NCBI RefSeq assembly: GCF_032484785.1 | Contig: NZ_JAUETR010000001.1 | Coordinates: 5,211,501-5,275,500, forward strand | Reading direction: 5' to 3' | DNA: 64,000 nt | Origin: Bradyrhizobium sp. SZCCHNS1050 | GTDB lineage: Bacteria > Pseudomonadota > Alphaproteobacteria > Rhizobiales > Xanthobacteraceae | Shown here: piece by piece, positions 1 through 64,000 of the stretch | How the letters are laid out: each line of letters starts with the position of its first letter | Position numbering within the stretch: the stretch's first letter is position 1 | Notes under the pieces: model-generated | Told to the model about the DNA's origin: nothing | The model's database searches: none | The model's input: only the letters and a program-made list of their open reading frames with translations | Translations under genes and position numbers: made by a program

Positions 1-464
1 TCGAGGGCCGCTCGGCGCTGCTGCTGTCGAAAGCCAAGGACAACAACGCCTCCTGCGCCATCGGCCCCTTGCTGCGCCTGTTCGACAAGACCTTCACGCT
101 GGATGACGTCCGCAAGATGGACGTGGCGCTGAACGTGACCGGCAGCGACGGCTTCGTGCTCGACGGCCATTCCTCCATCAGCAAGATCAGCCGCGATCCG
201 ACCGACCTCGTCGCCCAGACCATCGGTGCCGTGCATCAATATCCCGACGGCTTCGCGCTGTTCCTCGGCACGATGTTCGCGCCCGTCAAGGATCGCGACG
301 CACCGGGCCAGGGGTTCACCCACAAGCGCGACGACATCGTCACGATCTCGGCGCCTCAACTCGGTCGTCTCGTCAACCGCATGCGCAACAGCGACGAATG
401 CGAGCCGTGGACGTTCGGCGTGGGTGCGCTGATGCGCAGCCTGGCGCGGCGGAAGCTGATCTGA
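1..464 (+). CDS. Fumarylacetoacetate hydrolase family protein, C-terminal part (5' end outside window)
   Basis: These are the last 153 codons of a gene that begins upstream of the window, read in the frame starting at base 3. The fragment shows the C-terminal half of an FAH fold: SKAKDNNASCAIGP, then NVTGSDGFVLDGHSS, then FLGTMFAP and a short tail. Family members cleave or decarboxylate acylpyruvates or act on 2-keto-3-deoxy sugar acids with a Mg ion, but most acidic metal ligands lie in the missing N-terminal part, so the reaction cannot be read here. The sugar-acid genes at 9432-13153 make a role in sugar-acid breakdown possible, though they are 9 kb away with unrelated genes between. The family call is firm; the substrate is open. 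Confidence 0.8.
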   Translation, partial: EGRSALLLSKAKDNNASCAIGPLLRLFDKTFTLDDVRKMDVALNVTGSDGFVLDGHSSISKISRDPTDLVAQTIGAVHQYPDGFALFLGTMFAPVKDRDAPGQGFTHKRDDIVTISAPQLGRLVNRMRNSDECEPWTFGVGALMRSLARRKLI

Positions 465-489
465 GGCACGCAGCCTCCACACCCACGAT

Positions 490-640
490 GTCATTCCGGG
501 GCGCGCGACAGCGCGAGCCCGGAATCCATACGCCGCAGCGCTCGTGAGGCAGACGGCCTGAGTTACGATCGCGCTCCATCACGCAGGCTGGTGGTTATGG
601 ACTCCGGGCTCGCTCGCTTCGCGAGCGCCCCGGAGTGACG
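490..640. repeat. Palindromic intergenic repeat, CCGGGG/CCGGAAT family
   Basis: Two half-elements face each other. The left one runs from TCATTCCGGGGCGCGC to GAGCCCGGAATCCA at 490-529, and the right one from GGACTCCGGGCTCG to CCCCGGAGTGACGG at 598-640. Each half folds on itself and the two halves are also mutually inverted. It fills the gap after the FAH gene and before the convergent reductase. Related copies lie at 4095-4198, 11318-11422 and 52881-53048. Confidence 0.8.
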
Positions 641-667
641 GAGAGACTGGGGGGCTCCTGCGTCATC

Positions 668-1927
668 TCACACATGCCCCGAGGCCATCTGGCTGGCGGC
701 GCGGCGCGGGCGCTCCTGCAGCGATGAGGCGTCGCCCAGCGCGCGCTCGCGCACCAGCGAGAGTGCGTGGTCGCGTTCGGCGGCCGTGCTGCGCCGTGGC
801 TCCGACCGGCGCAGGCCCAGATCGTCGTCGATCGGATCCTTCGGCACCAGCGACAGCGCCCGCTCGAACGGATCGAGCGACGCGTCATGCCCCCTGCCGC
901 CGTCACGGCCCGGCTCAGGCTCGGGCGGACGTCGCGCCACGAGCGTCTTGATGCGGCCGATCAGGCCGGATGGCGCTTCTGGTGGCGCGGAATCGAACGG
1001 GTCGGCATAGAACGTCGCGCCGGCCTTCTCGACCATCCCGGCGAGCGCGGTCACCATGCGCGGCGAGCCGCAGGCATAGACGACATCGGAGGCCGTCAGC
1101 GTCGGCATGTGCGGCTCGATCCGTCCGGTGCGGATCGAGGGATGATTGACCGGACCTTCCTCGACCGTCGGGATGATCGTGACGTTCGGCAGCCGCGCCA
1201 ATTGCGCCAGGATCGGCGTCATGTAGAGCTGCGGCAGCTTCTTGGCGCCGGCGATGATCACCATCGGCCGGTTGCGGGACTCGCGCAGCGCCATCGCGGC
1301 GATCGCCCAGATCGGCGCGAAGCCGGTGCCGCTGCCGGCGAGGACGAGACGGCCGGTGCCGCCCGGGCGCAGGAACGCATGCCCATACGGCCCCTGGATG
1401 CGCAGCCGATGGCCGGGACGGATGCCGCTGCCGAGCGCCGTCGTGACGCGGCCGCCGCGCACGCGCTTGATGTTGAGATGGATGACGCGGCCGCCGATGC
1501 GGCCGTCGAACGACGCCGTTGGGCTGTAGGCGCGTGCCGGATAGCCGTTGAAGGTGAACTTGAAGTACTGCCCGGGCAGATAGCTGATGCTCTTCTCCGG
1601 AGCGATCATCAGCTCCATGATGTCGGGCGCGACCTCGCGCAGGCCGACCAGCCGCGCCTTGCTGGTGTCGATTTCCGGCACGTCCTCCAGCTCGACGTCG
1701 AGATCGGAGACGACGCGCGCCTGGCAGGCATAGATCATGCCCTGCGTATGCGTCTCGCCGCACACCGTCTGGCCCTTGGAGACGTGAACCATGCAGGTGC
1801 CGCAGGTGCCGGCGCGACAGTCGAACGGAATCTCGACGCCGTTGGCGAGCGCGCCATCGAGCAGCACGTCACCCGCGCGGACGCGGAACTGGCGGCCCTT
1901 GACGGTGACGGTCCTGAAGTTCGACAT
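668..1927 (-). CDS. 2Fe-2S ferredoxin / FAD-NAD(P)H oxidoreductase
   Basis: This 419-residue protein is a soluble electron-transfer flavoprotein that should pass electrons between NAD(P)H, a flavin and a plant-type [2Fe-2S] cluster. Residues 1-90 form the ferredoxin domain with cluster ligands C37, C42, C45 and probably C68. Residues 95-320 are a ferredoxin-NADP reductase module with the flavin motif RAYSPT and the nucleotide motif GSGTGFAP. About 95 residues after position 325 are charged, low in complexity and absent from usual relatives such as phenol hydroxylase reductase. It lies 55 bp downstream of the membrane iron-sulfur gene on the same strand, so the two are probably one operon under the FixK boxes near 3400. 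The electron acceptor is unknown. Confidence 0.85.
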   Translation of the reverse strand: MSNFRTVTVKGRQFRVRAGDVLLDGALANGVEIPFDCRAGTCGTCMVHVSKGQTVCGETHTQGMIYACQARVVSDLDVELEDVPEIDTSKARLVGLREVAPDIMELMIAPEKSISYLPGQYFKFTFNGYPARAYSPTASFDGRIGGRVIHLNIKRVRGGRVTTALGSGIRPGHRLRIQGPYGHAFLRPGGTGRLVLAGSGTGFAPIWAIAAMALRESRNRPMVIIAGAKKLPQLYMTPILAQLARLPNVTIIPTVEEGPVNHPSIRTGRIEPHMPTLTASDVVYACGSPRMVTALAGMVEKAGATFYADPFDSAPPEAPSGLIGRIKTLVARRPPEPEPGRDGGRGHDASLDPFERALSLVPKDPIDDDLGLRRSEPRRSTAAERDHALSLVRERALGDASSLQERPRRAASQMASGHV

Positions 1928-1982
1928 GGTTCACTCCTCGATCGGATACGCTGTGACGATGGTGGGATGAGACCGCGGGGAT

Positions 1983-3164
1983 TCACGCCTTGCCGGGCGA
2001 CACGCGGATGAGATTCTTGTTGGCGGTGCTCTCGAACCGGCTCGACCAGTAGTTCGACGCCATCACCGGCCGCTTCAGCCAGCTCACCTTCGGCGAACGC
2101 AGCACCAGGAACCAGAAGAAGAACGGCGTCGTGATGAGATGCGAGACCAGCGGAAACCAGTCCGGCAGCAAGGATGCCGGGCCGGGCAGGCGATACCAGT
2201 AGTAGGTGCTGATCGCGGCCGCCGCGAAGATGCGATGCATCCGGGTGCGGGCGGCGGGCCTGTAGCGCAGGATGTGCTCGCCGACCCTGAAGACGACGTA
2301 GCTGACGAGCGCGGCGCCCAGCGGCCACACATAGGCGGTGATGATCGCGGCCTGGTCGACCTGCTGCGGCGGATAGTCCGGCACTTGATACCAGCCCCAG
2401 ACGAAGCCGGGGAAGCTGCCGATCAGGAAGTTGCCGAGGAACTGCTGGACTTTGGTGGGCACGCCCGCCGTCGGCGTCAGCTCGGGCGTGGAGTCGGGAC
2501 ACGGATTGCTGCAGGCCTCGCAGATGTTGCAGCGGGCATTCTTGAAGGTCAGGGCGGGGTTGGTGCCGTAGAGCCGCTCGACGGGGTGGATCGGACACAG
2601 CGAGGTGCACCAGCCCGAGCGCATTTCGAACACAGAGCCCATCGCGAACGCCATGACCGCGGCCGACAGCAGCATGACCGCCGTCAGCGGACCGTCGACA
2701 TTGAGTCCGATTCGTCGCATCGGCACGACGATGAAAAGAAGCGTCACGCTGATCACCGCGAGCGTCGCCGCGCCCCATTCCGGCATCCGGATGTTCTGCG
2801 AGATGCCCATCTTGTTCGGCAGCAGATGGAATGTCGCCATTGGACAGATGTTGCGCCACAGGCCGGGCGAGATCGTCACCAGCGCGGGCGCGATCGGAAT
2901 CAGGAGATTCCACATCAGGGCGATGCCGAGGGGAGGGAAGAACAGCAGCAGGTTCACCAGCAGCACGCCGACGACCAGCATGACCGTCTGCATCGTCAGC
3001 CAGAATCGCCGCTCGGCCCGTCCGGTGCTGCGGCTGCCGGCCTGTGCGGCCGGCTGATACCTGGCGGGAGCCACCTTCACCGCCACGTGCGCGAGCGGCC
3101 GGGCATCTCGATGTTGCGAAGCGTAGTCGTGTCGGGGCGAACGTTGAGCGCTGTTGTTCTGCAT
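1983..3164 (-). CDS. Membrane-bound 4Fe-4S electron-transfer protein (NosR/NapH-like)
   Basis: This is a 393-residue inner-membrane protein. After a polar N-terminus of about 55 residues come hydrophobic segments near 56-78, 84-100, 132-148 and 158-178, and more after residue 240. Between them lie cysteine motifs: GWCTSLCP (C186, C190) and CNICEACSNPCP (C212, C215, C218, C222), the second being a full [4Fe-4S] ligand set. C107-Pro may also take part. The pattern resembles the C-terminal domain of NosR and NapH, without their other domains. It is followed by the 2Fe-2S/flavin reductase at 668-1927, suggesting transfer between NAD(P)H or quinol and a membrane or periplasmic acceptor. Two perfect FixK boxes lie about 200 bp upstream, so expression should rise when oxygen is low. 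Confidence 0.8.
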   Translation of the reverse strand: MQNNSAQRSPRHDYASQHRDARPLAHVAVKVAPARYQPAAQAGSRSTGRAERRFWLTMQTVMLVVGVLLVNLLLFFPPLGIALMWNLLIPIAPALVTISPGLWRNICPMATFHLLPNKMGISQNIRMPEWGAATLAVISVTLLFIVVPMRRIGLNVDGPLTAVMLLSAAVMAFAMGSVFEMRSGWCTSLCPIHPVERLYGTNPALTFKNARCNICEACSNPCPDSTPELTPTAGVPTKVQQFLGNFLIGSFPGFVWGWYQVPDYPPQQVDQAAIITAYVWPLGAALVSYVVFRVGEHILRYRPAARTRMHRIFAAAAISTYYWYRLPGPASLLPDWFPLVSHLITTPFFFWFLVLRSPKVSWLKRPVMASNYWSSRFESTANKNLIRVSPGKA

Positions 3165-3359
3165 TGCTTTCCAGGACGCGAGTTGGTCTTCACGATCGCG
3201 CCGACGTCACGTTCACAGGCGCGGAGTTGTTAGTCCCGCAATCCCTGTGACTTCGTGTCGCAGCGCATGCTGTGACGCAGAATCTGACGGCGAGATGTGG
3301 CGCTTTTTGACGGCCAATATGGACGTCCCTGGGCCATGCTGCGGTCGGCCTGCGGCCGT

Positions 3360-3373
3360 TTGATCTGGATCAA
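3360..3373 (-). promoter_or_regulatory. FixK/FNR box 1
   Basis: TTGATCTGGATCAA is a perfect match to the palindrome TTGAT-N4-ATCAA bound by FNR/FixK proteins. It is the box nearer to the start of the membrane iron-sulfur gene, whose ATG is about 196 bp away. The only genes downstream in a fitting direction are the pair at 668-3164. I see no clear -10 at the usual distance, so the start point is open. Confidence 0.85.
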
Positions 3374-3426
3374 ATCGAGGAACATCAAGGATTTGATCGG
3401 GGGCTGGAGCAGTTTTTCCAGATCGT

Positions 3427-3440
3427 TTGATCTGGATCAA
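3427..3440 (-). promoter_or_regulatory. FixK/FNR box 2
   Basis: A second, identical copy of TTGATCTGGATCAA lies with its centre 67 bp from the centre of the first. Two identical boxes in one promoter suggest either two start points or a tandem-activator promoter. Confidence 0.85.
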
Positions 3441-3564
3441 TGACGGCCTCGGCTGTGACGTAGTTCGGGCGTGATCAGGGCAGTGCGCAGATGATTTCGA
3501 CGCTGCCATAACGACCCGACGGGCAAATCAGATCGCGCGCTAAAATCCTGTCCAGCCGTCAGGC

Positions 3565-3970
3565 AAAAAATAAATCGCTTGCCGATTTCGTATAATCAGC
3601 ATTACAGTCCAGCCCGTTCCGTTGCGTCGGAGGGGACGTATCGCGGTCGTCATGGACGTCGGCAGCGGAATGCGATGGGCGTGTGTCGTTGCAGCGTGAT
3701 CATTCGCGCCGACGAACAATGATGCACGCACGGTCAAGTCGCGCGGTCCTGGCACCCCGATGCTGGTGTCCCCGCGGCGGCGCGCGGACAGCGCGTCGTC
3801 GCGCACGGTGGCCAAAAGCCGGCGCACCGGGGAGAACGCGAAGCAGCCGTCAAAACCATCGCGCAGGGAGGGCCGGGCGTCTTCGGCCAGACCTGTGGTA
3901 CCTGCCGCCTGCATTTTTTCCGCAGGCGGGCCACGGGCGCGGCCAGCGCCCGGCCTTCCCTGCGCCCTTC
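3565..3970 (-). repeat. Long structured intergenic element, copy A (about 400 bp)
   Basis: This is one of three long related non-coding sequences in the window (others near 20715-21115 and 54440-54840); this copy is inverted relative to the others. Its outer stem pairs 3861-3879 with 3947-3965 over 19 bp with a single G-T pair. The inner hairpin at 3901-3932 has arms CCGCCTGC and GCAGGCGG around an A/T-rich loop. Beyond the stem, the shared sequence runs on for about 280 bp and ends in an A/T-rich patch near 3570. No open frame is conserved between the copies, so it is not read as a gene. The outer ends are approximate. Confidence 0.8.
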
Positions 3971-4094
3971 ACGTCATAAGGGCGATGATATCGGCATCAC
4001 CCGGACGCAACGCGCCGCGGGAGTGAGAACGCATGTGACCATCCCGGTCGGTCCTGGACTCACGATTGTGGCAAATCCGATGACACAACAAAGG

Positions 4095-4198
4095 TCGTTA
4101 TTCCGGGACGCGTCGCGCAGCGGCGCGGGCCCGGAATCCATACGCACGATCGTGGTTATGGATTCCGGGCTCGCCCTGCGGGCGCCCCGGAATGACGG
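4095..4198. repeat. Palindromic intergenic repeat, CCGGGG/CCGGAAT family
   Basis: The left half starts GTCGTTATTCCGGGACGCG and ends GGGCCCGGAATCCAT. The right half starts GGATTCCGGGCTCGC and ends GCCCCGGAATGACGG. The arrangement is the same as at 490-640. Confidence 0.8.
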
Positions 4199-4276
4199 CG
4201 CAGGGAGAGGGGCTCATGCGAGGTCTCTCATGGCCGAGCGCCAGAGATGGCCGAAAGTCTCGCTTGGCTCTCCGCC

Positions 4277-4416
4277 GTCGTCCCGGACAAGCGTGCGCAG
4301 CACGCGCAGATCCGGGACCCATAACCCCAGGGAGATGTTGTTGCGCACGATGTTGGACCAGTCGTTCTTCGCAACGTCTGCCGCGGAGTATTGGTCCCTG
4401 CGTTCGCAGGGACGAC
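4277..4416. repeat. Palindromic intergenic repeat, GTCCCGGA/TCCGGGAC family
   Basis: A left arm with GTCCCGGA and TCCGGGACCCATAA (about 4279-4325) faces a right hairpin GTCCCTGC-gttc-GCAGGGAC (4394-4413). It is a different sequence family from its neighbour at 4095-4198. Together with copy A, these repeats fill the gap between 3441 and the Lrp gene, where I see no gene. Confidence 0.65.
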
Positions 4417-4442
4417 AGCTGAGGTCGTGGCGATGGCCTGCC

Positions 4443-4904
4443 TCACACCGGCAGCGCGATGGAGTACTTCACCTGGCTCAGCGCAAAGCTCGATTCGATC
4501 GAGGCGATGCCGTCGAGGCGGGTCAGCTTGCTCTTCAGGAACGCCTCATACGACGACAAATCAGCCGCCACCACGCGCAGCAAATAGTCGCGATTTCCCG
4601 TCATCAGATAGCATTCCAGCACCTCGGGCCAGGCCGAGATCGCCTTTTCGAAGCGCTTGAGGTCCTCCTCCTTCTGCCGCGCGAGCTTGATGGAGATGAA
4701 GACGGACACGTGCAGCCCGAGCGCCTTCTGGTCGACGGTCGCGAGATAGCGGGTGATGACGCCGCGCTCCTCCAAGAGCTTGACGCGGCGGTGGCAGGGC
4801 GAGACCGACAGCCCGACCTTGTCGGCGAGCTCCTGCATGGTGATGCGGCCGTCGGCCTGGAGATGGCCGAGGATCTTGCGGTCGATGGCGTCGAGCTCGG
4901 GCAT
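4443..4904 (-). CDS. Lrp/AsnC family transcriptional regulator (MdeR-like)
   Basis: This is a 153-residue Lrp-type regulator. An N-terminal helix-turn-helix (DRKILGHLQADGRITMQELA, then VGLSVSPCHRRVKLLEERG) is followed by a RAM ligand-binding domain with YLMTGNRDYLLRV. I start it at MPELDAIDRK, the usual start for the family, rather than at an in-frame Met 21 codons upstream that would lie in the operator region. It is divergent from the E1-like ketoacid dehydrogenase at 5046. That pairing recalls mdeR and mdeB of Pseudomonas putida, where MdeR activates catabolism of methionine-derived 2-ketobutyrate. Regulation of the divergent gene is likely; the effector is an inference. Confidence 0.88.
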   Translation of the reverse strand: MPELDAIDRKILGHLQADGRITMQELADKVGLSVSPCHRRVKLLEERGVITRYLATVDQKALGLHVSVFISIKLARQKEEDLKRFEKAISAWPEVLECYLMTGNRDYLLRVVAADLSSYEAFLKSKLTRLDGIASIESSFALSQVKYSIALPV

Positions 4905-4944
4905 TGGGATAAAATCGCTCAAAGTGGATTCTGAATGGGAAAAT

Positions 4945-4983
4945 ATCTCAACAATCGGCAACTGCACGCGAAAAATTGAGAAT
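4945..4983. promoter_or_regulatory. Candidate Lrp operator between divergent genes
   Basis: ATCTCAA (4945-4951) and TTGAGAAT (4976-4983) form inverted half-sites in an unusually A/T-rich stretch, about three helical turns apart. That spacing fits an Lrp-type octamer that wraps DNA. The site lies midway between the two divergent start codons. Confidence 0.45.
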
Positions 4984-5045
4984 TATGGCCGGTGCGACAG
5001 GATTAAAATCGGCGAATCCAACAAGGCCCCGGGGAGCAGCGCGCC

Positions 5046-7415
5046 ATGGCCACGCCATCCGCATCGTCAGACCGTCTCGACATCCTGAACGCGCTGACCC
5101 GCAAGGCGCTGTGGCTGTCGTCCTGGACCATCCATCACGCCAACCACATCCGGCCGAACACCGACGGCCTGAAGGTCGGCGGCCACCAGGCCTCCTCCGC
5201 CTCGCTCGCGACCATCATGTCGGCGCTGTACTTCTCGGTGCTGCGCCCGGAGGACCGCGTCGCGGTGAAGCCGCATGCGAGCCCCGTCTTCCATGCCATC
5301 CAATATCTGTTCGGCCGGCAGACGCGCGAGAAGCTGGAGAATTTCCGCGGCTTCAAGGGCGCGCAATCCTATCCGTCGCGCACCAAGGATGTCGACGATG
5401 TCGACTTCTCGACCGGCTCGGTCGGCCTCGGCGTCGCGCAGACTTTGTTCTCCTCGCTGGTGCAGGACTACGTACACGCGCATGGCTGGATGAAGGGCCG
5501 CCGCGAGGGCCGCATGATCGCGCTGGTCGGCGACGCCGAGATGGACGAGGGCAATATCTTCGAGGCCCTGGCCGAGGGCTGGAAGCACGGCCTGCGCAAC
5601 ACCTGGTGGATCGTTGACTACAACCGCCAGAGCCTGGACGCCGTCGTGCGCGAGGGCCTGTGGGAGAAGTTCGAAACCATGTTCCGCAATTTCGGTTGGG
5701 ACGTGGTGATCGTGAAATACGGCCGGCTGATGCGAGAGGCGTTTGCCGAACCCGGCGGCGAGGCGCTGCGGCGCTGGATCGATAACTGCCCGAACGCGCT
5801 TTATGCGGCGCTGTGCTTCCAGGGTGGGGCTGCCTTCCGCAAGCACATCCAGGACGAGATCGGCGATCAGGGCGACGTGACCCGGCTGCTCGACAAGCGC
5901 ACCGACGACGAGTTGCTGGCGCTGATGAGCAATCTCGGCGGCCACGACATGGCCAGCATGCTTGATGCCTTCGAGTCCATCGACCACGACCGCCCGGTGT
6001 GCTTCATCGCCTATACCATCAAGGGCGTCGGCCTGCCGTTCCAGGGCCACAAGGACAATCACGCCGGCCTGATGACCGTCGCCCAGATGGAGAAGTGGCG
6101 CGCGCAGCAGAACATTCGCCCGGGCCATGAGTGGGACAAGTTCGAGGGACTGACGCAGGATGCTTCGACGCTGGAGTCGTTCCTCGCGTCGGTGCCGTTC
6201 AATCGCGATGGCCGCCGGCTCGATGATGCGGTGTTCGACGTGCCGGAGCGGCTGACCTTCACCGCGGCGGCGCAGATGTCGACGCAGCAGGGCTTTGGCC
6301 TGATCCTCAACGATCTCGCCCGCAGCGACACCGCGCTGGCCTCGCGCATCGTGACCTCGTCGCCCGACGTCACCGTCTCGACCAATCTTGGCGCCTGGGT
6401 CAACCGCCGTGGCCTGTTCGCCCGCGCGGAGAAGGCGGATTTGTTCCGCAGCGAGAAGATCCCGTCGACCTTCAATTGGGCGGCCTCGCCGAAGGGCCAG
6501 CATATCGAGCTGGGGATCGCCGAGATGAACCTGTTCATCATGGCCTCGGCGCTTGGCCTGTCGCACGCCATCAACGGCGCGCGGCTGCTGCCGGTGGTCA
6601 CCTTGTACGATCCCTTCATCGAGCGCGGCCTCGATGCGCTGAACTACGCCTGCTATCAGGATGCGCGTTTCATGGTGGCGGCCACGCCGTCGGGCGTGAC
6701 CTTGGCGCCGGAGGGCGGCGCGCATCAGTCGATCGCGACACCGTTGATCGGCATGGCGCAGGACGGGCTGTCGTCGTTCGAGCCGGCCTTCGTCGACGAG
6801 CTCGCCGCGATCATGAAATGGGGCTTTGCCCACATGCAGCGCGAGGCAGGCGAGGGCGGCTCGCTCTATCTGCGGCTGTCGACGCGCACCATCGATCAGC
6901 CGCAGCGGATCATGACGCCGGAGCTGGAATCCGACATCGCCGCCGGCGCCTATTGGCTGCGCAAGCCGGGACCGAATGCCGAGGTGATCGTCGCCTATAC
7001 CGGCGCGGTCGCGCCGGAGGCGATCGAGGCCACCGGCCTGATCGGCGAGTCCCGCCGCGACGTCGGCCTGCTCGCGATCACCTCGGCGGACCGGCTGCAT
7101 GCCGGATGGACGGCGGCGCGCAGCCTGCGGCGGCATCGGCGCGGTGTGCAACATCTCAGCCACATCGAACAACTGCTGGCGCCGCTGCCGCGCGATTGCG
7201 GCATCGTCACCGTGATCGACGGCCATCCGGCGACGCTCGGCTGGCTCGGCTCGGTGCGCGGCCATCGCGTCGAGGCGCTGGGGGTTGAGAAATTCGGCCA
7301 GACCGGGACGATCGACGACCTCTATCGCCACAATGGGATGGACGCCAACGCGATCATCGATGCGGCCGAGAGCCTCACTGGCGCGCCGGTCCGGCATCGC
7401 AAGATGGCAGTGTGA
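5046..7415 (+). CDS. ThDP-dependent ketoacid dehydrogenase E1 / transketolase-like (AceE/MdeB-like)
   Basis: This 789-residue thiamin-diphosphate enzyme resembles the single-chain E1 of pyruvate dehydrogenase (AceE, about 890 residues) but is shorter. The N-terminal third has HANHIRPNTDGLKVGGHQAS and the ThDP/Mg motif GDAEMDEGN with a later Asn in VDYNRQSLD. The middle has the transketolase pyrimidine-binding region (ELGIAEMNLF, LYDPFIERGLD). A GGGGAG site stands ahead of the ATG. No E2 or E3 gene is near. With the divergent Lrp gene, the best model is an MdeB-like E1 acting on 2-ketobutyrate or another branched or short 2-keto acid. Many annotations would simply say transketolase; the sequence sides with AceE-like E1. 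Confidence 0.85.
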   Translation: MATPSASSDRLDILNALTRKALWLSSWTIHHANHIRPNTDGLKVGGHQASSASLATIMSALYFSVLRPEDRVAVKPHASPVFHAIQYLFGRQTREKLENFRGFKGAQSYPSRTKDVDDVDFSTGSVGLGVAQTLFSSLVQDYVHAHGWMKGRREGRMIALVGDAEMDEGNIFEALAEGWKHGLRNTWWIVDYNRQSLDAVVREGLWEKFETMFRNFGWDVVIVKYGRLMREAFAEPGGEALRRWIDNCPNALYAALCFQGGAAFRKHIQDEIGDQGDVTRLLDKRTDDELLALMSNLGGHDMASMLDAFESIDHDRPVCFIAYTIKGVGLPFQGHKDNHAGLMTVAQMEKWRAQQNIRPGHEWDKFEGLTQDASTLESFLASVPFNRDGRRLDDAVFDVPERLTFTAAAQMSTQQGFGLILNDLARSDTALASRIVTSSPDVTVSTNLGAWVNRRGLFARAEKADLFRSEKIPSTFNWAASPKGQHIELGIAEMNLFIMASALGLSHAINGARLLPVVTLYDPFIERGLDALNYACYQDARFMVAATPSGVTLAPEGGAHQSIATPLIGMAQDGLSSFEPAFVDELAAIMKWGFAHMQREAGEGGSLYLRLSTRTIDQPQRIMTPELESDIAAGAYWLRKPGPNAEVIVAYTGAVAPEAIEATGLIGESRRDVGLLAITSADRLHAGWTAARSLRRHRRGVQHLSHIEQLLAPLPRDCGIVTVIDGHPATLGWLGSVRGHRVEALGVEKFGQTGTIDDLYRHNGMDANAIIDAAESLTGAPVRHRKMAV

Positions 7416-7433
7416 GGGCGGGCCAAGAACGGG

Positions 7434-7471
7434 GACGCCGTCTCCCTCACCTGGATGAAGGAGACGGCGTC
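7434..7471 (+). terminator. Strong hairpin after the E1-like gene
   Basis: GACGCCGTCTCC (7434-7445) and GGAGACGGCGTC (7460-7471) form a perfect 12-bp stem with a 14-nt loop, 19 bp after the stop codon. No T-run follows, so it may act as an mRNA 3' stabiliser or a Rho-assisted terminator. Confidence 0.6.
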
Positions 7472-7905
7472 GCAACTTGGATCAAATGTCTACGTACTGA
7501 AAGGCTGCGCAATAAGAACTGGCGAAAATATCGGTTCTGAAATCTTATCCGGCGTCCTTTCGAGATGCCGGGATGTCTATGAAGAGGAGATTAGCCAGAG
7601 CGATCGAACGGCGATGTGAAGCAGTTCACATCTTGGAAATGAATCTTCGACGGCGGGAATTCTGCCATCCGGAATGATGGCGATCTGGAGGGGGCGAAGG
7701 GGACACGCGGTTGCTGCGATGCAAAATGGAGCGGCGACGAAACGCAGGCCGGTCGGCTTGCGCCGGTCGCGGCCTTGCTCCTATATCCGCGGGACGCAAC
7801 CCCGGTCCCCGCATGTGGCGGGTTCATCCCGCGGATCGCGCGTGCCAGGATGCCGGCCGCGTGCTGCCGCCCCCTCCAGATGCTTCCACGTGAAGAGGTT
7901 TTCCG
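7472..7905 (+). other. Intergenic stretch upstream of the aldehyde dehydrogenase
   Basis: No gene is supported here. The stretch is A/T-richer than its surroundings between about 7480 and 7680 and holds one clear perfect palindrome (7613-7632), listed separately. The short open frames on both strands have no family signal. It most likely contains the promoter of the gene at 7906. Confidence 0.5.
7613..7632. promoter_or_regulatory. Perfect palindrome, candidate operator
   Basis: GATGTGAA and TTCACATC flank a 4-nt spacer, a perfect 8-bp inverted repeat of the size and symmetry of a dimeric regulator site. It lies 274 bp upstream of the aldehyde dehydrogenase start. Confidence 0.45.
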
Positions 7906-9336
<1,431 letters not shown>

Positions 9337-9344
9337 TTGGTCTC

Positions 9345-9427
9345 CGTCATTGCGAGCGCAGCGAAGCAATCCAGGGGCCGGGAAGGAAGTCTGGATTGCT
9401 TCGTCGTTTCGCTCCTCGCAATGACGG
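9345..9427. repeat. Palindromic repeat, TCATTGCGAGCGCAGCGAAGC family
   Basis: The left arm CGTCATTGCGAGCGCAGCG ending AAGCAATCCAG pairs with a right arm TGGATTGCTTCG ending CTCCTCGCAATGACGG. It starts 9 bp after the aldehyde dehydrogenase stop and ends 5 bp before the lactonase stop, so it fills this convergent gap and may terminate both genes. Five relatives lie at 20521, 47031, 48421, 49645 and 61683. Confidence 0.85.
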
Positions 9428-9431
9428 CCAA

Positions 9432-10400
9432 TTATCCCCCCAGCGCGCCCTGCGTGTTGACGTAGAGCGCGTAGATCGACTGGCTGGCGGCCATGAACAG
9501 CCGGTTGCGCTTCAGGCCGCCGAAGCAGAGATTGGCGCAGCGCTCGGGCAAGGCGATGCGGCCGATCGGGGCGCCGTCGGGCGCGAACACCATGACGCCA
9601 TCGAGTTCGGGCGAGCCCATCCCCCAGCCGCACCAGAGATTGCCGTCGACGTCGCAGCGCATGCCGTCCGGCGTGCCCGGACCGGCATCGATGTGGACGC
9701 GCTTGTTGGCGAGCTTGCTGCCATCGGCGGAGACGTCATAGGCGAGGATCTTGCGGTTCGGTACGCCGCGGGATTCGACGATGTAGAGGATGGATTCATC
9801 GGGCGAGAAGCACAGCCCGTTCGGTCCCAGCACGCCCTCGGCGACGATGGTCGCCCGGCCCGTGGCCGCGTCGATCCGGTACACGTTGGCGTCGATCTCG
9901 GACTCGGCCTTGTAGCCCTCGTAATTGCCGAGCAGGCCGAAGGTCGGATCTGTGAACCAGATCGAGTCGTCCGATTTGACGACGACGTCGTTTGGCGAGT
10001 TCAGCCGCTTGCCGTCGAAGGAGTCGATCAGCACGGTGATGGAGCCGTCATACTCGGTCCGCGTGACGCGGCGGCCACCGTGCTCGCAGGTGACGAGACG
10101 GCCCTGGCGATCCCGGGTGTTGCCATTGGCGAAATTGGAGGGCTTGCGAAACACCGAGACCGCGCCGCTTTCCTCCTCCCATTTGAGGATGCGCTGGTTG
10201 GGGATATCGCTGCACAACAGATAGCGCCCGTCGCCGAACCACACTGGCCCCTCCGCCCAGCGCAGGCCCGTCGCCAGCCGCTCCACGGCCGAGAGCTTGA
10301 GCCAGTATTTCTCGAAGCGCGGATCCAGCGCCTGGATCGCCGGATCGGGATAGAAGGTGGCAGGGCGCCAGCCCTGCGCGTGAGCGTTTCCGTCGGACAT
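9432..10400 (-). CDS. SMP-30/gluconolactonase family lactonase
   Basis: This 322-residue six-bladed beta-propeller protein of the SMP-30/Gnl/LRE family opens sugar lactones with a divalent metal. Diagnostic stretches are RWAEGPVWFGDG (metal-ligand Glu), LNSPNDVVVKSDDSIWFTDP (Asn and Asp ligands), GPNGLCFSPDES and PDGMRCDVDGNLW. No signal peptide is seen, so it acts in the cytoplasm. It is divergent from the uronate dehydrogenase at 10490, and the two would act in sequence: the dehydrogenase makes a sugar-acid lactone and this protein hydrolyses it. The exact lactone is inferred from the neighbours. Confidence 0.88.
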   Translation of the reverse strand: MSDGNAHAQGWRPATFYPDPAIQALDPRFEKYWLKLSAVERLATGLRWAEGPVWFGDGRYLLCSDIPNQRILKWEEESGAVSVFRKPSNFANGNTRDRQGRLVTCEHGGRRVTRTEYDGSITVLIDSFDGKRLNSPNDVVVKSDDSIWFTDPTFGLLGNYEGYKAESEIDANVYRIDAATGRATIVAEGVLGPNGLCFSPDESILYIVESRGVPNRKILAYDVSADGSKLANKRVHIDAGPGTPDGMRCDVDGNLWCGWGMGSPELDGVMVFAPDGAPIGRIALPERCANLCFGGLKRNRLFMAASQSIYALYVNTQGALGG

Positions 10401-10489
10401 TTGGCCGGTCCTGTTATTGCGCGGTTGCGATCTCTGCTATCATTGGCCCGCCACAACCGCAAACCTGCGGACCCAACACGAGGGATGAA

Positions 10490-11308
10490 ATGCCACGTAT
10501 CTTGATGACCGGTGCGAGCGGTGGAATCGGCACTTCCTTGCGGAAGCTGCTGCCGCCGATCTATCCGGACCTTCTGCTCAGCGACCTGAAACCGCCTGCC
10601 GATCTTTCCAGCCAGGAGACCTTCAAGGCGGCCAATCTTGCCGACCTCGCTCAGGTCGAGGCGCTGTGCGAAGGCGTCGACGGCATCATCCATTTCGGCG
10701 GCTATTCGGTCGAGGGACCGTGGAACGACATCCTGCAGGCCAACATCATCGGCGGCTACAACCTGTTCGAGGCGGCCCGCCGCAAGGGCGTCAAGCGCGT
10801 GGTGTTCGCCTCGTCGAACCACGCGGTCGGCTTCTATCCCCGCCACCGCAAGATCGACAATGACGTGCAGCCGCGTCCCGACGGCCGCTACGGCGTCAGC
10901 AAGGTGTTCGGCGAGGCGCTCGGCTCGCTCTATGCCGACAAGCATGGGCTGAAGGTGACGTGCCTGCGCATCGGCAATTTCGGCGACAAGCCGCTCGACA
11001 AGCGCCGGCTGTCGATCTGGCTCAAGCCGGAAGATCTGGTGCAACTTTGCCGCATCGGCCTCGAGCATCCCGACATCCATTTTGAAGTGCTCTATGGCGC
11101 ATCGCTGAACGAGCGCGCCTGGTGGGACAACCAGCGTGCCTATGACCTCGGCTATCGCCCGACCGGCCGCGCGGAGGATTTCCGCGAGCACGCCTTGGCC
11201 GAGCAGGCCAAGCTGCCCGCCGATCCGATCGGCGACTATTTCCAGGGCGGCGCGTTCTGCACCACTGAGTTCGACGGCGACACCAGCCGGATCATCGACT
11301 GGGGTTGA
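10490..11308 (+). CDS. udh: Uronate dehydrogenase-like NAD-dependent SDR
   Basis: This 272-residue extended-type short-chain dehydrogenase matches the size (about 265) and layout of uronate dehydrogenase (Udh), which oxidises D-galacturonate or D-glucuronate to the aldaro-lactone with NAD. It has the Rossmann turn GASGGIG at residues 8-14, IHFGGYSVEGPW, the catalytic Ser in FASSNHAVGFYPR, YGVSK as the catalytic YxxxK, and LRIGNFGDKPLDKRR. A GAGGGA site precedes the ATG. Divergence from a lactonase and the sugar-acid dehydratase that follows support the role. A related sugar epimerase is the alternative. Confidence 0.8.
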   Translation: MPRILMTGASGGIGTSLRKLLPPIYPDLLLSDLKPPADLSSQETFKAANLADLAQVEALCEGVDGIIHFGGYSVEGPWNDILQANIIGGYNLFEAARRKGVKRVVFASSNHAVGFYPRHRKIDNDVQPRPDGRYGVSKVFGEALGSLYADKHGLKVTCLRIGNFGDKPLDKRRLSIWLKPEDLVQLCRIGLEHPDIHFEVLYGASLNERAWWDNQRAYDLGYRPTGRAEDFREHALAEQAKLPADPIGDYFQGGAFCTTEFDGDTSRIIDWG

Positions 11309-11317
11309 TCCGACCTC

Positions 11318-11422
11318 GTCATTCCGGGGCGCGTCCGCAGGACGCGAACCCGGAATCTCGATGTGAGAGCGCAAGACAATGTCTGGATTCCGGGTTCGCG
11401 CTTCGCGCGCCCCGGAATGACG
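11318..11422. repeat. Palindromic intergenic repeat, CCGGGG/CCGGAAT family
   Basis: The element runs from GTCATTCCGGGGCGCG to GCGCCCCGGAATGACG and fills the gap between the uronate dehydrogenase and the dehydratase, two genes that otherwise read as one operon. The dehydratase frame stays open through its right half, so an automatic start call could wrongly add repeat-encoded residues. Confidence 0.85.
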
Positions 11423-11446
11423 TTGAGAATGAAAGAAGAGAAGACC

Positions 11447-13153
11447 ATGACCGATGGATTGCGCAAGGGACTGACCGCTTACGGCGATGCCGGCTTCTCG
11501 CTGTTCCTGCGCAAGGCCTTCATCAAGGCGGCCGGCTATTCGGACGACGCGCTCGATCGCCCGATCGTCGGCATCACCAACACCTACAGCGACTACAATC
11601 CGTGCCACGGCAACGTGCCGCAGATCCTGGAGGCGGTGAAGCGCGGCGTCATGCTGTCGGGCGCGATGCCGTTCGTGTTTCCGACCATCTCGATCGCCGA
11701 GAGTTTTGCGCATCCGACCTCGATGTATCTGCGCAATCTGATGGCGATGGAAACCGAGGAGATGATCCGCGCGCAGCCGATGGATGCGGTGGTGGTTATC
11801 GGCGGCTGCGACAAGACCCTGCCCGCGCAGATCATGGCTGCGGTGTCGGCCGATCTGCCGACGGTGGTCATTCCGGTCGGGCCGATGGTGGTCGGGCATC
11901 ACAAGGGCGAGGTGCTCGGCGCCTGCACCGACTGCCGACGTCTCTGGGCGAAGTATCGCGCCGGTGAGATGGACGGCAGCGAGATCGACGCAGTCAACGG
12001 CCGGCTCGCTCCTTCGGTCGGCACCTGCATGGTGATGGGCACGGCCTCGACAATGGCCTGCATCACCGAGGCGCTCGGACTGTCCTTGCCGATGAGCGCG
12101 ACCATCCCGGCGCCGCATGCCGAGCGCTTCCGCTCGGCCGAGGCCAGCGGCCGGGTCGCGGCCGAGATGGCCAAGGTGAAGGGACCGAAGCCGAGCGAAC
12201 TGCTGACCCCTGCGGCGTTCCGGAATGCGCAGGTGGTGCTGCAGGCGATCGGCGGCTCGACCAACGGGCTCGTGCATCTCACCGCCATCGCCGGCCGGAC
12301 GCCGCATAAAATCGAACTCGATGCATTCGACAGCATCGGTCGCGAGGTGCCGGTGCTGGTCGATCTCAAGCCGTCCGGCGATCACTACATGGAGCATTTC
12401 CATCACGCCGGTGGCGTGCCGAAGCTGATGAAGCAGCTCGGCGATCTCATTGATCTCGATTGCCGCTCGATCACCGGCCAATCGTTGCGCGACATCGTGG
12501 CCGCTGCCGAGGACGTGCCGGGGCAGGACGTGATCCGCGCGCGCGGCGACGCGATCAAGCCGGAAGGCGGCCTTGCCGTGCTGCGCGGCAATCTGGCGCC
12601 GCGCGGCGCGGTCATCAAGCATTCGGCGGCAAGCCCCAAGCTGCTGCAGCACACCGGGCGCGCCGTCGTGTTCGAGTCGATCGAGGACATGACCTTGCGG
12701 GTCGATGCTCCCGATCTCGACGTCTCGGCCGACGACGTCCTGGTGCTGCGCAACGCCGGGCCGAAAGGCGCACCCGGCATGCCGGAGGCGGGGTACCTGC
12801 CGATCCCGAAGAAGCTCGCGCGCGGCGGCACGAAGGACATGGTGCGCATCTCCGATGCGCGCATGAGCGGCACCGCCTTCGGCACCATCGTGCTGCATAT
12901 CACCCCGGAGTCCGCGGTTGGAGGCCCGCTGGCGCTGGTGCGGAGCGGCGACATGATCCGGCTCGATGTTCCCAAGCGCAGCATCGACCTGCTGGTCGAC
13001 GACGCCGAGTTGGACCGGCGTCGCGCTGCGCTGAAGCAAGCCGCAACGCCCGAATGGGCGGAGCGCGGCTATGCGCATCTCTTCCATGAAACGATCCTGC
13101 AGGCCGACGACGGCTGCGATTTCGATTTCATGCGCCGGAAAGGGAAGGGGTGA
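11447..13153 (+). CDS. IlvD/Edd family sugar-acid dehydratase
   Basis: This 568-residue iron-sulfur dehydratase removes water from a 2,3-dihydroxy (sugar) acid to give a 2-keto-3-deoxy acid. Cluster cysteines are C53 in NPCHGN, C121 in GGCDKT and C194 in GTCMVMGTAS. The C-terminal half has GGSTNGLVH and RISDARMSGTAFG. The start at MTDGLRKGL follows an AAGAGAAG ribosome site; an upstream GTG/ATG frame is only the adjacent repeat. Family members of this length include L-arabonate, D-xylonate and galactarate-type dehydratases as well as IlvD. The udh and lactonase neighbours favour an aldarate or aldonate over branched-chain amino acid synthesis. Confidence 0.88.
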   Translation: MTDGLRKGLTAYGDAGFSLFLRKAFIKAAGYSDDALDRPIVGITNTYSDYNPCHGNVPQILEAVKRGVMLSGAMPFVFPTISIAESFAHPTSMYLRNLMAMETEEMIRAQPMDAVVVIGGCDKTLPAQIMAAVSADLPTVVIPVGPMVVGHHKGEVLGACTDCRRLWAKYRAGEMDGSEIDAVNGRLAPSVGTCMVMGTASTMACITEALGLSLPMSATIPAPHAERFRSAEASGRVAAEMAKVKGPKPSELLTPAAFRNAQVVLQAIGGSTNGLVHLTAIAGRTPHKIELDAFDSIGREVPVLVDLKPSGDHYMEHFHHAGGVPKLMKQLGDLIDLDCRSITGQSLRDIVAAAEDVPGQDVIRARGDAIKPEGGLAVLRGNLAPRGAVIKHSAASPKLLQHTGRAVVFESIEDMTLRVDAPDLDVSADDVLVLRNAGPKGAPGMPEAGYLPIPKKLARGGTKDMVRISDARMSGTAFGTIVLHITPESAVGGPLALVRSGDMIRLDVPKRSIDLLVDDAELDRRRAALKQAATPEWAERGYAHLFHETILQADDGCDFDFMRRKGKG

Positions 13154-13161
13154 GCGCAGTC

Positions 13162-13947
13162 CTACTTTCCCTTGCTGGTGAACCGCTTCACGGCGGCGCG
13201 GAATTCATCCGTGTGCATGCAGTTGATGATGGCATCGCGCTCGGCGGCGAGCTGGTCTTCGACCGAGCTGGTTGGCGCGCGATGGATCAGCGCCTTGGTC
13301 GCCGCGATCCCCGCCGGCACATTCTGCGCCAGCCGCGCAGCCAGCGCGTCGGTGGCTGCCGCGAGCTCGGGGGCGGGGACGACTTTCGCGACCAAGCCCC
13401 ATTCATGGGCCTGCGCGGCCGTGAAGCTGTCCTCCGCCAGGAAGATCTGCAGCGCCCGCCTGATGCCCACAGTGGCGACCACGCCAACTGTACCGCCGCC
13501 GTCGGGCGACACGCCGAGCTTGGCATAGGCCGGCGTGAAGCGCGCGTCCTCGGCGGCAATGCAGAGGTCGGCGGCGAAGGCGAGCGACATCCCCGCGCCG
13601 GCGGCGGAGCCGTGCACGCTCGCCAGCACGATCTTGGGCATGCGCCGCAGGCTCGCGATGAAGGCATGGTAGTGATGCAGCAGTTCGCTGACGACAGGCG
13701 TGATGGCGTCGGCCTCGGCGGCAGCGCCGATCGTCTGCAGGTCGCCGCCGGCGCTGAAGGCGCGGCCTTCGCCTTTCAGGATCAGCACGCGGATGGTGTC
13801 GTCGGCCTCGACCTGGGCCGCAAGCAGCTCCAAGCGCTTCGCAATCGCAAGGTTGATGGCGTTGAACGCTGCCGGGCGGTCGAGCGTGATGGTCGCGATC
13901 GGACCTTCGATGCTCAGGCGGGCAGGTTCCGCTACGGCGTCCGACAT
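13162..13947 (-). CDS. Enoyl-CoA hydratase/isomerase family protein
   Basis: This 261-residue crotonase-fold enzyme acts on acyl-CoA thioesters in the cytoplasm. Residues 10-30 give TITLDRPAAFNAIN, and the oxyanion loop is GEGRAFSAGGDLQ near 60-72. The second oxyanion helix is SVHGSAAGAGMSLAFAADLCIA near 108-129. At the usual second catalytic Glu region it reads AKLGVSPDGGGT, with Asp where hydratases often carry Glu, so isomerase or another crotonase reaction is possible. It is convergent with the dehydratase (8 bp apart) and divergent from the ferredoxin reductase. Confidence 0.88.
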   Translation of the reverse strand: MSDAVAEPARLSIEGPIATITLDRPAAFNAINLAIAKRLELLAAQVEADDTIRVLILKGEGRAFSAGGDLQTIGAAAEADAITPVVSELLHHYHAFIASLRRMPKIVLASVHGSAAGAGMSLAFAADLCIAAEDARFTPAYAKLGVSPDGGGTVGVVATVGIRRALQIFLAEDSFTAAQAHEWGLVAKVVPAPELAAATDALAARLAQNVPAGIAATKALIHRAPTSSVEDQLAAERDAIINCMHTDEFRAAVKRFTSKGK

Positions 13948-14061
13948 TCATACCTCCCGGGGCGTGGCTTTTGTTGCCGCATTTAAACCGTACGGCGGGA
14001 CCGGTGACAATGCCGGACAAGTCTGCCAAAACCCGGTTCCGTCGGCGTGGACAATGACAGA

Positions 14062-15297
14062 ATGGGGCAGGGTGCAGTGACGAAGGGACCGGTGGTGATC
14101 GTGGGTGCGGGGCATGCGGGATTCCAGCTCGCGACCTCGCTGCGTCAGGCAGGCTTTGCCGATCCGATTCATCTGATCAACGACGAGTCGCATCTGCCGT
14201 ATCAGCGCCCGCCGCTGTCGAAGGCGTATCTGAAGGGCACTGGCGGTCCCGAGACCCTGATGTTCCGACCGCAGAAGTTCTACGCCGACCAGACCATCGA
14301 TCTCGTCTACGATCGTGCCGTCGCTGTTCAGCGCGATCAGCGCCGGGTGCTGCTCGCCTCCGGTAGGACGCTCGACTATGGGCACCTCGTGTTCGCGACC
14401 GGTGCGCGCAACCGGCTGCTCGACATTCCCAACGCCAATCTCCCGGCGGTGCGCTATCTGCGCATTCTCGACGACAGCGAAGCGCTGCGAGGCTTGCTCG
14501 CCGATGCCAAGCGGGCCGTCGTCATTGGCGCCGGCTTCATCGGTCTTGAATTCGCGGCGACTGCGCGGATCAAGGGCCTCGCGGTCGACGTGCTCGAGCT
14601 CGGCGCGCGGGTGATGGCGCGGGCAGTGACCGCCGAGATCTCGGACTACTTCCAGAAGCAGCATGCGGAAGCCGGCGTGCGCATCCATCTCGGCGTGCAG
14701 GCCACCAGCATCGAGGCCGACGGCAACAAGGTCACCGGCGTCAGCCTCAGCGATGGTCGGCACATCCCCGCTGACCTCGTCGTGGTCGGCGTCGGCGTGC
14801 TGCCGAATGTCGAGCTCGCCGCCGAGGCTGGATTGCAGGTCGCCTCCGGCATCGTCGTCGACGAATATCTGCTCACCAGCGATCCGCACATCTCGGCCAT
14901 CGGCGACTGCGCCCTGTTCGTCAGCCAGCGCTTCGGCGGGACGCTGCGGCTGGAGTCGGTGCAGAACGCCACCGATCACGCCCGCTGCGTCGCGGCGCGG
15001 CTGACGGGCGACGTCAAGCCCTATGACGGACAGCCGTGGTTCTGGAGCGACCAGGGCAATGACAAGCTCCAGATCGCGGGGCTCACCACCGGCTATGACC
15101 AGGTCGTTCTGCGCGGTGACCCGGCGCAAAAGGCGTTCTCCGCGTTCTGTTACAAGGAGGGCCGACTGGTCGGCATCGAGTCGGTCAACCGCGCCGGCGA
15201 CCATATGTTCGGCCGCAAGTTGCTGGCTGCGGGCGGCACCTTGGATGCAGCCAAGGCCGCTGATCCCAGCTTCGACCTGAAGAGCGCTCTGGCCTAG
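14062..15297 (+). CDS. Ferredoxin/rubredoxin reductase, FAD-dependent (putidaredoxin reductase type)
   Basis: This flavoprotein passes NAD(P)H electrons to a small ferredoxin. It has the FAD motif VIVGAGHAGFQLA at the N-terminus, YQRPPLSKAYLKG, the ATGARNR loop, the NAD motif VVIGAGFIGLEFAA near residue 157, and the late FAD motif SAIGDCALF. The size (about 411) and order fit putidaredoxin and palustrisredoxin reductases. No ferredoxin gene is adjacent. The P450 at 21254 could be a client, but that is inference. The start is uncertain: GTG at 14047, ATG at 14062 and GTG at 14077 are all in frame, and the last gives the most family-like N-terminus. Confidence 0.88.
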   Translation: MGQGAVTKGPVVIVGAGHAGFQLATSLRQAGFADPIHLINDESHLPYQRPPLSKAYLKGTGGPETLMFRPQKFYADQTIDLVYDRAVAVQRDQRRVLLASGRTLDYGHLVFATGARNRLLDIPNANLPAVRYLRILDDSEALRGLLADAKRAVVIGAGFIGLEFAATARIKGLAVDVLELGARVMARAVTAEISDYFQKQHAEAGVRIHLGVQATSIEADGNKVTGVSLSDGRHIPADLVVVGVGVLPNVELAAEAGLQVASGIVVDEYLLTSDPHISAIGDCALFVSQRFGGTLRLESVQNATDHARCVAARLTGDVKPYDGQPWFWSDQGNDKLQIAGLTTGYDQVVLRGDPAQKAFSAFCYKEGRLVGIESVNRAGDHMFGRKLLAAGGTLDAAKAADPSFDLKSALA

Positions 15298-16202
15298 AGC
15301 CACGCGCGAACCTCCTCCTCGGTCGGCATCGACGGGCCGGCGCCCATGCGCTGCACCGAGATCGACGCGGCGACGTTGGCATAGCCGATCGCATCCGCAA
15401 TCGCCGCGCCCTGTGACAGCCGCGCGGCCAGCGCACCGACGAAGCAGTCGCCGGCGCCGGTGGTGTCGACAGCCTTCACCGCGCGGCCTTCGACCAGCCG
15501 GGCCTCGGCACCAGAAACCGCAACCGCGCCACGCGCGCCGAGCGTGATGCAGACTGTCTGGTCGTCGCGAGGCTTGAGCGCGCGAACCGCCTCATTCACC
15601 TGCTGCGGCGTCGACGCGTCGCCGAGCTCGATGCCGGCCAGGAAACCGAGCTCGGTTTCGTTGAGCACGAGGACATCAACCAGCGCAAACAGCGTGCTGT
15701 CGAAGGCGCTCGCGGGGGCGGGGTTGAGGATCGTGGTGGCGCCGGCCGCTTTGGCACGCTGGAAGAACGCGGCAATCGTCGCTTGCGGGATCTCGAACTG
15801 GCTGACGGCCACGTCTCCCGAGCCAAGAGACACCTGCGCCACATCGTCGGCGCTGACCTCGGCGTTGGCGCCTGATATCACCACGATCGAGTTGTCGGCC
15901 TTGGCCAGCGTGATGATCGCGGTGCCGGTCGACGCGCTGGCGCTGTCCTTCACGGCGGTGAGATCGATGCCCTGAGCCGTGAGAAATGCGCGCAACTGCT
16001 CCCCGAAGGCGTCGCGACCGAGCCGACCGATCAGCGCCGTCGGCACGCCGAGCTTGGCCGCGGCGACGGCCTGGTTCGCTCCCTTCCCGCCCGGAAAGTA
16101 CATCACCGACCGGCCGGCGACGGTCTCGCCGATGCGCGGATGGCGCTCGGCCGCAGCCACCACATCCATGTTGATGCTGCCGGCGACGACGACCCGCCCC
16201 AT
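15294..16202 (-). CDS. rbsK: Ribokinase
   Basis: This 302-residue PfkB-family kinase phosphorylates D-ribose at O5. It shows the ribokinase N-terminus GSINMDVV, the first PfkB signature PGGKGANQAVAAAKLG near 40, TGTAIITL, LNPAPAS, NETE, and the ATP/anion-hole signature DTTGAGDCFVGAL with catalytic Asp near 244. I chose the ATG at 16202 because a GGGGAGC ribosome site lies just upstream; an in-frame GTG at 16217 overlaps that site. The stop overlaps the convergent reductase stop by 4 bp. It follows a second PfkB kinase by 20 bp, so the two form an operon. Confidence 0.9.
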   Translation of the reverse strand: MGRVVVAGSINMDVVAAAERHPRIGETVAGRSVMYFPGGKGANQAVAAAKLGVPTALIGRLGRDAFGEQLRAFLTAQGIDLTAVKDSASASTGTAIITLAKADNSIVVISGANAEVSADDVAQVSLGSGDVAVSQFEIPQATIAAFFQRAKAAGATTILNPAPASAFDSTLFALVDVLVLNETELGFLAGIELGDASTPQQVNEAVRALKPRDDQTVCITLGARGAVAVSGAEARLVEGRAVKAVDTTGAGDCFVGALAARLSQGAAIADAIGYANVAASISVQRMGAGPSMPTEEEVRAWL

Positions 16203-16222
16203 CCGCCTGCTCCCCACAACCG

Positions 16223-17122
16223 CTAGACGCGAGCCTCGAATTCCTGCCGAACCAGCTCGATATCGGCGAGCGTCGGCAGGCCGGCCTCGTTGCCGAGCTT
16301 CTGGATCTTGAACGTCGAGGCCGCGCGGGCGAACTCGAAATGCTCCTTCCAGCCCTTCGCAGGATTGGCGAGGTACGAATACACATAGGCGCCATGGAAG
16401 ACGTCGCCGGCGCCGTTGGTGTCGATCACGCGCTCGCGCGGGATCGGATAGGCGGGCAGCGTATGCACGGCGCCGACCTCGTCATACCAGAGCAGGCCCT
16501 TTTCGCCCTGGGTGACGCCGCCGATGCGGCAGCCGCGGCTCTTCAGGTAGTCGAGCATCTTCTCCGGCGTGAGGTCCATCTGCTCGCACAGCCGCTCGGC
16601 CACGATCGCGACGTCGATATATTCCAGGAGCTCATGGGTGTTGGTGCGCAGGCCGCCGCCGTCCAGCGAGGTCAGGATGCCGGCCTCGCGGCACAGCTTG
16701 GCATAATGCAACGCCGCGTCGGGCTGGTGGCCGTCGACATGCAGCGCCTTGCAATTGCCGAGATTGAGCAGCGGGAACGGGTGGATATGCGCATCGTCGC
16801 GGCAGCGCACGATGGCGCGCTTGCCGTCCTTCGGCATGATGAAGGACAGCGAGGAGGCATTGACCTTCCGGGGATGGACGGAGATGCCGTATTTCGCGGT
16901 CATGTCCTGGAACATCCGCCCGAGCCAGTCATTCGCGACGGTGGCGATCAGGTCGGGCACGATGCCGAGCTTGGCGCAGCAAAATGCCGCAGTCACCGCA
17001 TTGCCGCCGAACGAGACGGCATAGTCGGATGCCACGTGCTTCTCGTCCCCCGTCGGCATGTGGTCGGTGATGAACGTCACGTCGATGTAGGTCTGTCCGA
17101 TGAAGAGGGCCTGCATTGCCAT
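16223..17122 (-). CDS. PfkB family sugar kinase
   Basis: This 299-residue carbohydrate kinase has the PfkB fold: SFGGNAVTAAFCCAKLG is the first signature and DTNGAGDVFHGAYVYSYL the second, with its catalytic Asp. ATHR-type ribokinase features such as the long Gly-Lys-Gly of rbsK are missing, so the substrate differs from that of the gene downstream. It is the first gene of a two-kinase operon (16223-15294). Ketohexose, inosine/nucleoside or 2-keto-3-deoxygluconate kinases are all possible; the nearby sugar-acid genes are a weak hint toward the last. Confidence 0.85.
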   Translation of the reverse strand: MAMQALFIGQTYIDVTFITDHMPTGDEKHVASDYAVSFGGNAVTAAFCCAKLGIVPDLIATVANDWLGRMFQDMTAKYGISVHPRKVNASSLSFIMPKDGKRAIVRCRDDAHIHPFPLLNLGNCKALHVDGHQPDAALHYAKLCREAGILTSLDGGGLRTNTHELLEYIDVAIVAERLCEQMDLTPEKMLDYLKSRGCRIGGVTQGEKGLLWYDEVGAVHTLPAYPIPRERVIDTNGAGDVFHGAYVYSYLANPAKGWKEHFEFARAASTFKIQKLGNEAGLPTLADIELVRQEFEARV

Positions 17123-17321
17123 TTCTGTCTCACTAAGGGGTGATCGCGGCCCCGGCGCCGCAGATTAGCAAGCGGTCAAAGCGGATCAACGCTGAAATTC
17201 TTCGTCAAATCGTCACCTTGGTGGTTGAGATCGGCCGTCTGCTACCGGTGGCCCCCTGCCGCCGGCGCTCGGGTCGCGCTATGGTTGCCGGCCTGCAGAA
17301 GCGCAGATTCGGGAGTGGAAT

Positions 17322-18581
17322 ATGACTGTCTATGCGGGTCCGGTCTTCGAGATGGCCACCAATCAGTTCAACGTGATCGCCGACCACCTTGGCATCCCAG
17401 CCGACGAGCGGGACCGGCTGCTCTTGCCGAAGCGGGCGATCACCGTCTCGTGTCCGATCCACAAGGATGACGGCACGATCGCGGTCTATGAAGGCTACCG
17501 GGTCCAGCATCTGCTGACGATGGGGCCGACCAAGGGCGGCACGCGGTTCGCTCCGACGGTCGACATTGGCGAGGTCGCCGCGCTCGCGATCTGGATGAGC
17601 TGGAAATGCGCGCTGGTCGGGTTGCCCTATGGCGGCGCCAAGGGCGGCATCAACGTCGATCTCTCCAAACTGTCGAAGCGCGAGCTCGAATCGCTGTCGC
17701 GCCGCTATATGCAGGAGATGATCCCGTTCGTCGGCCCGCATACCGACGTGATGGCGCCCGACATGGGCACCAACGAGCAGGTGATGGCGTGGTTCATGGA
17801 CACGTATTCCATGTACCAGGGGCAGACGGTGATGGAGATCGTGACCGGCAAGCCGGTGTTCTCCGGCGGCACGTTGGGGCGCCGCGAGGCGACCGGCCGC
17901 GGCGTCGCCCATGTGTCGAGGCGGGTGATGGACGAGCTGGGCATCGACCCGACCAAGTCCACCGCGGTCGTGCAGGGCTTTGGCAACGTCGGCTCGTATG
18001 CCGCGCTCGGCTTCCACCAGATGGGCATGAAGGTGATTGCGGTCAGCGATCACACCGGCGCCCTCCATGATCCGCGCGGCCTCGACATCCCGGCCTTGAT
18101 GGCGCACGCCGCCAGGCACGGCAGCATTGCCGGCTTCTCCACCGAGCTCGCCTTCGATCCGCGGGAGATCCTGACCCTGGCCTGCGACATCCTCGTGCCG
18201 GCCGCGGTCGAGCGGGTGATCGACGCCAAGGTGGCGGCGAACCTGAAATGCCGCGTCATTGCGGAAGCCGCCAACGGCCCGACCACGCCGGATGCCGATC
18301 TGGTGCTCGACCAGCGCCGCAACGAGATCTTCCTCATTCCCGACATTCTCTGCAATTCCGGTGGCGTCATCGTCAGCTATTTCGAATGGGTGCAGGACCT
18401 GCAGCAGCTGTTCTGGGAGGAAGAGGAGGTGATGCGCAGGGAGTACCAGATCCTTGACCGTGCCTTCGAGCGCATGCTGACGCGCGGCAAGACCGACGGC
18501 ATCTCCCACCGGACCGCGGCGATGGCGATCGGCGTGGAGAAGGTGCGCGCCGCCAAGAACTCGCGAGGGCTGTTTCCGTGA
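17322..18581 (+). CDS. gdhA: Glu/Leu/Phe/Val dehydrogenase (glutamate dehydrogenase)
   Basis: This 419-residue amino-acid dehydrogenase interconverts glutamate and 2-oxoglutarate with NAD(P). The N-terminal domain has VQHLLTMGPTKGGTRF and PYGGAKGGI, which holds the catalytic Lys. MAPDMGTNEQVMAWFMDTY follows. The Rossmann domain starts with VVQGFGNVGS near residue 221, and IAEAANGPTTPDAD and ILCNSGGVIVSYFEWVQ are typical of glutamate rather than leucine dehydrogenases. A GGGAG site precedes the ATG. The next gene starts inside the stop codon, so the two are translationally coupled. Confidence 0.9.
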   Translation: MTVYAGPVFEMATNQFNVIADHLGIPADERDRLLLPKRAITVSCPIHKDDGTIAVYEGYRVQHLLTMGPTKGGTRFAPTVDIGEVAALAIWMSWKCALVGLPYGGAKGGINVDLSKLSKRELESLSRRYMQEMIPFVGPHTDVMAPDMGTNEQVMAWFMDTYSMYQGQTVMEIVTGKPVFSGGTLGRREATGRGVAHVSRRVMDELGIDPTKSTAVVQGFGNVGSYAALGFHQMGMKVIAVSDHTGALHDPRGLDIPALMAHAARHGSIAGFSTELAFDPREILTLACDILVPAAVERVIDAKVAANLKCRVIAEAANGPTTPDADLVLDQRRNEIFLIPDILCNSGGVIVSYFEWVQDLQQLFWEEEEVMRREYQILDRAFERMLTRGKTDGISHRTAAMAIGVEKVRAAKNSRGLFP

Positions 18582-19426
18582 TCACCGGCCTCGACCACGT
18601 TGTCGTCCTGCTGCAGGACATCCAGGCCGGCAGCGCCGCGTTCGAGACGCTGCTGGCGCGCAAGCCGTCCTGGCAGAATTCGGGCGAGGGCGCCGATCGC
18701 GTCCTGTTCACGCTCGACAATATGAGCCTGGAGCTGATGGCGCCGGCGGGCCAGGGCGTGGCCGCCGACCGCATCCGCAACGTGATCAAGATCTGGGGCG
18801 AGGGGCTCGCCAGTATCTGCTTCGCCACCGGCGATATCGGCAAGATGCATCGGCGGCTCGAGCGGGTCGCGCTGAAGCCGGATCCGATTGCCGAGGTCGA
18901 CAGCACCGACCGCATCTCGGGCCAGACGCTGCATTGGAAGCGCACCCGCGCCATGACCGATCTCACGCGTGGCGTGCGCATGTTCTTCCTCGAGCTCGCC
19001 GAGCCGCGCCCGCCGTCCGCCAAGACCGCCGATACGGCCGTGCTCGGCCTCGACCATATCGTGATCTCGACCGAGGATCCCGAACGCGCCGCCGCGCTCT
19101 ACGGCGCGCGGCTCGGCCTCGACATGGCGCTCGACCGCAGCCATCAGGAATGGGGGCAGTTGATGTTCTTCCGCTGCGGCGACCTGATCGTCGAAGTGGT
19201 AAAGCGGCCGGTCGCCGGCAACGACAAGGCCCATGACAAGCTGTGGGGCCTGAGCTGGCGCGTCGCCGACATCGAGGCGACGCGCGCGCGGCTGCTCGCC
19301 GCCGGCCTGCAGGTCTCCGAGCCGCGCGCCGGCCGCAAGCCGGGCACACGGGTGATGAGCCTGTACAGCGGCACCTGCGGCATCCATACGCTGATCCTGG
19401 AGAAGACGCCGCGCGCGGCGCAGTGA
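18578..19426 (+). CDS. VOC (glyoxalase-like) family protein, two modules
   Basis: This 282-residue protein has two vicinal-oxygen-chelate modules: GLDHVVVLLQDIQAGS...FETLL at residues 4-27 and GLDHIVISTEDPERAAALYGARLGL at about 155-180. The GTG start overlaps the glutamate dehydrogenase stop (GTGA), so translation is coupled. The first half reads like the glyoxalase-like hydrolase-associated type, and the second like a 4-hydroxyphenylpyruvate/glyoxalase fold. I cannot assign a reaction. The metal ligands are only partly evident (His in LDH at each module start). Confidence 0.75.
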   Translation: MITGLDHVVVLLQDIQAGSAAFETLLARKPSWQNSGEGADRVLFTLDNMSLELMAPAGQGVAADRIRNVIKIWGEGLASICFATGDIGKMHRRLERVALKPDPIAEVDSTDRISGQTLHWKRTRAMTDLTRGVRMFFLELAEPRPPSAKTADTAVLGLDHIVISTEDPERAAALYGARLGLDMALDRSHQEWGQLMFFRCGDLIVEVVKRPVAGNDKAHDKLWGLSWRVADIEATRARLLAAGLQVSEPRAGRKPGTRVMSLYSGTCGIHTLILEKTPRAAQ

Positions 19427-19450
19427 GGTCGAAGCGGAGCCGACAGCGTC

Positions 19451-20506
19451 ATGGGCCAGCCGGCCGTGATATGGGTCGGAACGGCATTCGGAGTCTTTGC
19501 CACGCCGATGATCTCTCCTTCCGAACCGGCTCCCGCCACTGTGTCCCGTCCACGCCGCGTCTTCATGCTTGGCGCGACGGGAACGATCGGCCGTGCCACG
19601 GTACGCGCGCTCGTCGCGCGCGGGCACGAGGTGGTCTGCTTGGTGCGTCCGCGCCATGACGCCGTGAAGATCGCGGGCGCCACCGTCAGGACGGGGGATG
19701 TCACCGATCCCGCCTCCCTCGCACGTGACGGCTTTGGCGGTGAGCGGTTCGACGCCGTGGTGTCCTGCATGGCCTCGCGGACCGGCGTGCCCAGGGATGC
19801 CCAGGCGATCGACGACCAAGCCCATGTGAACGTGCTGGATGCCGCGCGGAGTGCCGGTGTGAGTCACTTCGTCCTGCTGTCCGCCATCTGCGTGCAGAAG
19901 CCGCTGCTGGCGTTTCAGAGGGCCAAGCTGGCGTTCGAAGCGCATCTGATGGAGCAGGGGCTGACCTACTCGATCGTCCGCCCGACCGCGTTCTTCAAGT
20001 CGCTGTCGGGACAGGTCGCGCGGGTGAAGCAGGGCCGGCCCTATATGGTGTTCGGCGACGGCCGGTTGACGGCGTGCAAGCCGATCAGCGACGGGGACCT
20101 CGGCGACTATCTGGCCGGATGTCTCGATGACGAGCGCCGCTGGAACCGGGTGCTGCCGATCGGCGGCCCAGGCCCCGCCATCACGCCGATCGAACAGGGC
20201 GAGCATCTGTTCGCGCTGCTCGGACGCAAGCCGCACTTCCGGCACGTCCCGGTGGCGCTGCTCGATGTCATCATCGGCGGGCTCGATGTCGCCAAGCGGA
20301 TCGTGCCGTCGCTGGCCGACAAGGCGGAGCTCGCCCGCATCGGCCGCTACTACGCGACCGAATCCATGCTGGTGCTCGATTCCGCCACCGGCCGCTACGA
20401 CGCCGACGCCACGCCGTCGACCGGATCGGAGACGCTGTTCGACTACTACGCCAGGCTGATCCGCGGCGAGGCGACCGCCGAGCGCGGCGATCACGCTGTG
20501 CTTTAA
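19451..20506 (+). CDS. bciA: Divinyl (proto)chlorophyllide a 8-vinyl reductase, BciA type
   Basis: This 351-residue atypical SDR closely follows the plant DVR / bacterial BciA pattern. The NAD(P) turn is FMLGATGTIGRATVRALV near 38-55, followed by SAICVQKPLLAFQRAKL, YSIVRPTAFFKSLSGQV, VFGDGRLTACKPISDGDL, LPIGGPGPAITPIEQGE and RIGRYYATESMLVLD. BciA reduces the C8 vinyl group to ethyl in bacteriochlorophyll synthesis. No other pigment gene is near, so it lies outside the photosynthesis cluster. An in-frame Met 19 codons in (19508) could be the real start. It is about 24 bp after the VOC gene on the same strand. The call rests on long shared motifs, not on a search. Confidence 0.85.
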   Translation: MGQPAVIWVGTAFGVFATPMISPSEPAPATVSRPRRVFMLGATGTIGRATVRALVARGHEVVCLVRPRHDAVKIAGATVRTGDVTDPASLARDGFGGERFDAVVSCMASRTGVPRDAQAIDDQAHVNVLDAARSAGVSHFVLLSAICVQKPLLAFQRAKLAFEAHLMEQGLTYSIVRPTAFFKSLSGQVARVKQGRPYMVFGDGRLTACKPISDGDLGDYLAGCLDDERRWNRVLPIGGPGPAITPIEQGEHLFALLGRKPHFRHVPVALLDVIIGGLDVAKRIVPSLADKAELARIGRYYATESMLVLDSATGRYDADATPSTGSETLFDYYARLIRGEATAERGDHAVL

Positions 20507-20520
20507 CCTCGATCTCTCCG

Positions 20521-20638
20521 CGTCATTGCGAGGAGCGCAAGCGACGAAGCAATCCAGAGTCGCGGGCGCGGCCCTGGATTGCTTCCGCCGTCGCCCTTCG
20601 GGCTTTGGCGGACAGGTCGCTTCGCTCGCAATGACGGA
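20521..20638. repeat. Palindromic repeat, TCATTGCGAGCGCAGCGAAGC family (long form)
   Basis: The left arm is CGTCATTGCGAGGAGCGCAA ending AAGCAATCCAG. The right arm is CTGGATTGCTTCCGCCGTCG to TCGCAATGACGG and includes an extra CCCTTCGGGCTTTGGCGGAC insert also seen, inverted, in the copy at 48421. It starts 15 bp after bciA. Confidence 0.85.
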
Positions 20639-20714
20639 GAGATGAGACATGCGGTCTTCTTCTCGCGGCGCGTTTCGCGTCCGAGCTTTACCGTTCGTCC
20701 TGCCCTTTTCGAGA

Positions 20715-21115
20715 AGAGGGCACGGGGAATGCCGGGCGCTGGCCGCACCCATGGCCCGCCTGCGGAAAAAAATGCAGGCGGCAGGAACCACAGGTTCAGC
20801 CGAGAACACCCGGCATTCCCCGCGCGATGGTTTGACGGCTGCTTCGCGTTCTCCCCGGTGCTCCGGGCTTTCTGGCCACCGTTGCCCGCGCGGCGCGTGA
20901 GCGCCGGCACGGGCGTGACACCAGCGTCGGGGTGTCAGGACCACGCGACTTGACCGTGCGCATCGCTGCCGTTCGTCCGCGCGAGGTTCACTCGCGCGCA
21001 GCACCGACACGCCCACCGCATCCCGCACCCGACGTTCGTGACGACCGCGAAGCGCCCCTCGTGTGAGGCGGGACGGGAGAACGTATACACGAATTCTGAA
21101 AAAAAGAAAGAAGAT
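20715..21115 (+). repeat. Long structured intergenic element, copy B (about 400 bp)
   Basis: This copy matches copies A and C over roughly 400 bp. Its outer stem pairs 20723-20736 (CGGGGAATGCCGGG) perfectly with 20809-20822 (CCCGGCATTCCCCG). The inner hairpin is at 20757-20783 with arms CCGCCTGC and GCAGGCGG. The downstream part shares GGACCACGCGACTTGACCGT and an A-rich end near 21100 with the other copies. No frame is conserved. It and the repeat at 20521 fill the 750-bp gap between bciA and the P450 gene; nothing else is seen there. Confidence 0.8.
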
Positions 21116-21253
21116 TCTTTCGACGGGTGAGTGTCGGCGGAAGCGGGCGGGGATCACCCTCTTCGTGTCGCCGGTCGGACCTTCCGACAGCCGCGCGTAG
21201 AGCGGATTGCGGACTGAATTGCTCCGGTCACGCCGCGCAACGTGATCCTCGCC

Positions 21254-22471
21254 TCAGCCGACCACACACGGCACACTCGCAAACCCGCGAAACCGCACCC
21301 GGCCGCCGCGCACTGGCTCGCCCTCGAGCTGATAGTTCGGAAACCGCGCCAAGAACCGCCCAATTGCCACGGCGCCCTCCAGCCTTGCCAGCGCCATCCC
21401 TGCGCATTGATGGGCGCCGGTGCCGAAGGCGAGGTGGCGGTTGGCGAGGCGGGTGATGTCGAAGCGTTCGGGATCGTCGAACTGGGCGGGATCGCGGTTG
21501 GCGGCGCCGATGCACAGCGTGACCGATGTTCCAGGCGCCAACGCGATGCCGCCAAGCTCGACGGCTTCCGTCGTCATCCGATTGCCGAGCTGGTTGGAGC
21601 TCTCGTAGCGCAGGATCTCTTCGACCGCGGTACGGATCAGGTTGGGGGCCTCGATCAGCCTCCTGCGCTCGGCCGGATGCTGGCCCAGCAGGACGAGGCC
21701 GTTGCCGATCAGATTGGTGGTGGTCTCGTGGCCGGCATTGAGCAGGAAGATGCAGTTGTGCAAGAGCTCCGTCTCGCTCAGCCGCTCGCCGTCGGCCTCG
21801 CCTTGGATCAGCCGCGTCAGCACGTCGCGCTCGGGATTGCCGGGAGCCACGCGCCGCCGCGCGACCAGGTCTTTGAGATAGGTCAGCATGTCGCCGACCG
21901 CCTGGTTGCCACGGGCGAATTGCTCGGCCGACAGCACCGGCTCCAGCGCGCCGAGAATGGCGAGCGACCAGTCGCGCAAGGGACCGCGCTCCTCGTGCGG
22001 CACGCCGAGCAGGTTGCCGATCACCTCGATCGGAATCGCCGCGGCGAAATCCTCGATCAGCTCGAAGCGGTCCTTGGCGGCGATCCGGTCCAGCAGTCCG
22101 TCGACCAGCGCGATCAGCGCCGGCTCCATCTCGGCGATCGCGCGCGGCGACAGCGCGCCCATGATCAGGCGGCGCACCCGGGTGTGCGCCGGAGGATCGT
22201 TGAAGACGAGGCTCGTCGTGTGATGCTCGTACAGCAGCGAGTTGCCGTATTTGGGCGCGAACTCGCGCTTCTTGTCCGACGAGAACGTCCTGGTTGCCTT
22301 GTAGGCGGTGACCAGATCGTCGTAGCGGGTGAGGAAATAGGAGCCGTTGCGCATGCGCTTGACCGGGGCGTGCCGGCGCAGCGCGCGATAGGTCGGGTAG
22401 GGATCGGCGTAGAACTCCGGCGTCAGGCTCTCGAGATCGAACTGGCTGGCGAGCGCTGCGTCGTCGGTCAT
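21254..22471 (-). CDS. Cytochrome P450
   Basis: This 405-residue soluble bacterial cytochrome P450 should insert oxygen into a small hydrophobic substrate, taking electrons from a ferredoxin. It has the C-helix region HTRVRRLIMGALSP, the I-helix oxygen-activation motif LLNAGHETTTN (245-253), the K-helix ExxR in EEILR, and the heme loop FGTGAHQCAGMALARLE with ligand C356. The start at MTDDAALAS has a GGGAGGA site 8 bp upstream; a longer open frame before it has none. It is divergent from a tetR-RND efflux operon that shares its promoter region, which suggests a common inducer. No ferredoxin is adjacent. Confidence 0.93.
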   Translation of the reverse strand: MTDDAALASQFDLESLTPEFYADPYPTYRALRRHAPVKRMRNGSYFLTRYDDLVTAYKATRTFSSDKKREFAPKYGNSLLYEHHTTSLVFNDPPAHTRVRRLIMGALSPRAIAEMEPALIALVDGLLDRIAAKDRFELIEDFAAAIPIEVIGNLLGVPHEERGPLRDWSLAILGALEPVLSAEQFARGNQAVGDMLTYLKDLVARRRVAPGNPERDVLTRLIQGEADGERLSETELLHNCIFLLNAGHETTTNLIGNGLVLLGQHPAERRRLIEAPNLIRTAVEEILRYESSNQLGNRMTTEAVELGGIALAPGTSVTLCIGAANRDPAQFDDPERFDITRLANRHLAFGTGAHQCAGMALARLEGAVAIGRFLARFPNYQLEGEPVRGGRVRFRGFASVPCVVG

Positions 22472-22701
22472 GTCTGGTCCTCCCGGCCGATTCTTGTTTT
22501 TGTCCCGGCGACCGTCGCACGGCGAGCAGCGGAAGAAAATGTGCCCGCCGCGGTGGTCCCCGCGCGGCCTTGCGTCCACCGATGGAGCGGTGCCCCAGAT
22601 CCGCCGCTTTGAGAGGTATAGAATTGCCTTTGGCGCCGGTGAAATCCCGCCTGCAATTTCAGGGACTTGGCCGCCGACCCTGCTGCGCCGCGGCATCTTT
22701 C

Positions 22702-22715
22702 TTGACATAGATCAA
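22702..22715. promoter_or_regulatory. FixK-like box / -35 region of the tetR promoter
   Basis: TTGACATAGATCAA fits TTGA-N6-TCAA, the relaxed FixK2 consensus, and its first six bases TTGACA are an ideal sigma70 -35 for the tetR gene. Position 5 (C instead of T) breaks the perfect FNR palindrome. The match could serve either function or both. Confidence 0.45.
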
Positions 22716-22731
22716 GTGAGTATTTACTCAC
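22716..22731. promoter_or_regulatory. Candidate TetR operator
   Basis: GTGAGTA and TACTCAC flank a central TT, a perfect 7-bp inverted repeat ending 5 bp before the tetR start codon. It covers the place where the -10 should lie (TACTCA, 17 bp after TTGACA), so bound repressor would block its own operon. It also lies in the shared region with the divergent P450. Confidence 0.75.
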
Positions 22732-22736
22732 GGCCG

Positions 22737-23438
22737 ATGTCCACTTTGCGCATGACAAGCGATCTCCGGAGGCAGCTGATCCTCGGTGCAGCCAAGCGCT
22801 GCTTCGCGCGTCATGGCTATGCCGGCACCACGACCAAGAGCGTGGCGGCCGCGGCGGCGATCTCGGAAGCGCTGCTGTTCAAACATTTCCCCTCCAAGGC
22901 GGCGCTCTATGCGGAGATCCTCACCGAGGAGTGCGAGACCGATCCGGATTTCGAGGTGCTGCTCAGCCAGGAACCTTCGACCGCGACGTTGGTCATGCTG
23001 ATGGCCGGGATGGTCCGGCATTTCCTCGGCATTGCCGACGGCCCCAATGAGGAAGAAGAGCAGCGGCTGCGGCTGATGGCGTCGAGCCATCTCGACGATG
23101 GCGAGTTCGCAAGGCTGCTGTATACGAAGATCGATGATCTGATCGGCGCCAAGTTCGTTAACTCTCTGGACAGCGCCGTTGCCTCCGGTGACGCCGTGCG
23201 ATTGGCGGCCGCGCCGCGCGATCTGTTCTGGTTCGCGCATCACACGGTCTTGATGGCGGCATTGACGCGGCTTCCATCCATTCCCTGTGTGCCGTATGGA
23301 ACTGCGGCGAGCCTGGAGCGCCAGCTCAGCGAATTCATCCTGCGCGGCATCGGACTGACCGACGCCGCCATTGCGTGCTACCTCGATCACGAATTGTCGC
23401 AACCTCCGGCCCGGCCGGCGACGGCAGAAAGTGCATGA
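22737..23438 (+). CDS. TetR family transcriptional repressor
   Basis: This 233-residue regulator has a TetR DNA-binding domain at residues 8-55 (RRQLILGAAKRCFARHGYAG, TTKSVAAAAAISEALLFKHF) and a helical ligand-binding domain. The start MSTLRM lies 6 bp after the operator, and no ribosome site fits. If the promoter is TTGACA-N17-TACTCA, transcription would begin at or next to the ATG and the message would be leaderless. A second Met at 22752 is possible. The gene is directly followed by the efflux adaptor (1 bp gap) and pump, which it should repress. The inducer is unknown, but the P450 opposite suggests a hydrophobic compound. Confidence 0.88.
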   Translation: MSTLRMTSDLRRQLILGAAKRCFARHGYAGTTTKSVAAAAAISEALLFKHFPSKAALYAEILTEECETDPDFEVLLSQEPSTATLVMLMAGMVRHFLGIADGPNEEEEQRLRLMASSHLDDGEFARLLYTKIDDLIGAKFVNSLDSAVASGDAVRLAAAPRDLFWFAHHTVLMAALTRLPSIPCVPYGTAASLERQLSEFILRGIGLTDAAIACYLDHELSQPPARPATAESA

Positions 23439-23439
23439 C

Positions 23440-24630
23440 ATGAACATTGCGACGGAACCCAAGCTCTCAGGAAAGCCGGTCCACGGCAAGCCGCGCAAGC
23501 GCACCCGCCCGGTGCTGTGGTTCATCGTGGTTGGCGGCCTGCTCGTGGCGCTGGTCGGCGGTCTCGTATGGTTCAACATGTTCCGCGACAAGATGATCGC
23601 GCAGTTCTTCGCCAACATGAAGCCGCCGCCGCTCAACGTCAGCGTCGCGACGGCGAGTTCGGAGACGGTGCCGAACCTGTTGACCGCAGTCGGCGATCTC
23701 GCCGCCGTGCATCAGGTCAACGTGACCTCGGACGTCAGCGGCCGCATCACCGACATCATGTTCACGCCGGGCTCCACGGTGAAGCAGGGCGCGCCGCTGG
23801 TGCAGCTCTATGACGCGCCGGATCAGGGCGATCTCGCCAACTACAAGGCCCAGGTGACTGTGGCGCAATTGTCGCTTGATCGCGCCAAGCAGCTGGCGTC
23901 GCGCCAGTTCGGGCCGCAGGCGACCGTCGACCAGGCCCAGGCCGCCTACGACCAGGCCCAGGCCGGCATCGCCAAGACCGAGGCGCTGATCGCGCAGAAG
24001 CTGGTGCGCGCGCCGTTCGACGGCGATCTCGGCGTCCGCAAGGTCGAGGTTGGCCAGTATCTCAGCGCCGGCACGCAGATCGTGTCGCTGACCGATCTGT
24101 CGGAGCTGTGGGTGAACTTCACCGTGACGGAGAAGGACAGCGGCCAGCTCAAGGTCGGCCAGACCGTCCGCATCGGCGTCGATGCCTATCCGGGCCGGAC
24201 CTTCGAAGGCAAGATCACCACGATTGAGCCGCAGATCGCGACCGACACGCGCAACATCCGCGTGCAGGCGACGATCGCCAATCCGGAGCGCATCCTGAAG
24301 CCGGGCATGTTCGCCACCGCCACCGTGGTGCTGCCGGAGAAGCCGCCGGTGCTGACGGTGCCGGAGACCGCGGTCGACTACACGCTCTATGGCGACTCGG
24401 TGTTCGTGATCAACGAGAAGAAGACCGACGACGGCAAGACCGCGCTGACGGCCGACCGCATCTATGTGCAGACCGGCGACCGCATCAACGGCCGCGCGGT
24501 GATCCTCAAGGGCCTCAAGGAAGGCGATCGCGTCGTCGCCGTCGGCCAGCTCAAGATCCAGTCCGGCGCCGCGGTCGCGATCTCCACCGATCCGCTGCCG
24601 CCGGTCCCGGCGAAGCCGCCGCGCTACTGA
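23440..24630 (+). CDS. RND efflux periplasmic adaptor (membrane fusion protein)
   Basis: This 396-residue adaptor links an RND pump to an outer-membrane channel. An N-terminal membrane anchor lies at about 26-48 (VLWFIVVGGLLVALVGGLVW), with no lipobox. Next come the lipoyl-like motif DVSGRITDIMFTPGSTVKQG, an alpha-hairpin of about 45 residues rich in Ala/Gln, the second lipoyl half IAQKLVRAPFDGDLGVRKVE, and a beta-barrel with FEGKITTIEPQIATDTRNI. The start lies 1 bp after the tetR stop. The pump gene follows 80 bp later. No outer-membrane factor gene is present, so it must use one encoded elsewhere. Confidence 0.92.
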   Translation: MNIATEPKLSGKPVHGKPRKRTRPVLWFIVVGGLLVALVGGLVWFNMFRDKMIAQFFANMKPPPLNVSVATASSETVPNLLTAVGDLAAVHQVNVTSDVSGRITDIMFTPGSTVKQGAPLVQLYDAPDQGDLANYKAQVTVAQLSLDRAKQLASRQFGPQATVDQAQAAYDQAQAGIAKTEALIAQKLVRAPFDGDLGVRKVEVGQYLSAGTQIVSLTDLSELWVNFTVTEKDSGQLKVGQTVRIGVDAYPGRTFEGKITTIEPQIATDTRNIRVQATIANPERILKPGMFATATVVLPEKPPVLTVPETAVDYTLYGDSVFVINEKKTDDGKTALTADRIYVQTGDRINGRAVILKGLKEGDRVVAVGQLKIQSGAAVAISTDPLPPVPAKPPRY

Positions 24631-24710
24631 GCGACCTCTGATCCAATGCTGGGCCGCCCTGAGGCGGCCCGCCCGGACCTCATCTGACTTCTGCTGACGG
24701 GATTGCCGCG

Positions 24711-27700
24711 ATGCGTTTCACCGATATCTTCATCAAGCGCCCGGTGCTGTCGGTCGTGGTCAGCCTGCTCATTCTGCTGCTCGGCCTGCGCGCCGCCTTC
24801 GTGCTGCCGATCCGGCAATATCCGAAGCTGTCCAACACCGTCGTCAACGTGACGACCGTCTATCCCGGCGCCTCCGCCGATCTGATGCAGGGCTTCATCA
24901 CCACGCCCTTGGAGCAGGCGGTCGCATCAGCCGAGGGCGTCGACTACATCACCTCGTCCTCGGTGCAGGGCACCAGCACGATCCAGGTGTTCATCAAGCT
25001 CAATTTCGATCCGAACCAGGCGCTCACCGAGGTGCTCGCCAAGGTGAACTCGGTCCGCTACCTCATTCCGAAGGAATCCAACGATCCCATCGTCACCAAG
25101 ACGACGGGACAGACGACCTCGGTGATGTATCTCGGCTTCTCCAGCGAGGAGCTGTCGGGCTCGGCGATATCAGACTATCTGACGCGCGTGGTGCAGCCGG
25201 TGCTGTCGACGGTCGACGGCGTCGCCGCGGCGAACATTCTCGGCGGCCAGACCTTTGCGATGCGGATCTGGCTGAACCCCGAGAAGATGGCCGGCCGCAA
25301 CGTGTCGCCGACCGACGTCGCGGCAGCGATCGCGGCCAACAACTTCCAGTCCGCGGCCGGACAGGCGAAGGGCTATTTCATCGTCTCCAACGTCACGACC
25401 AACACCGGCCTCACCGACGTCAACCAGTTCAAGCGGATGATCGTCAAGGCCAAGGACGGCGGCTTCGTGCGGATGGAGGACATCGCCACCGTCGAGCTGG
25501 CGGCGCAGAGCACCGATGCCAGCGTCGCCTTCAACGGCGAGCGCGCCATCTTCATCGGCGTCGACGCGACGCCGCAGGGCAACCCGCTCAACATCGTCAA
25601 GGGCGTGCGCGCGCTGTTCCCGGACCTCGAGCGCAATTTGCCGCCGTCGATGAAGATGAAGGTGGCCTACGATTCCACCAAGTTCATCCAGTCGTCGATC
25701 GACGAGGTCGAGCACACGCTCGGCGAGGCCGTGCTGATCGTCATCGTGGTCATCTTCCTGTTCCTGGCGTCGCTGCGTTCGGTCATCATTCCCGTCGTGA
25801 CGATCCCGCTGTCCCTGATCGGCGTCTGCACGATGATGCTGGCGCTCGGCTTCAGCATCAACCTGCTGACCCTGCTGGCGATGGTGCTGGCGATCGGCCT
25901 CGTCGTCGACGACGCCATCGTGGTGGTGGAGAACATCCATCGCCATCTGGAGGAGGGCAAGGCGCCGGTGCAGGCCGCATTGCAGGGCGCCCGCGAGATC
26001 GTCGGCCCCGTCGTCTCGATGACGATCACGCTGGCTGCGGTGTATGCCCCGATCGGCTTCCTCGGCGGTCTCACCGGCTCGCTGTTCCGCGAATTCGCGT
26101 TCACGCTCGCCGGCTCGGTCATCGTCTCCGGCGTCATCGCGCTGACCCTGTCGCCGATGATGTGCTCGGTGCTGCTGCGCAGCGCCGAGGAGGGCCGCTT
26201 CGCGCGGCTCGTCAACCGCGTGTTCGGCGCGATGACGCGCTGGTACGGCCGCCAGCTCGACCGCTCGCTCGACTACCGGCCGGTGACGGCGCTGTTCGCG
26301 CTGACGATCCTCGGCCTCGTCGGCTTCCTCTACATGCACACCTCGAAGGAGCTGGCGCCGGAGGAGGATCAGGGCATCGTGTTCTCGATCACCAAGGCAC
26401 CGAAATACGCCAACATCGACTACATCAACTTCTACACCGACAAGGTCGACAAGGCGTTCCAGAAGTTCCCCGAGACCGACCTTCGCTTCGTTCTGAACGG
26501 CATCCTCGGCCCGCAGGGCGGCTTTGCCGGCATGCTGCTCAAGCCCTGGGACGAGCGCACGCGCTCCTCGATCAAGCTGAAGCCGCTGGTGCAGGCGGAG
26601 CTGTCCAAGATCGAGGGCATCAACGCCTTCGCCTTCAACCTGCCGGCGCTGCCGGGCGGCCCCGGCGGCCTGCCGGTGCAGATGGTGATCAGCTCGACCA
26701 GCGGCTTCCAGGCGGTCTATGAGCAGATGGCCAAGCTGAAGGACGCCGCCCGCAAGAGCGGCATGTTCATCGTCTCCGACAGCGACCTCGAGTTCAATCA
26801 GCCGGTGGTCAAGGTCTGGATCAATCGCAGCAAGGCGAGCGATCTCGGCATCACCATGCAGTCGATCGGCAACACGCTGGCCGTACTGCTCGGCGGCAAC
26901 TACATCAACCGCTTCAACCTCGAGGGCCGCTCCTATCAGGTGATTCCGCAGGTGCCGCGTGACAAGCGGATCTCGCCGGAATCGCTGTCCGGCTACTATG
27001 TCGCGACCTCGGCCGGCCAGCAGGTGCCGCTGTCGACCGTCGTCAATATCGAGACCGCGACCGACCCGAACTCGCTGACGCATTTCAACCAGCTCAACTC
27101 GGCGACCTTCTCCGCCGTGCCGATGCCGGGCGTCACCGTCGGGCAGGCGGTCGACTTCCTGGAGAAGCAGGCCAAGAACCTGCCGTCCGGCTTCAGCCAC
27201 GACTATCTCGCCGACGCCCGTCAATACGTCCAGGAGGGCAATCAGCTCGCCATCACCTTCGGCTTCGCGCTGATCATCATCTTCCTGGTGCTGGCGGCGC
27301 AGTTCGAGAGCCTGCGCGATCCGCTGGTGATCATGATCAGCGTGCCCATGGCGATCGTCGGCGCGCTGATCCCGCTGTTCTTCGGGCTGGCGACCATGAA
27401 CATCTACACCCAGGTCGGCCTGCTGACGCTGGTCGGCCTGATCACCAAGCACGGCATCCTGATGGTGGAGTTCGCCAACGAGCTGCAGCTCAACGAGGGG
27501 ATGGACCGCCGCGCCGCCATCGAGACGTCCGCGCGCATCCGCCTGCGGCCGATCCTGATGACCACGGCGGCGATGGTCACCGGCCTGATCCCGCTGTTGA
27601 CCGCGACCGGCGCCGGCGCCGCCAGCCGCTTCTCGATCGGCCTCGTCGTCGTCGCCGGCATGTCGATCGGCACCTTGTTCACACTGTTCGTGCTGCCGGC

Positions 27701-27809
27701 CGTCTACACCGTCATCGCCACCAACCACCAGGCCGCCGCCAAGTCGCTGCGCGCCCGGCAGATCGCCCAGTTCGACGCCGAGACCGACCACGCGCTGAAG
27801 GCGACGTGA
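24711..27809 (+). CDS. RND multidrug efflux permease (HAE1 family)
   Basis: This 1032-residue inner-membrane proton antiporter is full length for the AcrB/MexF/MdtB group. It starts FTDIFIKRPVLSVVVSLLIL as the first membrane helix, followed by a large periplasmic loop. The membrane helix 4 acidic pair is in GLVVDDAIVVVENIHRHLE, essential for proton relay. A second periplasmic loop and a second helix set with GLITKHGILMVEFANELQ follow. It works with the adaptor just upstream and an outside TolC-like channel, and is probably repressed by the TetR protein. Its substrate is not readable. A strong terminator follows. Confidence 0.93.
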   Translation: MRFTDIFIKRPVLSVVVSLLILLLGLRAAFVLPIRQYPKLSNTVVNVTTVYPGASADLMQGFITTPLEQAVASAEGVDYITSSSVQGTSTIQVFIKLNFDPNQALTEVLAKVNSVRYLIPKESNDPIVTKTTGQTTSVMYLGFSSEELSGSAISDYLTRVVQPVLSTVDGVAAANILGGQTFAMRIWLNPEKMAGRNVSPTDVAAAIAANNFQSAAGQAKGYFIVSNVTTNTGLTDVNQFKRMIVKAKDGGFVRMEDIATVELAAQSTDASVAFNGERAIFIGVDATPQGNPLNIVKGVRALFPDLERNLPPSMKMKVAYDSTKFIQSSIDEVEHTLGEAVLIVIVVIFLFLASLRSVIIPVVTIPLSLIGVCTMMLALGFSINLLTLLAMVLAIGLVVDDAIVVVENIHRHLEEGKAPVQAALQGAREIVGPVVSMTITLAAVYAPIGFLGGLTGSLFREFAFTLAGSVIVSGVIALTLSPMMCSVLLRSAEEGRFARLVNRVFGAMTRWYGRQLDRSLDYRPVTALFALTILGLVGFLYMHTSKELAPEEDQGIVFSITKAPKYANIDYINFYTDKVDKAFQKFPETDLRFVLNGILGPQGGFAGMLLKPWDERTRSSIKLKPLVQAELSKIEGINAFAFNLPALPGGPGGLPVQMVISSTSGFQAVYEQMAKLKDAARKSGMFIVSDSDLEFNQPVVKVWINRSKASDLGITMQSIGNTLAVLLGGNYINRFNLEGRSYQVIPQVPRDKRISPESLSGYYVATSAGQQVPLSTVVNIETATDPNSLTHFNQLNSATFSAVPMPGVTVGQAVDFLEKQAKNLPSGFSHDYLADARQYVQEGNQLAITFGFALIIIFLVLAAQFESLRDPLVIMISVPMAIVGALIPLFFGLATMNIYTQVGLLTLVGLITKHGILMVEFANELQLNEGMDRRAAIETSARIRLRPILMTTAAMVTGLIPLLTATGAGAASRFSIGLVVVAGMSIGTLFTLFVLPAVYTVIATNHQAAAKSLRARQIAQFDAETDHALKAT

Positions 27810-27840
27810 GCGGGCAGTTTCTTTGGGTTGCTGAAGATCA

Positions 27841-27871
27841 ACGGCGGCTGCTCCTGGCAGTCGCCGTTTTT
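27841..27871 (+). terminator. Rho-independent terminator of the efflux operon
   Basis: ACGGCGGCTGC (27841-27851) and GCAGTCGCCGT (27857-27867) form an 11-bp stem with one G-T pair and a 5-nt loop, followed by TTTTT. It lies 31 bp after the pump stop. Confidence 0.85.
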
Positions 27872-27930
27872 GTCGGGCCGTCTCTTACTCCCTTTACTGG
27901 CGTCACGGCCGGCGGCGCCCGCCGCGGCGC

Positions 27931-28224
27931 TCAGCACAGCGGCCTCCTAAAGAACAGATGGTCGAGCAGGATCAGCAGAGCGGCGATGCCGATGATGATG
28001 AGAAACGCGAAGGCGTAGTGCAATGACCGATGGAAGTGCGCGCGATAGGCGCGGGAATATTCGTCGGCAGTCACACGGCGGAGCGTGAACCAGCCGCGCC
28101 ATTCCGGTGCATGGCTCGCCATCAAGACCCGCTCGCGAAACGCCAGCGCCCAGATCACGACGCCAGCCCCCATGTCGACGATCGTCAACAATCGCAGGAG
28201 ATCCTCAGCCATTCGAGCTAGCAT
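27931..28224 (-). CDS. Small two-helix membrane protein, unknown function
   Basis: This 97-residue protein has two hydrophobic segments, about 10-28 (LLTIVDMGAGVVIWALAF) and 68-90 (YAFAFLIIIGIAALLILL). A polar stretch between them has WRGWFTLRRVTADEYSRAY. I start it at 28224, where GAGG lies upstream, not at the longer frame that enters the preceding permease gene. It is 13 bp after the last peptide permease on the same strand, so it is probably the last gene of the peptide operon. I recognise no family. Confidence 0.6.
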   Translation of the reverse strand: MLARMAEDLLRLLTIVDMGAGVVIWALAFRERVLMASHAPEWRGWFTLRRVTADEYSRAYRAHFHRSLHYAFAFLIIIGIAALLILLDHLFFRRPLC

Positions 28225-28237
28225 GGAGAGACCTCGC

Positions 28238-29131
28238 TCACTCTTCCTGCTGCGGATCGAGCGCGTCGCGCAGGCCGTCGCCGAGGAGGTTGAGCGACAG
28301 CACGACGAGGAAGATCGCAAGGCCGGGCCAGATCGCCATCCACGGCGCGTTGGTGAGGAAGCGCTGGGCGGCGTTGAGCATGCTGCCCCAGGACGGGGCG
28401 GGCGGCTGCTGGCCCAGGCCTAGGAATGACAGCGCTGCCTCGGCGATGATGGCGGCGGCGACCGACAGCGTCGCCTGCACCAATAGCGCCGGCATGATGT
28501 TCGGCAGGATGTGCCTGACCGCGATCTGCAGGTCGGTATCGCCGACGCTGCGGGCGGCCTCGACATATTCCTCGACCTTGACGCTCATCACCTCGCCGCG
28601 GGTCAGCCGGACGAAGATCGGCGTCGCCGAGATGCCGATCGCGATCATGGCATTGCCGAGGCTCGGCCCCAGGAATGCCGCCAGCGCGATCGCCAGGATC
28701 AGGAACGGGCAGGCCAGCATCGCGTCGGTGATGCGGCTGATCAGAGCATCGAGGAAGCCGCCGCGGTAGCCTGCGATTATGCCGATCGGGACGCCGATCG
28801 CCAGCGCGATGGCGACCGAGATCGCTCCGGCCAGCAGCGAGGCCCGCGCGCCGTAGATCACACGGGCCAGCACGTCGCGGCCGAGATCGTCGGTGCCGAA
28901 CCAATGCGCCGCCGATGGCGCCTTGCGCACCAGCGCCCAGCTCGTCTTGATGGGATCGTAGGGCGCCACCACCGGCGCGAGCACGGCGAGCAGGATGAAG
29001 GCCGTGATCAGGCAGAGCCCGACCATGGCGCCTTTGCGCTTCACCAGTCGGCGCAAGGTGCGCTGCATCGGCCGCTCGAGCGGAGCGAGGGCGCGGGCTC
29101 CGTGGGGAGCTGACAGCGTCGTCTCGGCCAT
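28238..29131 (-). CDS. Peptide ABC transporter permease, DppC type (set 2)
   Basis: This 297-residue inner-membrane permease of the DppC/OppC family has a cytoplasmic N-terminus, a first helix near 36-56, the periplasmic HWFGTDDLGRDVLARVIYGAR, four or five further helices, and the ATPase-coupling loop EAARSVGDTDLQIAVRHILP near 190-210. It overlaps functionally with its partner at 29133 (1 bp gap). No ATPase gene lies beside this pair; the nearest are the two at 34469-36444 in the same operon, which probably energise both permease sets. Confidence 0.92.
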   Translation of the reverse strand: MAETTLSAPHGARALAPLERPMQRTLRRLVKRKGAMVGLCLITAFILLAVLAPVVAPYDPIKTSWALVRKAPSAAHWFGTDDLGRDVLARVIYGARASLLAGAISVAIALAIGVPIGIIAGYRGGFLDALISRITDAMLACPFLILAIALAAFLGPSLGNAMIAIGISATPIFVRLTRGEVMSVKVEEYVEAARSVGDTDLQIAVRHILPNIMPALLVQATLSVAAAIIAEAALSFLGLGQQPPAPSWGSMLNAAQRFLTNAPWMAIWPGLAIFLVVLSLNLLGDGLRDALDPQQEE

Positions 29132-29132
29132 C

Positions 29133-30074
29133 TCAGCTCCTCAGCCGCGGATTGACGAGGACATAGGCGAGATCGGCGATCAGGTTCAGCATGATGTAGA
29201 CGGTGGCGGTGACCAGCACGACGCCCTGCACGACGGCGTAGTCGCGATTGAACACGGCATCGACGATCAGCTTGCCGAAGCCGGGGATCGAGAAGATCTG
29301 CTCGGTCAGCACGGCGCCGGACAACAGCGTCCCGAGCTCGAGCGCGCCCAGCGTGATCACCGGCGTCAGGGCATTGCGCAGCGCGTGGCGCAGGATGACC
29401 TGGCGTTCGGAGATGCCCTTGGCGCGCGCGGTGCGAATGTAGTCGCTGCTCAGGACCTGCAGCATCGCGCTGCGGGTGTGGCGCATCAGGATCGCGGCGA
29501 TGGCATTGCCGAGCACGAAGGCCGGCATGATGGTGGCGGCGAGACTGGCCCGCCAGTCCTCGGCGGGCGAGACGTAACCGGAGGCGGGCAGCCAGCCGAG
29601 CTGGATCGAGAACAGGAAGATCAGCATGATGCCGAGCCAGAAGTTCGGCGTCGAGATGCCCCACAGCGCAAACAGGTTGGCGGCATAGTCCCAGGCGGTT
29701 CCGCGCTTCACGGCGGAAACGATGCCGGCGGGAATGCCGATCAGGAACGCGATCACGATCGCCATCGAGGCGAGCTGCAGGGTTACGGGGAGCTTCTGCA
29801 GGATGAGATCGCGCACCGGCATCTTGATGCGCAGCGACTCGCCGAAATCGCCCGAGAGCACGCCCTTGATCCAGTAGCCGTACTGAACCGGAAGCGGCTG
29901 GTCGAGGCGATACTGCTTGCGGATCTGCTCGATCACCGCGGGATCGCGCTCCTCGCCGGCCATCACCAGCGCGGGGTCGCCGGGCAGGAGCTGTTGCAGC
30001 GAGAAGATGAGGATGGAGACAAAGATCAGCGTCGGGATGATCTGGGCGATGCGGCGGGCGAGGAACGTCAGCAT
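29133..30074 (-). CDS. Peptide ABC transporter permease, DppB type (set 2)
   Basis: This 313-residue DppB/OppB permease starts MLTFLARRIAQIIPTLIFVS as the first membrane helix. It then has a long periplasmic loop with AGEERDPAVIEQIRKQYRLD and a core of five helices with the coupling loop YIRTARAKGISERQVILRHA at about 210-230. It pairs with the gene at 28238 as a heterodimer. A GC-rich palindromic repeat (30135-30240) separates it from the set-2 binding protein upstream. Confidence 0.92.
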   Translation of the reverse strand: MLTFLARRIAQIIPTLIFVSILIFSLQQLLPGDPALVMAGEERDPAVIEQIRKQYRLDQPLPVQYGYWIKGVLSGDFGESLRIKMPVRDLILQKLPVTLQLASMAIVIAFLIGIPAGIVSAVKRGTAWDYAANLFALWGISTPNFWLGIMLIFLFSIQLGWLPASGYVSPAEDWRASLAATIMPAFVLGNAIAAILMRHTRSAMLQVLSSDYIRTARAKGISERQVILRHALRNALTPVITLGALELGTLLSGAVLTEQIFSIPGFGKLIVDAVFNRDYAVVQGVVLVTATVYIMLNLIADLAYVLVNPRLRS

Positions 30075-30134
30075 GATCAGCTCTTCCTGCGGCGCTGAGG
30101 ATGTCGGCCGTCAGATGCAGGTCGCGCCTCCTGC

Positions 30135-30240
30135 GTTCCCTCCCCCCTTGTGGGGGAGGGACAGGGAGGGGGGTGCCCCAAGCGACAACGGCGTGCGTGG
30201 CACCCCCCTCCCCAGTCCTCCCCCACAAGGGGGGAGGGAG
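30135..30240. repeat. Palindromic repeat, CCCTCCCCC/GGGGGAGGG family
   Basis: The left arm TTCCCTCCCCCCTTGTGGGG with GGGGTGCCCCAAGCGACA faces a right arm GGCACCCCCCTCCCCAGTCC with CCCCCACAAGGGGGGAGGG, making a long GC-rich palindrome of two nested hairpins. It sits between the set-2 binding protein and its permeases and could lower downstream expression. A relative is at 62735-62838. Confidence 0.8.
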
Positions 30241-30297
30241 CAGAGCAGGCGCGGGGCGCTAGTTGCGCTTCCCAACGAGCGGGCGCCACCTGTTCTC

Positions 30298-31812
30298 TCA
30301 CTTCAGCTTCAGCCCGACCACGCGCAGCAGGCCGTCCGGCATCGGCTTGAAGCCCTCGAGCTTCGTGGTCTGCGCGAACAGGAATTTGCGGTGATAGAGG
30401 TAGAGGATCGGCTCGTCGGCCTGCTGCTCCTTGACCAGCGTCTCGTAGATCGCCTTGCGCTTGGCCTGGTCGGTGACGAGGCGCGCGTCCTCCAGCGCCT
30501 TGTCGGCGGCGGCGTTGCTCCAGGCGCTGTAGTTGAGCGCCGCACCCGAATGGAGATGGTTGTAGGTGTTGCCGTCGGGATCGCTGCGGCCGCTCCACTC
30601 CAGCATGAAGGCCTGGTATTCGCCGGCCTCGGCCTGCTTCAGCGACGTCGCGAATTCGGTGATGCGGATCTTCAGATCGAAGCCGGCCTCGGCGGCCATC
30701 GCCTGCAGCACCTGCGCAGCCGCTTCGCTCTCGCTTTCTTTCGGCACCATGAAATCGACGGCGACCGGCGGCGTCACACCGGCTTCCTTCAGCAGGGCCT
30801 TGGCCTTCTCGACGTCGCGGCCGCGCACCGGGAAGGCGGCCTGGTAGTAAGGATTTTCAGGATTGACGAACTGATTGCCGGGCTTGAACTCGCCGTTGAA
30901 GACGACTTGGTTCAGCGCTTCGCGGTCGATCGACAGATCGAGCGCTTGGCGCACCTTGGCGGACTGGCTCAGCGGGCCCTTGGTTTTGTCCTTGCCGATG
31001 TTGAGCGTCAGGCCGCGATAGCCGAGGCTGGTCGCGGTCGACAGCTTCAGGCGCTTGTCGCTCGTGACATCCTTGATGTCGGTGGCGAGCAGGCGCTCGA
31101 TCATGTCGAGGCCGCCGGATTTCAGGTTCGCCAGCCGCACCGTGGCGTCGACGATCGGCTGGTAGACGATCCTGCCGATGAAGACGTTGTCCTTGTTCCA
31201 GTAGTCGGCGAACTTCTCGAACACGATGCGGTCCTGCTGGACGCGCTCGACGAACTTGTACGGACCGGCGCAGACCGGATGCAGGCCGAACTTGTCGCCG
31301 GCCTCTTTCGCGGCCTTCGGCGACACCATCATGCCGGCGCGGTCGGTGAGCTGGGCGATCAGCGGCGAGAACGGCGCTTTCAGGACGAGCTTGATCGTCA
31401 GGGGATCGACGACGTCGACATGATCGAGCGACGCCAGCTCGGGCTTGCGGAACGAGCCGGGGAAGGTGAGGTGGCGGTCGAGCGAGAATTTGGCGGCCTC
31501 GGCGTCGAACGGCTCGCCGTCATGAAACTTGACACCGGGCCGGAGCTTGATGGTGACCTCCTTGCCGTCGGCGGAGGTCTGCTGCGACAGCGCGAGCTGC
31601 GGCACGATGTTGAGCTTGTCGTCGATGTCGAACAGCTTGTCGCAGGTCGCGGCGAAGACGATGCGGCCGACATAGGTGCGGGCCATGGTCGGATCGAGAA
31701 CATCGGGGTCCTCGGCAAGGCCGATGCGCAAGGTGGTCTGCGCCTGTGCGGCAGGCCCCCAAGAGACCACGGCAACGGCCGCGACCGCGGCCAAGCACCA
31801 GTTCCTCATCAT
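30298..31812 (-). CDS. Peptide ABC transporter substrate-binding protein (set 2)
   Basis: This is a 504-residue family-5 extracellular solute-binding protein. A signal peptide spans about residues 1-24 (MMRNWCLAAVAAVAVVSWGP, cleavage after AAQAQ). LRPGVKFHDGEPFDAEAAKF is the family signature region, and GRSDPDGNTYNHLHSG lies near the C-terminal lobe. I place the start at the signal peptide because GAGGGA precedes it; 17 more upstream codons are open but unlikely. It delivers peptides or similar ligands in the periplasm to the permeases at 28238-30074. It differs clearly from the set-1 binding protein at 38536. Confidence 0.92.
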   Translation of the reverse strand: MMRNWCLAAVAAVAVVSWGPAAQAQTTLRIGLAEDPDVLDPTMARTYVGRIVFAATCDKLFDIDDKLNIVPQLALSQQTSADGKEVTIKLRPGVKFHDGEPFDAEAAKFSLDRHLTFPGSFRKPELASLDHVDVVDPLTIKLVLKAPFSPLIAQLTDRAGMMVSPKAAKEAGDKFGLHPVCAGPYKFVERVQQDRIVFEKFADYWNKDNVFIGRIVYQPIVDATVRLANLKSGGLDMIERLLATDIKDVTSDKRLKLSTATSLGYRGLTLNIGKDKTKGPLSQSAKVRQALDLSIDREALNQVVFNGEFKPGNQFVNPENPYYQAAFPVRGRDVEKAKALLKEAGVTPPVAVDFMVPKESESEAAAQVLQAMAAEAGFDLKIRITEFATSLKQAEAGEYQAFMLEWSGRSDPDGNTYNHLHSGAALNYSAWSNAAADKALEDARLVTDQAKRKAIYETLVKEQQADEPILYLYHRKFLFAQTTKLEGFKPMPDGLLRVVGLKLK

Positions 31813-31893
31813 CCGATTTCCCTCACGAAGATGCAGCCTGCGTTGTTGCGCTATCAATACCAACCCCGGTCACGCGCCGTCCTTCCGGCTCGG

Positions 31894-32604
31894 TCATGTC
31901 TGGTTCGCGAGCGCGGCGGCGATGCCGGCATCAATCGTGGCGCGATCCGTAATCCCAGCCGGATTGTCGCGCGTCGGCATGAACTGCCGGAACACCGCCC
32001 AATGCTTGCGGCTGACGCCCTCCAGGCGTGCGAGCTCGGCGAGCGGATCGGCGTGATCGTCGACACGCAGATCGAGCTCGGACCACTCCTCCTTGCCGTG
32101 GACCAGGAGGGCGGCCGACTGTTTGCCGCGCTTGTCACCGCCGGCCGCCTCACCGGCCTTCATGGCCGCGATCAGACGCTCCGCGAAGGGCAGGGCGTGG
32201 CTGGCGATAAACGCGTTCGCGGTTTCGTTCAGCACCTGCGGGCCGGCCAGCATGTTGCCGGCAATCGAAAAGCCACGGCCTTCGAGATGGCCGCACCAGC
32301 CGATGCAGTCGCGGCCGGTGTGGGCGGCAATCTGGCCGTTGTGATCGAGGATGTGGAGCTGGCGGCTCTCGCGGCCGGGATCGGCAGATGTCAGCAGTTG
32401 CACGATCTCGCGCGGATGCCGGCCGTCGCGCAGCAGCGTGACGCCGTCGATGCCGTAATAGGGATTGACCAGCGCCTGTGTGGCGATGCCGCCGTGGCCG
32501 GCGACGATGAAGGGCACGCGCGCGCCGACGGCGAAGAAGCGGGTGGCGACGGCGATGCCGATCCGGCCGGTGAGATCGTCCTTGGCAATGATCGACCAGG
32601 TCAT
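31894..32604 (-). CDS. DUF1028 family protein, putative Ntn-type hydrolase
   Basis: This 236-residue protein belongs to the DUF1028 family, structurally grouped with Ntn hydrolases; no reaction is established. Recognisable stretches are IIAKDDLTGRIGIAVATRFF, GGIATQALVNPYYG, and GHLEGRGFSIAGNMLAGP. The start at MTWSIIAKDD is typical for the family. The protein has no signal peptide. It lies 13 bp after the gamma-glutamyltransferase in the peptide operon, and DUF1028 genes are often found beside peptide importers, so a role in processing imported gamma-glutamyl or modified peptides is plausible. Confidence 0.85.
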   Translation of the reverse strand: MTWSIIAKDDLTGRIGIAVATRFFAVGARVPFIVAGHGGIATQALVNPYYGIDGVTLLRDGRHPREIVQLLTSADPGRESRQLHILDHNGQIAAHTGRDCIGWCGHLEGRGFSIAGNMLAGPQVLNETANAFIASHALPFAERLIAAMKAGEAAGGDKRGKQSAALLVHGKEEWSELDLRVDDHADPLAELARLEGVSRKHWAVFRQFMPTRDNPAGITDRATIDAGIAAALANQT

Positions 32605-32617
32605 CGGCGTCTCGCTG

Positions 32618-34420
32618 TCATCGTCCGGCCGCGTAGCCCTGCATGCCCCGTGGATTGGCCGCGGCGCGGCGGCGGCGGCCGACGCGTGATGCGGCCGTGA
32701 GCCGGCCTTCCGACCAGTCCGGACCGACCTCGACGACATGGCCGCGACGGCGCAACTCCTCGACGGTCGCCTTGGGCACGCGGCCCTCGACCACCAGCAC
32801 GCCGGGGCGCGCGGTGCGCGGCCAGAACGAGATCGGGAAATGCTCGGAGTGCCACGCCGGCGCGTCGATCGACTCTTGCAGGTTCATGCCGGCATGGACG
32901 TGGCGCAGGAAGAACTGCGTGTTCCACTGGTCCTGCTGGTCGCCGCCGGGCGAACCCCAGGCCACATAAGGCTCGCCGTCGCGCAGCGCCATGGTCGGCG
33001 ATAGCGTCGTGCGCGGCCGCTTGCCCGGCACCAGCGCGGCCGGATGATCCTCCTCGAGCCAGAACATCTGCGCGCGCGTCCCCAGGCAGAAGCCGAGCTC
33101 GGGGATGACCGGCGATGATTGCAGCCAGCCGCCGGAGGGCGTCGCCGAGATCATGTTGCCTCGGGAATCGATGATGTCGAAATGCACGGTGTCGCCGCGC
33201 ACCTCGCCGAAGCGGCCGACGGTCGGCTCGCCCGAGCCCATTGCGCCGACGGCCTCGCGGCGGCCTTGGGCCTCGCGCAGCTTCACCTTGGCGCCGTAGC
33301 CGTCGAGCGTGCCGGGACGCAGCTCGAGCGAGGCCTTTTCGGTGATCAGCTTGCGGCGCTCGTCGTTGTAGGCATCCGACAGCAGCGTCTCGATCGGGAT
33401 GTCGGCGAAAGCAGGATCGCCGTAGAAGGCCTCGCGATCGGCGAAGGCGAGCTTCGCGGCTTCGATCTGCCAATGAATGAAATCGGGGCCGGTCGGATCG
33501 AGGCCGTCGAGCACAAAGCCCTTGAGCAGCGCGAGCTGCTGGAGCAGCACCGGGCCTTGGCTCCAGACGCCGGCCTTGCACACGGTGTAGCGGCCGTACT
33601 GATAGGTCAGCGGTGCCTCGATGGTCGGCTGCCAGCGCGCCATGTCGTCGGCTGTCAGCACGCCCTTGTGGCGCGAACCCGAGACGTCCATCACTTCCTG
33701 CGTCCGGCAGAAACGGTCGATGGCCTCGGCGACGAAGCCCTGCGACCAGGCCTTGCGCGCGCGCTCGATCTGCGCGTCGCGATCAGCACCCGCGCTTTCG
33801 CCTTCACTGAGGATGCGTGCGTAGGTTTCCGCGAGCTGTGGATTGGTGAACAGCGTGCCCGGCCTCGGCACCTCGCCATTGGGCAGATAGAGCGCGGCCG
33901 AGGTCGGCCAATGCGTCTTGAACAGCTGCTCCACGGTCTGGATCGTCGCCGAGATACGCTCGACAAGCGGATAGCCGTCGCGCGCGTAGGAAATCGCCGG
34001 CTCCAGCACGTCGCGCAGCCGCATCGTGCCGTAGTCGCGCAGCAGCAGCATCCAGGACTCGAACGTGCCGGGCACGCAGGCCGCGAGCAGGCCGGTGCCG
34101 GGCACCATGTCGAGGCCTTCGTTCTTGTAGTGCGCGATGGTGGCGCCTGATGGCGCCGGGCCCTGGCCGCAGATCACCTCGGTGCGCCCGCGCCTGACGT
34201 CGTGCAGGATGATCGGCACGTCGCCGCCAGGACCGTTCAAATGCGGCTCCACCACCTGCAGGGTGAAGGCCGCCGCGACGCCGGCGTCGAAGGCGTTGCC
34301 GCCGCGCTCCAGCATCGCCATGCCCACCGCGGTGGCGAGCCAGTGCGTGGAGGTGACGACGCCGAAGGTACCGTCGATCTCGGGGCGGGTCGTGAAGGGA
34401 TCGGGGTTGATGAAGCTCAT
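32618..34420 (-). CDS. ggt: Gamma-glutamyltransferase family protein
   Basis: This 600-residue Ntn hydrolase would cleave gamma-glutamyl bonds, for example in glutathione. It has GGNAFDAGVAAAFTLQVVEP and LNGPGGD near the N-terminus. The self-processing Thr is T411 in GDTVHFDIIDSRG, preceded by the usual linker, and GGWLQSS and SPTMALRDGEPYVAWGSPGG form the small-subunit site. It lacks a signal peptide, unlike the periplasmic GGT of E. coli, so it should act on imported substrate in the cytoplasm. It stands between the ATPase genes and DUF1028 in the peptide operon, so import and cleavage are probably linked. Confidence 0.9.
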   Translation of the reverse strand: MSFINPDPFTTRPEIDGTFGVVTSTHWLATAVGMAMLERGGNAFDAGVAAAFTLQVVEPHLNGPGGDVPIILHDVRRGRTEVICGQGPAPSGATIAHYKNEGLDMVPGTGLLAACVPGTFESWMLLLRDYGTMRLRDVLEPAISYARDGYPLVERISATIQTVEQLFKTHWPTSAALYLPNGEVPRPGTLFTNPQLAETYARILSEGESAGADRDAQIERARKAWSQGFVAEAIDRFCRTQEVMDVSGSRHKGVLTADDMARWQPTIEAPLTYQYGRYTVCKAGVWSQGPVLLQQLALLKGFVLDGLDPTGPDFIHWQIEAAKLAFADREAFYGDPAFADIPIETLLSDAYNDERRKLITEKASLELRPGTLDGYGAKVKLREAQGRREAVGAMGSGEPTVGRFGEVRGDTVHFDIIDSRGNMISATPSGGWLQSSPVIPELGFCLGTRAQMFWLEEDHPAALVPGKRPRTTLSPTMALRDGEPYVAWGSPGGDQQDQWNTQFFLRHVHAGMNLQESIDAPAWHSEHFPISFWPRTARPGVLVVEGRVPKATVEELRRRGHVVEVGPDWSEGRLTAASRVGRRRRAAANPRGMQGYAAGR

Positions 34421-34468
34421 GTGACTTTCATTCTGATGATCGGTCCGTCCGCACCACGACTCGTTGCC

Positions 34469-35464
34469 TCATGCAGGAACGGCCGCGCTCGCCGGCTGGT
34501 TCACCGCATGGCAGGCCACGCCGCCGATGAGTTCGGGCGACTGCTGCCGACAGAGATCGAATGCAAGGGGACAGCGTGGGTTGAAGGTGCAGCCGGAGGG
34601 CGGATTGATCGGGTTCGGGATCTCGCCTTTGACCGGAATGCGCTGGCGGCCGGACATCGACAGGTCCGGCACTGCGCCGAGCAGCATCTTGGTGTAGGGC
34701 ATGCGCGGGTCGCTGAACAGCGTGCGGCCATCGGCGATCTCGACGATGCGGCCGAGATACATCACGCCGATGCGGCTCGCCATGTGGCGGACGACTGCGA
34801 GATTGTGGCTGATGAACAGATAGGTCAGGCCGAACTTGTCCTGCAAATCGCGCATCAGATTGAGGATCTGCGCCTGCACGGAGACGTCGAGCGCCGAGGT
34901 CGGCTCGTCGCAGACGATGAACTCGGCCTCGGAGGCGAGCGCGCGCGCGATGGCGATGCGCTGACGCTGCCCGCCAGAGAATTCGTGCGGGAATTTCTGG
35001 CCGTCGTCGGGATGCAGGCCGACCAGCGTCAGCAACTCGCCGACGCGGTCCTTGATCTGGCGCTCACCCTCGATGATGTCAAAGGCGCGGATCGGCTCGG
35101 CGATGATGCTATCGACGCGGAAGCGCGGATTGAGGCTCGCGTAAGGATCCTGGAACACCATCTGGATGCGGCGGCGCAGCTTGCGCCGCACCTGGGCCTG
35201 GCGCGCTTCGCTCATCGACACGCCGTCGATGATGACCTCGCCCGACGTCGGCGCCAGCAGCCCGACCACCATGCGCGCGACCGTGGTCTTGCCAGAACCG
35301 GATTCGCCGACCAGCGCGAAGGTCTCGCCCTTCCTGATGCCGAAGCTGACGCCGTCGACCGCCTTCAGGAACTCCTGCGGCTGACGCTCGATCACGCGGT
35401 TGAGCCAGGGTTTCGAGACGTCGAAGACCCGGCGCAGGTTCTTGACCTCGACGAAATCGGTCAT
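34469..35464 (-). CDS. Peptide ABC transporter ATPase, DppF/OppF type
   Basis: This is a 331-residue cytoplasmic ATPase subunit. Walker A is ALVGESGSGKTT near 49-60, the Q-loop is QMVFQDPYASLNP, the ABC signature is EFSGGQRQRIAIARAL, and Walker B is EFIVCDEPTSALD. The C-terminal oligopeptide-transporter extension has GCTFNPRCPLAFDLC. The ATG overlaps the stop of the partner ATPase (ATGA), so translation is coupled. It must serve the set-1 permeases and, since no other ATPases are in the operon, probably the set-2 permeases too. Confidence 0.93.
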   Translation of the reverse strand: MTDFVEVKNLRRVFDVSKPWLNRVIERQPQEFLKAVDGVSFGIRKGETFALVGESGSGKTTVARMVVGLLAPTSGEVIIDGVSMSEARQAQVRRKLRRRIQMVFQDPYASLNPRFRVDSIIAEPIRAFDIIEGERQIKDRVGELLTLVGLHPDDGQKFPHEFSGGQRQRIAIARALASEAEFIVCDEPTSALDVSVQAQILNLMRDLQDKFGLTYLFISHNLAVVRHMASRIGVMYLGRIVEIADGRTLFSDPRMPYTKMLLGAVPDLSMSGRQRIPVKGEIPNPINPPSGCTFNPRCPLAFDLCRQQSPELIGGVACHAVNQPASAAVPA

Positions 35465-36444
35465 GCCGCGGTCTCCGTCGCGCGATCGTACAGATGACAG
35501 GCGACGGCCTGCGTGCCCTGGCGTAGCGGCTCCGGCCGGTCGACGCGGCAGCGGTCGAAGGCGAAGCTGCAGCGCGGATTGAACGAGCAGCCGGGCGGGA
35601 TCGCGGACAGTCGTGGCATCGAGCCTGGGATCTGCACCAGCCGCTTCTCCTCGCCCGCGAGCGTCGGGATCGCGCCCATCAGCCCCTTGGCGTAGGGGTG
35701 CAGCGGGTTGTTGATCACCTCCTGCACCGGGCCGATCTCGGCGACGCGGCCGGCATACATCACGGCGACGCGGTCGCAGGTCTCGGCGATCACGCCCATG
35801 TCGTGGGTCACCAGCATCACGGCGGTGCCGTGGTCGCGGCCGAGCCGCTTGATCAGCGAGATGATCTGCGCCTGCACGGAGACGTCCAGCGCGGTGGTCG
35901 GCTCGTCTGCGATGATCAGTTCCGGCTCGGCGCACAGCGCCAACGCGATCACGACGCGCTGGCGCATGCCGCCGGAGAATTCGTGCGGATAGCCGTCGAT
36001 GCGCTTCTCGGGCGCCGATATGCCGACCTCGGCGAGCAGGTCGATGGCTCGCTTGCGCGCCTGCTGCTCGGTGAGGTTGGTGTGGGTCCTGATGGTCTCG
36101 ATGATCTGGTCGCCGACGCGATACAGCGGATTGAGCGAGGTCAGCGGATCCTGGAAGATCATGCCGATGCGCTTGCCGCGCACCTTGCGCATCTCCTCCG
36201 GCGGCAGGTTGTCGATCCGCAGGCCGGAGAGCTGGATCTCGCCGCCGGAGATGCGGCCCGGAGGATCGATCAGGCCGATCACGGCGAGGCCGGTGACGGA
36301 CTTGCCGGCACCGGATTCGCCGACGACGCCGAGCACCTCGCCCTTGGCGATGTCGTAGGAGACGCCGTCGATCGCGCGCAGGGTGCCGCGCCGGGTCGCG
36401 AACTCGACCTGCAGGTTGCGCACGGACAGAACGGGGGCGGTCAT
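35461..36444 (-). CDS. Peptide ABC transporter ATPase, DppD/OppD type
   Basis: This is a 327-residue ATPase subunit paired with the gene downstream. Walker A is GVVGESGAGKSV, the Q-loop MIFQDPLTSLNP, the signature EFSGGMRQRVVIALAL, Walker B LIIADEPTTALD, and the H-loop LVTHD. The C-terminal extension has GCSFNPRCSFAFDRC. It follows the set-1 permeases by 34 bp. Confidence 0.93.
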   Translation of the reverse strand: MTAPVLSVRNLQVEFATRRGTLRAIDGVSYDIAKGEVLGVVGESGAGKSVTGLAVIGLIDPPGRISGGEIQLSGLRIDNLPPEEMRKVRGKRIGMIFQDPLTSLNPLYRVGDQIIETIRTHTNLTEQQARKRAIDLLAEVGISAPEKRIDGYPHEFSGGMRQRVVIALALCAEPELIIADEPTTALDVSVQAQIISLIKRLGRDHGTAVMLVTHDMGVIAETCDRVAVMYAGRVAEIGPVQEVINNPLHPYAKGLMGAIPTLAGEEKRLVQIPGSMPRLSAIPPGCSFNPRCSFAFDRCRVDRPEPLRQGTQAVACHLYDRATETAA

Positions 36445-36478
36445 GAGCTCAAGCCTCGGAAGGACGCATTCACGCGGG

Positions 36479-37444
36479 TCATCGCAGTTTCGGGTTCAGG
36501 GCGTCGCGCAGCCAGTCGCCGAGCAGGTTGATGGCGAGGATCAGTCCGGCCAAAGCGATGCCGGGGAAGGCAACGATCCACCATTCGCCGGCGAACAGAT
36601 AGTTGTTGCCGATCCGGATCAGGGTCCCGAGCGACGGCATCGTTTCGGGCATGCCGGAGCCGAGGAACGACAAGGTCGCCTCGGTGATGATCGCCAGCGC
36701 AAGGTTGATGGTGGCGATCACCAGCACGGGACCGGTGGTGTTGGGCAGCACGTGGCGCAGCATGATGACCGGCGCGGGCAGGCCGATCAGCTGTGCTGCG
36801 GCGACGTAATCCTTGTTCTTCTCGACGAGGACCGAGCTGCGCACCGTGCGTGCATATTGCACCCAGAAGGAGAGGCCGATCGCCAGCACGAGCACGACCA
36901 GCATGCTGAGCCAGTCCAGCCGGTTGCCGGACACCGACTTGGCGATGCCGTTGACCAGCAGCGCAATCAGGATCGGCGGAAAGGTGAGCTGGACGTCGGC
37001 GATGCGCATGATCACTGTGTCGACCCGGCCGCCGAAATAGCCGGCGATCAGGCCGAGGCCGATGCCGAGCGCGCCGGAAAAGGCAACGCCGAGAATGCCG
37101 ACCAGGAGCGAGATGCGCAGGCCATAGAGGATGGCCGAGAGCACGTCGCGGCCCTGCTCGTCGGTGCCGAGCAAGAACGGGCTCTGTCCGTCGGCGGTCC
37201 ACAGCGGCGAAATCCGCGAGTTCAACAGCTGCAATTGGGCCGGGTCGAACGGGTTTTGCGGCGACAGCAGCGGCGCGAAGATCGCCAGCAGGAAGAACAG
37301 CAGCGTGATCACGGCCGCGGCGACCGTCAGCTTGGAGCGGCGGAACGAGTAGAACAGGTCGCTCGCAAGCGCACGCTTCAGCCATCCGTCGGCGGCGCGC
37401 GGCGTCTCGACGGGCGTGGGGTGGGGAAGGGCGGCGTCGCTCAT
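36479..37444 (-). CDS. Peptide ABC transporter permease, DppC type (set 1)
   Basis: This is a 321-residue permease with a cytoplasmic N-terminus of about 40 residues, a first helix near 41-61, the periplasmic LGTDEQGRDVLSAILYGLR, and the coupling loop YVAAAQLIGLPAPVIMLRHV near 225-245. It differs strongly in sequence from its set-2 counterpart at 28238, so the two permease sets are not a recent duplication. It lies 2 bp after the partner permease at 37447. Confidence 0.93.
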   Translation of the reverse strand: MSDAALPHPTPVETPRAADGWLKRALASDLFYSFRRSKLTVAAAVITLLFFLLAIFAPLLSPQNPFDPAQLQLLNSRISPLWTADGQSPFLLGTDEQGRDVLSAILYGLRISLLVGILGVAFSGALGIGLGLIAGYFGGRVDTVIMRIADVQLTFPPILIALLVNGIAKSVSGNRLDWLSMLVVLVLAIGLSFWVQYARTVRSSVLVEKNKDYVAAAQLIGLPAPVIMLRHVLPNTTGPVLVIATINLALAIITEATLSFLGSGMPETMPSLGTLIRIGNNYLFAGEWWIVAFPGIALAGLILAINLLGDWLRDALNPKLR

Positions 37445-37446
37445 GA

Positions 37447-38427
37447 TCAGGCCGGACGGCTGATGGTCGCGCGCAGGCGCGGATCGACCACGGTGTAGAG
37501 GATATCAACCACGAGATTGATGGTGACGAAGATCAGCGACACCATCATCAGGTAGGCCGCCATGATCGGGATGTCGACATTCTGCACCGCCTGCACGAAC
37601 AACAGGCCCATGCCCGGCCATTGGAACACCTGCTCGGTGATGATCGAGAACGCGATCACCGAGCCGAACTGCAGGCCGACCACGGTGATCACCGGCACCA
37701 GCGTGTTGCGCAGCGCATGGCCGAAATGAATCGCGCGCGTGGTCAGCCCACGGGCGCGGGCGAAGCGGATGTAGTCGGTGCGCAGCACCTCGAGCATCTC
37801 GGCGCGAACCAGTCGCATGATCAAGGTCATCTGGAACAGGCCGAGCGTGATCGAGGGCATGATGAGCGCCTTCCAGCCGGAGACGGTGAACAGGCCCGAT
37901 GTCCACCAGCCGAACCTGACGGTGTCGCCGCGGCCGAACGACGGCAGCCAGCCCAGCGTGACCGAGAACAGGTAGATCAGGAGGATGCCGATCAGGAAGG
38001 TCGGCAGGGAGATGCCGATCAGCGACAGCATCTGGAACAGCTTGGCGAGCAGGGAGTCGCGGTGCAGCGCCGAGAACACGCCCATCAGGATGCCGCAGAA
38101 CAGCGCCAGGATCGTCGCGCAGACCGCGAGCTCCAGGGTGGCGGGCATGCGCTCCTTGAGCAGATCGGAGACCGGCTGCCGGAACTGATAGGAGACGCCG
38201 AACTTGAACTGCGCCGCGTCGAACAGATAGCGACCGAACTGCACGATGAAGGGATCGTCGAGCCCGAGCGACTGGCGGATGCTGGCCCGTTCCGCGGCCG
38301 ACGCGTCGATCGGCACGATCTGGCTCACCGGGTCTCCGGCGAAGCGGAACATGGCGAACGCGATGATTCCGACGGCGATCATGACGCCGATGGCCTGAAT
38401 TGCTCGGCGAAGCGCGAAGGCGAGCAT
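37447..38427 (-). CDS. Peptide ABC transporter permease, DppB type (set 1)
   Basis: This is a 326-residue DppB-type permease. Its first helix is ALRRAIQAIGVMIAVGIIAF, the periplasmic region has RASIRQSLGLDDPFIVQFG, and the coupling loop is YIRFARARGLTTRAIHFGHA. It is separated from the set-1 binding protein upstream by 108 bp that hold a terminator-like hairpin, a common device for making more binding protein than permease. Confidence 0.93.
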   Translation of the reverse strand: MLAFALRRAIQAIGVMIAVGIIAFAMFRFAGDPVSQIVPIDASAAERASIRQSLGLDDPFIVQFGRYLFDAAQFKFGVSYQFRQPVSDLLKERMPATLELAVCATILALFCGILMGVFSALHRDSLLAKLFQMLSLIGISLPTFLIGILLIYLFSVTLGWLPSFGRGDTVRFGWWTSGLFTVSGWKALIMPSITLGLFQMTLIMRLVRAEMLEVLRTDYIRFARARGLTTRAIHFGHALRNTLVPVITVVGLQFGSVIAFSIITEQVFQWPGMGLLFVQAVQNVDIPIMAAYLMMVSLIFVTINLVVDILYTVVDPRLRATISRPA

Positions 38428-38486
38428 CTGATCCTTTCAGGTCCTTCGAGATGCGGCGGCGCGTAGCACCTGCCGCAGGAAATGAA

Positions 38487-38520
38487 AAGTCCCGAAAAGC
38501 AGTTCTGCTTTCCGGGACTT
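38487..38520 (-). terminator. Terminator-like hairpin after the set-1 binding protein
   Basis: AAGTCCCGAAAAGCA and TGCTTTCCGGGACTT form a 15-bp stem with one mismatch and a GTTC loop. On the minus strand it follows the binding-protein stop by 15 bp and is trailed by TTTT. Being inside the operon, it probably lets only part of the transcription through to the permeases. Confidence 0.7.
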
Positions 38521-38535
38521 GTCGTTGCGTCTGGA

Positions 38536-40131
38536 CTACTCGGTCTTGGTGGCGAGGAACAGCAGCACGGCGTTGTCGGCGCGCAGCGGAATCTTCACCT
38601 TCTTCGAGACGCCCCAGGCCACCGCCTGCTGATGCAGCGGGATGTAGCCGTAATCCTTGATGCCGATCTCGAAGGCCTGCTTGATCAGTTGATTGCGCTT
38701 GGCGGTATCGGTCTCGACCAGGACCTTGTCGGTCAGGGCGTCGAACTCCTTGTTGCAGTAATTGCCGAGATTGGCCTCGCCCCGGGTCGGGTCCTTGGCA
38801 TCGTCACGGCAGCCCATGATGTCGTGCATCACGTTGTGCGCGTCCATCGAGGAGGGCGTCCAACCGAGCAGGAAGAACGAGGTGTTGTAGCCGCCGGGCT
38901 TCAGCACCTTGGCGAAGTACTGCGCCTTGGGCTGGGCGTTCAGGTTCACCTTGACCCCGATGCGGGCGAGCATGCCGACCACGGCCTGGCAGATCGCGGC
39001 GTCGTTGACGTAGCGGTCGTTCGGGCAATCCATGCCGACCTCGAAGCCGTCGGGATAGCCGGCCTCGGTCAGCAGCTTCTTGGCGGCGTCCGGATCATAT
39101 TTCGGCCGGGTGAAGTCCTTCGACAGCGCATAGAGCTGCGGAGCGATCATCAGCGCCGACGGGGTCGACAGGCCGCGCATGACGCGGGTCTTGATCAGCT
39201 CGACGTCGATCGCCTTGTAGAAGGCCTCGCGGACGCGGATATCCTTGAACGGGTTCTTGCCCTTGACGTTGGAGTACAAGAGCTCGTCGCGCGTCTCGTC
39301 CATGCCAAGGAAGATCGTGCGCAGCTCCGGTCCCTTCAGGACCTGGGCGTTCGGGCTGGAATCGACGCGGCCGATATCCTGCACCGGGACCGGCTCGATG
39401 ACGTCGACCTCGCCGGACAGCAGCGCGGCGACGCGCGTGGCGTCGGAGGCGATGGTGGTGAACACGATCTCCTTCAGATTGTGCTCGGGCTTGCCCCACC
39501 AGTTCGGATTGACCTTGAACACGGTCTTCACACCGGGCTGATGGCTCTCGATGATGAAGGGGCCGGTGCCGTTCTCATGCAGCGCGGCGTAGCTCGGCGT
39601 GGTTGCCGACACCGGCGTCGGCGCGACCGAGTTGTTGTCCTCGCACCACTTCTTGCTCATGATGTACCACGTATCCCATTGCGAGATCAGGATGGGATTG
39701 GGGGCATCGAGCTTCACGTCGACGGTGTAGTCGTCGACCTTGATGAATTTTGCGTCCGGCGGAACGTTGGAGAGGAAGTTGGAACCGGTGGCGCGGACGC
39801 GATCGGCGGAGAAGATCACGTCGTCGGCCGTGAAGGGTTCGCCATTGTGGAACTTGACGCCCTTGCGCAGATGGAAGCGCCAGCGGGTCGGCTCGGGCGT
39901 TTCCCAGCTCTCGGCCAGCGCGGGGATGATCTTCAGATCCTTGTCGCGCGCGGTCAGCCCCTCGTAGACGTGAGCATGGTGCGCAATCGTGGTCGATTCC
40001 TTGAAGGTGTAGGGATCGAGCGATTTCAGGGTGCCCTGGTTGGCATAGCGCAGGGTCTGGGCCGAAGCTGGCATGACGGCGAGGCCGAATGCGACCGCTG
40101 CCGCGATGAGCAGGGATTTGCGTCCCGACAT
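38536..40131 (-). CDS. Peptide ABC transporter substrate-binding protein (set 1)
   Basis: This is a 531-residue family-5 solute-binding protein. A signal peptide spans about residues 1-24 (LLIAAAVAFGLAVMPASAQ, with AxA cleavage). LRKGVKFHNGEPFTADDVIF is the family signature, and LGWTPSSMDAHNVMHD and NLGNYCNKEFD are in the C-terminal lobe. The start at MSGRKSLL follows a GGAG site; the upstream open frame has none. It is the first gene of the 12-kb peptide operon, and its leader holds a large inverted repeat (40195-40249). Its ligand could be glutathione or another gamma-glutamyl peptide, judging only by the GGT in the operon. Confidence 0.92.
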   Translation of the reverse strand: MSGRKSLLIAAAVAFGLAVMPASAQTLRYANQGTLKSLDPYTFKESTTIAHHAHVYEGLTARDKDLKIIPALAESWETPEPTRWRFHLRKGVKFHNGEPFTADDVIFSADRVRATGSNFLSNVPPDAKFIKVDDYTVDVKLDAPNPILISQWDTWYIMSKKWCEDNNSVAPTPVSATTPSYAALHENGTGPFIIESHQPGVKTVFKVNPNWWGKPEHNLKEIVFTTIASDATRVAALLSGEVDVIEPVPVQDIGRVDSSPNAQVLKGPELRTIFLGMDETRDELLYSNVKGKNPFKDIRVREAFYKAIDVELIKTRVMRGLSTPSALMIAPQLYALSKDFTRPKYDPDAAKKLLTEAGYPDGFEVGMDCPNDRYVNDAAICQAVVGMLARIGVKVNLNAQPKAQYFAKVLKPGGYNTSFFLLGWTPSSMDAHNVMHDIMGCRDDAKDPTRGEANLGNYCNKEFDALTDKVLVETDTAKRNQLIKQAFEIGIKDYGYIPLHQQAVAWGVSKKVKIPLRADNAVLLFLATKTE

Positions 40132-40194
40132 ATGTCCAAATTCTCCGCGTTTGACGCTTGGTTTTTCGGCAGGCGCGATTGTGTCCGGCCTGTT

Positions 40195-40249
40195 TTGCTT
40201 CGAAGTTCGTGTTGTCTGCAGCGCCTCTTGCACGAACTTCAAGAAGCAA
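40195..40249 (-). promoter_or_regulatory. Large inverted repeat in the leader of the peptide operon
   Basis: TTGCTTCGAAGTTCGTG (40195-40211) and CACGAACTTCAAGAAGCAA (40231-40249) pair over 17 bp with a 2-nt bulge and a 19-nt loop. It lies 64-118 bp upstream of the set-1 binding protein ATG. It may be an operator, an attenuator-like leader hairpin or a stabilising 5' stem. It is not a member of the repeat families seen elsewhere in the window. Confidence 0.6.
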
Positions 40250-40656
40250 CAAGACGCCGGGCGATATGCTTGCAAGTCTGATGCCGCGCCGGAATGAACT
40301 GATCCCGTTGGCTCTGGCCTGGCGGTGCGTCGTGCGACCCGCGGCAGATCGATCCGAATATGTTGCCAGAGTTCAGCGGCGGCACACAAGTGCAGTTTGT
40401 TTAAGCCTAAACGATATGGTTATCCCCCCGCCGCCGCTGTGCGGCGCACGCGAGCGGCGGCTTCCGGGATGGGGCTGAGGGCTCGCCGGATTGACCATGT
40501 CCCGGGAATTGCGCACCTGCAGCAACGCGCCGCTTGCTAGAGGGGGGCCGGCGCGGTGATACTGGACACCCCCTGCCGCGAGTCCGGGATGGTCTTCCTG
40601 GTGAAGGGAGCCCGGCCCGGGGCTCGCGTCGGGATGGTTCGAACAGCGGAGCGGAC
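40250..40656. other. Intergenic stretch between divergent genes
   Basis: No gene is supported. A small palindrome, GTTTA-agcc-TAAAC (40399-40412), lies in the A/T-rich part near 40390-40430, which is the likeliest place for the promoter of the peptide operon on the minus strand. The rest, 40440-40656, is GC-rich, ends in the leader of the DUF6489 gene, and shows no further structure to me. Confidence 0.4.
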
Positions 40657-40917
40657 ATGAAAGTCAATATCGAGATCGATTGCACACCGCTCGAAGCGCG
40701 GCAGTTTTTCGGACTTCCCGATGTCGGTCCGATGCAGGCTGCGGTCATGGACCGGCTGCAGAACCAGATGACGAGCAACATCGACAAGCTCACGCCCGAA
40801 GCCATCATGCAGAGCTGGTTCACGTTCGATCCCCGCTTGGCCGAACGGTTTCAGGACCTGATGCTGACCATGACAGGCCTCGGCGGCAGCCGCTCGAACG
40901 ACAAGAAGTCGGCCTGA
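40657..40917 (+). CDS. DUF6489 family small protein
   Basis: This is an 86-residue cytoplasmic protein starting MKVNIEIDCTPLEARQFFGL, with an amphipathic C-terminal half (QAAVMDRLQNQMTSNIDKLT, SWFTFDPRLAERFQDLML). It matches my memory of the DUF6489 family of alphaproteobacteria, which has no established function. The start is chosen from the family N-terminus; a longer upstream frame is GC-rich and without a ribosome site. The arrangement of charged and hydrophobic residues is phasin-like in a loose sense, and PHA-related genes lie 2.5 kb downstream. Confidence 0.75.
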   Translation: MKVNIEIDCTPLEARQFFGLPDVGPMQAAVMDRLQNQMTSNIDKLTPEAIMQSWFTFDPRLAERFQDLMLTMTGLGGSRSNDKKSA

Positions 40918-41055
40918 CGCGGCCGACGGCCGCACGGATTACGCTTGCGCGGAACTCCGAAGGGACGTGGCGTGACGTCACGGCATGGGGCAGGCTCCAT
41001 GCCGGAGCCGAAGACCGGTCGAAAAAGACCGGCTGAACACTTCAGGGGAGGACGC

Positions 41056-42060
41056 ATGACCGATCCGTCTTGGATGCCGGCGCTGCAGTTCGCGACGACC
41101 AACGGCATCCGCATGGGCTATTACGAGGCGGGCCCCGTCAGCGACCGGCCGCCGATGATCCTCTGCCACGGCTGGCCGGAGCTGGCCTTCTCCTGGCGGC
41201 ATCAGATCAAGGCGCTGGCCGAGGCCGGCATCCGCGTCATCGCACCCGATCAGCGCGGCTATGGCGCGACCGACCGGCCGGAGCCGGTCGAGGCCTATGA
41301 CCTCGAGCATCTCACCGCCGACCTCGTCGGCCTGCTCGATCATCTGAAGATCGACAAGGCGATCTTCGTCGGTCACGATTGGGGCGGCTTCGTCGTCTGG
41401 CAGATGCCGCTGCGATACCCCGACCGAGTCGCGGGCGTGGTCGGCATCAACACGCCGCATCTGCCGCGCGCGCCCGCCGATCCCATCGCCATCATGCGCA
41501 AGCGGTTCGGCGACATGATGTACATCGTGCAGTTCCAGGATCCCGCACGCGAGCCGGACCGCATCTTCGGCAGCCGTGTCGGGGAGACCTTCGATGCCTT
41601 CATGCGCAAGCCGCTGCCGCGCAGCGATACGCCGCCGACGGAGCCGCCGGACGGCGGGATCGCAGCCTCGCCATCGCTCAACCTGGCGTTCCCGCAGATG
41701 ATCGCAGCCTATGACGCCGCCAAGGACACGCGGCAGCCGATCCTGTCGGAGGCGGAGAAGCAGGTGTTCGTCGACACCTTCACGCGCACCGGCTTCACCG
41801 GCGGCATCAATTGGTATCGCAACATGACGCGCAACTGGCAGCGCGCCGAAGGGCTCGATCAAACGGTGCGCGTGCCGTCGCTGATGATCATGGCGGAGAA
41901 CGACGCCGTGCTGCCGCCCTCGGCCGCCGACGGCATGGAGAAGCTGGTGCCGGACCTGGAGAAACATCTCGTCCGCGACAGCGGCCATTGGACGCAGCAG
42001 GAGCAGCCCGCGGAGGTCAGCGCGAAGCTGATCGAATGGCGCCGGCGACGGTTCGGTTGA
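41056..42060 (+). CDS. Alpha/beta hydrolase, epoxide hydrolase family
   Basis: This 334-residue hydrolase probably opens epoxides to diols. The oxyanion turn is HGWPE near residue 37, the nucleophile Asp is in GHDWGGFV (about 110), and a cap domain spans 135-235. The acid is in MAENDAVLPPS and the base His in DSGHWTQQEQP. An Asp nucleophile and the HGxP turn separate it from esterases. A GGGGAGGA site precedes the ATG. Similar proteins are sometimes soluble epoxide hydrolases or haloalkane dehalogenases. Confidence 0.9.
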   Translation: MTDPSWMPALQFATTNGIRMGYYEAGPVSDRPPMILCHGWPELAFSWRHQIKALAEAGIRVIAPDQRGYGATDRPEPVEAYDLEHLTADLVGLLDHLKIDKAIFVGHDWGGFVVWQMPLRYPDRVAGVVGINTPHLPRAPADPIAIMRKRFGDMMYIVQFQDPAREPDRIFGSRVGETFDAFMRKPLPRSDTPPTEPPDGGIAASPSLNLAFPQMIAAYDAAKDTRQPILSEAEKQVFVDTFTRTGFTGGINWYRNMTRNWQRAEGLDQTVRVPSLMIMAENDAVLPPSAADGMEKLVPDLEKHLVRDSGHWTQQEQPAEVSAKLIEWRRRRFG

Positions 42061-42159
42061 AGAACGGCCGAGGCAGATTGCACGTCCGAGTGAGAGGCTG
42101 CGGCCGAGCCAAACAACAACAGATGTCGTCAAGCCTGCCGACGCAGCGCGTCGGCTCTC

Positions 42160-43080
<921 letters not shown>

Positions 43081-43226
43081 TTGATCCCTCGTTCAAGGCC
43101 TTGGAACCCTCTATGGCATGGTTCTGTTGGTCGAGAGAAGCAAGCTACAAGTTCTCCCGCACCGCAGCGAAGGCGTGCTATGATAAGTTGTGTTTGAGTC
43201 TTGTATTGGTCTGAAGGAGCGTGCCG

Positions 43227-44000
43227 ATGGCGAACAAAGCTGGCGACCCGATCGCATTCTGGCAGCAGATGGTCGGAGAGATGCAGAAGAGCTTCAGCGC
43301 CTTCACGCGGCTGCGCCCGATGGGTGTGACGCCCCGTCCATCCTCCGACGGTCCCGCAACTGGTTCAGGAAACGGACAGAAGCCCATGGTTGATCTGATG
43401 GAAAACTATTTCGCCGGCATGAACGTGCCGAGCCGTGGTCAGCTCACCGCCTTGAATGAGCGGCTCGCCTCCATCGAGGGCGAGCTGGCGGAGACACGGG
43501 TGTTGTTGAAGGAGCTGCTGGCTTCCGCGCAGGTGCCCGCGACGACGCCCGCCGATCTCGCTCCGCAATTGAACGAGATCAGGAGCGTGCTGGATTCGCT
43601 TCTCTCCGCGTCCAAGGCGCCGGCGCCAGTCGTGGCGCCGCCGCGCGACGTCACGCCGGACTTGAAGGGGATCAAGGACTTGCTCAACGAGCTTCTTGCC
43701 GCGACCAAGGCTCCGCAACCGGCGGCAAAATCCGCCGTCGACGTCACGCCCCAGTTGAGCGAGATCAAAGCATTGCTCGACCGGACGCTGAACGCTGCCA
43801 AAGCACCCGATCCGTCACCGACAGTCGCGATCGAGGCAGAGTTGCGCGAGATCCGGGCCATGCTCGACACGTTGATGAAGCCGTCTCAGCCCGTCGACGC
43901 CGCGCCCAAGGCTGATGAGGCGGCTCCAAAGCCGGCCGAGCCGGCCCGGTCGGGGAAGAACCGCAACAAAAAGCACGGCGGCGCCCCTGCCGAGCACTGA
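43227..44000 (+). CDS. Coiled-coil protein with four tandem repeats, probably PHA-granule associated
   Basis: This 257-residue protein has three parts. Residues 1-30 (IAFWQQMVGEMQKSFSAF) resemble the N-terminal helix of PHA-associated proteins. Residues 57-100 (MENYFAGMNVPSRGQLTALN, then a heptad helix) resemble the C-terminal NMPSR-type motif of PhaE/PhaM proteins. Residues 111-222 are four imperfect repeats of about 30 residues, each a short helix such as VTPQLSEIKALLDRTLNAAK followed by Pro/Ala. The tail (SGKNRNKKHG) is basic and could bind DNA, as in PhaM. The start at 43227 fits the AAGGAG site. A phasin gene follows 188 bp later, supporting a granule role, which remains an inference. 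Confidence 0.65.
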   Translation: MANKAGDPIAFWQQMVGEMQKSFSAFTRLRPMGVTPRPSSDGPATGSGNGQKPMVDLMENYFAGMNVPSRGQLTALNERLASIEGELAETRVLLKELLASAQVPATTPADLAPQLNEIRSVLDSLLSASKAPAPVVAPPRDVTPDLKGIKDLLNELLAATKAPQPAAKSAVDVTPQLSEIKALLDRTLNAAKAPDPSPTVAIEAELREIRAMLDTLMKPSQPVDAAPKADEAAPKPAEPARSGKNRNKKHGGAPAEH

Positions 44001-44069
44001 GGTTCACCCGAACGTTCCGACGTGCGGCGGGTCGCTCAGCGGTTGCCAGTTCTTTCCTCCCATCCCGGG

Positions 44070-44105
44070 ATGGTGCGTTGCAACATTTATGTTGCGTTGC
44101 ACCAT
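44070..44105. promoter_or_regulatory. Palindrome upstream of phasin, candidate PhaR site
   Basis: ATGGTGCGTTGCAACAT (44070-44086) and ATGTTGCGTTGCACCAT (44089-44105) match as inverted arms at 14 of 17 positions and hold several TTGCA/TGCAA motifs. PhaR repressors of PHA genes bind TGCA-rich palindromes. The site lies 84 bp before the phasin start. Confidence 0.6.
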
Positions 44106-44188
44106 TCAGAATGATATAGCTGAGTCACTCCGGTTTCATAAGGGACGGAGCGAGCCATAGCTCAGAAGCATTGAGGATGGAGACAGCC

Positions 44189-44665
44189 ATGACCACCGAG
44201 ACCAACACCGTGTTCGACACCGTCAAAGACGCCTTTGCGCCGGTGACCGACGCGTTCAAGAACCTGCAGACGATGGAAGTGCCGGAGTCCGCGCGGGAGT
44301 TCGTCAAGAAGACCGCGTCGACCGCCAAGGAGCGCGCTGCGGAGGCCCTCGCTGGCTCCGAGAAGGTGACGTCGGCGATCGAGACCGCCGTGTTCGACGG
44401 CGTGACCGAGGCCGGCAAGATCAGCCGGAACATTCAGCAGGCGCTGTATCAGGACACCGAGGCCTTCTTCGACGGCATCGACCGGCTGGCGTCCGCCAAG
44501 TCGATCAGCGAAGCCGTTCAGATCCAGGGTGAGCTGGCCCGTGCCCGCGGTGAGGCGCTCGTCGCCCGCGCCAAGTCGACCAGCGAGTATGTCGGCAAGC
44601 TCGTCACCGAAGGTGCCAAGCTCGCGCAGGAGAACATGGCCAAGGCCTACAACAAGACCGCCTGA
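44189..44665 (+). CDS. phaP: Phasin family protein
   Basis: This is a 158-residue amphipathic helical protein that coats polyhydroxyalkanoate granules. It has the Phasin_2 pattern: FKNLQTMEVPESAREFVKKT near 23-42, then AAEALAGSEKVTSAIETAVF and YVGKLVTEGAKLAQENMAK at the C-terminus. A GGAGACA site precedes the ATG chosen (an upstream in-frame Met is ignored). It has its own promoter region with a candidate PhaR palindrome and a strong terminator, so it is a single-gene unit. Confidence 0.9.
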   Translation: MTTETNTVFDTVKDAFAPVTDAFKNLQTMEVPESAREFVKKTASTAKERAAEALAGSEKVTSAIETAVFDGVTEAGKISRNIQQALYQDTEAFFDGIDRLASAKSISEAVQIQGELARARGEALVARAKSTSEYVGKLVTEGAKLAQENMAKAYNKTA

Positions 44666-44694
44666 TCGCCTCGCGCATCAGCCGATCGACCTGC

Positions 44695-44724
44695 AAGGCC
44701 CGCATCGTGCGGGCCTTTTCTTTT
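44695..44724 (+). terminator. Rho-independent terminator after phasin
   Basis: AAGGCCCGCA and TGCGGGCCTT form a perfect 10-bp stem with a TCG loop (44695-44717) followed by TTCTTTT, 30 bp after the phasin stop. Confidence 0.92.
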
Positions 44725-44755
44725 GTGACCAGGCGAAACCGGATAAAGCGGAGAC

Positions 44756-45637
44756 ATGGCGCAGCCTCTGTCCCGCATCGTCAATCAACTGAAGAGCGAG
44801 CCGTCGCGCACGGGCTCGCTGATCATCACCGTGTTCGGCGACGCCATCGTGCCGCGGGGCGGCAGCGTCTGGCTCGGCAGCTTGCTCGCCTTCTTCGAAG
44901 GGCTCGCCATCGACGGCAGCGTGGTGCGCACGGCGATGTCGCGGCTGACGGCGGAAGGCTGGTTCGAGCGCAGCAGAATAGGACGCAACAGCTTCTATCG
45001 CCTGACCCGGCGCGGCGAACAGACCTTCGCCGGCGCCACCCGCCACATCTACGATTCGCCGCCGGCGGAATGGAACGGCAGCTTCGAACTGCTGCTCATC
45101 GGCAGCGCCGAGGATCGCGAGCAGGCGAGGACTGCGCTGCGCGATGCGGGCTTCGGCAGCCCGCTGCCCGGTGTGTTCGTGGCCCCCTCGAGCATCGCCG
45201 TCCCTGACGCAGTGGAGGGGGCCATCCGCCTGCAAGCGTCCGCCGGCTCCGACATGGCGCGACGGCTGGTCGCCGAGAGCTGGGCGCTGGAGCGGACGGC
45301 GGAGGCGTACCGCAAGTTCAGCGCCTCCTTTGCGCCGCTCAAGGACAGCATCGCGCGCGGCGAGGTGTTGTCCGACGGGCAGGCCTTCACCGCCCGGATC
45401 CTGCTGATCCACCACTATCGGCGCATCGTGCTGCGCGATCCGCTGCTGCCGGCCGAGCTGCTGCCGGGGAATTGGCCTGGACGGCAGGCCCGGGCGCTGT
45501 GCGGCGAGATTTATCGGTTGCTGCTGCCGGGTTCCGAGCGCTGGCTCGACGCGCATGCAACAAATGAGGAGGGGCCTCTGCCGGCGGCCGGAGCGGCGCT
45601 GCTGCGGCGTTTCGCCGTTGAGAATGCGGTCCGTTGA
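44756..45637 (+). CDS. paaX: Phenylacetate operon repressor PaaX
   Basis: This 293-residue PaaX-family regulator has an N-terminal winged helix ([49 protein letters not shown]) and a C-terminal domain with [20 protein letters not shown]. PaaX represses paa genes until phenylacetyl-CoA binds. It lies directly upstream of paaA on the same strand with 79 bp between, a gap holding an A/T-rich promoter for the catabolic genes. Confidence 0.93.
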
Positions 45638-45654
45638 TATATTACAGAATTCGA

Positions 45655-45682
45655 TTGCACGGATGAAATCTCGTTATATATT
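45655..45682 (+). promoter_or_regulatory. Probable paaA promoter
   Basis: TTGCAC (45655-45660) and TATATT (45677-45682) have a 16-bp spacer within a stretch much richer in A/T than its surroundings. A start near 45689 would leave a 28-nt leader containing the GGGAGGA site of paaA. The paaX repressor should act here; imperfect inverted flanks GTTGATATAT and GGCGTCAAC frame the region. Confidence 0.5.
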
Positions 45683-45716
45683 GGCGTCAACCAAGTCCTG
45701 GGAGGACGCCGCCGCA

Positions 45717-46706
45717 ATGTACACGCAGGCGCTCAATTCGCCCGAGGAGGGCAGCTTCGCCGAGGACGCTGGACGCGCCTCGCGCTTTCAGGCGCGCATC
45801 GATGCCGAAGAGCGCATCGAGCCGAACGATTGGATGCCGGCGGCCTATCGCAAGACGCTGGTCCGGCAGATCTCGCAACACGCCCATTCCGAAATCGTCG
45901 GCATGCTGCCCGAGGGCAACTGGATCACGCGCGCGCCGAGCCTGCGCCGCAAGGCAGCGTTGCTCGCCAAGGTCCAGGACGAGTGCGGCCACGGGCTGTA
46001 TCTCTACGCCGCCGCCGAGACGCTCGGCGCCTCGCGCGAGGAGCTGGTCGATGCGATGCTCGCCGGCAAGGCCAAGTACTCCTCGATCTTCAACTACCCG
46101 ACCCTGACCTGGGCAGACATCGGTGTGATCGGCTGGCTGGTCGACGGCGCCGCGATCATGAACCAGATTCCGTTGTGCCGCTGTTCCTATGGTCCCTATG
46201 CGCGTGCGATGATCCGCGTCTGCAAGGAGGAATCGTTCCATCAGCGGCAGGGCTACGAGATCATGCTCACGCTCTGCCGCGGCACGCCCGAGCAGAAGGC
46301 GATGGCGCAGGACGCGCTGAACCGCTGGTGGTGGCCGGTGCTGATGATGTTCGGCCCGCCCGACCAGGCCAGCCAGCACAGCGACACCTCGACCAAGTGG
46401 AAGATCAAGCGCTTCTCGAACGACGAGCTGCGCCAGAAGTTCATCGATGCCACCGTGCCGCAGGCGCAGTATCTCGGGCTCACCATTCCCGATCCCGAGA
46501 TGACGCAGGACGAGCAGGGCCATTGGGTGCACGGCCCGATCGACTGGAACGAGTTCAAGCAGGTGCTGGCCGGCAACGGCCCGTGCAACCGCGATCGCAT
46601 GGCCGCGCGCCGCAAGGCGCATGCCGAGGGCGCCTGGGTGCGCGAGGCCGCGACCGCCTACGCCGAGAAGCGCGCGCGGCGCCGGATGGCGCAGGCTGCC
46701 GAATAG
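45717..46706 (+). CDS. paaA: 1,2-phenylacetyl-CoA epoxidase subunit PaaA
   Basis: This 329-residue catalytic subunit of the ring epoxidase has a ferritin-like di-iron fold. Iron ligands are in the helices around [29 protein letters not shown] and [15 protein letters not shown]. It carries the typical C-terminal half with [19 protein letters not shown]. It turns phenylacetyl-CoA into the 1,2-epoxide together with PaaB, C and E. The ATG follows a GGGAGGA site; upstream in-frame Met codons lie in the promoter. Confidence 0.96.
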
Positions 46707-46721
46707 GACAGGGAGATCGAA

Positions 46722-47009
46722 ATGGCGACGCCGAACACGCCGTTGTGGGAAGTCTTCATCCGCAGCCGCAACGGGCTTGCGCACAAGCATTGCGGCTCGC
46801 TGCACGCGCCGGATGCGACCATGGCACTGCAGGCGGCGCGCGATCTCTACACCCGCCGCGGCGAGGGCCTGTCGATCTGGGTGGTGCCGTCGAGCGCGAT
46901 CACCGCGTCCGATCCTGCCGACAAGGGCATGATGTTCGAGCCGGCGGAGTCGAAGATCTATCGGCATCCGACGTTCTACGATGTGCCCGAGGAAGTCGGG
47001 CATATGTGA
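46722..47009 (+). CDS. paaB: 1,2-phenylacetyl-CoA epoxidase subunit PaaB
   Basis: This is a 95-residue small subunit, full length for the family. It starts TPLWEVFIRSRNGLAHKHCG, has the SLHAPDATMALQAARDLYTR helix, and ends YRHPTFYDVPEEVGHM. It bridges the PaaAC units and is needed for an active complex. It starts 15 bp after paaA with a GGGAG site. A palindromic repeat separates it from paaC. Confidence 0.95.
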   Translation: MATPNTPLWEVFIRSRNGLAHKHCGSLHAPDATMALQAARDLYTRRGEGLSIWVVPSSAITASDPADKGMMFEPAESKIYRHPTFYDVPEEVGHM

Positions 47010-47030
47010 GTGCGGACGGCCGTCAGCCGT

Positions 47031-47106
47031 CGTCATTGCGAGCGCAGCGAAGCAATCCAGACTGCCGGCTCGGATGAATCCCTGGATTGCTGCGCTCGCA
47101 ATGGCT
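47031..47106. repeat. Palindromic repeat, TCATTGCGAGCGCAGCGAAGC family, inside the paa operon
   Basis: CGTCATTGCGAGCGCAGCGA ending AAGCAATCCAG pairs with CTGGATTGCTGCGCTCGCAA. It lies between paaB and paaC, widening that gap to 129 bp. Confidence 0.85.
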
Positions 47107-47138
47107 GAGTTCGTGGCGGGCCTGATCGGATCACAACC

Positions 47139-47915
47139 ATGACCGCTCCCTCGATCACCGTCTGCGAAACGCCGCTGGTGCTCTACACCTTGCGCCGCGC
47201 CGATGATGCGCTGATCCTCGGCCATCGCCTCTCCGAATGGTGCGGCCATGCGCCTGTTCTCGAAGAGGACATGGCGCTGTCCAACATGGCGCTCGATCTG
47301 ATCGGTCAGGCGCGCGAGCTCTACGGCTACGCCGCCAAGGTCGAGGGTCGCGACAATGACGAGGACAAGCTCGCTTATCTCCGGGATGTCAGGCAGTATC
47401 GCAACCTGCTGCTGGTCGAGCGTCCAAATGGCGACTTCGCGCACACGATGGTGCGGCAGCTGTTCTACGCGGCGTTCGCCGATCTGTATTGGCGCGGCAT
47501 GATGGGCTCGACCGATGCGACCCTGGCGGCGATCGCGGCCAAGTCGGAGAAGGAATGCGCCTATCATTTGCGCCACGCCAGCGAATGGGTGATCCGGCTC
47601 GGTGACGGCACCGACGAAAGCCACGCCCGCGCGCAAGCCGCGATCGATGACCTCTGGCCCTATACCGGCGAGATGTTCAGCGTCGACGAGAGTGAGCGCG
47701 GTCTGATCGACGCGGGTATCGCGATCGATCCGACGATGCTGCTGCCGGAATGGCTGTCGAGCGTGTCGCATGTCGCGCGCGAGGCGACCCTGATGCTGCC
47801 GGAGAACGAGTGGATGCAGCAGGGCGGCCGCGACGGCCGGCACAGCGAGCATCTCGGCCATCTCCTCTGCGAGCTGCAATACATGCAGCGCAGCTTTCCC
47901 GGTGCGACATGGTAG
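47139..47915 (+). CDS. paaC: 1,2-phenylacetyl-CoA epoxidase subunit PaaC
   Basis: This is a 258-residue ferritin-like structural partner of PaaA. It has LILGHRLSEWCGHAPVLEED near 30-49, NMALDLIGQARELYGYAAKV, and EKECAYHLRHASEWVIRLGD near 145-164. PaaC lacks a full iron site and supports PaaA structurally. The end overlaps paaD by 7 bp. Confidence 0.95.
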   Translation: MTAPSITVCETPLVLYTLRRADDALILGHRLSEWCGHAPVLEEDMALSNMALDLIGQARELYGYAAKVEGRDNDEDKLAYLRDVRQYRNLLLVERPNGDFAHTMVRQLFYAAFADLYWRGMMGSTDATLAAIAAKSEKECAYHLRHASEWVIRLGDGTDESHARAQAAIDDLWPYTGEMFSVDESERGLIDAGIAIDPTMLLPEWLSSVSHVAREATLMLPENEWMQQGGRDGRHSEHLGHLLCELQYMQRSFPGATW

Positions 47916-48412
47916 TTGCGGATTTCAGCCCGGCCGAGCTGCGCCAGCGCGCCTGGGACGCCGCGGCATCGGTGGTCGATCCGGAAATTCCGGTGCTGAC
48001 GATCGACGATCTCGGCGTCCTGCGCGAGGTCGAGGTCGTCGGCGACCGCGTCGAGGTCGCGATCACGCCGACCTATTCGGGCTGTCCGGCGATGAACATG
48101 ATCGCGCTGGAGATCGAGCTGGCGCTCGAGCGCGCCGGCTTCCGTGAGACCCACGTTCGCACAGTGCTGTCGCCGGCCTGGACCACGGACTGGATGAGCG
48201 AGGCGGGGCGGCGCAAGCTGCGGGAGTACGGCATCGCGCCGCCGCAGCCGTCGAGCGGGCGCCGCGCTCTGTTCGGCGTGGCCGAGGTCGCGTGTCCGCA
48301 ATGCGGATCCGTCGATACCGAGCAACTCGCCGAGTTCGGCTCGACCTCGTGCAAGGCGCTGTGGCGCTGCAGATCGTGCCGCGAGCCGTTCGATTATTTC
48401 AAGTGCCACTGA
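47909..48412 (+). CDS. paaD: Phenylacetate epoxidase assembly protein PaaD
   Basis: This 167-residue MIP18/DUF59-type iron-sulfur assembly factor serves the epoxidase. The DUF59 domain has DPEIPVLTIDDLGVLREVEV and TYSGCPAMNMI with its conserved Cys. The C-terminal zinc-ribbon-like part has CPQCGS and CRSCREPFDYFKC. The ATG lies inside the last codons of paaC (7-bp overlap), so translation is coupled. Confidence 0.94.
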   Translation: MVVADFSPAELRQRAWDAAASVVDPEIPVLTIDDLGVLREVEVVGDRVEVAITPTYSGCPAMNMIALEIELALERAGFRETHVRTVLSPAWTTDWMSEAGRRKLREYGIAPPQPSSGRRALFGVAEVACPQCGSVDTEQLAEFGSTSCKALWRCRSCREPFDYFKCH

Positions 48413-48420
48413 TGCAGCAG

Positions 48421-48538
48421 CCGTCATCGCGAGCGCAGCGACTTTGTCCGCCGAAGCCCGAAGGGCGTAGGCGGAAGCGATCCAGAGTCCCGCGCGCGGT
48501 CCTGGATTGCTTCGTCGCTTCGCTCCTCGCAATGACGG
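48421..48538. repeat. Palindromic repeat, TCATTGCGAGCGCAGCGAAGC family (long form), inside the paa operon
   Basis: CCGTCATCGCGAGCGCAGCG starts it, and CGCTCCTCGCAATGACGG ends it, with a GTCCGCCGAAGCCCGAAGGG insert like the copy at 20521 in reverse. It fills the paaD-paaE gap, and its last bases run into the GGGAGG ribosome site of paaE. Confidence 0.85.
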
Positions 48539-48551
48539 GAGGATGAACCCG

Positions 48552-49631
48552 ATGTCGACCACGCCACGCTTCCACCGTCTCGCTATCCGTGACCTGCGCC
48601 GCGAGGCGCCCGATGCCGTGTCGCTGACCTTTGCGATTCCGAACGAGCTGGCGGCGGACTATCAGTTCGCGCCGGGGCAATATCTCACGTTGAAGACCAC
48701 GCTCGGCGGCGAGGAGGTGCGGCGCTCCTATTCGATCTGCTCCGGCCCCGATGATGACGAGATCCGCATCGCGGTGAAGCGCGTCGATGGCGGCGCGTTC
48801 TCCAGCTTCGTCACTGACGAACTGAAGCGCGGCGACGAGATCGACGTGATGACGCCGACCGGCCGCTTCGGTGTCGCGCTGCAGCCTGAGGCGGCCCGCA
48901 TCCATGTCGGCTTCGCGGCCGGCTCCGGAATCACGCCGATCCTCTCGATCGTGAAGGCCGTGCTGGCGCGGGAGCCGCACAGCCGCTTCTTCCTGTTCTA
49001 CGGTAACCGCACCACCGCAGGCATGCTGTTCCGCGAAGAGCTCGAGGAGCTTAAGGATCGCTTCCTCGACCGCTTCTCGCTGTTCCACGTCATCTCCGGC
49101 GAGGAGCAGGATCTGCCGATCCTGCACGGCCGGCTCGATGGCGAGAAGGTGCGCGTGCTGCTGCGCTCGCTGGTGCCGGCCGAGACCGTCGATCACGTCT
49201 TCATCTGCGGTCCCATCGGGATGAGCGAGGATATCGAGGCCGCCTGCCGCGCGCTCGGGATCTCCGACGACCGCGTCCATGTCGAGCGCTTCGTCTCCGG
49301 CGCCGGCGGCAAGCCGCGGACCAAGATTGTCGTTCCGGACTCGGCGCCGCCGAAGGCCATCGCCGCCCTGATCATCGACGGCAAGCGCCGCGAGGTTCCG
49401 GTCGCCGACGGCGAAGCCATCCTCGACGCCGCGCTGCGTGCCGGTGTCGACTTGCCCTTCGCCTGCAAGGGCGGCATGTGCTCCACCTGCCGCGCCAAGC
49501 TGGTCGAGGGCAAGGCCGAGATGGAGCTGAACTACTCGCTCGAGCCTTGGGAGCTGAAAGCGGGGTTCGTGCTGACGTGCCAGGCCAGGCCGGTGACGGA
49601 GCGGGTGGTGGTGGACTACGATCATATGTGA
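48552..49631 (+). CDS. paaE: 1,2-phenylacetyl-CoA epoxidase reductase PaaE
   Basis: This is a 359-residue reductase in the order FAD domain, NAD domain, C-terminal [2Fe-2S] ferredoxin. The FAD motif is RRSYSICSGPDD near 58-69, the NAD motif GSGITPILSI, and the nucleotide tail FICGPIGM. Cluster cysteines are in FACKGGMCSTCRAKL with a fourth in VLTCQARP. It feeds NADPH electrons to PaaABC. The GGGAGG site lies 9 bp before this ATG; another ATG at 48543 touches the site directly and is less likely. Confidence 0.95.
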   Translation: MSTTPRFHRLAIRDLRREAPDAVSLTFAIPNELAADYQFAPGQYLTLKTTLGGEEVRRSYSICSGPDDDEIRIAVKRVDGGAFSSFVTDELKRGDEIDVMTPTGRFGVALQPEAARIHVGFAAGSGITPILSIVKAVLAREPHSRFFLFYGNRTTAGMLFREELEELKDRFLDRFSLFHVISGEEQDLPILHGRLDGEKVRVLLRSLVPAETVDHVFICGPIGMSEDIEAACRALGISDDRVHVERFVSGAGGKPRTKIVVPDSAPPKAIAALIIDGKRREVPVADGEAILDAALRAGVDLPFACKGGMCSTCRAKLVEGKAEMELNYSLEPWELKAGFVLTCQARPVTERVVVDYDHM

Positions 49632-49644
49632 GGAACTACGCTCG

Positions 49645-49727
49645 CCGTCATTGCGAGGAGCGAAGCGACCAAGCAATCCAGAATCTTCGCGCTGCCCTGG
49701 ATTGCTTCGCTTCGCTCGCAAGGACGA
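49645..49727. repeat. Palindromic repeat, TCATTGCGAGCGCAGCGAAGC family
   Basis: CCGTCATTGCGAGGAGCGAA ending AAGCAATCCAG pairs with CTGGATTGCTTCGCTTCGCT then CGCAAGGACG. It lies between the convergent paaE and paaK genes. Confidence 0.85.
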
Positions 49728-49769
49728 GCCGCGACCATTTGCCGAACCTCACACTCGCGACACCAACAA

Positions 49770-51098
49770 TTACCCCACCGGCCGCTTGTCCTTGATCCGT
49801 TTCGCCTTGCCGGCCGAGCGCTCCAGCGTGTCGGGCGGGACGACTTTCACCTTTGCCGTGAGGCCAATGGTGTTCTTGATGTGGATGGAGATGCGCTCGG
49901 CGTGCGCGCCGAGGCCGCTCTCGTCCCAATGCTCGGGGCGCGACTCCGCGTAGATGGTCAGCTCGTCCATGCGGCCCTCGCGCGTCAGCTCCAGCATGAA
50001 ATGGCCGCCGCACCACTCGGTCGACAGCAGGATCTCCTCGATCTGTGACGGGAACAGGTTGACGCCGCGCAGGATGATCATGTCGTCGGAGCGGCCCGTG
50101 ACCTTCTCCATCCGTCGCATTCCCGGCCGCGCGGTGCCCGGCAGCAGCCGCGTCAGATCGCGGGTGCGATAGCGGATGACGGGAAAGGCCTCCTTGGTCA
50201 ACGAGGTGAACACCAGTTCGCCCATCTCGCCGTCGGGCAGCACCTTGCCGGTGTCGGGATCGACGATCTCCGGATAGAAATGATCCTCCCAGATGTGCAG
50301 CCCGTCCTTGGTCTCCAGGCATTCCTGCGCCACACCAGGGCCGATCACCTCGGACAGGCCGTAGATGTCGGTGGCGTCCATCGCGAACGCATCCTCGATC
50401 TCGGCGCGCATCGCATTGGTCCACGGCTCGGCGCCGAAGATGCCGATCCTGAGCGAGCTCTGCCGCGGATCGAGGCCCTGACGCTTGAACTCGTCGAGGA
50501 TTGCCAGCATGTAGCTTGGCGTCACGGTGATGATGTCAGGGCGGAAATCATTGATCAGCTGCACCTGCCGCTCGGTCATGCCGCCGGAGATGGGCACCAC
50601 CGTGCAGCCGAGCTGCTCGGCGCCGTAATGGACGCCGAGGCCGCCGGTGAACAGGCCATAGCCGTAGGCGTTGTGGATGATCATGCCGCTCCTGCCGCCG
50701 GCGGCGCGGATCGAGCGGGCCATCACGGCCGACCAGGTCGCGATGTCGTTCCTGGTATAGCCGACCACGATCGGCTTGCCGGTCGTGCCCGAGGAGGCGT
50801 GTACCCTTACCAGTTGCTCGCGCGGCACGGCGAACATGTTGAACGGGTAATTGTCGCGCAGGTCGGTCTTCACCGTGAACGGAAACTTGGCGAGGTCGGC
50901 GAGCTCGCGGAAGTCGGAGGGATGCACCCCCGCCTTGTCGAAGGCGCGGCGGTAATGGGCGACGTTGTCGTAGGCGTGCTTCAGCGACCAGGCGAGCCGG
51001 CTCGTCTGCAGCGCCATGATCTCGTCGCGCGAGGCTCGCTCGGCTGCGTCCATCTCGGGAACGTAGCTGCCGGTCGATTGAAGCTTGGTCGATGTCAT
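49770..51098 (-). CDS. paaK: Phenylacetate-CoA ligase PaaK
   Basis: This 442-residue AMP-forming ligase activates phenylacetate to phenylacetyl-CoA, the first step of the pathway. The P-loop is VRVHASSGTTGKPIVVGYT near 96-114. It has YGYGLFTGGLGVHYGAEQLG and GIFGAEPWTNAMR, the adenylate motif DIYGLSEVIGPGVAQEC, and RSDDMIILRGVNLFPSQIEE in the C-terminal lid. It is transcribed on the strand opposite paaABCDE with paaI upstream of it. Confidence 0.96.
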   Translation of the reverse strand: MTSTKLQSTGSYVPEMDAAERASRDEIMALQTSRLAWSLKHAYDNVAHYRRAFDKAGVHPSDFRELADLAKFPFTVKTDLRDNYPFNMFAVPREQLVRVHASSGTTGKPIVVGYTRNDIATWSAVMARSIRAAGGRSGMIIHNAYGYGLFTGGLGVHYGAEQLGCTVVPISGGMTERQVQLINDFRPDIITVTPSYMLAILDEFKRQGLDPRQSSLRIGIFGAEPWTNAMRAEIEDAFAMDATDIYGLSEVIGPGVAQECLETKDGLHIWEDHFYPEIVDPDTGKVLPDGEMGELVFTSLTKEAFPVIRYRTRDLTRLLPGTARPGMRRMEKVTGRSDDMIILRGVNLFPSQIEEILLSTEWCGGHFMLELTREGRMDELTIYAESRPEHWDESGLGAHAERISIHIKNTIGLTAKVKVVPPDTLERSAGKAKRIKDKRPVG

Positions 51099-51141
51099 GG
51101 TCAGGTCCTCCGGCAGGGGCGCGGGGCGATAGGGAAGCGGA

Positions 51142-51591
51142 TCAGCTCGCGGCGGCCGGGACCAGCGTGCCGCCGATGCTGCGGGAATGGCCGCGGAATT
51201 CGGCGATCACCGTGTCGCCTGCCGTAACGCGGACATCATAGATGCCTGAGCGCCCGCTGCGGGATACCTCGTGCGCGCGAGCAAGCAGAACGTCGCCGAG
51301 CTTGCCGGGGCGGATGAAGCTGATGCTGCCCTGTGCGGCCACGGTGCGGTCGTTGTGCGAGTTGCAGGCAAAGGCGAAGGCGGAATCGGCCAGCGTGAAG
51401 ATGAAGCCGCCATGGGCGATGCCGTGGCCGTTGACCATGTGCGGCTGCACCGTCATCTGCAGCGCGGCGCGTCCGGGGCCGATCTCGACGATGTGCATGC
51501 CGAGCCCCTGGCTGGCGCGGTCATCCTGCCACATCGCGTCGGCGCAGGCGCGGGCGAGAGCGTCGGCGGAAAGTGTCGCCACGCCGCTCAC
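51142..51591 (-). CDS. paaI: Hydroxyphenylacetyl-CoA thioesterase PaaI
   Basis: This 149-residue hot-dog-fold thioesterase clears dead-end CoA esters of the paa pathway. The core is MVNGHGIAHGGFIFTLADSA with the catalytic Asp, then HEVSRSGRSGIYDV. The open frame runs on 35 codons upstream, but a GGAGG site stands 7 bp before the GTG at 51591, giving the usual family length. It is 43 bp upstream of paaK on the same strand. Confidence 0.9.
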   Translation of the reverse strand: MSGVATLSADALARACADAMWQDDRASQGLGMHIVEIGPGRAALQMTVQPHMVNGHGIAHGGFIFTLADSAFAFACNSHNDRTVAAQGSISFIRPGKLGDVLLARAHEVSRSGRSGIYDVRVTAGDTVIAEFRGHSRSIGGTLVPAAAS

Positions 51592-51796
51592 CGTGCGGCC
51601 TCCATGCATGCGCAATGCGTCGGCCACCCCTGAGGATGCGCTTCTGAAATCACGGCGTTCTCTCCCGTCGATGCTTGTTGGAACAAGCATTCTCATCTAG
51701 TTAGGTGCGACATCGTGGCAAATATTCTGCGCGCGTCAAGCGAAAGCGCTGCCTGCGCAACGCGCGTGTTGTCTGCAACCGGAAGGATTCCCGAAC

Positions 51797-52870
51797 GTGC
51801 CCGAAGCCGCCAATCTGGCCATGATGGCCGGTCTCGTGATCGGCCTGGTCTATGGCGTGGTGGGGCTGCTCAGCGGCTTCTGCATGATGAGCAGCCTGCG
51901 CGGCTGGTGGGCCGACGGCGACCGCCGGCTGGTGCGAACTTACGCCCTGGCGATGGGCATCGCCATCATCGCCACACAGCTGCTCGCGGCCAACGGCGCC
52001 GTCGATCTCGGCAAGTCGATCTATCTGCAGCCGACGTTCTCGGTGCCACTGATGCTCTTGGGCGGTGTTCTGTTCGGCTACGGCATGGTGCTCGCCAACG
52101 GTTGCGGTTCGCGCGCGCTGGTGCTGCTCGGCCGCGGCAATCTGCGCTCCTTCGTCGTCGTGACCGTGCTCGCGATCGCGGCGGAGATGACGTTGAAGGG
52201 CCTGATCGCGCCGCTGCGCATCGCGCTGATGCAGGGCTCGCAGACCACGGCGACCGCGACGTCGCTGCCGGCTGTGCTGTCGGTCGGTGGCCTGCATGGT
52301 GCAGCGGCGCGGCTGCTGCCGGCCCTCGGGCTCGGCGGCGCGCTGATCGTCTTCGCCCTTGCGCATGCGCCATTCCGGCGCGCGCCCGGCCAGATGCTCG
52401 CCGGCCTCGTCGTCGGCCTGCTGATCGCGGCCGGCTGGTTCGCGACCGGCACTCTCGGCGCGGACGATTTCAACCCCGTGCCGGTCGCGTCCCTGACCTT
52501 CGTCGCGCCGATCGCCGATGCCCTGCAATACATCATGCTGTCGACCGGCTCGACCGCCAATTTCGGCATCGCCACCGTGGCCGGGGTGCTCGCCGGCAGC
52601 CTCGTCACCGCGGTGGCGACGCGGCGCTTCAAGCTCGAAGGCTTCCACTCTCCGCATCACATGCTGCGCTCGGTTGGCGGCGCCGCGCTGATGGGCATCG
52701 GCGGCGTGATGGCGCTGGGCTGCTCGGTCGGGCAGGGCCTGACAGGGCTGTCGACCCTGGCGCTGCCGTCCTTCGTCGCCGTCGCGGGAATCTTCATCGG
52801 CACGGCGGCCGGCCTGCGCGGAGCGTTGCGCGTCAGGCCGCTGAAGAGCGAGCCGCAGGCCGCGCGTTAG
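51797..52870 (+). CDS. YeeE/YedE family sulfur-compound transporter (TsuA-like)
   Basis: This 357-residue membrane protein with about nine or ten hydrophobic helices belongs to the YeeE/YedE (TsuA) family that imports thiosulfate or moves sulfane sulfur. The conserved cysteine motifs that form the sulfur relay are present: SGFCMMSSLRGW near 26-37, ANGCGSRALVLLGRGNLRSF near 100-119, and ALGCSVGQGLTGLS near 311-324. The start is GTG with GGAAGG upstream. No TusA-type partner is adjacent. Sulfur-linked neighbours are an OsmC fusion and a sulfite-oxidase-like protein. Confidence 0.88.
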   Translation: MPEAANLAMMAGLVIGLVYGVVGLLSGFCMMSSLRGWWADGDRRLVRTYALAMGIAIIATQLLAANGAVDLGKSIYLQPTFSVPLMLLGGVLFGYGMVLANGCGSRALVLLGRGNLRSFVVVTVLAIAAEMTLKGLIAPLRIALMQGSQTTATATSLPAVLSVGGLHGAAARLLPALGLGGALIVFALAHAPFRRAPGQMLAGLVVGLLIAAGWFATGTLGADDFNPVPVASLTFVAPIADALQYIMLSTGSTANFGIATVAGVLAGSLVTAVATRRFKLEGFHSPHHMLRSVGGAALMGIGGVMALGCSVGQGLTGLSTLALPSFVAVAGIFIGTAAGLRGALRVRPLKSEPQAAR

Positions 52871-52880
52871 TCTCATTGTG

Positions 52881-53048
52881 TCACGACCACCGTCGTTCCG
52901 GGGCAATCGTCGGTGCGAAGTCGCGAAGCGGCTGTGCGTCGGCGATTGAGCCCGGAATCTCGACATTGCCGGAAATGGACGCAGGACAATCTCGGGATTC
53001 CGGGTTCAAGGCCTCGCGGCCTTGCCCCGGAATGACGGTGGTTGTGAC
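52881..53048. repeat. Palindromic intergenic repeat, CCGGGG/CCGGAAT family (long form)
   Basis: TCACGACCACCGTCGTTCCG starts it and GGAATGACGGTGGTTGTGAC ends it, so the two ends are near-perfect inverted arms of about 23 nt. Inner halves carry GAGCCCGGAATCTCG and GGGATTCCGGGTTC. It fills the convergent gap between the TsuA-like and hydrolase-OsmC genes. Confidence 0.85.
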
Positions 53049-53062
53049 TCAGCCGAATGAGC

Positions 53063-54280
53063 TCACTCCGTCGCGCGCGTGACGATACGGATCTCCGACG
53101 TCAGCGTCCGGTGCACCGGGCATTTGTCGGCGATCTCCATCAGCTTCCTGCGCTGCTCCTGATCGAGCGCGCCGTCCAGGTGGATCTCGCGGTCGAGCTG
53201 ATCGATCAGCCCGACCTTGGTCTCGCACTCCGCGCAGTCCTCCGCATGGATCTTGCTGTGGCGCAAGGTGACCGTGATGCGGTCGAGCGGCAGGAATTTG
53301 CGGTCGGCATAGAGCCGCATCGTCATCGAGGTGCAGGCGCCGAGCGCCGCGAGCAGGAGGTCGTAGGGGCCCGGGCCGGTGTCCTGGCCGCCGACCGAGA
53401 GCGGCTCGTCGGCGGTGAGATGATGCGGGCCGAGCGCGATGGCCTGCTGCAGCTTGCTCGACCGGGTCTCGCGCACGACCACGTCGCGCGGACCATCCGC
53501 GGGCGCCGGCTCGGCGGCCGCCGGCGCGACGTAACGGCCGGCCCAGCTCGCGATCACCTCGGCGATGTAGGCTGCGTCCTCCTTCCTGCTGATGAGATGA
53601 TCAGCGTGATCGAGCGAGATGAAGCTCTTCGGATGCCTGGCGGCGACGAAGATCTTCGTCGCGTTGTCGATGCCGACGGTGTCGTCGACAGGCGAGTGCA
53701 TCACCAGCAGCGCCTTGTGCAGATGCTTGACCCTGTCGAGCAGGCGCTGCTCGACGACGTCGTCGAGGAACGAGCTGCTGATGCGGAACGGACGGCCCGC
53801 GAGCGAGACCTCGGCCGAGCCGTCGCGGCGGATCGCCTCGAGGCTGTCCTTGAATAGCGCGGTGACGTGGCCCGGGTCGGAGGGCGCCGCGATCGTCACC
53901 ACGGCTTTCGCATCGGGAATGTCGCCGGCGGCGGCCAGCACGGCGGCTCCGCCGAGGCTGTGGCCGATCAGGATCGCCGGCGGCTGTCGGGTCTCGCGCA
54001 GATGATTGGCGGCGCGGACGAGGTCGGCGACGTTGGAGGAGAACGTCGTGTTGGCGAAGTCGCCTTCGCTGGAGCCCAGGCCGGTGAAGTCGAACCGCAG
54101 CACGGCGATGCCATGGGCCGTCAGCGCCATGGCAATGCGCCGCGCCGCATGCGTGTCCTTGCCGCAGGAGAAGCAATGCGCGAACAGCGCATAGGCCCGC
54201 GGCGCGCCATCAGGCAGATCGAGCGCCGCGGAGAGCTTGTCGCCGCCTGCGCCTTCAAACTGGAAACGTTCGGTCGGCAT
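53063..54280 (-). CDS. Alpha/beta hydrolase-OsmC fusion protein
   Basis: This 405-residue protein joins two enzymes. Residues 1-250 are an alpha/beta hydrolase with [32 protein letters not shown] and the nucleophile in [16 protein letters not shown]. Residues 275-405 are an OsmC-type peroxide-reducing domain with [20 protein letters not shown] and [13 protein letters not shown], which hold the two reactive cysteines. The fusion is a known family arrangement, with a likely role in lipid hydroperoxide or organic peroxide defence. The ATG has GGAGACC upstream; the longer frame enters repeat copy C. Confidence 0.92.
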
Positions 54281-54439
54281 GATGTGGTCTCCATCCGTTG
54301 CGTCTTCACCGCCGTGCGAGGCGATGACACGGCATCGTTCCCCGTTGTCATACAACAGATCTGGCCATACGCGCAGACATGGTGGCATACCCTCGCGGCC
54401 TGCACGGCCCGAGCTCCGCGGATCTTCCACCCTCTTGAA

Positions 54440-54840
54440 ACAAGAGGGCGCAGGGAAGGTCGGGAGCCTGCCGCCCCCATGGCCCGCCTGCGGAAAAAAT
54501 GCAGGCGGCAGAACCACAGGTACGGCTGAGGACATCCCGGCCTTCCCTGCGCAATGGTTGGAACGGCTTATACGTGCTCTCTCCGGGGAACGGCTTTCTT
54601 GCCCCCGTCATCGCGATGCGCGTCATCCGCACCACGACTTGACGCCAGCACCGCGGCGCCGAGACCACACGATTTCACCGTGCGCACCGGATCGTTCGTC
54701 CGCACGGAAGACCATGCTGCGACCCGTCGCGCCCACCGCATCCCGCGCTCCACGTCCGTGACGATCGCGATACGCCCCTCTGCAACGAGGCGGGATGGCG
54801 AGGAATAAATCACGATTTTCAGAAAAACGCAAGGGGAGAT
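54440..54840 (+). repeat. Long structured intergenic element, copy C (about 400 bp)
   Basis: This copy aligns with copies A and B. Its outer stem pairs 54448-54465 with 54535-54552 over 18 bp with one T-G pair. The inner hairpin at 54484-54509 keeps arms CCGCCTGC and GCAGGCGG and the poly-A loop. The middle part (54555-54620) is the most changed of the three copies. The A/T-rich end (ATCACGATTTTCAGAAAAA) is kept near 54810-54830. No conserved frame is seen. Confidence 0.8.
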
Positions 54841-54953
54841 TATTTAGGGGGCGAGGCTGGACGTGGGACCACATGATTGACGCCAACACCTTCCGGTCAG
54901 ACCGAGGGCTGTCGCATTTGACGAACGGAGTTTTGTGCCGCCTGTCTCCAGGT

Positions 54954-55040
54954 CGTCATGGCCGGGCTTGTCCCGGCCATCCACGCCGTTCGGCATGCTG
55001 GGAACGACGTGGATGCCCGGGACGAGCCCGGGCATGACGG
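54954..55040. repeat. Palindromic repeat, GTCATGGCCGGGCTTG family
   Basis: CGTCATGGCCGGGCTTGTCC then GGCCATCCACG faces CGTGGATGCCCGGGACGAGC then CGGGCATGACG. With copy C it fills the 850-bp gap 54281-55135. The A/T-rich stretch 54840-54950 between them shows nothing I can name. Confidence 0.8.
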
Positions 55041-55135
55041 AGTAACTGGTGTGATGGTTCGTTACGACGTAGGTCAATATGCGATTGGACTGCGGTCGGC
55101 CCGGACCAGCGATCGATCTCACGACCAGGCGCCGA

Positions 55136-55501
55136 TCAGTCTCGCGGAGGCAGGAGCTCGATCTCCTGTTCGCCATGCCGGATCGCGGTCGGCAGGTCCT
55201 GCGAGACGAGATCGGTAATCCATCGGACGAGCGCCGGCAGCGCTTCGTCCTTCGCTTGCCGGCGGAGTGGGGGTAAATCCCGCTCGTGCGCGGTGCCGAC
55301 CTTGATGTTGAGACGCTCGTAAGGAATGTCGCCGTCCGGCGGCCGATATCGTGCATCGAACAGACGCCTGCCGTGGCTGCGAACGAGGTGGATGCGAATG
55401 CCGCCGAGATCTCTTGCGGTCAGTGCGGCGAGGATGACGCTCGGCTTGAGAAGGTACCCATAGCCTTTGGGGATCTTGCCGGTTTCTGAGGTGAACTCCA
55501 T
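55136..55501 (-). CDS. Hypothetical protein
   Basis: This 121-residue protein, MEFTSETGKIPKGYGYLLKP at the start, has a basic middle (RDLGGIRIHLVRSHGRRLFD) and an acidic end. There is no membrane segment, signal peptide or family motif that I recognise. Opposite-strand frames here are shorter and of lower quality, and the minus frame has normal protein composition, so I favour it. It lies between two palindromic repeats and has no operon partner. Confidence 0.55.
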   Translation of the reverse strand: MEFTSETGKIPKGYGYLLKPSVILAALTARDLGGIRIHLVRSHGRRLFDARYRPPDGDIPYERLNIKVGTAHERDLPPLRRQAKDEALPALVRWITDLVSQDLPTAIRHGEQEIELLPPRD

Positions 55502-55568
55502 GCTGAATCTCTGGCACGTTCGGATATCGCGGTGACCGCGCTTCGGGTCGGAAGCGATAGCATGCAGT

Positions 55569-55665
55569 CCGTAGGGTGGGCAAAGCGAAGCGTGCCCACC
55601 AATCTTTTCTCATCGGCGGGGCGATGGTGGGCACGACGCGTTCCGCGTCTTTGCCCACCCTACGG
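55569..55665. repeat. Palindromic repeat, GTAGGGTGGGCAAAG family
   Basis: CCGTAGGGTGGGCAAAGCGA then GCGTGCCCACC faces GGTGGGCACGACGCG then TTTGCCCACCCTACGG. The two ends are inverted arms of about 17 nt. It is the only copy of this family in the window. Confidence 0.85.
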
Positions 55666-55694
55666 CTCCGCGGGCGTGTCGATACGCGAGCCCG

Positions 55695-56357
55695 TCAGTC
55701 CGAATAGCGCTGTTCGGCCCATGGATCGCCGCGGTTGTGATAGCCTCGCACCTCCCAATAGCCGGGTCTGTCGGCCTCGAGAAACTCGATCGCCTTGAGC
55801 CATTTCGCGCTCTTCCAGAAATACAGATGCGGCACGACGACGCGCACCGGGCCGCCATGCTCTCCAGTCAACGGCGCGCCGGACCAGCTATGCGCGAGCA
55901 ACGCATCCTCGGCGGCGAAGTCTTCGAGCATCAGGTTCGTCGTGTAGCCGTCATAGGAATGCAGCACGACGAATTCAGCGCTGTCACACGGCCGGCAGGC
56001 GGCGAGCAGGTCACGTGTGGCGAGCCCTTCCCATTGATTGTCGTAGCGCGACCAGGTCGTGACGCAGTGGATGTCGGAGACGAACTGGCGCTGCTCCTGG
56101 GCGAGGAAGGCGCGCATGTCCCAGAACAGCGGGGTCTCGACGGCGCCATAGACATCGAGTCGCCAGCGCTCTGACGTGACCGACGGTGTCAGGCCGAGGT
56201 CGAGCACCGGCCAGTCGCGGGTCAGATGCTGCCCCGGCGGCAGGCGCTGGTCCTCCGGCCTGATGATGCGGCCGGTCAGGAATTTGCCCTCGCGCGCCCA
56301 GCGTTCCTTGCTGCGGGTCAGCTTGCTCTCGGGCGGCAGGCTGGACTTGTCGGCCAT
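55695..56357 (-). CDS. Sulfite-oxidase-like molybdopterin protein
   Basis: This 220-residue protein has the molybdopterin-binding sulfite oxidase fold only. The molybdenum ligand is C98 in SDIHCVTTWSRYDNQWEG, and HSYDGYTTNLMLEDF, LTGEHGGPVRVVVPHLYFWK and YWEVRGYHNRGDPW are family stretches. There is no Tat signal and no dimerisation or heme domain, so it is a short cytoplasmic type. The substrate is unknown. It follows the KgtP-type gene by 41 bp on the same strand. Confidence 0.88.
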   Translation of the reverse strand: MADKSSLPPESKLTRSKERWAREGKFLTGRIIRPEDQRLPPGQHLTRDWPVLDLGLTPSVTSERWRLDVYGAVETPLFWDMRAFLAQEQRQFVSDIHCVTTWSRYDNQWEGLATRDLLAACRPCDSAEFVVLHSYDGYTTNLMLEDFAAEDALLAHSWSGAPLTGEHGGPVRVVVPHLYFWKSAKWLKAIEFLEADRPGYWEVRGYHNRGDPWAEQRYSD

Positions 56358-56372
56358 CTCGACACCTCGTCA

Positions 56373-56414
56373 ATTCGTGCGGGCTCTTTCGTGCGGGCTC
56401 ATTCGTGCCGGTGC
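56373..56414. repeat. Three tandem 14-bp repeats at the end of the transporter gene
   Basis: ATTCGTGCGGGCTC, TTTCGTGCGGGCTC and ATTCGTGCCGGTGC follow each other directly. The third unit overlaps the last codons and stop of the transporter gene at 56399, so slippage here would change or extend its C-terminus. Confidence 0.7.
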
Positions 56415-57721
56415 ATCGCGGACGCATGCTTGGTGTCGCGCATGGTCGCATAGATCAGCAGCGACAGGAAGATCACGCCGGTGAGATAATAATAGAACCA
56501 CGTCTCGTGCCCTATGCTCTTGAAGTAGAGGGCGATCGCCGGCGCGGTGCCGCCGAACAGCGATACGGTGATCGCATAGGGCAGGCCGACACCGAGCGCG
56601 CGGACATTGGTCGGAAACAGCTCGGCCTTCACCACCGCATTGATCGAGGTGTAGCCCGCCGTGAAGATCCAGGCGCCGCAGATCAGCAGGAAGGCTGTGA
56701 ACGGCTCCTTGGTGCCCTTCAGTACCGTCAGGATCGGGATCGTCGACAAGGTGCCGGCGACGCCGAAGAAGATCAGCAGCGGCTTGCGACCGATGCGGTC
56801 GGAGATGGCGCCATACAGCGGCTGCAGCACGCAGGCGAACAGCAGCGAGCCGAAGATCACCATCGTGGTCTGGTCCTCGGTGAGGCCGACCGAGAGCTTC
56901 ACGAAGGTCTGCATGTAGGTGGTGAAGGTGTAGAACGCGGCGGTGCCGCCCGCGGTCAGGCCGACCACCAGCAGCAGCTCCCGCGGATATTTGAACAGGG
57001 CGGTGATCGAGCCGGAAGGGCCTACGGTCTTCTTGGCCTCCACGAAGGCTTCGGTCTCGTGCAGGTTCCGCCGCATCACCGCGACGAAGATTGCGAGGCC
57101 GGCACCGATCGCGAACGGAATGCGCCAGCCCCAGGCTCGCAATTCTTCCGGGGTCAGGAACACCTTCTGCAACAGCAAAAGCACGATGATCGCGGTGAGC
57201 TGCCCGCCGATCAGGGTGACATATTGGAAGCTCGAATAGAAGCCGCGATGCTTGGCGTCGGCGACCTCGGAGAGATAGGTGGCGCTGGCGCCATATTCGC
57301 CGCCGAGGCTGAGGCCTTCGATCACGCGGGCGAGCGCCAGGATGATCGGCGCGGCGATGCCGATGGTGGCATAGGTCGGTGTCACCGCGATGATCAGCGA
57401 GCCGAAGCACATGCAGAGCACCGAGACGGTCAGCGACAGCCGCCGGCCATGGTGATCGGCGAGATAGCCGAACAGCCAGCCGCCGAGCGGGCGCATCAGG
57501 AACGTCGCGGCGAACACGACAGCGGCGTTGAGCTGCTCGACCACCGGGTCCTTCGACGGAAAGAAGGCCGGCGCGAAGTACAGCGCGAACGCCGTATAGG
57601 CATAGAAATCGTACCACTCGACCAGGTTGCCGGCCGAGCCGATCAGGATCGCCTTGATGCGCCGCTCGACGTCGGTGAATGTGGTAGTGTCCGCGGCAGG
57701 CGGCAGCGCCTGGTCTGTCAT
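56399..57721 (-). CDS. MFS transporter, metabolite:H+ symporter family (KgtP-like)
   Basis: This 440-residue transporter with 12 predicted helices belongs to the metabolite:H+ symporter family. The N-terminal half has GNLVEWYDFYAYTAFALYFA, the loop DHHGRRLSLTVSVL, RVIEGLSLGGEYGASATYLS and the C-terminal half PLYGAISDRIGRKPLLIFFG. It resembles the 2-oxoglutarate permease KgtP and the proline/betaine permease ProP; it lacks ProP's long C-terminal coiled coil, so a dicarboxylate is likelier. The tartrate/malate-type dehydrogenase 2.6 kb away fits that. Confidence 0.88.
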   Translation of the reverse strand: MTDQALPPAADTTTFTDVERRIKAILIGSAGNLVEWYDFYAYTAFALYFAPAFFPSKDPVVEQLNAAVVFAATFLMRPLGGWLFGYLADHHGRRLSLTVSVLCMCFGSLIIAVTPTYATIGIAAPIILALARVIEGLSLGGEYGASATYLSEVADAKHRGFYSSFQYVTLIGGQLTAIIVLLLLQKVFLTPEELRAWGWRIPFAIGAGLAIFVAVMRRNLHETEAFVEAKKTVGPSGSITALFKYPRELLLVVGLTAGGTAAFYTFTTYMQTFVKLSVGLTEDQTTMVIFGSLLFACVLQPLYGAISDRIGRKPLLIFFGVAGTLSTIPILTVLKGTKEPFTAFLLICGAWIFTAGYTSINAVVKAELFPTNVRALGVGLPYAITVSLFGGTAPAIALYFKSIGHETWFYYYLTGVIFLSLLIYATMRDTKHASAMHRHE

Positions 57722-57890
57722 ATCCGGTCTCCGGCAAGCATGATTTGCGGCCCTTCTACGGCAGCCGCCCGGATTGCCAACAGCCGATAACGGACATGGG
57801 TCCCATGTTCAGAGCATGGAACTCGGCGGATGGCGGCCTTGAAAAAAAGGCCCGTTCGTCGGCCATCGCGCCACGAAAGCAAGTCCCGAT

Positions 57891-57935
57891 CCTCATGGTG
57901 AGGAGCGCCGCAAGGCGCCTCTCGAACCATGAGGC
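57891..57935. repeat. Hairpin repeat, CCTCATGGTGAGGAGC family
   Basis: CCTCATGGTGAGGAGCGCC and GGCGCCTCTCGAACCATGAGG pair around a GCAA loop with a small bulge. It lies just after the amidase stop (minus strand) and may help terminate it. Confidence 0.75.
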
Positions 57936-57946
57936 CGCCGACCAAA

Positions 57947-59371
57947 CTAGCCCTTCGGCGCGCGCGGATCGATCGGGGTCGAGCTGGCCACGCCAAGAAC
58001 ATCTTCCAGCAACTTGGCGCCGGCGAGCAGCTCGGCGTCGGCGCGCGGCGCCGCGATCATTTGCAGGCCGATCGGCAGGCCCGTTTCCGTGAAGCCGCAG
58101 GGCAGCGACAGGGCTGGGCAGCAGGCCAGCGTGATCGCATAGACGATGCCGAGCCATTGCACGTAGTTGTCGAACTTCTGCCCGGCGCATTCGGCGACGT
58201 AGCGGTTCTCGACCGGGAAGGGGGGCACGATGGTCGCCGGCGCCAGCAGCAGATCATACGTCTCGAAGAACTTCACCGCGCGCGCGGTGATCGCGATGCG
58301 CTGCGCCTCGGCGCGCGCGATCTGGGCGACCGTGAGCTTCAGCCCTTCCTCGATGTTCCAGATCACCTCGGGCTTGAGCAGGTCGCGCTTGGTGCGCAGC
58401 AGCTCCGCCTTGCTCATCGCGAAGTCGAGCGCGCGCAGCACGTGGAAGCATTCATGCGCCTCGCTGAAATCGGGATGCGCCTCCTCGACGATCACGCCGA
58501 GCTCGGCGAAGCGCTGCGCCGCCTTGCGGGTGACGGCAGCGACTTCGGGATCGACGGGCGTGATGCCGAGATCGGGCGAGTAGGCGACGCGGACCGGCTT
58601 CTGGCCGGAGCGCGCGGCGGCCAGGAACGACGTCGCAGGCGAGGGCAGCGAGATCGGATCCGCGACGTGCTCGCCGCTCATCGCGTCCAAGAGCAGCGCG
58701 AGGTCCGCGACGTTGCGGGCCATCGGGCCCTGGACGGCGAGATTGCGGTCGATGGTCACCGCCGGCGTATTCGCGACGCGGCCGAAGCTCGGGCGCAGGC
58801 CGACGATGCCGCAGAAGCTGGCGGGATTGCGCAGCGAGCCGCCCATGTCCGAGCCGTGCGCCAACCAGGCCATGCCGGTGGCGAGCGCCACCGCGGCGCC
58901 GCCGGAGGAGCCGGCCGCCGAGCGGGACGTGTCCCAGGGATTGCGCGTCGCGCCGAACACCTCGTTGAAGGTGTTGGCGCCGGCGCCGAACTCCGGCGTG
59001 TTCGACTTGGCGTAGATCACGCCGCCATTGGCTTCGAGATGCTCGACCATGAGATCGGAGCGTTCCGGAATCCGGTCCTTGAAGATCGGCGAGCCCTGGG
59101 TGGTGAGCACGCCGGCGACGTCGGTGAGATCCTTGATCGGCACGGGCAGCCCGGCCAGCACGCCGCGCTCGGCAGCCGGCTTCTGCATCAGCGCCTTGGC
59201 GTGATCGCGCGCGCGATCGAAGCACAGCGTCGGCAGCGCATTGACCTTGCCGTCGACGGCTGCGATGCGCGCTTCCAGCGCGTCGAGGCAATCCAGCGGC
59301 GTGACCTTGCCGGACTTCAACTTGTCGACGACGGCGCAGGCGCTCTCGCGGATCAATCCCTGGTCGGCCAA
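57947..59371 (-). CDS. Amidase (amidase signature family)
   Basis: This 474-residue cytoplasmic hydrolase of amide bonds has the Ser-cisSer-Lys triad of the amidase signature family. K80 is in LPVPIKDLTDVAG, S155 in SAAGSSGGAAVALATGM, and S179 in HGSDMGGSLRNPASFCG. The C-terminal part (LSLPCGFTETGLPIGLQMIA) is typical. The substrate is unknown; aryl or aliphatic amides are possible. It follows the SDR gene by 79 bp on the same strand. Confidence 0.92.
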   Translation of the reverse strand: MADQGLIRESACAVVDKLKSGKVTPLDCLDALEARIAAVDGKVNALPTLCFDRARDHAKALMQKPAAERGVLAGLPVPIKDLTDVAGVLTTQGSPIFKDRIPERSDLMVEHLEANGGVIYAKSNTPEFGAGANTFNEVFGATRNPWDTSRSAAGSSGGAAVALATGMAWLAHGSDMGGSLRNPASFCGIVGLRPSFGRVANTPAVTIDRNLAVQGPMARNVADLALLLDAMSGEHVADPISLPSPATSFLAAARSGQKPVRVAYSPDLGITPVDPEVAAVTRKAAQRFAELGVIVEEAHPDFSEAHECFHVLRALDFAMSKAELLRTKRDLLKPEVIWNIEEGLKLTVAQIARAEAQRIAITARAVKFFETYDLLLAPATIVPPFPVENRYVAECAGQKFDNYVQWLGIVYAITLACCPALSLPCGFTETGLPIGLQMIAAPRADAELLAGAKLLEDVLGVASSTPIDPRAPKG

Positions 59372-59450
59372 AGCTTAGTTCTCCTGATGGCAAGCGTCCC
59401 GGCGCTTCGCTGTAGATCACGTTTCGGCTGAGGTGGAAAGGTCGCGGCGA

Positions 59451-60278
59451 TCAACCCCACCCTGCGCTGATGCCGCCATCGACGGTATAGATCACGCCGG
59501 AGGTGTAGCCGGCACGGTCCGAGGCCAGGAACGCCATCAGGTCGGCGATCTCGCTGACATGCGCGGGGCGGCCGAGCGGCAGGGTCTTCTGGAACTCCGT
59601 GTAGCGGCTCTCGTCGCCGAACAGGTCGCGGGCCCGCGTCTTCAACAGGGTGACGTGACGATCGGTGCCGACCGGCCCGGGATTGATGCCGACGACGCGG
59701 ATGTTGTCGGCGAGGCTCTTGGAGCCGAGCGCGCGGGTGAAGGCCATCAACGCCGCATTGCCGGCGCTGCCGCAGATGTAGTTGGCGTCGAACTTCTCGC
59801 CGGCCGCGCCGATGTCGTTGATGATCACGCCGCCGCCGCGCGCCTTCATCTGGGCATAGACCAGCCGGGTCAGGTTGATGAAGCCGAACACCTTGAGGTC
59901 CCAGGCATGCCGCCAGGCCGCCTCGTCGATCTTGTCGATCGCGCCCCCCGGAATATCGCCGGCATTGTTGACGAGAATGTCGATGTCGGACGCCTCCTGC
60001 GCCAGCCGCGCGACGTCTTCGGATTTCCGCAGGTCCACCACATGCGCGGCTGCATCGATCTGGTGCTTCGATCGGAGCTGCTCGACCAGGGCGGAAAGGC
60101 GATCGCCGCTGCGCGCAGCGAGCCGGACGTGGCAGCCTTCCTCGGCAAAGGCTTCGGCCGCCCCGGCGCCGATTCCCTTGGACGCGCCGGTGATGAGAAC
60201 GCGCTTGCCGCGCAGATGAAGGTCCATGGAGGTGCTCGCTGAGGGGAGGGAGACCGGATTGTCGGGCGCGTCAGCCAT
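59451..60278 (-). CDS. Atypical short-chain dehydrogenase family protein
   Basis: This 275-residue SDR-fold protein has a normal cofactor turn (VLITGASKGIGAG near 27-39) and NNAG (104-107). Its active site is unusual: the motif is YICGS, so Y167 is kept but the Lys four residues later is S171. The expected catalytic Ser about 13 residues before the Tyr is N154 in IINDIGAAG. Otherwise VVGINPGPVGTDR and GYTSGVIYTVDGG are classical. It may bind NAD(P) but use a different chemistry, or be non-catalytic. A second Met at residue 18 (60227) could be the true start. It is divergent from the dehydrogenase at 60386. Confidence 0.85.
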   Translation of the reverse strand: MADAPDNPVSLPSASTSMDLHLRGKRVLITGASKGIGAGAAEAFAEEGCHVRLAARSGDRLSALVEQLRSKHQIDAAAHVVDLRKSEDVARLAQEASDIDILVNNAGDIPGGAIDKIDEAAWRHAWDLKVFGFINLTRLVYAQMKARGGGVIINDIGAAGEKFDANYICGSAGNAALMAFTRALGSKSLADNIRVVGINPGPVGTDRHVTLLKTRARDLFGDESRYTEFQKTLPLGRPAHVSEIADLMAFLASDRAGYTSGVIYTVDGGISAGWG

Positions 60279-60385
60279 GCGGTCAATCTTGCACCGCAGC
60301 GTTGCGCTGGGCCGTCGTTTGGTCCATTCAGGCGTCGACGATTTCAGCCGGGACAGTCCGGCAGCACCATCTGAGGATCCGCTCG

Positions 60386-61459
60386 ATGAGCAAGAAGCCC
60401 TATCGCATCGCAGTCATTCCCGGCGACGGCATCGGCAAGGAGGTCATGCCCGAGGGCATTCGCGTGATCGAGGCCGCCGCCAAGAAGCATGGCGTCGCCG
60501 TGCAGTTCGACCATTTCGACTTCTCGAGCTACGACTACTACGAGAAGCACGGCCAGATGATGCCGGACGATTGGAAGGCGCAGATCGGCGGCCATGACGC
60601 GATCTATTTCGGCGCCGTCGGCTGGCCGGCCAAGATCGCGGACCACGTCTCGCTGTGGGGCTCGCTGATCAAGTTCCGCCGCGAGTTCGATCAGTACGTG
60701 AATCTCAGGCCCGTGCGCCTGATGCCCGGCGTGCCGTCGCCGCTGGCTGGCCGCAAGCCCGGCGATATCGATTTCTGGGTGGTGCGCGAGAACACCGAGG
60801 GCGAGTATTCCTCGGTCGGCGGCCGCATGTTTCCGGACACCGACCGCGAGTTCGTGACGCAGCAGACGGTGATGACCCGCACCGGCGTCGACCGCATCCT
60901 GAAGTTCGCCTTCGAGCTGGCACAGTCCAGGCCGAAGAAGCATCTGACCTCGGCGACCAAGTCCAACGGCATCTCGATCACGATGCCGTATTGGGACGAG
61001 CGCGTCGAGGCGATGGCGAAGAACTATCCGGGCGTGAAGTGGGACAAGTACCACATCGACATCCTCACCGCGAACTTCGTGCTGCACCCGGACTGGTTCG
61101 ACGTCGTCGTCGGCTCCAACCTGTTCGGCGACATCCTGTCCGATCTCGGCCCGGCCTGCACCGGCACCATCGGCATCGCGCCGTCGGGCAACATCAACCC
61201 GGAGCGCCATTTCCCGTCGGTTTTCGAGCCGGTGCACGGCTCCGCGCCCGATATCGCGGGGCAGGGGATCGCCAACCCGATCGGCATGATCTGGTCGGGC
61301 GCGATGATGCTGGAGCATCTCGGCGAAAAGACCGCGGCGCAGTCGATCGTCGGCGCGATCGAGCGCACGCTCGCCGAGCGCACCTTGCGCACGCGCGATC
61401 TCGGCGGCAATGCCGATACCGAGGCGTGCGGCAAGGCGGTCGCGGAGATGGTGGACTAG
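60386..61459 (+). CDS. Tartrate dehydrogenase / D-malate dehydrogenase (isopropylmalate-dehydrogenase fold)
   Basis: This 357-residue oxidative decarboxylase matches tartrate dehydrogenase and D-malate dehydrogenase. It starts YRIAVIPGDGIGKEVMPEGI, has LIKFRREFDQYVNLRPVRL for substrate arginines, FWVVRENTEGEYSSVGGR, the Lys region LTSATKSNGISITMPYWDER and the metal site GDILSDLGPACTGTIGIAPS. PVHGSAPDIAGQGIANP closes the cofactor site. It uses NAD and Mn or Mg. GAGGA precedes the ATG. The nearby KgtP-type transporter may import its substrate. Confidence 0.9.
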   Translation: MSKKPYRIAVIPGDGIGKEVMPEGIRVIEAAAKKHGVAVQFDHFDFSSYDYYEKHGQMMPDDWKAQIGGHDAIYFGAVGWPAKIADHVSLWGSLIKFRREFDQYVNLRPVRLMPGVPSPLAGRKPGDIDFWVVRENTEGEYSSVGGRMFPDTDREFVTQQTVMTRTGVDRILKFAFELAQSRPKKHLTSATKSNGISITMPYWDERVEAMAKNYPGVKWDKYHIDILTANFVLHPDWFDVVVGSNLFGDILSDLGPACTGTIGIAPSGNINPERHFPSVFEPVHGSAPDIAGQGIANPIGMIWSGAMMLEHLGEKTAAQSIVGAIERTLAERTLRTRDLGGNADTEACGKAVAEMVD

Positions 61460-61504
61460 GAACAGCTATTGTTGTCGCTCCCGGCGAACGCCGGGTTGCA
61501 TAGC

Positions 61505-61586
61505 CAGGGCGGGTTAGCGGGGCGTAACCCGCCTTACTAATCGTTGCTGGACGACGGCGGATTACGCTCCGCTAATCCGCACTACG
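61505..61586. repeat. Paired hairpins, GGCGGGTTA and GGCGGATTA family
   Basis: GGCGGGTTAGCGGGGCGTAA then CCCGCC (61508-61533) and GGCGGATTACGCTCCGCTAA then TCCGC (61557-61580) are two hairpins of one repeat. A separate CCCGGC-gaac-GCCGGG hairpin lies at 61480-61495, just after the dehydrogenase stop. The stretch 61587-61682 shows nothing further. Confidence 0.75.
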
Positions 61587-61682
61587 CGATTGCCACCGTC
61601 CGCTCTCGATCAATCACGCGGTATAGGTTGCCTGCGTTGGCCGGGACGACAGCGGTAGTTTAGGCGACAGCTCGACCAACAA

Positions 61683-61762
61683 CGTCATTGCGAGGAGCGC
61701 AGCGACGAAGCAATCAGGGTCGCCGCGGGACTCTGGATTGCTTCGCTGCGCTCGCAATGACG
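61683..61762. repeat. Palindromic repeat, TCATTGCGAGCGCAGCGAAGC family
   Basis: CGTCATTGCGAGGAGCGCAG ending AAGCAATCAGG pairs with CTGGATTGCTTCGCTGCGCT then CGCAATGACGG. It ends 13 bp before the stop of the convergent gene at 61776. Confidence 0.85.
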
Positions 61763-61775
61763 GAGGAGAGAGCGT

Positions 61776-62687
61776 TTACTCTGCCGCCACCCGCCGGCAG
61801 TGCTCCCACGCGGCGTGGATCAGGTTTTCGCTCGCCTCCGGGGTGCGGAAGGCCGAGTGCGCGGACAGCGTCACGTTCGGGATCGTGGTCAGCACGTGAC
61901 CGGCGGGCAGCGGCTCGGTGGTGAAGACGTCGAGGCCGGCGTGGCGGATGTGGCCGCTGCGCAAGGCATCGATCATCGCGGCCTCGTCGACGATGGCGGC
62001 GCGGGCGGTGTTGACGAAGATCACGCCCTTGCGCATCTGCGCGATGCGCTCGCGCGACAGGAAGCCGCGGGTCTCGTCGTTGAGCAGGAGGTGCAGCGAG
62101 ACGACATGGCTCTGCTGCAGCAGCGTGTCGAGGTTGACGAAGTCGACGCCCGGATGGCTCTTCGGCGAGCGGTTCCAGGCGATCACCTTCATGCCGCTGC
62201 CCGACGCGATGCGCGCGACCTCGGCGGCGATGCCGCCGAAGCCGATCAGGCCGAGCGTCTTGCCGGTCAGCTGCATGCCGTCGTCGCGCAGCCAGTTGCC
62301 GGCGCGCATCTCGCGGTCCATCTGCGCGATGCCGCGCGCCGAGGCCCACATCAGCGCAATGGCGGCTTCGGCAACCGCCGTGTCGCCATAGCCCTTGATC
62401 AAATGCACGGTGATGCCGAGCTGGCTAAGCTCCTCGGGGTTCATATAGCTGCGCGCGCCGGTGCCGAGAAAGACGACGTGCTTGAGGCCCTTGCACTGCT
62501 TCGCGACCTCGGTGGGCAGGGCGGTGTGATCGACCACGCCGATCTCGGCGCCGTCGAGGATCGTGGGCCAGTCCTCCGGCTTGATGTCCGGATCGAGATG
62601 CACGCGCATCTCGGGATCGCCCGATTTGCGCTGCCGCTCGAAGATCTCGGCCAGCGAGTCGTTGGCGTCGATGAATACTCCGCGCAC
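61776..62687 (-). CDS. D-isomer specific 2-hydroxyacid dehydrogenase
   Basis: This 303-residue NAD-dependent dehydrogenase reduces or oxidises a 2-hydroxy/2-keto acid. The NAD turn is LGLIGFGGIAAEVARIA near 145-161. The catalytic Arg is in FVNTARAAIVDE, the Glu in GLDVFTTEPLP, and the His in LSAHSAFRTPEA. Phosphoglycerate dehydrogenase, hydroxypyruvate/glyoxylate reductase and related enzymes share this pattern; the lack of a regulatory domain excludes only the long serine-synthesis type. Confidence 0.9.
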   Translation of the reverse strand: MRGVFIDANDSLAEIFERQRKSGDPEMRVHLDPDIKPEDWPTILDGAEIGVVDHTALPTEVAKQCKGLKHVVFLGTGARSYMNPEELSQLGITVHLIKGYGDTAVAEAAIALMWASARGIAQMDREMRAGNWLRDDGMQLTGKTLGLIGFGGIAAEVARIASGSGMKVIAWNRSPKSHPGVDFVNLDTLLQQSHVVSLHLLLNDETRGFLSRERIAQMRKGVIFVNTARAAIVDEAAMIDALRSGHIRHAGLDVFTTEPLPAGHVLTTIPNVTLSAHSAFRTPEASENLIHAAWEHCRRVAAE

Positions 62688-62734
62688 GGATACCTCCTAG
62701 TTGTCCTGCCTGGCTAGTGCGGCAACAGAGGCGA

Positions 62735-62838
62735 ACTCCCTCCCCCCTTGTGGGGGAGGGTTGGGGAGGGGGTAGCCCCGGGCGACACCGCCGTTGTGGA
62801 CCCCCACCCCCGACCCCTCCCCGCAAGGGGGAGGGGAG
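62735..62838. repeat. Palindromic repeat, CCCTCCCCC/GGGGGAGGG family
   Basis: ACTCCCTCCCCCCTTGTGGG then GGAGGGGGTAGCCCCGGGCG faces GGACCCCCACCCCCGACCCC then CCGCAAGGGGGAGGGG. It is the second member of the family seen at 30135-30240 and fills the space upstream of the dehydrogenase. Confidence 0.8.
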
Positions 62839-62905
62839 CCCAGCATGCCCGCGCTATTCAGGCTTATGATTGATCATTGATATTGGAGTAGATTGAAGCA
62901 GTAGA

Positions 62906-64000
62906 TCACGACGCCACGCCCGCCAGCGACAGGACGGTGTGCAGCAGGACATTCGCGCCGGCGGCGCAGTCGGATTGCGTCGCGTCCTCGAGCTCGTTGT
63001 GGCTGATGCCGTCCTTGCAGGGCACGAACACCATGGCGGCCGGCATGATCGTGTTCAGATTGCAGGCGTCGTGGCCCGCTCCCGACGTGATGCGCCGGTG
63101 CGAATAGCCGAGCGTGCCGGCGGCGCGCTCGACGGCATCGACCAGCTTCGGATCGAAATGCGTCGGCGGCTTGCGCCAGACCTGGTCGATCGCGATCTCG
63201 ACGCGGCGCTTCTTCGCAATTTCACCCGCGGCCGCGCGCAGGCTGGCATCGAGTGCGTCCAGCGTATCGGCATTGGCGCTGCGGCAATCGATGGTGAAGG
63301 CGATCTCGCCGGGGATCACGTTGCGCGAGGGATTGGCGATGACGGCCTCGCCGATGGTCGCGACCGCGTTCGGCCCGAGCTTGATCGCGATCTGCTCCAG
63401 GGTCAGCGCAAACTCCGACAGCGCCAGCAGCGCGTCGCGGCGCAGCGGCATCGGCGTCGAGCCGGCATGGCTCTCGAAGCCCGTGACCTTGCCGTCGTAC
63501 CAGAACACGCCCTGGCCGTGGTCGACCACGCCGATGGTCTTGTTCTCGGCCTCCAGGATCGGACCCTGCTCGATGTGCAGCTCGACGAAACCGGAGAATT
63601 TCTGCGTGCCGACGGCCGTCGCGCCGCGATAGCCGATCTCGTCCAGCGCCGCGCCCACGGTCATGCCTGCGGCATCTGTCCGCGACAAAATGTCCTCGAC
63701 CGTGAAGTCGCCGACATAGGCGGCCGAGGCCATCATGGCCGGCGCGAAGCGCGAGCCTTCCTCATTGGTCCAGTTGACGATGCACAGCGGCGCGTCGGTC
63801 TCGATGCCGGCGTCGTTGAGGGTGCGGATCACCTCCAGCGCGCCGAGCGTGCCCAGAATGCCGTCGAACTTGCCGCCCGTGGGCTGGGTGTCGAGATGCG
63901 AGCCGAGCCCGACCGGCGGCTTCGCCATGTCGCGCCCCTTGCGAAGTGCAAACATCGAGCCGAGCGTGTCGACGCGCACTTCGAGCCCGGCATCCTCGCA
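62906..64000 (-). CDS. M20 family amidohydrolase (N-carbamoyl-amino acid hydrolase/allantoate type), 5' end outside window
   Basis: These are 364 codons of a gene that begins beyond the window end; the frame is open to base 64000. It is a two-metal M20 hydrolase of the carbamoylase/allantoate amidohydrolase/beta-ureidopropionase group. Metal ligands are in LGSHLDTQPTGGKFDGILG, WTNEEGSRFAP and FVELHIEQGPILE, and the last one in ISHNELED. The dimerisation domain has GFESHAGSTPMPLRRDAL. It opens N-carbamoyl amino acids or ureido compounds from pyrimidine, hydantoin or purine breakdown. The GTG at 63979 is inside the gene and not its start. Confidence 0.9.
   Translation of the reverse strand, partial: CEDAGLEVRVDTLGSMFALRKGRDMAKPPVGLGSHLDTQPTGGKFDGILGTLGALEVIRTLNDAGIETDAPLCIVNWTNEEGSRFAPAMMASAAYVGDFTVEDILSRTDAAGMTVGAALDEIGYRGATAVGTQKFSGFVELHIEQGPILEAENKTIGVVDHGQGVFWYDGKVTGFESHAGSTPMPLRRDALLALSEFALTLEQIAIKLGPNAVATIGEAVIANPSRNVIPGEIAFTIDCRSANADTLDALDASLRAAAGEIAKKRRVEIAIDQVWRKPPTHFDPKLVDAVERAAGTLGYSHRRITSGAGHDACNLNTIMPAAMVFVPCKDGISHNELEDATQSDCAAGANVLLHTVLSLAGVAS

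Follow-up and report, generated by a model that had tools for sequence, protein, structure and literature searches.

The covarying stem at positions 3861–3965 of the window (the whole 64,000-nucleotide stretch of Bradyrhizobium sp. SZCCHNS1050 DNA analysed here) is real, and chance is excluded as its source. It forms one domain of a larger element whose product is, judging from sequence comparison, nearly certainly a structured RNA; this element probably belongs to a multigene family of autonomous genes, dispersed over the genome, for a structured non-coding RNA of ~420 nt. As first noticed, the element measured some 400 bp and occurred three times (copies A, B and C). These copies do exist, but the family profile extends the element to ~485 bp and the genome contains at least 118 of them.

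A fold so elaborate, and so well kept, should mean that the ~420-nt RNA has a definite biochemical job. The genus is a much-studied one of plant symbionts, and yet this RNA, present at more than 100 places in the genome, has no Rfam 15 match. To our knowledge, bacteria rarely have large multicopy RNA genes other than those for rRNA and tRNA. Genera with few copies should make clean deletions possible, and the many natural paralogs per genome offer unusual power for studies of covariation, promoters and gene conversion.

Covariation of the Stem

Checked base by base, the stem comprises 19 pairs in copy A (3861–3879/3947–3965, one of them G-T), 14 perfect pairs in copy B (20723–20736/20809–20822) and 18 pairs in copy C (54448–54465/54535–54552), all as originally described. 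Copy C includes one T-G pair on the + strand, which becomes a C-A mismatch on the RNA strand concluded below and counts against the fold in that copy. Two double changes said to distinguish B from A and C were also verified: A-T (in A and C) to G-C (in B), and G-C to T-A.

We aligned 31 copies from this genome without fitting the alignment to the structure, which was drawn by hand (alignment A2). Here 94.9% of the cells were paired, and double changes were found in 40 cells and in 9 of the 40 pairs. Shuffling gave a mean of 11.5 double-change cells, with 0 of 500 shuffles as high as observed (8 of 500 for the number of pairs with double changes), counts that are not to be read as probabilities since copies of the same genome are alike by concerted evolution. 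When partners were shifted by 1–3 columns, 40–50% of the cells paired, versus 94.9%. It is this loss of pairing, together with the excess of double changes over the shuffled mean, that excludes chance.

A model-fitted alignment of 43 matches from this and other genomes (A4; one row, L091, is antisense) was 95.2% paired. In it, 24 of the 40 core pairs were changed on both sides, with 202 such cells against a shuffled mean of 70.9 (0 of 500 as high, to be read in the same way). A third set (A5) held 18 sequences from other genomes, 16 of them from other genera (one, G357, being of another family) and two from other Bradyrhizobium. These were taken from 22 extracted ranges, leaving out L242, L269 (a nonsensical range), L270 and L277; 17 further loci had no anchor.

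The inner hairpin of the stem had been called invariant. It is the same in copies A, B and C, but 3 of the 31 sampled copies of this genome (L003, L006 and L020) have a T-A to A-T swap, and other lineages have a different stem, e.g. CTCGTGTGC/GCACACGAG. In A4, every scored cell of the hairpin pairs, and both sides have changed in 7 of its 8 pairs (100% paired); in A5, all except 4 of 162 cells pair.

Predicted Fold of the Element

RNAalifold, applied to the 107 full-length copies, predicts that the product of the copy A strand folds into a P1 helix, then a multibranched domain closed by P2 and holding P3 and P4, and then P5, P6 and P7. The parts are located in the window as follows.

3558–4041, + strand: copy A, whole element, from the promoter-like region to just past the last hairpin (nhmmer family profile, model positions 6–492 of 511)
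3579–3609, + strand: promoter-like sequence of copy A, upstream of P1, −35 near 3579–3584 and −10 near 3603–3609 (from alignment columns)
~3615–4030, + strand: structured RNA of copy A, ~420 nt (predicted fold)
3617–3625/3662–3670, + strand: P1, 5′-terminal helix, 9 pairs including one G-T (pairs checked in copy A)
3672–3678, + strand: P2 5′ arm, long-range partner 3856–3862, 7 Watson-Crick pairs in copy A
3856–3862, + strand: P2 3′ arm, partner of 3672–3678
3679–3729, + strand: P3 hairpin domain, at least three double changes in each of 14 of its 20 pairs
3731–3849, + strand: P4 domain, basal helix 3731–3750/3830–3849
3751–3770, 3773–3803 and 3806–3829, + strand: P4a, P4b and P4c, inside the P4 domain
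3863–3963, + strand: P5, the stem first noticed (3861–3965), inner hairpin 3905–3929
3965–3982, + strand: P6 hairpin, CCCTC...GAGGG type, loop variable
4000–4021, + strand: P7 hairpin, last conserved helix, CTCGGGCG...CGCCGCGAG type
20636–21122, − strand: copy B, whole element (family profile)
~21074–21021, 21019–21013/20830–20824, 20823–20722 and 20685–20662, − strand: P1, P2, P5 and P7 of copy B
54366–54846, − strand: copy C, whole element (family profile)
~54796–54741, 54739–54733/54557–54551, 54550–54450 and 54413–54392, − strand: P1, P2, P5 and P7 of copy C

Over the 107 rows, P2 is paired in 99.1% of cells; its consensus is GCGGTGG with CCATCGC, and copy A has GCGATGG with CCATCGC, Watson-Crick throughout. 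Positions 3861–3862 are shared by the 3′ arm of P2 and the two outermost pairs of the stem as first drawn, so that those pairs compete. P4a is paired in 100% of cells, with double changes in 5 of its 6 pairs, P7 in 93.1% (at least three double changes in each of 4 of its 9 pairs), P6 in 87.7% and P1, over its 9 pairs, in 85.2%.

Folded on its own, copy A has P2, P4 and P5 in its minimum-energy structure. De novo folding of the 18-sequence set A5 recovered P1, P2, the basal P4 helix, P4a, P4c and P5, with a kept double change in 38 of 82 pairs; P6 and P7 were not predicted from that alignment. In the sequences, pairing is maintained both within and between species.

Strand Asymmetry and Putative Signals for Transcription

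The original prediction had left the choice between a folded RNA and a DNA cruciform. Covariation across the element and across genera, as well as a strand asymmetry, favors the RNA; in a cruciform the two strands would be equivalent, and the asymmetry rules it out. In the 107 rows there were 1666 G-U cells versus 259 A-C cells, a count that leans, the structure having been predicted on that strand. The A2 core, with its hand-drawn structure, had 103 G-U cells versus 63 non-standard cells of all kinds. The RNAalifold energies of the two strands were −315 and −258 kcal/mol, and single-strand folding of copy A gave z = −5.0 (+ strand) versus −2.6 (− strand). P6, with 41 G-U versus 49 A-C cells, carries no strand signal, and neither P6 nor the two-pair helix 40–41/461–462 has a G-U excess. 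The predominance of G-U over A-C on one strand implies that the folded molecule is single-stranded.

Directly before P1, the full-length copies share a sigma-70-like promoter consensus. Across the 107 copies, the −35 begins with TT (98% and 91%), with TTG present in 48, and the −10 is of the form T....T (first T in 78%, last T in 94%). The −10 sits 7–8 nt before P1 in 92 of the 107, and an extended −10 TG occurs in 68. Promoter scores averaged 7.7, only ~1.3 sd above the 6.45 (sd 0.96) obtained after shuffling the upstream sequence, with the best placement taken for each copy. At the matching place in other genera we found TTGACA-18-TATAGT (L243) and TTGACA-16-TATAGT (L245 and L252), in a comparison that leaves out wrongly anchored distant loci, e.g. 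L244, L246 and L250.

The upstream region of the copies is of several types. The promoter-side modules CGACGGGCAAATCA, CCTGTCCAGTCC and AAAAATATTC are common to copies across several Bradyrhizobium genomes (e.g. L013, L167, L258 and L260). Other copies bear different modules, and the modules hint at differently regulated subfamilies.

On the other side of the element, REP-like palindromes lie within 200 bp in 49 of the 118 copies; 10 copies have them 5′ of the element, and the window background is 0.10 motifs per 200 bp. Those 3′ of copies A and B are at 4096–4200 and 20520–20640 of the window. A position mostly 3′ of the copies is what is seen after a transcription unit. No clear intrinsic terminator was found past P7.

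Twenty of the 118 copies carry a tail motif, CTGTTTGA, at their 3′ end; the motif is missing from the 200 bp upstream of the copies and from the window. Among 20 loci of other genomes, 13 also have it past P5. In such genomes (L238–L257) the 3′ tail is often GTGGCTGTTTGA, followed by a TTGAATC-like stretch; it lies outside the predicted helices and is a candidate binding or processing site.

Taken together, the strand asymmetry, the promoter-like signal, the 3′ palindromes and the tail motif point to transcription in the direction P1 to P7, and we infer that copies are transcribed from a start near P1.

Copies in the Genome and Their Gene Context

Within the 7.62-Mb genome (six contigs), 40 of 191 candidates were scored with copy A as query and all 40 matched. 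A search with R1, a covariance model built from the stem, found at least 118 sense copies, counted at 58 bits or more (antisense echoes remained below 49 bits). Such covariance-model searches scored 150 candidates each when run on one or a few genomes and 12–14 each, with strict filters, when run on many, so that they give minimum copy numbers and weak evidence of absence.

The whole-element profile (511 columns) matches all 118 copies, and 108 of them, including L227, which matches in two pieces, contain the 5′ half. The full-length alignment holds 107 copies. Ten short copies consist of the P5–P7 side only; among these, L162 ends at a contig end. The conserved region runs from ~40–60 nt before P1 to just past P7.

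All 118 copies lie between called genes. Overlap with a called gene stays below half of the shorter feature for every copy, the calls being those of a simple codon-usage script run on ~3-kb pieces. With no copy covered by any of these calls, a coding sequence is disfavored. Most gap runs in the alignment have lengths of 1 or 2 mod 3, which points the same way, if weakly, since one rare insertion gaps every other row. Short hypothetical ORFs are presumably annotated over such elements in Bradyrhizobium, and the element may explain them.

The 88 copies with both neighbors called show all four neighbor orientations (25, 23, 21 and 19), which argues that the element is not part of adjacent transcripts. 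Given its terminator-like hairpins, the element might be taken for a riboswitch, leader or terminator belonging to the gene next to it. We consider this hardly conceivable, since the element has its own promoter-like start, and the lack of any fixed orientation to neighboring genes rules out a leader or terminator.

When the 409 adjacent ORFs were clustered, no family stood out as a possible protein partner. The clusters with the most loci were those of a DDE transposase (8 loci) and a short-chain dehydrogenase-like protein (7 loci; assigned by eye, and a common family); the others had at most 4 loci. The DDE transposase (PF13751 and PF01609, domains read on L004) lies upstream of its 8 loci in either orientation, several times within ~40 bp. 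These loci include L004, L151, L192, L210 and L220 in this genome and L256 in G231, another genome of the collection. Several of the adjoining copies bear CGTCGGGCAAATCA-type sequence at that place, and the insertion sequence may target a promoter-side palindrome.

Distribution among Genomes

R1 matched 97 of 244 genomes of the family, in 16 of 41 genera. All 29 same-genus genomes listed (this one included) had matches, from 1 in G056 to at least 14. Among the 297 genomes searched in the order, R2 matched 14: 12 in the family, G357 and, weakly, G274. At the level of the class, 2 of 289 genomes matched R2, namely our own and G800 (a 270-contig assembly with 5% contamination).

Counting antisense echoes, matches per genome were at least 150 in G237, 130 in G231, 84 in G122, 52 in G133, 41 in G189, 37 in G109 and 19 in G022; sense copies alone were 88 in G231 and 54 in G122. 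In other genera the corresponding counts, echoes included, were 22 (G158), 8 (G057), 6 (G173) and 4 (G144). Most other genera having the element contain one to few copies. Several matches in G024 (genus g24) are at contig ends; longer near-identical copies may have broken that assembly.

Orthologous Sites and Probable Gene Conversion

The P5 cores of a single genome are alike, so paralogs are not independent witnesses of covariation. To escape concerted evolution, we compared copies at syntenic sites in 120 stretches of the genome collection. Both flanks matched in 18 pairs, of which 17, covering 16 of our copies, were used (L023/L034, with a short, weak upstream match, was dropped). The element was on average 88.9% identical in these pairs, and the flanking 20–150 bp were 68.8% and 67.6% identical. 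At paired positions, 28 of the 29 double changes kept pairing and one broke it; of 144 single changes, 100 kept it and 44 broke it, where ~38% would be expected to keep it with transitions weighted 4:1. These counts set aside 48 gaps and 111 cells unpaired in our own copy. A pattern of independent and frequently pair-breaking arm changes, the outcome that would have contradicted a selected fold, was thus not seen at these sites.

The site of copy A holds the element in G237, G177 and G231 and a 3′ remnant in G122; no element was found in the G189, G022 and G133 loci examined. Relative to G237, double changes in copy A were 5 kept and 0 broken, and single changes 10 kept and 1 broken. The comparisons with G177 (double, 8 kept and 5 broken; single, 17 and 5) and G231 (double, 10 and 6; single, 14 and 10) are weaker; divergence is higher there, and the aligner was a plain sequence one.

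In 11 of the 17 pairs, no paralog in our genome was closer than the ortholog, and in the other 6, 1–4 paralogs were. Many copies have thus been inherited in place.

The nearest paralog of a copy has a median identity of 95.0% over the P5 core versus 81.4% over the element, where it reaches 98% for none of the 107 copies. L014 and L017 form a mosaic, with the left part and P5 in common and the right part different. In G094, a 125-nt P5 stretch is exactly the same in five copies and differs at the last base in a sixth, and the element otherwise differs. P5 thus seems to be homogenized by partial gene conversion, its sequence being lineage-specific and its pairing constant.

Could the element be still mobile, as a non-autonomous sequence of the MITE, REP/RAYT or SINE-like kind whose structure is needed for transposition? 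Target-site duplications are absent (a 7-bp direct repeat flanks 10 of 107 copies, versus 10.1 expected), nearest paralogs are far from identical (median 81%), and sites are common to different species. Furthermore, copy A had no match at E 1e-5 among 72,556 plasmid and 50,697 phage records. Inspection by eye of part of the element ends showed no terminal inverted repeats.

Such mobility would, on the other hand, accommodate the widely variable copy number within the genus, the 10 short copies and the G024 matches at contig ends. The genome also contains three Y1_Tnp (RAYT-type) matches over the cut-off. One of them, G000:C1:3957242-3957511, ends 379 bp before copy L002, which with 118 copies may be chance. 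On balance, a mobile element is quite improbable, and an active transposon in particular is disfavored by the absence of target-site duplications, near-identical paralogs and plasmid or phage matches.

For the dispersed RNA genes that we favor, copies would be transcribed from the promoter-like start before P1, and the RNA would act in trans, as a stable RNA or an RNA–protein particle (our working choice). The gene would have been multiplied in many Bradyrhizobium genomes for dosage or to provide differently regulated copies, and partial gene conversion would keep the P5 cores of one genome alike.

Relation to Known RNAs and Repeats

The window has no match to Rfam 15 at the gathering threshold and no tRNA or tmRNA. 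At an E-value threshold, Rfam matches in copy A and five distant loci were all far below gathering scores.

OLE, GOLLD and ROOL are large structured bacterial RNAs with complex folds. The element resembles them in the size and complexity of its fold but has no Rfam match; we know of no RNA of this type present in 100 dispersed copies.

ERIC and the pneumococcal BOX are likewise intergenic repeats that occur in many copies and have a conserved RNA fold. They are shorter, and a promoter of their own is not a defining part of them. One might regard our element as a repeat of this kind, derived from an old mobile element, with a folded RNA that acts in cis within neighboring transcripts (on stability, termination or processing). 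It is indeed multicopy, intergenic and structured, and its copies are mosaic (L014/L017, and in G094 with identical P5 sequences in different surroundings). However, it shows no preferred neighbor orientation and has its own promoter-like consensus. It is ~420 nt long, its long-range helix is conserved over genera where copies are mostly few, and, unlike ERIC or BOX, it has low-copy relatives in other genera and single loci that persist between species. We therefore find the ERIC/BOX-like origin unlikely.

A REP or BIME unit is a short palindrome of 20–40 nt, whereas the element is ~485 bp with defined ends. BjrC sRNAs of B. japonicum are reportedly non-coding RNAs, some of them multicopy. The BjsR1–BjsR10 sRNAs of the same species have at most 2–4 imperfect copies per genome (PMC5082802). 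Both groups are like the element in being Bradyrhizobium non-coding RNAs, some with several copies, but those copies are few and, by the descriptions available to us, nothing among them fits the element (PMC5082802).

Br-REP1 and Br-REP2 of B. japonicum have consensus lengths of 20 and ~40 nt and are found in 3′-UTRs (PMC5082802). They too are intergenic multicopy palindromic repeats, in the same genus, and REP-like palindromes lie 3′ of many element copies. Their sequence is nevertheless another one (consensus of PMC5082802 compared by eye), and the element corresponds to a ~420-nt RNA with a promoter-like start.

The accessible text of two B. japonicum transcriptome papers (PMC5082802 and PMC4842269) does not name the element. 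Nor did we find a description of it in the openly accessible full-text literature covered. The element is new to Rfam 15 and, within that coverage, undescribed.

Spacing along the Chromosome

The 85 copies on C1, a contig of our genome, are more evenly spaced than random, with a gap CV of 0.63 versus 0.99 ± 0.10 (0 of 2000 random sets as even). The same holds for G237 (CV 0.77, P = 0.0005, 122 listed copies from a list at ≥97 bits) and G122 (CV 0.71, P = 0.004, 54 copies). Pairs closer than 10 kb numbered 3 (C1), 6 (G237), 1 (G231) and 0 (G122), versus 12.3, 17.5, 8.6 and 3.8 expected. Even spacing is not predicted by a dosage model and counts against our preferred reading as RNA genes acting in trans.

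A bolder possibility, which we hold to be rather unlikely, is that the more than 100 evenly spaced, individually promoted copies are gene-converted yet selected site by site, with an RNA job tied to the location of the gene. For a location-tied RNA system with over 100 copies (serving, e.g., chromosome organization or local control), we know of no described counterpart among bacterial RNAs.

The spacing could also be that of a chromosome-organizing element, working at the DNA level or through RNA tethered at its gene, like naRNA4/REP325 of E. coli. The latter is likewise a non-coding RNA from a repeated extragenic sequence, but is REP-encoded and linked to HU and DNA bridging (PMC6907758). Evenness in three of four genomes and the rarity of close pairs in all four agree with such a role. 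Recombination loss of close copies, however, explains their avoidance equally well, a DNA-level cruciform is contradicted by the strand asymmetry, and the 88 copies of G231 are not even overall (CV 1.15). We judge this role very unlikely. Recombination loss of close pairs is the plain explanation of the spacing, and a positional function the bold one.

Strand bias with respect to replication was mixed, with permutation P values, obtained with origins unlocated, of 0.12 (C1), 0.54 (G237), 0.036 (G231) and 0.021 (G122). The unevenness in G231 is due to a nearly empty stretch of ~1.4 Mb (G231:C1, ~5.58–7.01 Mb) that contains a single copy and may be acquired DNA, e.g. a symbiosis island.
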